A DNA stretch of 64,000 nucleotides, taken from positions 3,138,001 to 3,202,000 of the forward strand of contig NW_025062478.1 in assembly GCF_000002995.4 (NCBI RefSeq). Direction: 5' to 3'. How positions within the stretch are numbered: position 1 is the first letter of the stretch; every line of letters starts with the position of its first letter. A program made the translations under genes and the position numbers. This document shows positions 1 through 64,000 of the stretch, one piece after another. This DNA is from Brugia malayi. Its lineage: Eukaryota; Nematoda; Chromadorea; Rhabditida; Onchocercidae. The notes beneath the pieces are model-generated. The model made no database searches and had not been told where the DNA came from. It worked only from the letters and a program-made list of their open reading frames with translations.

Positions 1-12910: not shown

Positions 12911-14010
12911 ATCACTGACTGATATAAGTCAAATGTAATTTGTAATGAATGACAATGCTAACGTATTACTTAGTGATTATAATTTAAGAGATGGAGAAAA
13001 GCTTGCATGCTCTTGTGAAAGTGTTAGCTATGTTGGCATGAAATAGGTGAAAGGTCACACAAAGTACGTCTATGATGAGATGAGTTTAATTAGTTTTAGA
13101 GAAGTTACCCTAAGAGAAAGACCAGATGAAGTTCGTCAGTCTTGCAAAGGCATCACTTTTGCGGGAAGGATATTCCAAACAAACATATGACACAAAGATT
13201 TAGAACCATCGTCCAAGTTTGCTAAGTTTAACAGATGAATTCCAGGATGAGAACATTTCTTCAAATACTGCTACCTTTCAAAGTTGTAATTTAAAACAGC
13301 GGTTAGTGGTTAAAGAGAAGAGATGCACTTAACGAATAATTGACAATATGTGTGACACTCAGAGAAATTAAGCACAAACAAAATGCATTACTGTGAAGAG
13401 AAGAAAATAGAAATAAGTTAGTAAAACTTATAAAACGAATCTAAATTGATGTAATTTTCAATTTATGAACTTGTGAAAGTTATTTTCGAATTTTTTCCAT
13501 CTCTAAGGATACTTTTACATGATAAAACTTACTTTCTAAAGTCTCAGAGATTTTGGCAATCACTGAAAACTAATGAACTGAATATTTTCAGTTATCGAAA
13601 CTAAAAATCTTTAATGATTGCAAAACTGATGTCCCAAAAGAACTGTGACAGTTCAATTCTATAATTGAAGCAATCGATTTGTCCTTTAATCTTTTGCCAA
13701 GCAGTGATGTTTTGGTCACATACATTAAAAAAATTTGTGATAAGCACAAGCATTGCTGATAAGATTCGTTTTCTTCTTATATTGGTAACTTTTTTTTGTC
13801 TTTCTCAGTATTTTATGTCTTTCTGTCATTTATTATTGTTCTTTTCATAACTTTTATTCTGAACATAATTCAAAAAATTTGCGTATTTCTATTTAAGAAT
13901 GAATTTGTCATTGTGCATTCGTTGACATTTTTTTTTTTGAAATATTTGAATAAACTGATTTTTGACAAGTGGGAAAGATCTGTTAACCATTGGTCATTTC
14001 AGATCAAAAA
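12911..14010. other. Intergenic region upstream of the acyltransferase gene
   Basis: Parts near 12960-13260 are slightly richer in GC and may be more of the decayed LINE, but I found no clear anchors. A plus-strand frame at about 13047-13190 is open for some 46 codons with no recognisable feature. The hydrophobic frames at 13665-14014 lack splice support. Confidence 0.4.
13993..14002 (+). promoter_or_regulatory. 3' splice acceptor 8 bases before the acyltransferase start
   Basis: GTCATTTCAG precedes ATCAAAAA and the ATG at 14011. It is a candidate trans-splice (spliced leader) or 5' UTR intron acceptor, and it supports this ATG as the start. Confidence 0.5.
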
Positions 14011-17000
14011 ATGAGGTCGTTCGAGTTGTCCATAATCAATTTCTTATTATTGCCTTTAGTTGCTTCAGAAATCGATAGATACAGGATGAAATATTTTGGT
14101 TCAATTTCAAATAATACTCTTAGGTTACAGGAAAAATACCTGAAAACAAGTGTTAGTCTTATTTCAATTTAAGCTCAGGTGTAAATTTGAAATGTATTTA
14201 ATTAAATGAAAGATAACTTATCTTATCAGTAAAAACTATCATTTACTTTAACTATTAATATCACTGCAATCAATAATAAATTGTGCATTAGCAAAATTTC
14301 TTTCATTCTTAGAATACACAATTATTTCTATCGTTGCATGGGATATTGCCTAATTTTGCAATGGAAAATTTAATTAGACTAATGGATAGCAAAATGGATC
14401 AGTTGATGAATTATATCGATGAACTTGATATCACTGAAGGTTTTTGATTAAACTTTGCACACAAATTAATTTTTTTTTTAAAGTCCAAAAGACTGAAAAA
14501 TTCAAATTTGAAAAAAAATGAAACATTTTGGTATCACTTTGGAAATGATTCGTTACTTTTTATTGAAAGAATGAATAGTTTAAAAAGTGAAATATTTTCA
14601 GATTGCAAAGTGGACGTGAAACTATCACTACAAACTGTTGCAAATTTCATAAATGACAGCAAAATATCAGAATGGCAAAAATCCTATTTACAGAATGCAT
14701 TACTTCCGAGTTGATTTTAGCATTTCAATAATATAATTAATTATTATAAAGGATAGAATATGTGTTAGTAAAGTCATAAAAGTAAAGAAAAGAGAAAAGT
14801 AACTTTTGGAGAGTAATAAGTTGGACTAAGTTGGACATATCTGATAGTGCTGACACCAAAATTGCAGGAGCTGATAATATGATAATCATGAAAGTCAGAA
14901 AAAGTTGAGTAGATATAATAAGCTGATTGATCTTTTCTGTAGTACAGCCTATTTGAGCTTTCTCCTGCTAATATTTTACTTTGATTTTTTACCTTAACTT
15001 AGATTGTCACTATGTTTAATCTATTTATTTACCTTTTAGTGTTGTCTAATTGCATTACTCTACCTTATTATCGAGTGTCTTATCTCTAATAGAATATCTT
15101 ATCAACGAATAATTCATTGTTATGACAAATATCTGTAATATGACATGACATTAAACGATGAAATTTCAAAATTTGCAAAGTGCTCAAAGTTACGTAAGTT
15201 TCAAAAGTCAAAGTGGTAGACGTCAAGTGTGCTTCACTACTTGCAGTGATTGATGCTAGTGCAAAATTACCGCCTTCGGGAATTCTTCGTGGTCATGTTA
15301 ATATATTTGGGCAGTATGAAGAGTGTATGTTAGCCAGACAGCAATTGCCGAATTCCACACGTACCATTACTGGCAGTTACGTAAGGTAAGTCACGTAAGT
15401 TACCTTTTATAGTATCACTTAGGGATTTACTTCTCCGTGTGAAGTTATAAACTTCCTTATGAAATGAAATTTTTATGTGCTTTTGCACTTTCAGCTTGTA
15501 ATTCCTTCTTTCCTCTATCATTTAACTTTCAGTAATTGTAAATAAAATCGACTTAATATTGAGTGAAAAGCATTTTTAGGATCTTTGTTGATAAAAAGTT
15601 AAGAAATTACAATGCAAAAGGCGCTTGCGAATTAAATCAATACAATATCGGTGATCCATCATTTGACGTATGCCTGCCTTCCTCATGTGACAACTACGAC
15701 ACGCTAATGACGCTAAGTCGTTCACGTATGTTTTGACTTGTTTTTTCTTTTTTCTTTGTAAATATTCAAAACTCCTTCCATTATGATGTTAAAGTCATTC
15801 CAATAATTAAAATGCTAAAATACAATTCACATTACTTATTTTATGAAATGCCTAATAAAATTTGGTTTCGTAACAAGAAAATAAGAGATTTATGTACTTT
15901 AATAAAAATAAAATAGGTTATAAAAAAAACTTTTCAAGAAGCTATCACAAATGTCAAAGCTTCAAGTTCTAAAATTTTGAGCTATTTAACAATGATAGCT
16001 CAATAACTTTTTGAAAAACATACTGCAAGATGGAAAGAAAGTAAGATGAAATTTTCAGGGTTTTTTTTTTCAAAATTTATTTCAGTGATTAAATTCAACG
16101 GTTCTACTCCTGTGTGTACTGTAAAACAGGCATCTGTTCGATTGAGACCTATCGACTACAAAACATGGATCGTATTGTATGTTTCTTAAAAAAATCTGCA
16201 ATTATTTTAAAAGCCATCACTTCTAACTGTCAGAAATAACGTGAAACAAACGTAGCAAGATGTATTCTCGAAGCGTAAGCAAATTATGCAAGTGCCAAAA
16301 GCCACGAATCAAACCATATGATTTTAATCATCGATAGATCTAATTAATGAGTGGTTTATAAGTGTCATTGATCAAAAACCATATGATTTAAATCAAAATT
16401 TAAATTTAAAGATTTAAATCATCGATAAATCTAACTAAATGATTGGTTTAAATGTGATATTATGATCACTTTTATAAATTGCATATCATTGTCGAAAAAT
16501 TCTGTTATTTTGAATGTCAGATTGCCTAATTTTAGTTATTTATGACTGTAAAATATGAACAAACATTTCAAAACTTTTTTTGTTTCTTATAATTTAAATG
16601 CTGATTTATTTTAAGAGCAATAATAGCATTTATTGGAGTAATAGCTATATTGGCAACTGCATGGGATTTGTTTACAAACTATTTTAATTCTGATTACTAT
16701 AAGTTGGCTTCAATCGAAACAAGTAATTCTGTTCATGTGACGATTGGATGAGTGTTTTCTTCATATATTAATGCAACTTAATCATATATTTTTTGAATTA
16801 TATCGTCATCAAGGGTTGTTATCAATGAAATAAAAACATATTCTGAATATTAGTAGAACTTAGCTAACAGGTGTTTATGAAATTAAATTCAAATGTAGCT
16901 CAAAGTTTATTTACAGCATGCTGGTTCCACTGCTTAATGGCATTTTCGGTGATCCGAAATACCAAGGATATATTCAACATCGAATCTACCAATAAACCAG

Positions 17001-19509
17001 GCCAAATAGGACCAATTCATTTTATGCGTTTCATTAGTATGGCATGGGTGATCTTTGGACATGCGACAAGTGGTTATATGATGCTAAGTTGTGAGTATAG
17101 CTTAACTCTGATCTACTTATAATAGTTATTTCTTACTGAACTTATTAAATATCGATTTTCAGCAAACATCTTAGACTGTAAGGAAACATTTAAAAATTTG
17201 TGGACGCAGTTTATGACTAACGCATTCTTTTCCGTTGATACATTCTTCTTCATGTCTGGTTTATTAGTATCGTATACTTGGTTCAAAGAATACCGAAAAG
17301 ACAAGAAGAAAGCAATGTCATCTACCACTTGGCTTATATTTTACATCCATCGAATAGTTCGGTATTCATTACTATATTTGTACAACAATGTCGTTTTTAC
17401 TATTAATTAATTTGATTGACTACGAGTGAAATGTAATGAATAAATCACAATAAGCTAAAATTAAAAATTCAGTCCTAACTGTTATATTTTCGAATACTTT
17501 TTTTTAAACTAATCAACTAGCTTTAAGTTCATTTTAATGGAGAAGACAATTAGCAAATTAATAATTTTTAGACTTTCGCCACCTTATTATATTGTGATAG
17601 CATTTTATTCGTTTGTATTTAAATCATTTTTGGTTAATATGCCAGTTATTTTAATGACACTTAATGATTATTGCGAGGAAAGTTGGTGGACCAATTTCTT
17701 ATATCTCAACAATTTTATTTATTACAATCGTCAAGTAAGTTCATTTGCTTCATGTGGTTCTGAGTATGGTAAGATTAACCTAAAATACCGATCAGGATTA
17801 AACGGATATTTGATAAGTGAAGAGAAGTATTTATTGATCGGATGAATAAATAATTGTGTATAAAACTATTTAGTGCTATTTGGTGACATGGTATCTGGCG
17901 ACTGATTTTCAAATTCACATTTTTGCACCAGCATTACTGATACCGTTAGCTCTGAAACCTATGCTTGGTTTCATTATAGCTGGTCTACTCTTACTACTTT
18001 CAACTGTTGCAAATTTGGTGACAGTGTACATGGAGTACTTTCCACCAACAGATTTCTATATAGGTGTCATGGATCCTAGAATGGGTCCATACAGGTTTAC
18101 TTTCAATTTGAAAATAATGGAATAAAAAATATCCAAAAGTTTCCTAATTTTTACTTAGAATCTTTGATTCGAAGTAATGATGTACTAATTGTAATTCAAA
18201 TATTCAGTGATTGCTTTTTTTTTTTGTCGGAAATATCATTGCAAACTAAAAATGACATTCAATTAAAAATAGAGAAATTAAATTTATGAGTAATTCTAAT
18301 AAATTAATCGCTGCTTTACTCGCTGCATACTTATTATTTTAGACGTTACTCACTTCTGATATATCAAGCACCTTGGATCCGATGCCAAGTTTATATTATA
18401 GGTATTCTAGTTGGCTACTTATTCCAGACTATAAAAACTCTCCACATATCAAAGGTTTAGAAAAATTTATAAAATTTATCATGTTTAAGTAGCACACAAT
18501 ATGATCAATTTCAACCATACAATGATTATTATTTCTAATTTTAATTACTTTAGTCATTTTAGTTAATTTCAAATTTTCAGCTAACAAATATTATTTGTTG
18601 GATCATTTCATTAACACTCGGTCTACTAGTGATAATGTCATTAAAAGATTGGATGGGCTATGATATCATGATGGATTTATCTGTGAGAGCCTTCTATTCT
18701 GCATTTAGCAAGCTTTTGTGGAGTTTATCTTTAGCTTATATTACAATCGCATGTTTTTACGGTTACGGAGGTAAGCATATCATATGATAAGTTTTTTTTT
18801 TTTTATTTATTACTCGTCAGGTTGTTCCTTAAAATGATTTCAGCTAACAAATATTATTTCTTGGATCAATTTAAAAAAAAAAAAAAAAAGAGAGCAAACC
18901 ACTTTGTGTTTTATTCGTTTCATCAGAATTAAATTTATCGATTATAAAATTAATTGTCTTATCTCTTCCACTTACAATTATATGAAATTATAATTAATCA
19001 GGGTTCAATTACAGGACCCATAAATGATTTCATGTCATTATCAGTATGGAAACCATTGGGTAGACTTACTTACTGCACTTATCTAACTCATTTAATTGTA
19101 TTGATATATATGCTATGTATAGGTGTTAATGCATTTAGCTTCTCGAGTATTACTCATACGGTATGTGATTACTTTATAACTTTTGAAAAGTTATCAACTT
19201 TGAAGAAGTTTATCGATTGATTTGCTACATGAGAGATTCTTTTTTATTTTCTGTATTATTTGTCACTGACATTTTGCAATGGGAATTTTTTTTCAGTTCA
19301 TTGTCTTTGCACTACCATGTTGTATCATTTCATGGTTCTTTGCATATTGGCTAAGTATTTTGTTTGAACTACCGATAAGTAAGTTGGAGATGATACTACT
19401 GGGCAGAATTCATGATAAAACAGTGCAAAGACAAACGATACGAGAAATACAAGCTGTGGAGCAAAATCATCCAATTATCAGTTGCTGGAAAAAATCGGAA
19501 GAATTATGA
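14011..19509 (+). CDS. NRF-6-like acyltransferase (NRF domain + acyltransferase 3), complete, 15 exons
   Basis: Multi-pass membrane protein of the nose-resistant-to-fluoxetine family; family members in C. elegans act in intestinal lipid and drug transport. Exons: 14011-14151, 14313-14439, 14602-14709, 15247-15385, 15580-15725, 16086-16176, 16616-16736, 16871-17090, 17163-17361, 17572-17734, 17874-18094, 18343-18454, 18581-18770, 19015-19160, 19297-19509; 2,337 nt, 778 residues, phases consistent. Residues 1-19 form a signal peptide (MRSFELSIINFLLLPLVAS). The NRF domain follows, with IDASAKLPPSGILRGH, GQYEECM and paired cysteines (CLPSSC). The acyltransferase-3 part has FMRFISMAWVIFGHA with the family histidine, FFMSGLL, YIHRIVR, the CYLVTWYLATDFQ helix and GRLTYCTYLTHL. 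It ends with a short basic tail. The exon 3 donor (GTTGAT) and exon 7 donor (GTGACG) are non-ideal and were set by phase. Confidence 0.88.
18834..18866 (+). repeat. Partial duplicate of the start of exon 13 inside the next intron
   Basis: ATTTCAGCTAACAAATATTA followed by TTTCTTGGATCA repeats, with few changes, the acceptor and first ~27 bases of exon 13 (from 18574). The copy lies about 260 bases downstream, in intron 13 of the acyltransferase gene. It then runs into a poly-A tract and has no donor that would make an exon. Confidence 0.85.
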
Positions 19510-19557
19510 AAAATGAATATTCTAAGATTCCTTTTGCTTTCTTCAATTCAGTACTAA

Positions 19558-19563
19558 AATAAA
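19558..19563 (+). terminator. Polyadenylation signal AATAAA
   Basis: The hexamer lies 49 bases after the stop codon of the acyltransferase gene, a usual nematode spacing. Confidence 0.6.
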
Positions 19564-20689
19564 AAATATCCAATATTTATAGACTGATTATTATTGCATA
19601 ACTCCGAATGATAAAACCGTATCAGAAACGAAAAACATCAAAATGATAAAATAGTGTTTAAATCAATAAACTTCTAACTATCATTTAGGAAATTGATATT
19701 TCATTTCTAAACAGTTGAGAGTTAATTTTGCAATGCATTGCTTATTTTGTTACTGTTAAATCATACAAATATTCAAAACTCTTTGAAATTCTTTCTCGTA
19801 CTATTTGTTAGAAATCTCTGATACACACTCTTGTGCCATTTTTCGAGTCTGCTCCTTCTGACTTGTTTTTTCCATGAATAGCTAATATTCTGAGCTTGTT
19901 TTGAGTTTATGACTGTCGCGCTGATATCGCGAGTAGCAAACAAGAAAAACAAGAAAGCAGTACTTTATTTTAAATCCCTTTTTTAAAACCAGACATCATC
20001 ACTGTTTTAAGTTTTATTTCACATTGCGCTAACAAAGAACGCTGAACCGATAGTGAACATACCAAAGACGCCATTTCTTGTGATCTTATAGCGTACAGTT
20101 CGATCCATCACATTCATTTATCTAAAATCCTTTAGATTAAATTTTTCTAAAATCCTTTGGAGTTGCAATATCTGATGTAGTCTCTGTATTTCCCTTCCTG
20201 TTACTGATATCGTCATTAAAATTGCCATTTAAATTGAGCTCGAGCTCGTTATTTTTGTTAAGCATTTCATGAATAAAGTTAGATATCCAAGTTTGAGACA
20301 TCAAGAAAACAGCCCTCTGTATTTTTTTTTTTTTGTTGTCAAAAAGAAATTGGTGACAATAGTTCTTCTATGCTAACTCTTGTTGATTTTTTGATCATTT
20401 TTGTATCGATGATAAAAACATCGTTCATTAGGTATGGGTTAACAATTTAACATTTCATCGTAGTATTGTTTTGTTTTTTTTTTTTTTTTTTTTTTTTTTT
20501 TTGTTAAAAACAAGTGCTATTCGGACTATTTCCATTCTTTATTTAAGTTTTCAGACATCGGTGATAATATATAGCGTTGATTTATGCTGTCTTTGAAATA
20601 AAATATATTTCCTTGGTTTTTAGATGTGACAAAAGTTGATGAACTGCATGAAGAAATAACCTATTCAATTGATTTTATAAAATGTCTTT
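19564..20689. other. Intergenic region next to the BEL/Pao fossil
   Basis: Mixed A/T-rich sequence with a long T run at about 20472-20502. Minus-strand stretches near 19800-20100 have short open frames and a higher GC content. They could be further decayed retrotransposon sequence, but no anchor motif was found. A dispersed 65-bp segment at 20619-20683 is listed separately. Confidence 0.4.
20619..20683 (+). repeat. 65-bp segment also present inverted at 32641-32706, bracketed by 33-bp direct repeats
   Basis: The segment beginning TTTAGATGTGACAAAAGTTG and ending CAATTGATTTTATAAA recurs in reverse complement at 32641-32706 with few differences. Here it is flanked by near-identical 33-bp direct repeats, 20589-20621 and 20684-20716 (GTCTTTGAAATAAA...). 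The second copy has no such flanks. Confidence 0.85.
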
Positions 20690-21962
20690 GAAATAAATTA
20701 TATTTCTTCGGTTTTCTTCAATCTTTTGCTATATGGCTTATTTGACAGACAACTTAGGGATGTTTTGACTTTTCTCAGGCATTTAATCTGCTACTTCAAG
20801 ATGGAGTAAATTTGACTTCGTCATCCCAATGATCTTTGCTGCAAAACAAATGAGCCTTCTCTTGACTGAAAGCTCGTCTGAACTTCCTTTCTTAATTTCT
20901 TTCGGAAGTCTGTTGTCATTTGATCCTTGCGGTTTTATTGTAACTAGAAGCCGAGGTTTCTGTTTTATTTTATCTGCTAGGATCTTTGATTTATGTTTGA
21001 CTTGAATTCTGATTTTCTTCCTTTCCTGTGATTAGTTTTTCGAGGAGCTGTCGAAATTTGATCGGAATTTGATTCCTCCTTTTGTTTATATACTTCATCA
21101 ACATCCGAACAGGCAATCTCCTTTCAATAATAACTTTGATGCTCTTCTGCTTTAGATTCTCGTCTATCCCTTTTAACTACCCAAGTATTCTCTCGATTGC
21201 TTCGACAGTTAGTTTCTTAGCTTTTTTTGTTGGTAGAATGCAGTTTTTTTTTTCTTCCTAGTGGCAAGTGATTTTCCAAATTTCTCTTTCACAACTTTTT
21301 TTATAAGTTTTAGTTTTCTGGAGCATTATCATATTTCTTGCATCTTCTCTTAGTCAAAAACATTAGATACTTCAGGAAATGCACTGCAATACAAAAAATT
21401 GCTCCAAAATTCTCTCTCTCTCTCTCTCTTTCTCTCTATAAATCCTATGTATCACTAGTGATAATTGAGATAAATTTAATGCTATGTGGGTAGCTAATTA
21501 GGATAGTTCTTGTTGACGGGTCAGCTTTTACTTCGTATTCCAGGATTGACCGTTGAGAGTTAACCTGATATTATTCCTATACACAGAATTATTTTAGCTT
21601 CTATACCGTCATTCATTTATCAAATTAAAAGTACCTTTGTCACTATCGATTATCTATGCGAATTTCTCCTTCTCTCCAAGAAGTCGTTATCATCCTGATA
21701 TATATTCTCCCAATCGATTCCCATATATAATTCGAAGCAGCTAATACTCTCCTCTTGTTATATACAGTCGGCATCTTCTGACAACTTTTGATCTGGTTGC
21801 TCTAGAAAATTTGTGATAAATAGTTTCATTTCCTTAATTTCATCCAGAAATTTCTTCAATTTCTTCTTTGCCAATTGCGCGCTTCTGACTATAGTGGCAG
21901 ACAACTCTGCTCGTGACAGCAATATTTTTTCGAGAATTTGTTTGGCTAATGATGAACTCCTT
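20690..21962 (-). pseudogene. Decayed BEL/Pao retrotransposon gag region
   Basis: Minus-strand fragments in the correct order for a nematode BEL/Pao gag. First comes an open stretch at 21962-21758 with AELSATIVRSAQLAKKKLKK and FLDEIKEMK. Then, with frameshifts, come KKVVKEKFGKSLATRK (about 21240-21300), TVEAIERILG, VIIERRLPVRMLMKY and KFRQLLEKLITGKEENQ. Last comes a zinc-knuckle-like CSKDHWDDE ... SSRLNA ... SHIAKD-RKPKK near 20700-20860. Stops and shifts are frequent, so no protein can be made. Family assignment rests on recognising the conserved IESKLP/KLREFLEKLI block and the C--C-HW-DEC knuckle typical of Pao gag. The matching pol was not found downstream. Confidence 0.75.
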
Positions 21963-23971
21963 TTAATGCAAACGAGTAGAGTGGAATAAAAACTTATTGC
22001 TTGACGTTATAAGAATTAATAAGTAGTATCAAATTCACAGATAGTTTGTAGCAGAGAAATTGGTTGAAATTTGGCGTAGATCAAAGATTGCTTCGGTGGA
22101 GCGGAACTACTGGAACGAATGAAATCGAATGCTGATGTCGTGAATTTCTAATATCGTAAAACTCTAAAATATTATGAAGATATTATGATGCGATGATTCT
22201 TTTGCAAACGAATTATATGGAAATGTTTGAATTCACATTTTCATTCGTAATCGCTCAAATATTTACATTTTAAATCCTTAAATCCTATGCTTCCAATCTG
22301 ATTTTTGTCACATTAGATTGTTTCCGATTTGATGTTCGTCACCTTAAATTATCCATCTCTTTTTTTCCTTTTTTATATCAAATTAACATTATTTGCTGTA
22401 TGATAATTCCTGAAATTTAACAAATGATTCAGCATGACCACTCTCATTTTAACTATATATACTTATGCAAACATTAAGTTAATACTAGTAGTAACCTATT
22501 TATCAAAAAATTTTCTACTATTCGTGTTTTAACTTTTTTAGCCAACTCATTTATTTTCTATTATAAGAAACTTAATTTTTTCATTCTGCTCTATCTGTTT
22601 CTATTTGTTAATAAAGACTTTGCAATATTTCTGCATTACTGCATGCTATCAATGTATACAACAAATTATCCATCTCAAAATCAAGCAATAAAGAAACCTC
22701 TTCTAAACTAATTGACTCTTACAAAAAACAAAAAAAAAAAAAAATCAACAGTGCCAAATCTCCGAAATAAATTCTCTGCAAAATATTTTATTTTTTTTTT
22801 TTTTTTGTCTTTCAAAATTAACTAACGTCAGACAGTAGGAATTACTTCTCATATAGTGATCGTTAATTTCCAACGGAATGAAATTTTAAATGAGTGGAAG
22901 AGATTATCAAATACAATATTTTATAGCACTGCGTTTCGACGGTACGCATTTAATTGCAATTTGGAAGTTTTTTGTTAATTGTAATAATACAATTTTAACT
23001 GAAATAATTGTCGATCTTAAGAATATTCAAATATAACAATCTTTAGTCTATAGATTTCTGTCTTGATAGATTTGAGCAAATTTTTTCCACATATAAAATC
23101 TCTTCTACTTTTCTGAAAGTATGTACTAATTTTTTATGCAGGATATTTTGAGTTATGCAGAATTATTTAAGAGAAATGCTAGTATTTATTTATTTATTTA
23201 AAGAAATTTTGCATTTAAAAAAAAAAAAAAATTTCAGCTATTATTAATTGTTTGTTGCCTTGAAGAAGCAAACAAATTTTGCATTTCTACTACTGAAAAT
23301 GATCTTTTAAAGGGTTTTATATAAAAAGTTTTATGTTTTGTGGGCAAAACTATAGCTGTAGCATATTTTCATTTTTTCTAATATTACAATAAAGTGATTC
23401 TTAATTGGTCAAACATTCCCATCAGTTATATGAGCCTGGAGATAATGTGATAACCATTGTTGAAAAGTTTGATTCAGACTAATGATATTGAGAAAATTGC
23501 GAAAATAAAACCTTAACTTGACAGTTGTACGTGTAAAAATTTTGGTTACTGTTAATTTTTGCAATATAATTTATTGCTCAATTTCAGTTTAATAAGCATA
23601 AATTTAAAATTAAAGCAACATATATGAAAAATATACTCTAATGCAATTTATTTGGCGTTCATAAAAATCTACATATCGAAAAAAATTCTGTGCAGATATT
23701 TTTCATAATTTTGCAATTATAATAAAAGTTCATTGTAAAACATAATTGCTGTTATAGAGAAGTTGATGATTATTTAGATCAAATACTTTGATCAGGAATT
23801 ACTGAAGCGAGAAATCATTGAAGAAGTTTATGTGAAAATTTTGAAAAAGAAATAAATAATGTGGCGTGTTGATATGTAATCGAATTTAGAGAAAATGAAT
23901 ATATAAAAATCAGATATCCCATAAGAAAAAGAAATCACTTATTGTTGATGCTGTAATTGTTTGAGAAATGG
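21963..23971. other. Intergenic region downstream of the mucin-like gene
   Basis: A/T-rich, with A or T runs near 22730, 22790 and 23219. No exon, RNA gene or clear element was found. A (TC)n microsatellite at 21414-21437 lies just before it, inside the BEL/Pao fossil. Confidence 0.5.
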
Positions 23972-26900
23972 TTATTGGATATAAAACAAAAGGGGCAATT
24001 GCTGTTGTAACTTTTGGAGAAGACTTTGTTTGCTTTTCAGAAGTTCTCCAACGACAGGCTGTTGTCGTTGGAGAAGTTGCTGAAGTGAAGGTTGCTTTTG
24101 CAGGAGTTGTTGAAGAAGTTGTTGTTGTTGTTGCATAAGTTGTTGGAATTGGACTTGTAGCTGGAGAAGTTGTTGAAGGAGATTAGGTATTTGCTGAGGT
24201 TGCTGGAGCATTTGTAGAAGCAGTTGCTGTTGTTGTTGTACAAGCTGCACAAGAAGTTGTTGTTGTTGGAGGAGCTGCTGAATAAGTGGTTGCTGTTGTT
24301 GGAATTGCTGAAGAAGAAGTTGTTGTAGCTGTAGAAGTTGTTGAAGAAGAGATTGTTGTTCTTGGAATAATCTCTGGAGAGAAGGCCGTTGCTGTTGCAA
24401 TTGCTGAAGCAGTTGCACTTGATGTTGAAGCTGCTGAAGAAGTAATTGTTTTTGTTGTTGAAGTTGCTTTAATACAGTTTGGTGTTGTTGAAGCAGTTGA
24501 ATAAGTTGTTGTTGCTGTTGAATTTGATGATCATGATGATTATGATGTTGAAGTTGCTGGAGATTTTGTTGCATTTGTTGTTGAAGAACAGATGGTTGTT
24601 GTTGGAGAACCAATAGCTGCTGTTGCGTCTGCTGAAGAGCAAGCAATTGCTGTTGCAAAAATTGTTGAAGAATAGGTTGTTGTTTTTGAAATAATTGTTG
24701 TTGATGAGGTAGTTGCTGCAGTAGATATTGGACAGTCTGTTGTCGCTGAAGAAGTTGCTGAAGAATGACACGTTGTTGGTGCTGAAGTTGATTCAGAAAT
24801 GGTTGATGATGCTGAAGTTGTTGAAGGATACTATGCTGTTGTTGAAGAAGACTTTGTATTTGATGTTTACAGTTATGCTTATGTTGGTGTTGTATAAGTT
24901 GCTGAAGAAGTTGTTGTTGTTGTTGGAGAAGATGCTGAAGGTGCGGCTGCTTATGTTGTAGTTTCTGAAGAAGCTGTTGTAGTTGTAGAAGTTGCTGAAG
25001 CAAAGGATTTTGTTGTTGCAAAAGTTTATAGATATAAGGATATTCCTCTTGTAATTTCCGGATCAGAAGTTGCTGCTGTATAAGAAGTAGTTGAGGAGCA
25101 GTTTTTTTCTTGTGTTGCGGTTTTGGCTTCTTAGTTGTCAGAATTTTTGTTGCTGTAGAAGTTGTTAAAGCAGTGAATTTTGATATTGGAATTGATGTAG
25201 AAAAAGCTGTTGTTGTAGAAGAAATTGAAGTGGATGTTTTAAGTGTAGTTGTTGTTGTAGAAACTGTTGAAGATGTTGTTATTGTAGTTGGAGTTGATGT
25301 GGAAAAGGTTGCTATTCTAGAAGAAATTGTCGAAGGAGAAGTTGGTCTTGTTGTAGTTGGAGTTGATGTGGAAAGGGTTGTTGTAGAAACTGTTGAAGAT
25401 GTTCTTGTTGTAGTTGGAGTTGATGTGGAAAGGGTTGTTGTAGAAACTGTTGAAGATGTTCTTGTTGTAGTTGGAGTTGATGTGGAAAGGGTTGTTGTAG
25501 AAACTGTTGAAGATGTTCTTGTTGTAGTTGGAGTTGATGTGGAAAGGGTTGTTGTAGAAACTGTTGAAGATGTTGTTATTGTAGTTGGAGTTGATGTGGA
25601 AAGGGTTGTTGTAGAAACTGTTGAAGATGTTCTTGTTGTAGTTGGAGTTGATGTGGAAAGGGTCGTTGTTGTTGTAGAAACTGTTGAAGATGTTCTTGTC
25701 GTAGTTGGAGTTGATGTGGAAAGGGTTGTTGTTGTTGTAGAAACTGTTGAAGATGTTCTTGTTGTAGTTGGAGTTGATGTGGAAAGGGTTGTTGTTGTAG
25801 AAACTGTTGAAGATGTTGTTATTGTAGTTGGAGTTGATGTGGAAAGGGTTGTTGTTGTTGTAGAAACTGTTGAAGATGTTCTTGTTGTAGTTGGAGTTGA
25901 TGTGGAAAGGGTTGTTGTTGTAGAAACTGTTGAAGATGTTGTTATTGTAGTTGGAGTTGATGTGGAAAGGGTCGTTGTTGTTGTAGAAACTGTTGAAGAT
26001 GTTCTTGTCGTAGTTGGAGTTGATGTGGAAAGGGTTGTTGTTGTAGAAACTGTTGAAGATGTTGTTATTGTAGTTGGAGTTGATGTGGAAAGGGTCGTTG
26101 TTGTTGTAGAAACTGTTGAAGATGTTCTTGTTGTAGTTGGTGTTGATGTGGAAAGGGTTGTTGTTGTAGAAACTGTTGAAGATGTTCTTGTCGTAGTTGG
26201 AGTTGATGTGGAAAGGGTTGTTGTAGAAACTGTTGAAGATGTTCTTGTTGTAGTTGGAGTTGATGTGGAAAGGGTTGTTGTAGAAACTGTTGAAGATGTT
26301 GTTATTGTAGTTGGAGTTGATGTGGAAAGGGTTGTTGTAGAAACTGTTGAAGATGTTCTTGTTGTAGTTGGAGTTGATGTGGAAAGGGTCGTTGTTGTTG
26401 TAGAAACTGTTGAAGATGTTCTTGTTGTAGTTGGAGTTGATGTGGAAAGGGTTGTTGTAGAAACTGTTGAAGATGTTGTTATTGTAGTTGGTGTTGATGT
26501 GGAAAGGGTCGTTGTTGTTGTAGAAACTGTTGAAGATGTTCTTGTTGTAGTTGGAGTTGATGTGGAAAGGGTTGTTGTTGTAGAAACTGTTGAAGATGTT
26601 GTTATTGTAGTTGGAGTTGATGTGGAAAGGGTCGTTGTTGTTGTAGAAACTGTTGAAGATGTTCTTGTTGTAGTTGGAGTTGATGTGGAAAGGGTTGTTG
26701 TAGAAACTGTTGAAGATGTTCTTGTTGTAGTTGGAGTTGATGTAGAAAGGGTTGTTGTTGTAGAAACTGTTGAAGATGTTGTTATTGTAGTTGGAGTTGA
26801 TGTGGAAAGGGTCGTTGTTGTTGTAGAAACTGTTGAAGATGTTCTTGTTGTAGTTGGAGTTGATGTGGAAAGGGTTGTTGTAGAAACTGTTGAAGATGTT

Positions 26901-29106
26901 CTTGTCGTAGTTGGAGTTGATGTAGAAAGGGTTGTTGTTGTAGAAACTGTTGAAGATGTTGTTATTGTAGTTGGAGTTGATGTGGAAAGGGTCGTTGTTG
27001 TTGTAGAAACTGTTGAAGATGTTCTTGTTGTAGTTGGAGTTGATGTGGAAAGGGTTGTTGTAGAAACTGTTGAAGATGTTGTTATTGTAGTTGGTGTTGA
27101 TGTGGAAAGGGTCGTTGTTGTTGTAGAAACTGTTGAAGATGTTCTTGTTGTAGTTGGAGTTGATGTGGAAAGGGTTGTTGTAGAAACTGTTGAAGATGTT
27201 CTTGTTGTAGTTGGAGTTGATGTGGAAAGGGTTGTTGTTGTAGAAACTGTTGAAGATGTTCTTGTTGTAGTTGGAGTTGATGTGGAAAGGGTCGTTGTTG
27301 TTGTAGAAACTGTTGAAGATGTTGTTATTGTAGTTGGTGTTGATGTGGAAAGGGTCGTTGTTGTTGTAGAAACTGTTGAAGATGTTCTTGTTGTAGTTGG
27401 AGTTGATGTGGAAAGGGTTGTTGTAGAAACTGTTGAAGATGTTCTTGTTGTAGTTGGAGTTGATGTGGAAAGGGTTGTTGTAGAAACTGTTGAAGATGTT
27501 CTTGTTGTAGTTGGAGTTGATGTGGAAAGGGTCGTTGTTGTTGTAGAAACTGTTGAAGATGTTCTTGTTGTAGTTGGAGTTGATGTGGAAAGGGTCGTTG
27601 TTGTTGTAGAAACTGTTGAAGATGTTCTTGTTGTAGTTGGTGTTGATGTGGAAAGGGTCGTTGTTGTTGTAGAAACTGTTGAAGATGTTCTTGTTGTAGT
27701 TGGAGTTGATGTGGAAAGGGTCGTTGTTGTTGTAGAAACTGTTGAAGATGTTCTTGTTGTAGTTGGTGTTGATGTGGAAAGGGTCGTTGTTGTTGTAGAA
27801 ACTGTTGAAGATGTTCTTGTCGTAGTTGGAGTTGATGTGGAAAGGGTTGTTGTTGTTGTAGAAACTGTTGAAGATGTTCTTGTCGTAGTTGGAGTTGATG
27901 TGGAAAGGGTTGTTGTTGTTGTAGAAACTGTTGAAGATGTTCTTGTTGTAGTTGGTGTTGATGTGGAAAAGGTTGCTATTCTAGAAGAAATTGTCGAAGG
28001 AGAAGTTGGTCTTACTGCAATTATTGGAGTTGGTGTGAAAAACGCTATTGTTGTAGAAGAAATTGCTGAAGAGGAGGATGTCCTAATTGTAGTTGTTGTT
28101 GATGTAGAAAAGGTTGTTGTAGTAACTGTTGAAGATGTTCTTGTCGTAGTTGGAGTTGATGTGGAAAGGGTTGTTGTTGTTGTAGAAACTGTTGAAGATG
28201 TTGTTATTGTAGTTGGTGTTGATGTGGAAAGGGTCGTTGTTGTTGTAGAAACTGTTGAAGATGTTCTTGTTGTAGTTGGTGTTGATGTGGAAAGGGTCGT
28301 TGTTGTTGTTGTAGAAACTGTTGAAGATGTTGTTATTGTAGTTGGAGTTGATGTGGAAAATGCAGTCGATGTAAAAGAAGTTGAAGAAGTTGCTGTTGTT
28401 GTTATTATAGAGGTTAACGCGAAAAAGGCTGTTGTTGTTGTTGTACTTCCCGAAGTTGTTGCCTTAAAAAAACTAGAAAATAAAAATTACAAAATTTGTG
28501 ATAGTGAAAATGCTAATTTACTCACAAAAAGACAGTTTGATCTCTTAATGGAACGACTGAAACTAGAGCTGTCACCGCAATGGCGAAGCTATGACGTAAT
28601 GAACAAAGACTATTGTTTTAAGTGATTTTAATCCACTTGGTAACCTTAACATCCATAACATCCCTCCCAATTTTCTTCCTTACAAAGCCATTCATTGTAG
28701 TTCTTTGTTTGGTATGGCTCGGTTGCGAGGTGTCTAGCTTGCTTATATCTTTAAATGTTTTATAATTAAGTTACATTTGTGTGTTATGTATCAATTCATT
28801 ATTGTATGTGGTATAATTTTTAATGTTAATCTTTGGTTTAATTAGCCAAATTTGAGGTTTGAATAATAAAATATTTCACGAAGACTCCAACAGTAACATA
28901 CACAGAACGGAACCAATGCAGATCTGAGATTCTACCAGTATCGAGGACAAAGAAGTCAACGATCTGAACTATCAAGAAAGGAAACCTACTTTGTTCCACA
29001 AGGAAACAGGACAATTTTCAAAAAATTGAAACAAATTTGATACCTTCGTACAAGATGAAAAAGCAATGATAAGAAGGAAAATGATTTCTTTCTTCATTTT
29101 CACCAT
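23972..29106 (-). CDS. Secreted mucin-like protein: signal peptide, ~45 Ser/Thr repeats, Gln/Leu-rich tail
   Basis: Two-exon model, 1,517 residues. Exon 1 29106-29044 encodes MVKMKKEIIFLLIIAF plus SSCTK, a clear signal peptide, with donor AAG/GTATCA in phase 0. Exon 2 28462-23972 starts after TTTTTAAG in phase 0 and stays open for 1,497 codons to TAA. Residues about 22-48 are Thr-rich; about 49-1060 are repeats of 19-21 residues (LSTSTPTTTRTSSTVSTT plus one to three Thr), dense in O-glycosylation sites. A basic linker (KKPKPQHKKK, near 1133) leads to a 370-residue tail made almost only of Gln and Leu (LLQQLLQLQQ pattern), with CAA/CAG and varied Leu codons. The repeat part has no ATG, TTG, CTG or GTG codon in this frame, so simple ORF finders miss it. 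Known relatives by architecture are secreted nematode mucins such as microfilarial sheath mucins; homology is not shown. An extra exon in the 581-base intron is possible (29.0-28.87 kb has an open stretch). Confidence 0.75.
25360..27960 (-). repeat. Coding tandem array, 57/60/63-bp units, about 43 copies
   Basis: On the plus strand every unit contains GTAGAAACTGTTGAAGATGT followed by a block ending in GATGTGGAAAGGGT. Unit lengths vary by whole GTT triplets. Most variable sites (GTC/GTT, GGA/GGT, GTA/GTG on the plus strand) are synonymous on the minus strand (Thr, Thr, Ser). One common variant, CTTGTT versus GTTATT, changes Arg to Ile. Four further copies lie at 28120-28350 and one at 25260-25300. 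All lengths are multiples of three, so the frame is preserved throughout. Confidence 0.95.
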
Positions 29107-32100
29107 CTCGATTAATCAAATTTGAACTAAAAGTAATTGACTGCGAATCAAAACAGTAAATGCTTGCATTTTTAAAGTTTTCAGTTGAGTATAGAACTTT
29201 AAACACTATTTAACAATTATTCAAATCAACAATACAAGTGTACTCTATGAATTAGCCAAGCATCAAGCAGTTTATGATTCGAGAAATCTCGGTCAAATTC
29301 TTTTCTTATTTTCTATGGCAGTGAAAACCACCCTCCAGAATCGCATAATATTTCTAAAAAGGTTTCTTTTTAGCAAAAGAACCTTCTCCTTATGCAACCT
29401 TTGAGAAAGTATGAAGAAACATTAAGTTTTCTAATTTTTGCCCAGTTCTCGAATTGTTGATAGACCGAATAGTTTGAGTTGTGCTGCAAAATTTAAAGAC
29501 ATTTATATGCTATTTGTTTCATTCTGCTTTTGCAGAAATTTCCAGTTGAAATTAGTTGAATTGAATTGAAAGCATTGTGTTCCGAAATTGTATTTTTCAT
29601 CCAAAACTTGGGGACAACATGCATTGCTTTCAGAATATTCACCGTATTATTGTTCTTTCTATTTAAATGGATGAATTTTGATACAATAAAATAAATTAAA
29701 AGAATGGTTTGTTTTGTTATTTTGTAAAATTAAAAAAGCATACTGATTAATAGAAACTTTGCTGATATTAAAGAAACAGCTTTTTGTCTTTATTCAACAC
29801 TTTTGCTTCTTTCTTTTCTCTGAAGAAAGACATTACCAAAAAAAAAAAAAAAAAACTAATTATACAAGTTGCTTACCAGTCTGAGCATTTCAACAATAGT
29901 AATCGGTTATGTTCGATTATTGATGGTGGATGCTAATTTTGAAGGAAAGTGCAGTGTGCATATATAGCATTATTAGCATTACTAAAGTTTTTATTTTTTA
30001 ATTATTAAATTAATTATTTGCAAAAATATTAATGACTTCCATGAAGTTGAAGAATATTTGATAAACAGTTGAAATTTGTCAGTAGTGGTTTGTAAATGCA
30101 ATGAATGAAGTACTCTACATAAATTGAAATTTGAAATAAAAATTATTTGTCATCTTCAGAAGCTTTAACTGTCAGTTCTGTTATCAGTAGATGAAATAAA
30201 CTTTTTTCTTGCTCAATGTACTACTATTCAAAATATTCCTTCCGGTTTATTTACTGCAACAATGCGACGTTTACGTAACTTATTAAATTATCTATTGAGC
30301 AAATCATCGTATATTTGTTTTCTGATAATGAAAATGAAAATAATGATATTGATTTGCTGATAGTAAAGGAGATGAATTAATAATTTATTTAAATATTTAG
30401 ATTCCATAAGTTAATACTCGTATATATGTTTAACTTCTCGTAAGAATCCGAATAGAATGATTGCAAAATTTGCATATAATCAATTAATCAGTTGAATAGT
30501 TATTTTTGATATTTTATTTGAAGTTCCAACTTTTACCAAGCAATTCTTCCGGATGAATTCTAAACTTTTACTATAGTGTTTACTGAGTGAGCTATTGCAA
30601 ATAATCATTGTGTTAAATCAAATCAGTTCAGTTTATCAGAAGAATAAATTATTTAATGCACGAATATATTTTTAAAATTATTCTAACATAGAAATTTATA
30701 TTTTAAAATAAAATTTCCACTGCAATTTCTTTTTTTTTTGCACTTTTCAATATGAATTAAATTTTTAATTAATTAATTAATTGGTATATAACTTATAAAA
30801 CGGTAACCTTATAAAGTTATATGCTAGAATAAATTAAAGCTTAATTTTATCAGTAATGCAATAAATGCAAAAATTAAAAAAAACCACATGCAATAATCGA
30901 ATTTACAGATTATAATTGTACTTTATGAAATGCAAATTATTGCACCAAGAAATTCTTTCAAATATAAATTTTAGAAAAATCCAAAAACAAAAAATTTTTT
31001 ATCATTTATAAGCATTTGAAATTAGATATATTTGTGAGTGAGAATGATCAAATCTTACACATTTTCATCATTTTATCCGTACATCATCAGCAAAGTATAT
31101 AATTATTTTAACTTATCTTTTTATCATTACTCTTATCAAGTCTGAATTACTAATCTTTTATAGGTAAGACTATAGGTAAAGCCGTTGCACTTATACAACT
31201 AATCCAAGATAAAAGCATCATTTATTTCAATTTCAAAAAAATGATCTTTCAGTTTAGTGAAAGATCATTTTCTGTGGTTTCATGGTAAATTGAAAATTTA
31301 TTTATTGGATATGGAAGTAAATACAAAGTGAAAAATTAGCTCTTTAAAATAATAAGTAAACAAAAGAGAAAATACAGAGTATTGCGAATAATTTCAAAGA
31401 GGAAAAAAAAAAGACATTTCGATAAATTTTGAGAGTTTCTAAGAATACAAAAAACTTGAAATAAGAAATTTATACAAATAGAATAAATTGTGTGATTATT
31501 AAATTGAATATTAAAATAATTTGTTAAAAAACTTATTATCTCTTGATAGTGAAGTAAATAAGTATAAATTAATATTTAGCAATTTAAATATATATTAAAT
31601 ATATAGCGGAAATTTGATATAGAAATAATTTAAATATGGTATTTATTAATTGAAATATTATGATACATCTATGTTCAAAAAAAAAAAAAAGACTTTTAAT
31701 TTTAAGCAAAAAATCTTCGCAATTTTTTTCATTGCTTTTTAAATGGTTATCATTGGTCTTTTTAAAATTTAAATTATATTATTTTTTTTGGGGAGGAAAT
31801 TTTCATTTTTAGTTTAGCTTAGTCTTTTATTTGCTTCCTGTTCTATAATAACTTTATTTTTAATATATATTTGAGTTTAAAATTTTAACTTTTTTAGTAA
31901 TAAATAATTAACTACAAGTAGTTATTAAGTAATTACCATATAAGAATGTAATTGAATCTTACTTGGTAGCATTTCCAATTGATTGCTAAGGTAAATAGTT
32001 GAAATTTTGAAAATTTTTCTGTTAAACTTTATGCTATTTTAAAATCTCTATCAAAAAAAGAAAAATTTATTTTAACAATTATTTTGGAATTGCTGTCAAA

Positions 32101-33436
32101 GTGATTAAATGTTCATTTGATTTATTTTTCTTTCTTTTGCAGCATCTTTTCTTTTTGCTAAGATCATTTTGAATTTTTGATACCATTTAAATTAAGCATA
32201 GTGGAATTTAGTAAAATTAAAATAGCAAAAGAAATTTTATAGTCTTTTAAGAAATGAAAATTGTTCAATTCTTTATGGGAGATTATAAAATTTCTTTACA
32301 AACTTAAAACTTTAACATACAATAACTAACTGTTTGCTTTTTTATTTAAATTATATTTTAAAATTACACATTTTACAATTTAACTTTGCAACATTTTTCT
32401 TTGACACATTTTTGTGTTTTTTTTTTAAAAGAATTTGAATATCAGGTGAACAATTTCATTTTTATTTATATGATTCTAGAAAATGCTAGTAATAAATTGG
32501 ATAGCAAATGAGATAGAAGGTAGAACAAAAAAAAAAAAAAAAAAAAGAATTATATTTTTTGCATTATTATTTTTAAATATATTCAAAACAAATGAATTTT
32601 CTTTTTTTGAAAAAAAAAAACGAAGAGAAGTATGTTTCAATTTATAAAATCAATTGAATAGACTATTCTTCATGCAGTTCATCAACGTTTTGTCACATCT
32701 AAAAAGCACAAATTAGTTCAAAAATTCATTGAAAGGATAAAATTGACCAAACTTCAGTTTAATTAAAAAATTTTTTAAATGATTCATTTTTTTTTTAATT
32801 CGGTTTTTTGCTCAGTTTTAATTTCAATTATTTCTTAATTATTTTATTAACTTTATTCATCTTTTGAAGCTATTTTTAAAAATTGCCATTTAATTTCAAT
32901 TTATTCAGTTTTTCAATTGATTTTCGAGCGTTAATTTCTTTCAATTGCATGCATTCTATGTATTATCTAATACTTTAATACTTGGTGGCTAAAGATAATT
33001 AATTAGTAAAATTATTTTCATCCATAATTATCGATACTTACTTAATAAAATTACTTTTACTCATTACTAGTACTACGTTGAAGAAAAAAACGAAGAAAAA
33101 TTTTTTTGAAATAAATTTCAAAACTGCTTTTTTATTAATTTCTAGTAAAAGTTCAATGTAAAATGTGTTGGAAAAAAAGTTGTGAAAATTTTTGAATATT
33201 TTGTAAGATAAAATTTATCAAATTCAGAGAGATGTTTAAAGATAAGATTTTAAGGCTTAACTTTACTCAATTACAATTGAGTAAATGAAAATAACAATCG
33301 TCCATTTATTGAAATTTAAGGAAAAAGTAAAAATAAAAAATTTTGATTAAATATGATAGAATTTTTGCCAATTTATGGTTGCATTCTTAACAGACAACCA
33401 TTATTATTAAAATTAATGTAAAATAAATTTTCTGAC
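29107..33436. other. Intergenic region between mucin-like and hormone genes
   Basis: Strongly A/T-rich with poly-A/T tracts near 29840, 31680 and 32530. A possible acceptor (TTGATTCGCAG on the minus strand, near 29117-29127) lies just upstream of the mucin start. The inverted copy of the dispersed 65-bp segment is at 32641-32706. A last exon for the hormone gene could lie in the right part, but none was identified. Confidence 0.5.
32641..32706 (-). repeat. Second copy (inverted) of the dispersed 65-bp segment
   Basis: This is the reverse complement of 20619-20683 with a few substitutions and one inserted base. It lies in non-coding sequence without direct repeats around it. Confidence 0.85.
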
Positions 33437-34511
33437 TTACGCTTTGCAAACACATTTTGCTCCACGTAATACTGTCACAGTACGAATCATCGGATCAGCC
33501 TCATCGTCACATTCTGTCAACGTTATACTTTCAAATTTGCCACCTTCCGGAACGCATACTTCACTTTTTTGATTTCGATGAGGAAATTCATGAGTTCCGT
33601 ACTGAAATTTTGATTGAGAATTATTTCTGGTAATACACTTACAAAGGATAATTTTAAACAATGTTTACAGTGATAAGTTAAGGAAATTAAAAGTTATCAG
33701 CATTTAAAGTTTTTTTTTTTTTTTTTAAGTACTATAATGTATTATCTTATAATAAAAAAAAAAAAGACACAGAGAAATAAACTACAAACTTCATAGGTTG
33801 GACAAAATCCTCGACAAACTGGAATTGTTAAGTTAATCCGGCAAGTTTTTCCGTTTTTATCTGTTCGAATTAATGGATTCATCCCTGGCGCATGTATCAT
33901 CTTCAGAAAACATACATTTTGCTTCTTTTTTTCTGCTCCTTGTACTCTTTTATAATGCTGAATTGGAGAAAAAATAAATAAAAAATATATGAAATGAAAT
34001 GATCCTCGGGGAGAATTAATTCATTACTTAATTCAGAATTAATTTATTACTTAATTCATTACTTAATTCAGAATTAATTCATCACTTAATTCATTACTTA
34101 ATTCAGAATTAATTTATTACTTCATTCATTACTTAATTCAGAATTAATTCTATACTTAATTCACTACTTAACTCAGAATTAATTTGTTACTTTATTCATT
34201 ATTTTTCGTTCGAATAATAAATAGATTCTAACATCGTATAATTTAGTTTCCTTTACTTACATTCAAACTTTATACAATTTAACAGCTATTTAGATTCCAA
34301 ACTTAGATAAATCATTGTTAATTTAAATTTTAAATTTGCATAATTCCATATCTATTTCACATTCATTAATATAACTTTTTCAATCACAAATTTAATTCAT
34401 TTTTTTTTCAATGAAAAGGAAAGAAAACGAAAAACGTACAATTGAAGATGAGAAAGCAGTTGGTGTTAAAATAATTACTAGCAAGCAAATGATACTTCGA
34501 GATGAGATCAT
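33437..34511 (-). CDS. gplb-1: Thyrostimulin-beta / GPB5-type cystine-knot hormone
   Basis: Secreted glycoprotein hormone beta subunit. Exons: 34511-34440 (signal peptide MISSRSIICLLVIILTPTAF, then SSSI), 33957-33790, 33601-33441. All junctions are phase 0 so far; 133 complete codons. The mature part has the cysteine pattern of GPB5: VCFLKM, GKTCRINLTIPVCRGFCPTYE, then EVCVPEGG, TECDDEADP and AKCVCKA. C-G-C-T-E and DP match animal GPB5 subunits. NLT is a possible N-glycosylation site. The family usually ends with one more C-A-C...C segment. Here the last exon ends GC/GTAAGTCAG, where GCGTAA also gives an in-frame stop at 33437-33439. So either the protein ends at CVCKA, or this perfect donor joins a further exon that I could not find. 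The C. elegans name gplb-1 is used by family. It would pair with a GPA2-type subunit and act through a glycoprotein hormone receptor. Confidence 0.82.
34014..34200. repeat. AT-rich tandem repeat in hormone intron 1
   Basis: Eight or so imperfect copies of AATTCATTACTTAATTCAG-like units alternate with AATTAATTTATTACTT. They lie in the intron between the signal-peptide exon and exon 2. Confidence 0.85.
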
Positions 34512-34837
34512 TATTCAATGGTGTAATTAGTTAGTTAGAAGAAAAGCAAAGTAAATTAAAACATCAGTTTAAATAATGATTTGAAAATTTCTTGAACATT
34601 CATTAATCATCAATTTCAAATGTTTTTAATTCATTGATTTAAAAAAAAAAAATTAACTTTCCCACTTTATCATTTCCTTTTTTTTTTGTTGTGTTGTTGT
34701 TATTGTCATTAAATTTAAAAAAACTTTTTATACCAGAAAACATTGAAATCTATTTAATCATACTTATTTTATCAATTATTGCAAAAATAAATTAGTTTTA
34801 AATTGTCAGCAATAAAAGCATAGTAATAATAATAACA

Positions 34838-34896
<59 letters not shown>

Positions 34897-36559
34897 TTGA
34901 TAAAAAACTTGATGAATTATTTTATGAATAATTTTGAATTATCATAATTTCATCAATTTTTTTTACTTTCAAATATTATAATTTAACTTATGTATTATTA
35001 AATTTAATGTAAAAATTTTAACGAACTGATATTAAAATTTATTTATGAACCGATTTTGTCAATATTTTTGGTAATAAATATTTCAAATTATTCAATAAAA
35101 AAATGTTTTACAATCATACTAATAATAAAAAGTTGTTGAAGGAATTTCAGAAAATTTTTGTTTCAATTTTGAAAAAGAAATATGTTAAATATTTAAAAAG
35201 AAAATCAAACATATATTTTTCCCAATAATTTTTTTTTTTTTTTTCATTAATTAATTGGTCTTTTTTAATGAATAATACATATTCCAATTAATACTTTCAC
35301 AAACAACAATTTAATTTCAAATGTAATTTTTTTTTTTTTTGAAATGCTTAAATAAACATAAATTATTTCTTTTTCAAGTTTTATTTAATTATCAAAAAAA
35401 TAATTTTAACTTGATTAGATAAAAAAAAAAAATTATATGAATAATATAAATAAATGATTCGTACTTCATTATTATCATTTTATTAATCATTCTTGTTTAT
35501 ATAATTTTTACATTTTTATGGTATTTTATAAGAAAAATATGATAAACCTTTAAAAAAAAAAAAAGAAAAAAATGATTTGAAATGTTATAATAAAAAATTA
35601 GTTTTTCAGCTTTTCATCCGAAAAAAAAAAAACAAAAAAAATGAAACAAATTTTAAAATTTTATTCCTTTGATGAGAAATGATTAATTCTATAATAACTG
35701 AAAGCACATTTCACAATTATAACTAAAGGTAAATAAAAATAAATTAAGCATAACTGCTATGAAATCCAAATCGATGAATGTAAACAATATCATCATGATC
35801 TCAGAAATTGAAAAATTCTAGAAATAAAGATTCAAAAGAGAAAAATTCTGGAAAAATGAAATATTCGAGAACGATCTAATAGAGCAAATTATGATAACGA
35901 TTAACAGTTAACGTATTTCAAAGGAACAATCATTAAACAAAATAGAAAAGATATCAAGTATCTTGGCCCAGGAAAAGTTCAAAGATTTGTCTAAATGATA
36001 AATATGATAAACCTTCAAAAAAAAAAAATGATATGAAATGTTATAATCAAAAATGACCTTTTCAGTTTTTCATCTGAAAAAAAAGGAAAAAATGAAACAA
36101 ATTTGACCTTTGAAAAAAAAAATGAAACAATGACCTTTGATCGAAAGATTAAAAACCATTAATTAGATGTCTTCATAGTGATAAATTAATTATTTCTCAA
36201 TCGTTACAATAAAATTTATTCAAGAACAAATGGAATTTAATATAATTGAAGAAGTAACCTCAGTAATGAATCCGGCTGACTTTGTACATAAGTCATTTCC
36301 GGTCTGATTGCATTCCCAGATTTAGAAATAAGTTTGATATTTTATTTCGTATCAAACTTAGCAAATATTTGAATTGAACTTAAAACGATAAAGAATACAA
36401 TAATAACATTTTACAATTGAAAAAGCATTTCTACAATTGGAATTATTTCTATCAGAAAAAATTTCTTCCATTCAACAAAATCATTCCTGAACAGGTGTGT
36501 ATGCCAGTTGAAGAAAATTTTTGAAGTTAATTGGAATTCCAGAAAGGGATATCCATCAA
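34512..36559. other. Intergenic region with microsatellite and duplicated poly-A segment
   Basis: It has an (AAT)n tract at 34823-34895 and many poly-A/T runs. A segment at 35535-35652 (ATATGATAAACCTT ... TTTTTCAG ... AATGAAACAAATTT) recurs at 36001-36103. The two copies bracket about 350 bases that are less A/T-biased. No exon was found. Confidence 0.55.
34823..34895 (+). repeat. (AAT)n microsatellite
   Basis: There are about 20 AAT triplets with a single interruption (AACAGTAAT) near the start. It lies upstream of the hormone gene. Confidence 0.95.
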
Positions 36560-36905
36560 ATCAGCCCTAAAATCTTGAAATAATAGAGACCAAACAAAAA
36601 AGAACAATTTTACATTTCCTAAAATTTCAATACGATCCATTATTACCTCAGAATTTTTGGAAAAAAAAAAGACATTTAATTAGCTTATAAATGAAGAAAA
36701 TAAAGAAAAATAAGAATGAATAGTAGATGCAAACGAGTTACTTTGAAAGAAATTCAACTTTATGTCTTCATGGATGCATTCAAACGTGGCATATTCTGAT
36801 GCCATATATTCTCAGTCAAGAATCTCGAGAAATCAAAACGTTCTTGATGATTTGCTAGATCTCGAATTAAAGCTATTTTCTTGGAAATCTATTGGTTTGA
36901 TATTT
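36560..36905 (+). pseudogene. BEL/Pao pol fragment (RT end and RNase H), decayed
   Basis: Plus-strand pieces, with stops and one or two frameshifts: KRTILHFLKFQYDPLLPQNF at about 36590-36655, the block that follows the Pao reverse transcriptase (R-IL-F---YDPLG-LSP); then LYVFMDA with VAYSDAIYSQ (about 36755-36810), the start of Pao RNase H; then FARSRIKAI (about 36855-36885). The fragment is short and non-functional. Confidence 0.65.
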
Positions 36906-37084
36906 TATTTTGTAGTGGTCATAAAAAGCTAATTGCATTTGGCTAGCATTATCGCTTATCACTAATTTAAGATAACTTTCGGCAACTAAATTTTCTAAAT
37001 TTCAAGTGAAATATAAGCAAAGCAAGCTAGCTACCCATCTTTAGGGTTTCTGGAAGATAGGTAAAACCGATAACTTGAATGATT

Positions 37085-37225
37085 TTAATTTTTATTTTTT
37101 TACAAGGCATATATTTCGATTCTACCTTTCGATGAGCAGAATTTCATCTGCTATTTGAGCCCAGGATAAGTTTGCGACATTCATTAGCCCAATAGTCCTT
37201 GTTCATGCGCAAAATGTCCGTGGTC
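37085..37225 (-). pseudogene. BEL/Pao gag zinc-knuckle fragment, decayed, opposite strand
   Basis: The minus strand reads MNKDYWANECRKL ... SNSR-stop-NSAHRKVESKYMPCK. It resembles the Pao zinc knuckle C--C-KDHW--EC-K...R, with the first cysteine present only in a shifted frame. It lies 200 bases from the plus-strand pol fragment, so the two were brought together by rearrangement or separate insertions. Confidence 0.5.
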
Positions 37226-39921
37226 TTTTATTCTCGTTATTTTTGATAATTCTTTGAAACACCTCTCTTAGTGGCATATTTAGCTTAAATTCTATCAGTT
37301 TTCTCTTACAAACGAATTAACGTTTAGCTGTTTCATCTTTTGAATATGCTAATTTTTGAATTGTAATTCTGAATTCAAAAATTAAATTGCTAATTCATAA
37401 TCATTTTTATATAATTCTAAAGTTGCTTTTATTTCTTTTCCTTGAAATCATTTCTTCTTCTTCATCGATCATTTCCATACAAATTTCATCTTTCAGCTTT
37501 TTTTTTGACGTATTCGTAGTTTTTTTTTAAACATTCATATTCAAATTTTACGTAATGAATTACTTCAGTGAGAAATATTTTCACAACAAAATAAATTTTA
37601 ATTATTTAGACGTATATTATTTATATTATAATAATGCAAATTATATTTAAGTGATGACAATTTAATGACGTTACGTACGTACAATGTGACAGGAACATAT
37701 ATTGTAATAAGTAGTAATTACGTCAAATGGACAGAAATGATATTCTTCTTCAAATTTAAATATCACATTTTTCCACTCAGATAGTCGATGATAACACGTG
37801 TCAACAACTTAGCAACAGGAAACATATAATTTTGTAAATAAATTATTAGCTTAAAATCATTTTGTTTGAAAAACCAAAATACCAACAAATTTTATCAGAT
37901 TTAAAAGGATGATTTAATTTTACAGAAATTACTAAATTTTACAAATCAGTAGTTGATGTTAAGAGTTGAACGAGTTAAACAGACAAACATTAAATATATG
38001 ACAAAAAAATAAAAACAAACAAACAAATAAACAAGCAAAATTTGGTTCTTTTCAAATAAGAAAATAAGTAATAAGTAACATTTTATTTATAAACGATACG
38101 TGTTCATGCATTTATCTCAAAACTAAGTGACATTAGCGCACAAATAAAAAACAATAAACAATAAACAAAATCTTTACTCTATCTTAAATTAATGCACCAA
38201 GTATTAATTTTTATGAAAATTTTGTTTTGTGATCGTTCGTTGTTATCACTAACGAATATTTGTCTCATAAAGATTTTGTTGACTAATAAAATTATTAGAA
38301 AATATTTGATCGCTAGATTGATCAATCGTTAGACTAATTTTCTTCGAGAAAAAATTAGATTTGACAAAGATTATGAATTTGAAATATTAATTTGAACCGA
38401 ATTTAAGTGAGCTTTTTTGCAGCAAAATTGATAAATTTAAGTGTTATTAGCAAATTAATTTAGTTTCATATATAGTAGAAATTGGTTTACAACAAAGTTT
38501 TTTTCTTTTTTTTAAATTCTTTTGTGAAACTGAGAGTGTCACAAAGAAGGAAAAAAATATTTTAACATTTAATGAAAAGTGAAAAATTATTTTGTTGGAT
38601 TTTATTTGGTAATTATTTTATTAAATATTCACAATATTTGAACTATAGACATTCATTTATTATATTTCACATCGAAATAATTATTTTATATTCATTTTCT
38701 GTAATGAATATCAAAAAGTTAAATAAAACAGTTATTTTAGTATAAATTTTGGAAAATATTTTATCATTAATTATTTTAATTATTTGGAAATTATTTTATC
38801 ATTAATTATATTAATTATTTTAAAATATTTTATCACAAATTTTATTATAATAAATTTATTTTCATTATTTCAAAATTTTCATTTTATTAAAATATTTCAA
38901 TTTTGATGAGATAAACGTTGAAATAGGAATTAAAGAAAAGAAATTCATTTTGCTCTATCGTTGTTCTATTCGTTTCTACAATTTCTGCTGTCTTATTAAT
39001 AATAATTAAAATTATTTTGACCTAAATATTGCAAATGCTATCGAACTAATCATCTGATTAATATGTGCAAATGTAAGAACTATTTTTGAAATTATATTCG
39101 TCGTTTCAAAAACTGATATCTTCTTATTAAGTTACTTTTTTTTTTTTACTTTTACTAAATTAGTAAGTTCAGTTACTGATAATATGATAATGTGAGATTC
39201 TTTGATATTGATAATTTCATCCAATTAAGTGAAACATGGATTTTCATCTTCTCATTGCTTCCTTTTTTAATAATTTGTGAAAAAGAACTGATTTTGAAAT
39301 AATTTTGAAATTTCAAATAAGATTTATAAATTTTCAACTGTAGTATTCCATATCAAATTAATTATTTAATTATTCATTCCGTGTGATAAATTTCATTCAA
39401 TTGCAAATTGTTCTTTTCAAACTGAACTTTTTGAAATATACGCAAAAGAAATTACCGATAAGAAAATTTCCTTTTTGATAAATTGAAAAAAAAAACAATG
39501 AAATATTTCAATCAGAGAGCAACAGAACACATTTCGATGTCTAATGAAAACATTAGCTAAATGAAATAAGTTTTTTTTTTGAAATGCTTTGATCAATTTC
39601 GAATGATACTTTGACCTTTAGCATTTTGACCTTCATTGTCTTTTTATATGTACTACAATCTTGCCTTTCAAGCTTTATTTTAATTTTATTTTTTTTATTT
39701 TTGATATCTATCTATTCATCCATCGACTAATCATCCAACTATTCATTGATTCAGTTGGAGATTTCTGAGTACTGTCGCATTCGAGACTTCCTTCCACTGA
39801 AGCGAATCATTTGCGAATGCTTGCGAATTATACTTTTTAGTAGAAAATGTCAAATTGATAAACTGTTTAATTTTCCAGGTTACTGTCTCTTGAAATAACA
39901 ATTTTTTTCACACATTGCTCA
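37226..39921. other. Intergenic region upstream of the mlt-10-like gene
   Basis: A/T-rich. No exon or element was recognised on either strand. T-rich tracts at 39125-39150 and 39690-39700 lie upstream of the start at 39922. Confidence 0.5.
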
Positions 39922-42900
39922 ATGAGAATTTACCAACATCAGAGTGCGACGCTGCTTGCGATATGGATAGCTTGTAAGTTGAAGTTCGCTTGAACTCTTC
40001 ACAAGATTTGCGACATGGATAGCTTGTAAGTTGAAGTTCGCTTGAACTCTTCACAAGATTTGCGACATGGATAGCTTGTAAGTTGAAGTTCGCTTGAACT
40101 CTTCACAAGATTTGCGACATGGATAGCTTGTAAGTTGAAGTTCGCTTGAACTCTTCACAAGATTTGCGACATGGATAGCTTGTAAGTTGAAGTTCGCTTG
40201 AACTCTTCACAAGATTTGCGACATGGATAGCTTGTAAGTTGAAGTTCGCTTGAACTCTTCACAAGATTTGCGACATGGATAGCTTGTAAGTTGAAGTTCG
40301 CTTGAACTCTTCATAAGATTTGCGACATGGATAGCTTGTAAGTTGAAGTTCGCTTGAACTCTTTATAAGATTTGCGACATGGATAGCTTGTAAGTTGAAG
40401 TTCGCTTGAACTCTTCACAAGATTTGCGACATGTATTCTGATGACATACGTTATTATGATGATAGCCGTGTACCTACTTCATCCATCCACCTATTAAGGC
40501 ATCATCGTTGGACCGGTTTCAAGTTCTATCCAATACACGCGAGAAACAATGCCAGGTGCACAATATTATGATGGTAAAAAGTTAAATATTCCAATTTCAA
40601 AAGAGGCTGCAGTTGAACTCATTGAACGATGGATTCATCAGGGAATAAGCAGTATGATGGCTTGTATTGCCACCCAACGGTTAGTTCGTTCTTGTCATCT
40701 GTACTCTCATGTGTGACATGCATGAATTTAAACATAAATTGGCTTTTTGTAGATCAGGAAATTCTCTCTGAACGGAAAAAAGAGACAGGAGGAGCACAAA
40801 AAGAAATATAAAACTCAGTTGTTGATCTCGATGTCACATCCAAATATTATTTTCATTTTGAAATTAACATTCTTTAGCAGAAAAATGTTTACTTCAGCCT
40901 AAGCAAATTAAACGAATATGAACGGAATCGAGTGCAAAAGTGTTCACAAGCCGCTCAGGACATTTACGAACAGGCAAGATGTGTAGTCCGAGCCATTGAT
41001 GCAAAACCGAAACAGATGGATCCTACAAGAAGTATCGTTTCACGTCTTAAAACACACTTACGTCAACTATTAGTGCAACTGTTCACACTTCTGATGGAAG
41101 ATATAATCACTTCAATATTTAAAAATCAATAGAAATACTTGTATTGGATGGATAGTGCAGGTAGTTATTACTTAAATTGATGTTAATTTAATTAATTAAT
41201 ATTAATTAGCATTCTTCTCCTCGTACAGTTTCACATATGCAAAAGCTGCAAAAATTAATGGATGGAAAACAGAAGATAGTCGGTGCTATAATCCAATCTG
41301 AATCACATCACATCGATTTCAATCGAAGCAGAAAAAGGGAACAGGTGGAATTCCGAACACGGCGAAGTGTAATCAATCGACACAGTTATAAGTTACACAC
41401 TGAATACGACCATTTGACACCCTTTGGTATTCTCGGCAAACACTTATCGAAGATGACAAGAATTATCAAAAATAAGGAGCCGAATTCATCGTTAGTTTTG
41501 AGTTTTGCAGTAATTTTCTTTGAACTTATCACTATGAAAAATGAAATTGTCGTTGTGGCAAAAAAGAAAAAAGTATTATTTGAGAGAGATTTGCTTCTTG
41601 TATATATGTACGATAAAATTTACAAAGTCGAGGAGATCATTTTTTTGGTTCTAAAATTGTTTTAGCATAACATATGTGTGTATTATTGAATTGGAAGTTC
41701 TTTATTAGACTTCATGGATAGTCATATATAAACAAAGAAATGTAAACAAAGAAAGGAAAAGGTAAAAATTAAGTGGGAAAAGTAATGTATGAAAGATTCA
41801 CGGTAGAAACATAGAATTGGAAATAAAACATTTCAACTGTAAACATATTTACAGTATTGCATGCTTAAAACAAAAAGCTTATGTATAAGCATTATTTGTT
41901 TTTTACGTTCATTTATTTTTTTGTTTAAATATTTTAGAGTTTGGCGACACTAAAATTTTGCGACAATTTATGTCAAATGAGACTGAAATGAACTAAGCAA
42001 TATAAAATCATTTTTAGTTCCATTTCAAAAGAACAGTAATTTAGATGGAAGAAAACGATGTATGAAATCGAAAGTTTAAAACGACGAGAACAAGAAAAAA
42101 ATGATTTCGCTGAGAAATTAAAGAAACGATTTCCATTCAGTTTCAAAAATACGGAACCTAAACTAACACCGGTGAGCACTTTTAAGCAAATTGTCGGATT
42201 AAATTCAATAATTTTGATAAATAAATTGTGTATCCTTAATCGATTCCTATTTCAATAGATTATTTATGATACAAAACGGATTGTTCAATCTCGAAATGTA
42301 AAACTTTTTAATTTTATTCTTTCAGGAAGAAAAACTCTTAGCGAAAGAATTACATATATCGAATCATCTTCTGCAAGGTTTGGATAAAAACAGTATGAAA
42401 ACAAAAAAAACTTTGGAAATTATTCAACTCTTTAAACGAGCAATTAAACTTGCGATGGTGCTTAATGGTGCCAATGGTACCAAATTAGAAAATAAGACAC
42501 TCAGATTTGGTTCACCGCGTCTGTTATCATTGGTACCTGACAATGTTAATGATCAGGTATGCTTGCTGAACATTGAATTATTCCGGATGTTTCGCTTTTT
42601 GCACCGTTAACCATCTGAAGTCTTACGTCTCAGCGATCTGAGAGCAAAATAAAAAGTTTCTTTTCAGATTAACATCTTATCTCCGTCACTGCTCAGCATG
42701 CATGATAAAGGCAAAGGCTTAGAAGCACTAACTAGTGTTCCGGAATTACTGAAAGCTGCCGGTAACAGGGATTACGAAGAATGGCTAAGCTTCATTATAG
42801 AAGCATCCGGTACAACTGATGCAATTCATAAACTGAAGGTCTGATTTATCAGAACTCTTCAATTAATACCTCTTACTATACCTTATTAGGAGTTTTCAAT

Positions 42901-44058
42901 TAAGTATTCAGTATGAGTTAATAATTTTCTGAAAAACATTCAGGAAAAGAATGAATTGGATTGGCTACCACCCGGTTATAAATCAATGCCACGTGGAATA
43001 GACGGTCAACCGATGTTTTTTACGAAGGAAAACGTGACAGAATTTGATCCTGAATTAGCTAGAGAAGTGGAACTTTTCGAAAATTTGACACATTCACTTA
43101 CGCCAAAACAGGTTGAATTGTTTTCCTCGCAATAAATCTTTTGGAAAAAGTGCAAAATCAAATTTTCAAATTACTTTCATATTTGAAAAACTATTATTTT
43201 TTGATTTCGACGTCATTACCGGATGAGTTGTCGATGAATGAAAATTATTAATATTCTTAATTCGAGAAAACTCTTTGTTCACCTCAGTCAATAATAATAC
43301 AAACACTACAGTTAACGGACTTCAATACAACCGGATTCTCGATGATGACTCCAAAGCAGTTGACAATGTTCTATGGCCCACAGTCACCTTTAAACGACAG
43401 CAAAGCGTTGAATTTCTTTCTGTCACTAAGTGAAGATGACATGCACCGTCACATTCTCAGTGATATCCGTGATATGGCGAAGATGAATTCTTCCTTAAAA
43501 ATACGTCGAAAACGACGGAAAAACATACTTACTCCATTATCTTTCGATAACAAAACATTTTATCCAACAACAAAGCCATCCTTCTTATCACCTGTAGCAT
43601 TCGCACCAATACTTTTCTCTCCGTCAGTTTTTGGTGCCACTCTATTAAGTCCAGGTGTATTCTTACCCATTCTTCTCTCTCCAGCTCTCTTAAGTCCAAC
43701 TATCTTGTCACCAATTGCACTTTCTCCCATTATCCTATCACCACTAGTTATCAGTCCTGGTATTTTAAGTCCTGGTGCTTTGGTACCGGCTATTTTATCA
43801 CCCAGTGCATTATCACCAGGTATTTTATCACCATCAATACTTTCACCCGCTATTATGAGCCCATTTGTTCTAAACCCTTTCATCCTTTCACCAACATCAC
43901 TTACCGCTCTAGTTGCAAGTCCATTTGCTTTGTCACCATCTTTTTTCTCGCCATCTTACGGTGCTGCACTAATCTTCTCACCATACGCATTCTCACCGCT
44001 CTTTAATTCGACCGGTAAAGCAGTCACTTTACTATTTTCACCGAGTGTAGGTAGTTGA
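39922..44058 (+). CDS. MLT-10-like moulting cycle protein (9 exons)
   Basis: Secreted nematode protein of the moulting-cycle family, involved in cuticle replacement at moults. Exons: 39922-39973, 40499-40679, 40898 to about 41061, 41229-41490, 42045-42171, 42326-42556, 42668-42838, 42944-43111, 43312-44058; about 700 residues. Exons 1-2 encode a signal peptide (LLAIWIACIIVGPVSSS across the junction). The middle has YDHLTPFGILGKHL, EKLKKRF, LLSLVPDN, ILSPSLLSMHDKGKG, WLSFIIEASG, LPPGYKSMPRGIDGQP and TGFSMMTPKQLTMFYGP, in the order usual for the family. The last 170 residues are the hallmark tail of short hydrophobic repeats, ILSP/LLSP/ALSP and variants, after a dibasic site (IRRKRRKN). The exon 3 donor is the weak point: the frame stays open to 41132, and I placed the end at 41061 (GTCAAC) only by phase. 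Other junctions agree in phase. Confidence 0.85.
39958..40433 (+). repeat. Nine tandem 52-bp copies spanning exon 1 end and its 5' splice site
   Basis: Units start at 39958, 40010, 40062, 40114, 40166, 40218, 40270, 40322 and 40374, with a partial tenth at 40426. Each contains GGATAGCTT/GTAAGT, the exact end of exon 1 and its donor in the mlt-10-like gene. Copies are nearly identical; changes are GCGATATGG in the first unit and TTCATAAG or TTTATAAG in two later units. Confidence 0.97.
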
Positions 44059-47000
44059 ATGTAACTTTAAATGTCCATACACTTTTTTTTTTTAAATTAA
44101 TTTAAAACAGTACTTTAACTCTTATATCTTTCATTGTTTTCTTTCAAAATATTCGTTTTCTTCATAAATTACTACATGTATTGCTGTAATTTGCTGGAAC
44201 GATAATTAATTATCTGACAAAGTTAGTATTTACTTTTCTTTTCTGATTCACAATGAATGTACAACTATTCAAAGTTATCTGAGGTAAGAAGAAGAAAGTC
44301 GAGATTAATCTTTGTGAAGGGAGAGTTCAAGATTTTTTTGTTTGCACTTGAAATTTTTTCAAATTAAATGCAGAATTAGCTGCGAATCATCAATTCCACC
44401 AATCGTTTAGCATTGCTGACTTCCAAAAATTATAATTAAATTTTTTTTTTTGCTATTTCTTTTCATAGATATAAGGAAAATGGAATGCTGAAAAGGAGAA
44501 ATTATAATTAAAAATTTTACATTTGTCAATTGCACATAGTATTTTTATTTAATTTCGATTAAACCAATGTCATTTTAATGAAATCGATGAAATTGAAAAA
44601 TTATAAATGAAAATGGGCGTAAAGTTCGGGATAATTCTCGAGATCAAATTATTACTATTATCAAATCATTGATGTTATCGTATTCATATGTAGCAATTCT
44701 ATTTCATAAAATAAAATTTACACATTTGGAAATTTGTTATTTCTCAAAAGTTTAAAAATAGAACTATAAGATTAATTTTTTAATGTCCTTTAATTTTAAC
44801 TTACAATATAAATGTTTGTTGAGTGTAATATTCCGTTTAGTAAAAGATACTTATTACCATTAATTTAATTTCTATTTCATTTATGTATATAATTTTAGAA
44901 TTTTTAAAGTAGCATCATTTGAGTATTTTTAGAAAGTTAACTCTTCAAAGTAGTATCATTTCGAGAATTTTATAAAGTTAGTGAAGCTCTTACATAAAAG
45001 TAGCATTGTTTAAATTATTGCATAATTCCATTAGCTAATTAAGATGAAATGAAAATGTGAGAAATAATGAAATGTATCGATATTTTATGCTTAAATCCTC
45101 AAAGGAGTTAACAGTTGAACGGATATACTGAAAATTGGTTGACGGGTAAGTGAGACAGCCCATGCGATGGTGTGTTTACCCTGACATTAACAGAATAGAG
45201 TAATCTTTGCTCATTACTTTAAATATGGGCAAACTATGAAAGTCTGAAGTGTGGATTAAATTATAGGCTAACATTCTTTTACTTATCTCTCATTCAAATT
45301 TTTTAAGCACATTTAAGTGTTAGCTGAAATAAGGCGATTTGCTGACTGATAATCACAATGATATGAGCAATTAGTGATAACAAAGTGAAATGTGAGCTTT
45401 GTTTTTCTTTTTAAATCATTTAAAAAATATTAACGCTGATCATATGACAATTTTACATATGACAAATGCTTGAATTTAGTGATAATTTTAAAAGCTTTAT
45501 TTTAATTTTTTTTTAACAGTATTTATTAACATTTCAAATAGTACTATTATAATGCTGTTAAGAGATATGATAATGATATGATATCATTTTGCTTTCAGTT
45601 AACTCAGAAATGTGACAATTTCACCAAAATAACTAAATGCATCGCATTAAAATAGATTAGAAAAAAGAAAAAATCTTTTCATTTTAATTTGAATATTTTG
45701 AAATAATCATTTTAACATTTTTTAAACTATTTTTTAAAAATTTTACTCCGTTTTAGTTATTTAAGTTCATTTCAAAATTTATCAAATATCATTTTTATAG
45801 TTTTTTAATACATTTTTCATTAGGAGTTTTTCTAATTAATTCAATTAATTTCCGGAACCTAATTTTAATCGTTTAGTGATTTCTTTAATTCATTTAAAAA
45901 TTTATTCATCTTGTGATAGATTCTTTTTTCGTTAAAATTCAAATTAATATTTAATAACTGAATGGAACTACTATACATAAATTATTTGTTTATCACAAAT
46001 ATTATTATTTATTGCTATTTGAGTAAATTAATTCGAATAATTAAAAATTGTTAAACACAAAAGAGAACTTTGTACAATTATCATTTTATTATTAAAAATC
46101 TATTTGAGTTTAGCTAACTCAAATAGTTAAATTTTATTACTGAAATTTCGATTTTTTAATCTTTCATTAAAAATTTCTCAAATTAATATCCAAGCAAATT
46201 GAATTATTCAATCATTCAGTTTATAAATAAAATATATATATATTGAATTGATTTTACGAAACGTAAAAAATTAGAAAATAGATTACAAAAAATAATAATA
46301 TAATACTTATAAAATTATATAATACTGCTAAACACTTTGTTCAAATTATTTATTAAAATGCAATAAATATAAGAAATCTTTTTAACTTCTTATCAAATAT
46401 TCAAAGTTATTCTTTTTAATTTTGAAATAACAAGCAGAATTAAATAAGAAAAGAAAAAAGCTAATATTTTTATTTTTTATTTTTCTCTTCCTATTAAATT
46501 TTTCCTTTTTCATCCATTTTAACTTGCGGTAATTTTGCTTAAATTTAACTCTGAATTCTCAATCTTTTAAAATTTGAAAATTATTTCATTCACTTAGTTT
46601 TTCAATCTTTTTTTTTTTGTCAATTTGTTCAATCAAAGTAACAAATAATTTCACAAAAATTTTACAAAATCTAAATGTAATTCAAAAAAAAAAGGAGAAA
46701 TGATTGAATTATTTTGAATATATATGTTTATCGATTGTTTTTCTTTTTTTTTTAAATTCCATATTTGCATTCTTTTTTGAATTACCAAATTATGAATACA
46801 TTTGATATACGTACGTAAGACGTGAAAATATATTTATATTATTTCATTTGATATCATAATTATTAACAATTTCTATTAAAATTCATCATTTTAAAATTTT
46901 TCGGATGCATTGTTTTCGATCTCGAGATTAAATTTCACTTTCTACTTGATCTAAAAATAATGTTCCGAAATGTTTATTTAGTTTAGTACTGGTTGTAGTT

Positions 47001-49559
47001 CTTTTTTTTAAAAAAAAAATATTTCAATTTAATTGAATTCAATTAATTGAATAAATATTTCAATCAATTGCTATTTTCATTTCATCAATGATTGCATAAT
47101 TTTTTTTCTTTTTTTTTTTTGCACTTATTTAAAATTATATATTAAAATTCAGCTATTTTACTGATAACAATTTTTGATAATAGAATCTTTTCTGATAATA
47201 GAATAATATTTCTGTGGTGAATTAATTATGCAAAACCAGCATGTCTCTTCCATTTATTCAGATTTCAAATTTTGAACAAAACTATAGTACCAAGAGCTCT
47301 GACTGTGAATTTATAATACTTTTAAAAAAATTTTTCTTTTTTTCAATTTTGCACCTAAAAATAAAAGAAATAAGTAATATAGCAATTATTTATTATTTAT
47401 ATTAAAAAATGTTTATTCATTTTTTTGCTAATCCTATTTATTTTTTTTATATTTATTTATTTTATTTTTTATTATAAATATAATGCCTATTTATTTATTT
47501 ATTTTTTTCTCACAAATATTGTTGTAAATATAAATATTTCCATTTATTTGTGTGAATGTTTTGAAAATTAAAAAAAATCACTTACAGAAACAATTCAAAC
47601 TAATGCAATTTGAAATTAATATTTCAGATAATTTGAGTAAATTTTTGAAATATTAAATATTCTTATAGCTATAAAAACTTTATTAGATATTCTTATAGTT
47701 ATAAAAAAAATTTTTTTTTTTTTTGCTTTTATATTCATACTTTAAGCTTATTTCATAATCATTTCAAAACTATGAAAATTTATTATCAAATAAATTGAAA
47801 TTTAATAAATGCAAAATTTTCGTATATTTTAGATGAATTAAAGTAATTCGTTGACATTCTTCATATTACTTTATTTCTTCATATTACTTTATAAGTAAGT
47901 TAAATTAAGTTACGCACCATTGAAGCTTGCATTTAACATTTTTTTTTAATATATAAAAAAAGAACAAAGTTAACATTGAGTAATCGTTTGCTTACGAATG
48001 TGAATGTGTGGAGGAGTGGAAGAGATCATTTTACAAAATATATAAAAAAAAAAAATATAAAATTTCATTTTCATTCATCTTAAAATACTATACTTAATTT
48101 TCAGTTTCTAAGCAAACAAATGCTAAAAACTAGAACTTATAATACTATATTTGGTAATTAAAATTAATTTGATATATTTGTAATGAAATTGATATATTTA
48201 TTTTATCTACAAACCTATAAAATATGAATGATATTTAATAAATATAATTTTTAAAATTATTCATTTAAAAGAAAACTTTCATTTCTTGTCTATGAATTTA
48301 TAATTGCAATTATCAGTTCATTTATTTTTTTCTTTTTTCATTGTACTCATTAATTGATTTCACGTAAAATTAAGTGTTAAATGATAAGAATATCAATTAT
48401 CAATGAACATTGATAGTATACTTATTATTATTATTATTTTTTATTAATTTTTTAATTTGATAATAATTTTATTTTGATATTATATAAACTTCCTTATTAT
48501 TTTATAATTGCAAATTGTTAAAAACAATTGATTGTAAGTGCCAAAATTATCTTTATTTCATCTTTTAACAAATTAATTCGTTGTATTCTTTCATTGATTT
48601 TTCTAAAATGACATTTCAATTTTTAATTTTAATATTTCAAAAGCTAAAAGATATTCTCTTAGAATTTAGGAACTACTTTTTCCCAAAACTTTTATCACAT
48701 TTTTTTCTGAGATTTTTAAAGATAAAAAGCAAAATTATTTCTGTCATAATTTTTGTCTATTTCAAATGAATATTTCTTTTATTAATTAAATTCATATAAA
48801 AATGATACATTAATAACTAATATTTACTTATAATTTTTACTTTGCTTATAATTAAATTATGGAATAAAGAATTATTAATTTTTCTGCTTAATGTTACCTA
48901 ATTTTTTTTTTAATTGATGATTATTTTGTTTAATTAACTAACTGAATATGATATCAAATGATATTGAAAAGTTAATCAAATTAAACAAATCGATAGATTA
49001 ATGATTAATTGATAACTAATTGATAAAATCAATATGAATGATTAAATAGTATTATTTGTTGATGTTTATATTTTATTCAATGAGAAAATAAAATTTTACT
49101 TTTACTTATATATTTGAATTTATCTTTAATTAATTCCTTATCTTCTAGAGTAATCGATCATTTCCACTCAAAGCATTTTTTTCAGATTTTAATATTTTTT
49201 GAGTGAGAAAAATAATAAATAATTAATTTTTGGATGAAAATAATTTATTAATGTTTTTTTGTTTTTGATAAGAAGAAAGATAAACAATGATAAGAAGAAG
49301 TTATAAATTTAAGTAATGAAAAGTGAAATTTGTAATAGAGAAATAATTATTGATTTTAATGTTGAAAGTTCAACTAATAGCATTTTAAAATTTTAGTCTA
49401 ATTTATCAAATGTAAATTGACAAGTGAAAATGCATACCACTAAACTTCAAATGAAATGAACAATTGAAAGTGCGTTGAATTTGCACTTAGTAATTTGATT
49501 AATTACTCGTTTCTATCGTAGTGAGTAAGTTAAAATTATTTCAAATAATACATTAACTT
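44059..49559. other. Long AT-rich intergenic region
   Basis: More than 80% A+T in most parts, with poly-T and poly-A tracts and TTTATT-like simple sequence near 47430-47510. No open frame with splice support, RNA gene or mobile element was recognised. Hydrophobic Phe/Ile-rich frames such as 48581-48769 are composition artefacts. Confidence 0.55.
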
Positions 49560-50870
49560 CTCGTCGATTTTTAAATTCTAATCAATTTTTAGTTTCAATC
49601 AATAATTATTATCATAGCTAATCGATTTCTAAATTCTAATCAATCTCTAATCGATTTTTAAATTCTAATCAAATTTTTAGTCTCAATCAATAATTATTAT
49701 CATAGCTAATCGATTTCTAAATTCTAATCAAATTTTCAGTTTCAATCAATAATTATTATCATAGCTAATCGATTTCTAAATTCCAATCAATCTCTAATCG
49801 ATTTTTAAATTCTAATCAAATTTTTAGTCTCAATCAATAATTATTATCATAGCTAATCGATTTCTAAATTCTAATCAAATTTTCAGTTTCAATCAATAAT
49901 TATTATCATAGCTAATCGATTTCTAAATTCTAATCAAATTTTCAGTTTCAATCAATAATTATTATCACAGCTAATCGATTTCTAAATTCTAATCAAATTT
50001 TCAGTTTCAATCAATAATTATTATCATAGCTAATCGATTTCTAAATTCCAATCAATCTCTAATCGATTTTTAAATTCTAATCAAATTTTTAGTCTCAATC
50101 AATAATTATTATCATAGCTAATCGATTTCTAAATTCTAATCAAATTTTCAGTTTCAATCAATAATTATTATCACAGCTAATCGATTTCTAAATTCTAATC
50201 AATCTCTAATCGATTTTTAAATTCTAATCAAATTTTTAGTCTCAATCAATAATTATTATCATAGCTAATCGATTTTTAAATTCTAATCAAATTTTTAGTC
50301 TCAATCAATAATTATTATCATAGCTAATCGATTTCTAAATTCTAATCAAATTTTCAGTTTCAATCAATAATTATTATCACAGCTAATCGATTTCTAAATT
50401 CTAATCAATCTCTAATCGATTTTTAAATTCTAATCAAATTTTTAGTCTCAATCAATAATTATTATCATAGCTAATCGATTTCTAAATTCTAATCAAATTT
50501 TCAGTTTCAATCAATAATTATTATCATAGCTAATCGATTTCTAAATTCTAATCAAATTTTCAGTTTCAATCAATAATTATTATCATAGCTAATCGATTTC
50601 TAAATTCCAATCAATCTCTAATCGATTTTTAAATTCTAATCAAATTTTTAGTCTCAATCAATAATTATTATCATAGCTAATCGATTTTTAAATTCTAATC
50701 AAATTTTTAGTCTCAATCAATAATTATTATCATAGCTAATCGATTTCTAAATTCTAATCAAATTTTTAGTCTCAATCAATAATTATTATCATAGCTAATC
50801 GATTTCTAAATTCTAATCAATCTCTAATCGATTTTTAAATTCTAATCAATTTTTAATTTCAATCAATTTA
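49560..50870 (+). repeat. Minisatellite, 18 copies, alternating ~59- and ~86-bp units
   Basis: The core is TCAATAATTATTATCATAGC followed by TAATCGATTTCTAAATTCTA and ATCAAATTTTCAGTTTCAA. The longer unit has an extra block of about 27 bases (TCTCTAATCGATTTTTAAAT...). Copies differ by a few substitutions (TCATAGC/TCACAGC, TTTTCAGTTTC/TTTTTAGTCTC). Confidence 0.95.
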
Positions 50871-53800
50871 TCATCATGCCATTGATTAAACAATCATCGA
50901 TATTTAAATTTAACCATTCTTTTTATGATTCAATTTAGAAAAATTAATCATCGAAATAATCAATTACTAAATTTTTATAGACAAAACATTTATACTGAAA
51001 TTATTTTTCTTATTTTTAATAATTATAGCACTTTTTTTTCTTTCTTTTTGTATTCAAACATTACTAATGATTCATCAATAAATTTAATATTTTATCAATG
51101 ATATGATAATAATTAATTAAAAAGTTTATTATACTCAAATGACTCTAACTAAATATTTGTATTGAAATAATAAATTCGATAATAGTGCAAAAGTATTATT
51201 TAATTTTATTATTGATTATTAATTCCTTTTTATGTATTAATTAATAAAGTAAACAATACAAATTTATTCATTCATTTATTTTATAATTTATTAAAATATA
51301 TAAAATTATGCCAATTGTTTCAACAAATAATGCATTTCTTTTTTTCAAAATAAACTATGAAATGTTGGCAAATTTATTCAAATTGAAATTTCAAATTATA
51401 ATATTTTTAATATTTATCCCTCATACCTTCCTCTAATTAAATAAAATAATTTTGAATTTTTTAAATAAAATAATAATTTTAAATAAAATAATTTTAAAAT
51501 AATTTTTTTTTTCTTCTTTTATTAGCATCTTTATTTTCAATCATCCATTGGTATATTAAAATTTTTGAAAAATTAATTAAAACGTTAGATAAAAAATGAT
51601 TTAATAATTCATTTTTTATTGATAATTTTAAATATATTAAACGAGGAAAAAAAAAATTTTTACAAATTATTTAATAAGTAAGTTATTATGCTATAAGTAA
51701 TTTATACTTTACTTACTTATTTTTCATAACATTTATTACTTATTATCTCAAAATTAATTGTGATACTTAAGAGTTAAATGTTGAAATAACAATTTTTAAT
51801 TTATTTAATTGCATCCATATAACTATTTCAGAAAAAAAAAACGAAAACAGATAAATTTAATTAAAATTTATTTCTTTTATAAAATAGAATAAATCATTTA
51901 AAGAATTTACTATCGTAAAGTAATAACTAAACAAATTCAATATTTAATAATTCGAAAGAAATTGAAATTGAAAGGAAATGAAAAAAATTCTTTTTTCCTG
52001 GTAACAAATATTTTGTTTGCATAAGAAAGATTATTTATAGTTTTACTTAGATAAAATTATACTTTAACAAATTTTTGCAATAATTAAATATTTTTTTTTT
52101 CTATCAAAAGTTTTGAATATAAAAATGAAATATTTTTTAGTATCATAAACTATTTATTTTTTAAAAATAATTTTAAAAAAAAACTGTTAATAATAGCTAA
52201 AATGTCAATTAATGAAATTTATTTTTGTTTTTAAATTTAAGGAAAGATTTACTAATTTCATTAAGTTAGCATTTTAGATTGTTTACAATTTACATTCATA
52301 GATAATTTCATTTTTTTTTTTCATTTCAACCTATTTTCCAAATTTTTATAATTATTTTATTACGACAAAGCAAAAAAAGATTTTTACTTTTTTTTTTTCC
52401 AATCAAAGAAAAATTTTTCTTAAAAAAGGAAATAATTTTTATGACAATTAACTTTACTCTTATTGATTTGTTACTTTTGTTTTGCTTTAAATATTATTCG
52501 TGAAAAATGCCAACGACAAATTTATTTTTAACTTTTATTTTTTTTTTTGTTTCCCTAACGACCAACAATAATTTTTGATGTCAGTGCCTATGTTTTATCC
52601 TTTTTTTTTTTCGTTTTATTCTCATTTATTACATTTTAATATTTTCAGCCAAAATTTCAATTTGCTAAAATTTATAAAAAATAAAAATTTAAAAGAAAAA
52701 AAATGCTTTACAATTTCAATTCTTTATCACTTATATGATGCAAATTTTCAGTGATTATTTTATCTTTCATCAATAAAATTTTCTTTTTCTTTTATTTTTT
52801 CTAATTCTCATTGATTTCATTAAGTTAGTATTTCTGATTTTACATAAAAATTAAAGTTTATATTTCACATTCATAAATATTTTTCTTTTTTTTTTTTTTT
52901 AAATTTATATTTTAGCTATCATTTTAATTTTGTGCTATAATTTTTGCATGCATTCATCAATTAAACAATAAAATATTTCAAATGATTATACTAATTAATA
53001 TTGGATTAATTGTTTTCAAAAATTTGGACAAATTAAATGAAAATAAAAATTGATAGTTATAAAAGATTTTTTTTTAAATAAAAAAGAAAAGCAAAATCGT
53101 AGATGAAATATTTTATATGTTAGATAGAAAATTGATAATAATTAAATTAGTGACAAAGATTTTTAGAAAGATTAATTAAATTAAATGAGAAAGAAGCACA
53201 GATGATAGTATGAATGAATGCAACTTCAAATAAAATTTAAAATTTTTTGGTTCATAAATCAAATATTATTGTTTTCGTTTTCGTTTTCTTTCCTTTCTAA
53301 ACATTTCAATTTTGTTTTTATTTCATTTTCTTTTTTTAATTATAAATAATATATGCAATTTAATTTCATTGTTAATCTTTCATTTCGTTAAATGTTTGAA
53401 AAAATAAATAAAATAAAATAAAAATATGGCAAGCAACCAAATGGATGACAGGAAATAGGATAAGCTGAAGTGTGACAAATAGTTGAATTTATAGTTTAGA
53501 GAGAGAGAAACAAACAAAAAAAAAAAAAACTTTTTAGGAATCAAAAAAAAAAGAAAAAAGAAAAGAGAAATGAGAAGAAAAAGGATGGACAATTTCAGGT
53601 GGTACTTAAATTTAGCAAATTGACTTTACTCCTACTAATAGCTCTATTTTCAATTGCTTTTTGCAAAAAGATAAATCTAACTAAAATTCTATGTTAACAT
53701 TATTTACAAATGCATTGTGAAATTTAATCGGAAATTTTGACACTTTGCAAAAATTTTGCTTTTATATAAAATTTAAAAGCTATTTTTCATTCATTATTAC

Positions 53801-55065
53801 TCGCTAAAATTTGATAGAAAATATATTAACAATACAAAAATTAGCAATAAAGTAAGTTGTTTTTATTCTTGTTTTATGTGAAAGTTAAATTTAACTTTTA
53901 ATTTTAAATGTTAAAGAAAAAAGAATTAAATTTAAAATTTAACTTTTATATCAATTATTTTTTTTTTCCTTTCCTCTATTGAATGAAATGTACTATTTCG
54001 TTTATAATTGATAAGTATTTTCAAAATTTTTTAAAAAAAAATGAATTATAATTTGTATAAAAAGAATGCCATATGACTTTTTTGAAAATAAATCATATGA
54101 TTTAATTTCTTTGCTACTACTGGATAAATGTTAGCTTTGCTATGTTTGTCACCAAACGATTGTCAACGATTCGTCGCGTCCTTAATGCAATATAAATGTT
54201 TAACACTAAATTGCTAACTAACATTAATGTTAAATTTTCTTCTTTGCAAATAAATTTTTTTCATTCTTAATCCATTTTTTATTTTTTTTATTTTTTATTT
54301 GTTTTTTTGTTTTTTTTGTCATTTTAAAATTGCTTTTAACACATTCTTTAGAATCGGTCAAATATATTTTTGCATCCAATAATATATGATAATTGCATGC
54401 TTTATTGCTCATCAATATTTACTTTTAAAATTTATTACCTTTATAATACACAGGTAAGCTTAATAATAGACTATAAAGTATTCAGCTATTAAAAGCATAT
54501 ATACTTATACTTATATATAAGTAATTACTTGTCCATTTATATATGTCTTTTTTCCTTTTTCTCAAAATTTTATAAGTAATATAGAAGTGAAATGCCGCAT
54601 ACTTTTTAAATAATTAATTTGTTAAATGTGTTCTTTCTTTTTTCTTTCTTTTTCTTTCAACTTAATAACAATTTTCATTTATTTTTATTTGCGTCATCTG
54701 AAACAAAAAAAATGAAATTTTCTCAGTAATTTCACTGATGTTTCATTCATTCATTCATTCACTTTAAAATGTCAACAATCAATTCATATGAATTATATGT
54801 ATTTTTTTTATAAGCTTATATTCTTATATTAAACAATTATTGTTTACTTGCTTACTCTTATCGCATCATTCGTTGTTTACATGCAAGTACAAAAAAATTT
54901 GATGAAATAATTCCTTCACATTTGTACAGTCTTATTTAATTTTTTTTTATAAGCTTATATTCTTATATTAAGCAGTCATTGTTTACTTGTTTACTCTTAT
55001 CTTTCATTGTTTACATATAAGTACAAAAAAAAAAATTAATGAAATAATTCTTTCACATTTGTATA
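50871..55065. other. AT-rich intergenic region
   Basis: Very A/T-rich; long T tracts occur near 52080, 52310, 52880 and 53945. No exon was found. Its right end holds a ~135-bp tandem duplication (54801-54934 and 54942-55070) next to the solo LTR. Confidence 0.5.
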
Positions 55066-55070
55066 CTCTC
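54801..55070. repeat. Two diverged tandem copies of ~135 bp
   Basis: Both copies contain TTTATAAGCTTATATTCTTA, CATTGTTTAC or TATTGTTTAC, AAGTACAAAAAA, and AATAATTC-TTCACATTTGTA. The second copy ends at the solo LTR insertion site. Confidence 0.9.
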
Positions 55071-55409
55071 TGTCGTGAAACCTCAAACTTGGGTAATTAA
55101 ACCGACAAATCAATATTATAACAATGCGTAACGAAAGATATAAATTATAAAATATTAAAATGATATCAAAACCACCCAAAATGCAGAATGAACAACCGTA
55201 TGGAGGACGATTGTTTATATGCAGAACTGAACTGACCAGATATCCGGCAGAGGATATTTAACTGATGTGAAACAAAGACTGCTAATAAAGGGTTTTGCTA
55301 ACGAAGGGTTTGCTAACAAAGGGTTTTTGTTGTGTGAGGAAAAGGAATTAGATAAGAGGAATTTGTTAGTTTTGGATATAATAATTTAAATATTTCGTCT
55401 TTCACGACA
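55071..55409. mobile_element. Solo LTR, 339 bp, with 5-bp target duplication
   Basis: It begins TGTCGTGAAA and ends TTTCACGACA, a perfect 10-bp inverted terminus with the TG...CA ends of LTRs. CTCTC lies directly on both sides (55066-55070 and 55410-55414), as expected for a 5-bp target site duplication. It is clearly less A/T-biased than its surroundings and holds AATAAAG near 55284. No internal retrotransposon sequence is attached, so it is a solo LTR. The 5-bp duplication fits BEL/Pao or Gypsy elements. Confidence 0.85.
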
Positions 55410-55636
55410 CTCTCATATTTGATTTAAAATACAAATTAAAAATATATACTGTTTAATTTATATGATTAACTCCCACTTAAATACATCCACTAATTGTCAT
55501 ACACCTTTAAACTAATTAATTACACTTTAATTTTTTGTTTTTTTTTTTCTGTTTGTTTTATTGATTTGTTAATTTTATATTTGTTTTGCTTTATGTAAAT
55601 AACTGCTGCGAAGTGTTTTCATTTCATTTCTTTTAC

Positions 55637-55644
55637 ATTTTCAG
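55637..55644 (+). promoter_or_regulatory. 3' splice acceptor upstream of the exchanger start
   Basis: CATTTTCAG lies 29 bases before the ATG at 55674. It is a likely spliced-leader or 5' UTR intron acceptor. Confidence 0.5.
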
Positions 55645-55673
55645 TATCTCAAAATTGGCAATATTAATTTGAA

Positions 55674-58600
55674 ATGTCAAAAATAATTGAAGCGTCGATT
55701 CAAAATTGTAATTCTGTTCTAAGTATGATAAAATGGTTTTATAATAATTTTATTATTAATTATCATATACGAACAATACTGCTTATTATCATATTTTCAT
55801 CTTTAATTAATTTTGTACAAGCAAATTACAATCAGACAGAAACAGATACAATCAAAAATTGTGTTGATGGTATGATAATACCAATTTGGTTTGTTTTCCT
55901 TTTTCTTTTTTTTTTTTAAATGTAATTTTAAAATATTTATTAGTTTTGACAGGATGACACTAAATTTAATTATGTATTTATGACCAAAAAAAAAAAAAAA
56001 CAGAAAAGAAATTGCAGTTAGACATTAATTAATTAATTAACTAATTAGACTGGTATGCAATGAGAATTTTAATATGTACCTGTCAAATAATTAATTTGAA
56101 TTTTACACAAAAATTTTGAACTATTATTCTAAGGTACCTTTCGTTAGCCATAATTTTGCAATAAGTTAGTTAGCCCACTTTCGAGGGCAAAAAAAATAAA
56201 TAACATTAATGTAAGGAAAATTATTTAAAAGAAAATCCAGTTAAATCTAAGAAAAAAAAAAAAAAAAGATCTAATAAAGAAAATTTTTATTTTAAAAAAA
56301 AATTTTTTTTTTCTATTTTCAAAATTTGATGGAAATCAAATTTTTGAAACTCTTCTATCGATTGTTTTTATTTTTAATATTATAATTTTTAAAAGGAATA
56401 ATATTGTTTATATATTAATACAATGAGTGACATTTTTGGATAGCGAATTCTTCACTGAAAATTAGGAATTAAATTTTTTTATAATTTCAATTATAAAATT
56501 AATTATAGAATATCGTTGCAGGCGGCCATATTTACATCTAAATATTGGTGATCGAATATTTCGTGGTGTAATATACTTTTTTATAATTGCTTATGTATTT
56601 CTTGGAGTATCTATTGTTGCTGATCGTTTCATGTCATCAATTGAAGTTATAACAAGGTAAATGATAAGATTAATATTAATTAAAAGTAATAATTTTGATT
56701 TTTTATGAATTTAAAGTATTAATTCCAGGTAAATGATAAATTAAAATTAATAATTTTAATTTATTATAAATTTAAAATGTTAATCCAGGTGAATGATAAA
56801 TCAAAATTAATAATTTTAATTTATTATAAATTTAAAATGTTAATTCCGGATAAATGATAGATTAAAATTAATAATTTTTATTTATTATGAATTTAAAATG
56901 TTATTTGAATTTTAATTGAATGCAATTTTTTTGTAAAAAATATTGTTGAAAAAATCATTTTTTTAATTTAAAAAAGTTTTTTCTTTAAAAAAAATGAATA
57001 ATTCGTGTTATAAATAAACTCAAAATTATTAATTTATTTTCAAATAATAAAGGAAAAAATTTTGCCATTTTTTCTCTCTTTTTTTTTATTCTTTCTCTTA
57101 AATTTCCAATGTTTCAAATATTTACAAAAGAATTGCAAAAGAAATTTTTTTTTTTTTTCTCATTTACAAAAGAATTTATTTTGTCTATTTTCTCTTTTTT
57201 ATTTTTTTGAATTCTTTTCTAAAAGTTTTGTTTTTATTTTTCATTTCAAAATTGAAATAATAAACAAATTATTGTTATAAATCTTTTAAATATTATTAAA
57301 AAAAGAAAATTATTTAGTATGGAAAGAACAGTACAGGTAAAAAGACCAGGTTTGGAACCTTTGAAGGTAAAAGTAAGAATATGGAATGATACTGTTAGCA
57401 ATTTAACGCTAATGGCACTTGGTTAGTAATTTTTACTAAATTTTAAATTAATTTTTGTCTTTTTCCAAAATTAAATTTTTAAATTATATCATCTTATTAT
57501 AAAATGATATATTTCTTTTTATAAAATTTTGATAATACTTTTTAAAATTATCAATTAATAATTGATAATTCATTGTGAAAAATTCAATTTTAATTTGATT
57601 AAAACATTCTAATCTGTTAACTTTTTAGAGCTTATTTAACATATATTAATATATATTAAAAATTTTTAAAATTAATATATTTTTTTTTAATTTTTTTTTA
57701 AAATTAATATATATTAAAAATTTTTAATACGATTACTTAAAATATTCATATTTCAGTTCTGAATTAATTTTCAAATTATTAATTCTAGGTTATTGTGGAA
57801 AGGTAAAGAATTAAGTGCAAATACTTTAAATAATCATATATTTTTCTAAAAAGAAAAAAAAAAGAAATTAGGTTGGAGATTCAGGTAAGAATGAATAAGA
57901 AATTTAAAAGTTTTGTTTACTTAAATTGTTGATTGAAATAAACGAATTGGTATAATCGAAATTTGTTTGCATTGTCATTGAAAATATAAAGTAATTTCAT
58001 CTATTCACACCAGAAAATTCTTATCTCTGAGAAAGTTTAAATAAAAAAAAAAAAAAAAAAAAATTTTTCAAGAATTAAAAATAGAACTATGAAGTATTAA
58101 TGAACTAATAATAGATGAGAAACTTAAGAAATTAAATTTTCAAATTGTTTAATTTATTAAATTGTAAAATTTGTCAATAAAAATTAACAAGTTTTAAAAT
58201 TTCAAGCACTTATGAATTCCAAAGTTTTTCTTTTCTGTCAAACTTTTTTGGTATTCGATGAAAATTTTTATCAATTATAATTATTTAATTAGATAAAAGT
58301 ATTGATGAGATTAATAAAAATGATAATAAAACAAATCAAAAGTTTACCATTTTAAATTTCTAATATTATTTTTTAAATGATAATTTTTTTTTTTTTTAAA
58401 TGATACTTTCGTTTTTTAGTTGCAATTCATAAAAAACATTTCATTTCAGGCTCCTCTGCACCTGAAATTTTACTATCAATCATTGAGGTAATTAATTAAT
58501 TAATTGATTAAGAAAAACTAAATTTTATATGCTAAAGGCAATAATAATTTATGCAAATTTTATTATTAATTATTAATTCTTATTTATTCTAACTGATTTA

Positions 58601-61600
58601 CTTTTTTAGTGCAATTTTAATTTGAACAAAATTATACATATCAAAATTTTAAAATTTTTCAATCTCTTTTTATGAATTTCAAAATTTTGGTTTGCTTCTC
58701 TTCAAATTATATTTAAATTTTGGAAAACAATTAAGAGCTAAATTTATCAGATTATTATCAATAAGTAACGTAGAATTGATTAAAATTTCACACTTTTATT
58801 AGTTCTAATTGTAAATAAATTTGTCATACATATTTCAATGTCACATCTTTTATGCAAATTCTACTAATAAATTTAATTAAATTTACTCCTGAAATTTATT
58901 TTTTTTTTGAAATTTTTTTTTTTTTTAAATTTTTTTGAAATTTAATTTTTGAAATTTAGACTACCTAAAAGCTATTTTAGGTGATTGGAAAAGGTTTTAA
59001 TGCAGGTGATTTGGGACCAAATACAATTGTTGGCTCAGCAGCATTTAATTTATTTATGATAATTGCAATATGTGTAATGGCTGTACCAAATGGTGAAATT
59101 CGACGTCAAAAACATTTAGACGTATTTTGCGTCACTGCAACGTGGTACGTAAATTTTTTTTTTTTTTTTTTTTTTTTGTGTTCCCTAATTTTTTGATAAA
59201 TTTAAATTTACTAATTAAATTATGGGCGAAGAAAAAAAGAAGAATTAAAAAAGTAATTGTAATATATATTTTTTTTTAATTTTTAAAATAATAATAATAA
59301 TAATTGATTTTAGGTCATTATTTGCATATATTTGGTTGTATTTAATTTTATCAGTATTTTCGCCAGGTATTATTGAAATATGGGAAGGTTTATTAACATT
59401 TCTTTTCTTTCCAATTACAGTATTAACTGCATATGTTGCTGATATTAAAATTATACAGGTTTGTCTTTACCTTTTTTCTTTTCTTTTTTTTAAGTATTAA
59501 TTTTGTAAATTAATTACAAATGAATAATTTCATTTAAAATATCAAAAATTGTTAAAAGTTTTATAATTTAAATAAAATTAAGTAAATTTGAAATTTTATT
59601 TTATATTTTTCAAAATGTTAGAGGCGTTTTATGCCACATCGTTATCGTAGAACATCGCATGGAATTGTTGCAACAGAAGGTGAAGAAATGGAAATTTTGG
59701 GTGAAAATGGTTATCTTAAAGTTAGTAATTAAAAAAAGAAAAAAAAAAAAAAGATTTCTTTTAAAAATTTTTTAGCTTATTTTTGATTTTTTAAATTTTA
59801 TCAAACTAATCATATTTATCATTAAAATGGTGGTGTTTAATTTGAAGAATGCCTTTTTATAACATCTACTTAAGCTATATAATTTTATTTAATAATAAAT
59901 TTTGTTAAAATTAAAACTCTAAACTTTTCCAAATTTTTTTTTTCTTTTTTTTAAAATTTAAAAAAAAAAAATTTTTTAGGGTAATAAAATTGATCCAGCT
60001 GTAAAAGCATTCGAAGATAATCGAAAAGCATTTATTGAAATTATGCGTGAAATTAGGAAAAAAAATCCACAAATTGATCCAAGCGAATTACAAAAGCAAG
60101 CAGAATATGAAATGATTAGTCGTGGTCCAAAATCAAGGGCATTTTATAGGTAAATTTTGTGGGTAAATTTTATAGGTAAATAAGTGGGTATAAAATATTT
60201 GTAAATAATAAAATAATTAAGTGATAAAAAAGCATCGAATAATATAATCATTAAAAAATGATAAAAATGAGTGGTATTTAGCGATAAAATTTTTTGATAA
60301 ATTTGGATTAAAATCAAACTTAGAATTTTTGTTTTAAATTTTACTAAACAACAAAAAAAAAAGTTTTGACATAATATCTAAAATTTTTTCACAGAAATGA
60401 TTAATTATTATTTTTGATAACAAATTTATTAGAATATTTTAGGGTGCAAGCAACCAGACGATTAATTGGTGGTGGACATGTGATAAGGAACCAACTTGAT
60501 AAAGAACATCATAAATGTGCTGTATGTTTTATTGTTTATTGTTTACTTTTTTTTGAAAGAATAATTATTGTTCTTATTTAGACTTTAAAAAACTCTTTAA
60601 TTTTTTTTTTTTTTTTTTGAAGAATTCAACTAATTAGGAATTCATCAAATAAGAAGTAAACAAATAGAACTGTTAACTGTTAATTAGGAATTTATCAAAT
60701 AAGAAGTAAACAAATAGAACTGTTAACTGTTAATTAGGAATTTATCAAATAAGAAGTAAACAAATAGATAAATCATTGATATAAATGTAAGACTTTTTTA
60801 GAGCATAAGCAGGCATTAATTTTAAAATTTATTAATTTGAAAAAAATGAACAATGATAAAATTACTGTAAAGAAGAAATAAGCAATGTTTAGCCAATAAT
60901 TGTGCTAGTTTTTCTTTTCTTTTTTTAGAAAAATAAAAGTTGTAATAAATTTGAAATATAATGAAATTAATTAATTGTATATTTGCAAATAATTTTAATT
61001 GACAGTAATTTATAAATTATTTAATTTATTCAAATTATTTTAGTTTTGGATGAATTTTGCACTCGAAATGTTCTAAATTAAATAATAAGTACATAATGAG
61101 AAATTAACAAATATTTTGAATTTAAAATTGCTCAAGAGCAAGAGAAACAATTTCAAGAACTTAACAAATATTTTGAATTTAATTTAAAAACAAATATTTT
61201 TACAAATATTAACTGAACAAATATTTTTAATTCAAGAAGCATAAGAAACAATTTCGAGAAATTAACAAATATTTAAAATTTAAGATTGCTCAAGAGCAAG
61301 AGAAACAATTTCGAGAAAATACCTGCAAAATATTCTTTGATCCAGCTCATTATACTGTACTTGAAAGTGTTGGAACATTTGATGTAATTATTGGCCGAGA
61401 TGGTGGGCCTAAAGGATTAACAGTTATGGTTGATTATTGCACCGAGGATGGTACCGCTAATGCTGGAAATGATTATATTCCAGTTAAAGGGACATTAATT
61501 TTTCGTCCAGAAGATAAAATACAAGTTAATAATTTTATAAGCATATCATTTTATTAAATTAAAATTGTTAACATTTAATTTAATTAAGCATAAAATTAGT

Positions 61601-64000
61601 TCTTAAATTTAGTCAAATTTTAATCATTTTTAAATTAAAGTTGTTAACATTTAACTAAAATAAGCATAAAAATAATTTTGATATCATTTTATTAAATTAA
61701 AATTGTTAGAATTTGACTAAATTAAGCATAAAATTAGCTTTGATATCATTTTATTAAAACGAAATTGTTAAAATTTGACTAAATTTAAGCACAAAAATTA
61801 ATTCGATTTACAGTAATAATAAAGAAAAATTAACTATCATAAATTTTATTGAAATTTAGTAAAATTTTGAATTAAATTTTAACATTTAAATTGAATTTCC
61901 TTTTTTTTTTTTTTTTTTTAAATTCAAACCATAAAAAAAAGAAAAGAGAGAGAGAGAGTGAGAATTTTGCAGAAAGTAACGATAGAAATTGTGGATGACG
62001 ATGTTTTTGAGGAAGATGAACACTTTTATTTGCACTTGAATAATTTAAGAGTATGTACTAAGGATGGTTTAATATTGGATCCATTAAAGCTTGGTGGTAT
62101 ACCATTAGCAACCTTGGAACTACCTTCTACTGCTACCGTTATGATACTTGGTTTATTTCAATTTTTTTTTTTTTTTTTTCGTTTTTAAATTATTTGCAAA
62201 AAAAAAAATTCATTAATTTTTAATTGAATTAATTTTACAAATTTGCAAAAATGATTAATTACTAAATATTCGAAATTTATTTTGTTCCAAAAAAAAAAGA
62301 AACAGAAAAAATCTCTTTTATTCAATTTTGAAATTTCAATTCTTTTTTTTTGTGAAAGAAATATGAATGGTATAATTGAAATTTTAAAATGTTTTATGCT
62401 TTTTGAAAAACGAAAATTTTTTTTTCAAAAAAAAAAAAAAAAAGTTGAAATTATGAAAAAAATTTGAAATTTATAGATGATGATCATGCTGGTATATTTT
62501 CATTTGAACATGATCATTTTGAAATTATTGAAAATTGTGGTTATTTGTTACTTAAAATACAGCGTACGTCAGGATGCCGTGGTAGAATACTTGTACCATA
62601 TAGGTAAGTTTGTTTTTTAACTTATTTATTTTTTTCTTTTTAAGAGTAAATAAATTCTAAGAATTTATCATTTTTGTGATAATTGAAATTTAATGTCAAA
62701 AAATTTTTATTATAATTTGTTGTGTTAAAGAAAAAAATTTATTTTTTGTGAAATGAAAGAGAACTTTTGTAATATTTTTAAAAAAATGAATAAAAAATGT
62801 AAGAATGATATCAATTTGATCTTACTTAAAATTGCAAAACAAAAAAAAAAAAAAGTAAGAAATTTTAATTTTTTTAATTTTTTTGCAAACTCTAAAAGAA
62901 TTAAAAAAAAAGCAAAATATTTTTTACTTTTAAGTTTTACTTTTTTTTGCATAATTATGAAGATTATGGATGGAGAGAGAAGGAGAGAGAGAGAGAGAGA
63001 GAAAAGATTTAATTTTAAATATTAGATGGGATAAACTTAATTATTGTTTTTGCACAGATAAATTTCTCATTTGATTTTCTTCCATATGTTTGTTTGTTAT
63101 TTTTTTGTAAACAATAAAATAGCTTTTAAATAATTCTTTAAAATAACTTTTGTTGCTTATAAAAAACAAAAAGTGAAAACGAAAATTAAAAAGAAAATTG
63201 AAAATTAAAACAAAATTCTGTGTTAATAGAAATAATTAATTATCGGACTGTAAAAAGCTGAAAAAAGAAACTAAAGCACAGATAGGATAAACAACAATTT
63301 TACAAATAACTTTAATAATTAATATTAAAATAAATAGAGTTTCCATGATGATTTCATATGATCAATTAATTTAAATAATTTTATTAAAATTCTCGAGTTA
63401 TTATAAGTTAAATTGTTTTAAAAAAAAACAATTAAACAAATTTGTTGTTTCATTTATCTTTCACTTTATAAATCTAAACTCTTACAAATTATTCATTGCT
63501 TTCATTTTAACTTTTTTTTTTTGTTTATTTATTTATTTACACAAAATAATATTTACTTATTTACTTTATTTATTCTTTTATTCAAAATAACTCATTTAAT
63601 GTAAGAATATGTCATAATTCTAGCTTTTATATACTATATGTGCAACTATATTTTATGTTTGTTTTGATAATTTTAGAAATTAAAAAAAAAAAAAAGAAAA
63701 GAATTTTTTTAATTTTACTAATTACTAAATTTCAATTTTACTAATTAGTTAAATGAATGATTAATTTTTGCAGAGCAGTTGATGGTACTGCATTACGTGG
63801 AAAGCATTATGAATTTGAAGAAGGTGAAGTTATTTTTGAAGATAATCAAACTGAGTAAGTTAATATAATTTTTTCATTGAATAAATTCTTATTACTAAAT
63901 TAAATTATATTTTTTTTTTAATTCTTATTATCATTTTTTAAATAATTTAAATTCTAATTAATTTTTTTTCTTTTTTTTTTTTTAGAGCATTCATTGAAAT
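55674..64000 (+). CDS. Sodium/calcium exchanger (NCX/SLC8 type), 5' part, 14 exons
   Basis: Plasma-membrane antiporter that extrudes Ca2+ in exchange for Na+. Exons: 55674-55888, 56522-56656, 57318-57421, 58450-58487, 58981-59144, 59314-59458, 59622-59720, 59980-60149, 60443-60521, 61285-61524, 61973-62150, 62477-62603, 63774-63854, 63986-64000 (cut). About 596 residues, all phases consistent. The N-terminus has a hydrophobic leader and NYNQT. Alpha-repeat 1: FLGVSIVADRFMSSIEVIT, NLTLMALGSSAPEILLSIIE, then AGDLGPNTIVGSAAFN. Next come a helix with VFSPGIIEIWEGLLTFLFFP and a basic stretch (RRFMPHRYRR) where the XIP region lies. CBD1 spans exons 10-11 (DYCTEDGTANAGNDY, then the acidic Ca2+ site DDDVFEEDEHF). 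CBD2 begins in exon 12 (DDDHAGIFSFE) and continues past the edge. Alpha-repeat 2 is not in the window. C. elegans ncx-1/2/3 orthology cannot be fixed from this part. Confidence 0.93.
61126..61284 (+). repeat. Duplicated copies of the start of exchanger exon 10 within the intron
   Basis: AATTGCTCAAGAGCAAGAGA followed by AACAATTTCAAGAAC at 61126-61162 repeats the first ~36 bases of exon 10 (from 61285). A shorter copy at 61238-61258 shares AAGAAACAATTTCGAGAAAT, and TTAACAAATATTT recurs between copies. These lie just upstream of the real acceptor. Confidence 0.85.
62972..63005 (+). repeat. (AG)n microsatellite in exchanger intron
   Basis: GGAGAGAGAAGGAGAGAGAGA and further AG dinucleotides lie in the intron between exons 12 and 13. 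A shorter GA run at 61944-61960 precedes exon 11. Confidence 0.9.

What the first reader, a model, noticed from the sequence alone, without database searches (positions are those of the whole stretch)
23972..29106. A 1.5-kb-codon mucin-like gene hidden because its repeat frame has no start codon
The obvious long frame here is on the plus strand (Val/Glu/Asp repeats, begins with TTG, no ATG for over 1,100 codons). The minus-strand frame offset by one base is open over 28462-23972. It gives Ser/Thr/Pro mucin repeats flowing in frame into a Gln/Leu tail, and it is preceded by a signal-peptide exon in matching phase. The Thr/Ser codons are never start codons, which explains why ORF callers miss it. 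The combination of mucin domain plus long Gln/Leu tail looks unusual; I cannot say whether it is described.
Basis: partly seen in the sequence, partly recalled or inferred. Interest (0 to 1): 0.88.

Follow-up and report, generated by a model that had tools for sequence, protein, structure and literature searches.

The report
Mucin gene grown from own leader
In a roundworm genome (likely the human filarial worm Brugia malayi), one of 15 related gene loci for predicted secreted, glutamine/leucine-rich proteins carries a roughly 1,100-residue serine/threonine-rich, mucin-like stretch that likely arose by repeated copying of about 20 codons at the start of its own second exon, so the unexpanded sister genes would show what the gene looked like before the mucin was born.

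Summary
It is not an isolated oddity. The signal exon occurs at 15 loci in the genome. In the 13 other loci where exon 2 could be reached, a short Thr-rich leader runs on into the Gln/Leu domain with no array. Against its two closest sisters the focal tail is about 87% identical with dN/dS about 0.40; about 0.9 kb of upstream DNA is 87% identical. At protein level the array was found only here. Its units align in frame to the family's own ~20-codon leader; 22 of 24 distinct units start at the same place. Best reading: a Gln/Leu-rich secreted-protein gene that became a mucin in place by amplifying its leader. The extra intron length is an interspersed repeat. Expression, glycosylation and function are untested. 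Shp3 could not be compared, and no classical transglutaminase core was found.

The parts
29201..30077 (-). upstream region shared with sister loci (putative promoter / 5' flank)
   Evidence: blastn 87.2% over 895 nt to the locus at C138:1930 kb; 14 of 14 other loci match over 518 nt or more, 75-87% identical
29044..29106 (-). exon 1: 21-codon predicted signal peptide MVKMKKEIIFLLIIAFSSCTK
   Evidence: same exon at 15 loci; no signal-peptide program was run
28463..29043 (-). intron 1, 581 nt, GT..AG, phase 0
   Evidence: its last ~105 nt match the introns of 13 of 13 sisters and its first 21-42 nt those of 12 of 13; sister introns are 145-276 nt
28590..29010 (-). interspersed repeat element inside the intron
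   Evidence: 40 other rows in the genome, 38 of them 86-92% identical; two rows are neighbours, so about 39 places; only 40 of 80 candidates were scored
28382..28462 (-). Thr-rich leader of exon 2 (ATTSGSTTTTTAFFALTSIITTTATSS), family-wide block
   Evidence: DNA alignment to four sister leaders
25133..28381 (-). Ser/Thr/Pro mucin-like tandem array: 53 segments when cut on the motif (the first also holds the leader), 44 of them regular units of 57-66 nt
   Evidence: found only here at protein level; weaker DNA matches elsewhere, 64-76% identical
27983..28054 (-). diverged unit TTIAFFTPTPIIAVRPTSPSTISS that keeps the leader's AFFT; aligns gap-free and in frame, 47 of 62 nt, to the leader of two sisters
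   Evidence: 0 of 500 codon shuffles of either partner reach the score, in each of four sisters
25094..25132 (-). Lys/Pro hinge KKPKPQHKKKTAP between array and tail
23975..25093 (-). Gln/Leu-rich tail domain, 87% identical to the closest sister (84% over a slightly different stretch)
23972..23974 (-). stop codon TAA
25095..28625 (+). open plus-strand frame (1,176 codons), judged a by-product of the array
   Evidence: the array it depends on is absent from the 13 sister loci read

Best explanation
The minus strand of 29106-23972 holds a two-exon gene model, one of 15 loci sharing its signal exon, that would encode a 1,517-residue predicted secreted protein whose Ser/Thr-rich mucin domain likely arose by tandem copying of the family's own ~20-codon leader block in front of a Gln/Leu-rich tail. 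Shown: the open frame, the family, the conserved splice edges, constraint on the tail, the array's absence from the 13 sisters read, and in-register, in-frame similarity of units to the leader. Inferred: the ancestral gene was signal exon + short Thr-rich leader + Gln/Leu domain; unequal exchange or slippage multiplied the leader block in steps of whole codons and homogenised the middle of the array. Inferred function: the array would be densely O-glycosylated and extended, while the Gln/Leu domain, possibly helical, self-associates or packs with the shorter sister proteins, giving a glycan-coated secreted layer (an egg, uterine or larval coat is the guess). Tissue, stage and partners are untested.
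For: Open frame, splice phase and coordinates. Signal exon at 15 loci. In 13 of the 14 others exon 2 was reached; each has the Thr-rich leader running on to the Gln/Leu domain without an array (one, C127a, with frame breaks); the 14th runs off its contig. Focal tail against its two closest sisters: 87.3% and 86.5% aa identity, dN/dS 0.397 and 0.394 over 363 codons, fewest changes at codon position 2. Upstream 87% over 895 nt; 3' flank matched in 10 of 10 sisters compared, 66-78% identical. Array found only here at protein level (14 of 14 rows). Units against leader: 24 of 24 distinct units align in frame 0, 22 of 24 start at leader position 26-27, 21 of 24 beat all 60 codon shuffles; the diverged unit at 28054-27983 has z 7.1 and 0 of 500 shuffles. 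A 15-nt unit motif searched in the DNA regardless of frame occurs 47 times, all in one phase; 46 of 46 spacings are multiples of three. The focal tail groups with two array-less sisters at support 100/100. Hydrophobic periodicity near 3.5 residues lies above the 95% shuffle level in 4 of 4 tails tested, in one only just.
Against: No transcript, peptide or annotation could be consulted. The units also resemble Gln/Leu-coding DNA read one base over, often with higher raw scores, because both are rich in CAA/ACA; there 8 of 24 units beat all shuffles. Units are copies of one another, so the 24 are not independent tests. Several units score weakly against some leaders (up to 58 of 500 shuffles reach the score), and 3 of 24 do not beat all shuffles. 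At DNA level 12 of 26 rows for the array lie elsewhere, at 64-76% identity, including another mucin-like array on C136. dN/dS was not tested against 1, reaches 0.72 in other sister pairs, and in many pairs position 1 changes as often as position 3. The tree is unrooted, so loss of the array in the sisters is not excluded by topology. The strongest hydrophobic period is 5.1-5.2 residues in 3 of 4 tails and 10.65 in the fourth, not 3.5. The helix model is low confidence (mean pLDDT 51, single sequence). No Transglut_core match was found, which weakens a Gln-Lys cross-linked coat. Protein-database searches found no homologue, so the family's spread is unknown.
Confidence: 0.72

Rival explanations
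1. The mucin array came from the gene's own Gln/Leu-coding repeat read in another frame, not from the leader.
For: The array read one base over is 62% Gln+Leu, and the tail read two bases over is 52% Ser+Thr. Three of the 26 array DNA matches lie in Gln/Leu-coding DNA of sisters at 72-76%. Raw scores against Gln/Leu DNA are often higher than against the leader.
Against: The Gln/Leu target is about eight times longer and low in complexity. After codon shuffles the leader match stands out more (median z 3.5 against 2.5; 21 of 24 against 8 of 24 units beat all 60 shuffles). The leader match needs no frame change, starts at one place in 22 of 24 units, and explains the AFFT unit.
Confidence: 0.12
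2. The array is ancestral and was lost, or overwritten by gene conversion, in the other family members.
For: The tree is unrooted. Conversion between loci is plausible: two sisters share an in-frame TAA at the same codon.
Against: 13 of 13 sister loci read lack it, including the two closest. The middle of the array is nearly uniform (5 variable columns of 48 in 44 units), as in a young or homogenised array.
Confidence: 0.12
3. The plus-strand Val/Glu/Asp frame is the gene, or the array is a non-coding satellite inside a dead copy.
For: The plus frame is open for 1,176 codons. At least four sister copies are broken (P2613, P2636, C92b, C127a).
Against: The plus frame rests on the array, which the 13 sister loci read lack. 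The minus frame joins a conserved signal exon to a tail with dN/dS near 0.4.
Confidence: 0.04
4. It is one of the known microfilarial sheath surface mucins (Shp3/Shp3a) or their direct relative. This does not exclude the leader origin.
For: [quoted passage not shown] Shp3 peptides were found in microfilarial secretions (PMC2659452, passage).
Against: Shp3 sequences were not obtainable. From memory Shp3 has no long Gln/Leu tail. A different mucin-like array lies on another contig (C136:5599065-5600727).
Confidence: 0.06

Closest known systems
Mucins born by 'mucinization' of a non-mucin secreted gene (Pajic et al. 2022, as reviewed in PMC12776774, passages seen)
   Same: A signal-peptide gene gains an in-frame Ser/Thr-rich tandem repeat by expansion of a short stretch; whole-codon units
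   Different: In the reviewed cases the precursor is a proline-rich protein in mammals; here it is likely a Gln/Leu-rich nematode protein with a Thr-rich leader, and unexpanded sister loci remain in the same genome
Human MUC1 repeat (60-bp units coding 20 residues; PMC12776774, passage)
   Same: About 60-bp exonic unit, Ser/Thr-rich, many copies
   Different: MUC1 is a transmembrane mucin; here no Pfam domain was found and the C-terminal part is Gln/Leu-rich
Filarial microfilarial sheath mucins Shp3/Shp3a (Hirzmann et al. 2002; title only)
   Same: Mucin-like proteins of Brugia
   Different: Paper and sequences not held, so homology is untested; a long Gln/Leu tail is not part of what I recall of them
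Louse nit sheath proteins LNSP1/LNSP2 (PMC8383413, passages seen)
   Same: Gln-rich, repetitive egg-coat proteins with 12-13 Lys; C-terminal poly-Gln domain
   Different: No mucin domain is described in the passages seen; transglutaminase is reported to cross-link them, and no Transglut_core match was found in this genome

Membership tests
Mucin (in the broad, PTS-repeat sense) | Long tandem repeats rich in Ser/Thr with Pro | tested here: met
   859 of 1,110 residues Ser/Thr, 56 Pro; 44 regular units
Mucin (in the broad, PTS-repeat sense) | Secretory signal | tested here: inconclusive
   Hydrophobic 21-residue exon in phase, conserved at 15 loci; no prediction program or experiment
Mucin (in the broad, PTS-repeat sense) | Dense O-glycosylation | not testable with these tools
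   Needs glycoproteomics
Gel-forming or membrane mucins (VWD, cysteine-knot, SEA domains) | Characteristic Pfam domains / Cys-rich ends | tested here: not met
   No Pfam match at E <= 0.01; one Cys in exon 2
Shp3/Shp3a sheath mucins | Sequence homology to Shp3/Shp3a | not testable with these tools
   Paper not held; no sequence available
Shp3/Shp3a sheath mucins | Location in the microfilarial sheath | not testable with these tools
   No expression or proteome data linkable to this locus
The Gln/Leu-rich family found here | Shared signal exon and phase-0 intron edges | tested here: met
The Gln/Leu-rich family found here | Thr-rich leader followed by homologous Gln/Leu domain | tested here: met
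Mucinization as in mammals (Pajic model) | Non-mucin precursor gene with in-frame repeat expansion | tested here: inconclusive
   Array-less sisters and in-register units, in-phase spacing; direction is inferred, the tree is unrooted
Mucinization as in mammals (Pajic model) | Proline-rich precursor | tested here: not met
   Sisters are Gln/Leu-rich with a Thr-rich leader
Transglutaminase-set egg coat (works like LNSP) | A classical transglutaminase in the genome | tested here: not met
   PF01841: 0 matches, control rings in 10 of 14 genomes; the six-frame search can miss genes split by introns. PF00927: 0 matches, but 0 of 14 controls rang, so that search says nothing

The most novel reading that the evidence does not exclude
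A mucin domain of more than a thousand residues was born in place, on one gene of a Gln/Leu-rich secreted-protein family clustered on one chromosome, by amplifying a 20-codon leader after this gene split from sisters that still carry the single-copy leader. The two halves of the protein share one DNA vocabulary in which a one-base shift swaps Ser/Thr for Gln/Leu, so this family could switch between coat types by repeat growth or frame change. It would be a two-part glycan-plus-helix coat protein of a kind not described for filarial worms.
Probability: 0.5. Interest if true: 0.66.

Novelty: new variant of a known kind. Interest (0 to 1): 0.56.

Why it matters
Mucin repeats change fast, so their origin is often hard to read (general knowledge). 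Here the likely single-copy precursor survives in 13 sister loci of the same genome, the closest at dS about 0.17-0.18, so the birth of a mucin could be studied step by step. If expressed, the protein is also a large, predicted secreted and probably glycosylated coat candidate in what is likely a human parasite. It comes with a family of Gln/Leu-rich secreted proteins that I did not see described in the listings and passages of ten paper searches.

Tried and rejected
Protein database searches with the tail region and with a whole sister exon 2 scored 7,948 and 7,978 candidates and kept none. Pfam found nothing in the focal protein, its tail or one sister; the solved-structure sequence search found nothing. 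A single-sequence model of the tail is almost all helix, but at mean pLDDT 51, so it was not used for a fold search. Transglutaminase cross-linking of Gln and Lys was considered as the main mechanism and demoted because no Transglut_core match was found. Other places matched by the array DNA were looked at: C136:5599065-5600727 (KSTTTATTSTVSST repeats, Trp-rich end, apparently broken frame), two Thr-rich stretches on C139 and C138, and a place on C135 whose 10-kb surroundings hold a poly-Gln stretch; none of them was hit by the signal-exon or tail searches. No inverted repeats were found in the intron stretch. Ten literature searches showed no description of a Gln/Leu-rich filarial family in the listings, or in the passages of the 12 papers opened; this covers only open-licence PMC papers, and long listings were cut. 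One of the ten was about mucin evolution, not filariae. On checking, the unit lengths proved to be whole codons by construction (units were cut on the translation), so I repeated the test on DNA without regard to frame.
Full report
What is there. On the minus strand, 29106-29044 codes MVKMKKEIIFLLIIAFSSCTK, followed by a 581-nt GT..AG intron in phase 0 and one exon, 28462-23972, of 1,496 codons and a stop. The model protein has 1,517 residues. Residues 1-1110 of exon 2 hold 859 Ser/Thr and 56 Pro; of the remaining 386, 258 are Gln/Leu. Cut on its motif in the translation, leader plus array splits into 53 segments, 44 of them regular units of 57, 60, 63 or 66 nt. Because the cuts were made on the translation, those lengths are multiples of three by construction. 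Searched in the DNA without regard to frame, each of three unit motifs occurs 47 times, always in one phase, and 46 of 46 spacings are multiples of three. Among the 44 regular units only 5 of the last 48 columns vary: three at third codon positions, and two second-position changes found in the same number of units (12 of 44). The array ends are more diverged. A shared stretch (CCAACTTCTCCTTCG..., 1 difference in 63 nt) lies near each end, as expected if the middle was amplified and homogenised.

The gene belongs to a family. A search of the window's own genome (86.8 Mb, 139 contigs) with 218 nt around exon 1 gave 17 rows. One is the window, two rows belong to one locus, and one is a 33-nt match that overlaps a copy of the intron repeat, so there are 15 loci including this one. 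Ten of them, this one included, lie on contig C138 between about 1.91 and 3.89 Mb; five lie on the small contigs C92 and C127, which may be alternative copies of placed loci. Exon 2 was reached in 13 of the 14 other loci; C127c runs off its contig. In all 13 a Thr-rich leader (ATTPGITVVTTAFFTLTQTITTRTVSSS and variants) runs straight on into Gln/Leu-rich coding DNA without the array; in C127a the frame is broken. Reading from ATG to stop, 10 of 15 are open: the window's gene, P1930, P1920, P1913, P2609 with a shorter end, P2620, P2629, P3887, C92a and C127b. Two (P2613, P2636) carry a TAA at the same codon, C92b has a 62-nt exon 1 (out of phase), C127a has frame breaks, and C127c is incomplete. 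My labels P1930 and so on give the position on C138 in kb. A protein search with one sister gave 18 rows: 14 of the 15 loci (C127c has no exon 2; C127a takes three rows) and two fragments near C138:3,875 kb.

Conservation supports the minus-strand model. Upstream DNA matches the closest sister at 87% over 895 nt, and 14 of 14 other loci over 518 nt or more; the 3' flank matches in 10 of 10 sisters given to that comparison, at 66-78% (I left out four loci that are broken or incomplete there). The last ~105 nt of the intron match 13 of 13 sister introns, the first 21-42 nt 12 of 13. The extra length is an interspersed repeat with 40 further rows in the genome. Over 363 codons of the tail, dN/dS against the two closest sisters is 0.397 and 0.394 (Nei-Gojobori); with P1930, changes by codon position are 31, 18 and 40. 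I gave nine open members and left out P2609 and all broken ones; the 36 pairs lie between 0.33 and 0.72, no pair was tested against 1, and in many pairs position 1 changes about as often as position 3. A tree of 13 tails puts the focal gene with P1930 and P2629 at 100/100. It is drawn with a midpoint root, which shows no direction.

Origin of the array. At protein level the array is found only at this locus (14 of 14 rows; 12 candidates scored). At DNA level 14 of 26 rows are this locus and 12 are elsewhere at 64-76% identity: another mucin-like array on C136 (six rows), three places in Gln/Leu-coding DNA of sisters, and three others. Each distinct unit was compared with the leader (first 135 nt of exon 2) and with the Gln/Leu DNA of five sisters out of the 12 prepared. 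Against the leader, 24 of 24 units align in the coding frame, 22 of 24 start at position 26 or 27, 21 of 24 beat all 60 codon shuffles, and the median z is 3.5. For the first segment I dropped the first 69 nt, which hold most of the gene's own leader copy. Against Gln/Leu DNA, all 24 align one base out of frame, 8 of 24 beat all shuffles, and the median z is 2.5, although raw scores there are often higher. The units are copies of one another and so not independent tests. The unit at 28054-27983 (TTIAFFTPTPIIAVRPTSPSTISS) aligns without gaps to the leader of two sisters in 47 of 62 positions; in four sisters 0 of 500 shuffles of either partner reach its score. Against this, some other units do poorly against some leaders (up to 58 of 500 shuffles reach the score), and one short segment (25258-25217) does not match at all (52 of 60). 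I conclude that the leader is the likelier source, not a proven one.

The two frames. The array read one base over is 62% Gln+Leu with 21 stops, and the tail read two bases over is 52% Ser+Thr with 9 stops. This follows from codon choice (CAA CAA CTT against ACA ACT TCT), and it is why similarity to Gln/Leu DNA must be discounted. Over the array one minus frame and one plus frame have no stop, while the other four have 4 to 114; the open plus frame is read as the complement of the repeat, since it has no counterpart in the sisters.

How it may work (inferred). A signal peptide would send the protein out of the cell; the array would be O-glycosylated and stretched; the Gln/Leu tail would associate with itself or with the shorter sisters. 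The tail shows hydrophobic periods near 5.2, 3.5 and 10.7 residues above shuffles and a low-confidence all-helix model. A short Lys-rich hinge lies between array and tail. Gln-Lys cross-linking as in louse nit sheaths (PMC8383413, passages) was considered. The genome shows no Transglut_core match, although a C. elegans PDI is reported to have transglutaminase-like activity (a title in the reference list of PMC5547380), so this is only a possibility. A filarial eggshell becomes the microfilarial sheath (PMC5538754, passage), and three sheath proteins are abundant in the reproductive tract (PMC4569401, passages); that is the reason for the coat guess, not evidence for this locus.

Known kinds. 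In mammals, mucins are reported to arise when proline-rich genes gain Ser/Thr repeats (PMC12776774, passages). This case has the same logic with a different likely precursor and a visible set of unexpanded sisters. Shp3/Shp3a could not be compared.

Limits. There are no transcript, peptide, read or cross-species data. Contigs C92 and C127 may be allelic, so 15 is a count of assembled loci, not of genes per haploid genome.

Noticed in passing
window 28590-29010: A ~420-nt interspersed element inside the intron with 40 further rows in the genome, 38 of them 86-92% identical; no inverted repeat found in the stretch.
   Followed up: partly
L010 and L012 (C138:2613573-2614787 and C138:2636209-2637429): Two sister copies share an in-frame TAA at the same codon while the rest of exon 2 stays open for 243 and 245 codons, suggesting common descent or gene conversion of a truncated form.
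   Followed up: partly
C127 contig, 2-980 minus strand (L021): A broken sister copy in which a frame break seems to turn Gln/Leu codons into a Ser/Thr-rich stretch.
   Followed up: no
C136:5599065-5600727 (L025): Another mucin-like array (KSTTTATTSTVSST units) with a Trp-rich C-terminal end and an apparently broken frame, next to what looks like an inverted duplication.
   Followed up: no
window 43261-44058 plus, and 41210-41665 plus: First holds a Moulting_cycle (PF04870) match at E 2.5e-20 followed by LSP-type repeats; second shows weak matches below cut-off, one to the start of the same family.
   Followed up: partly
window 61231-61557 plus: Open stretch with a Calx-beta domain match (PF03160, E 1.3e-15).
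   Followed up: no
window 17126-17410 plus: Open stretch with a weak Acyl_transf_3 match, below the curated cut-off.
   Followed up: no
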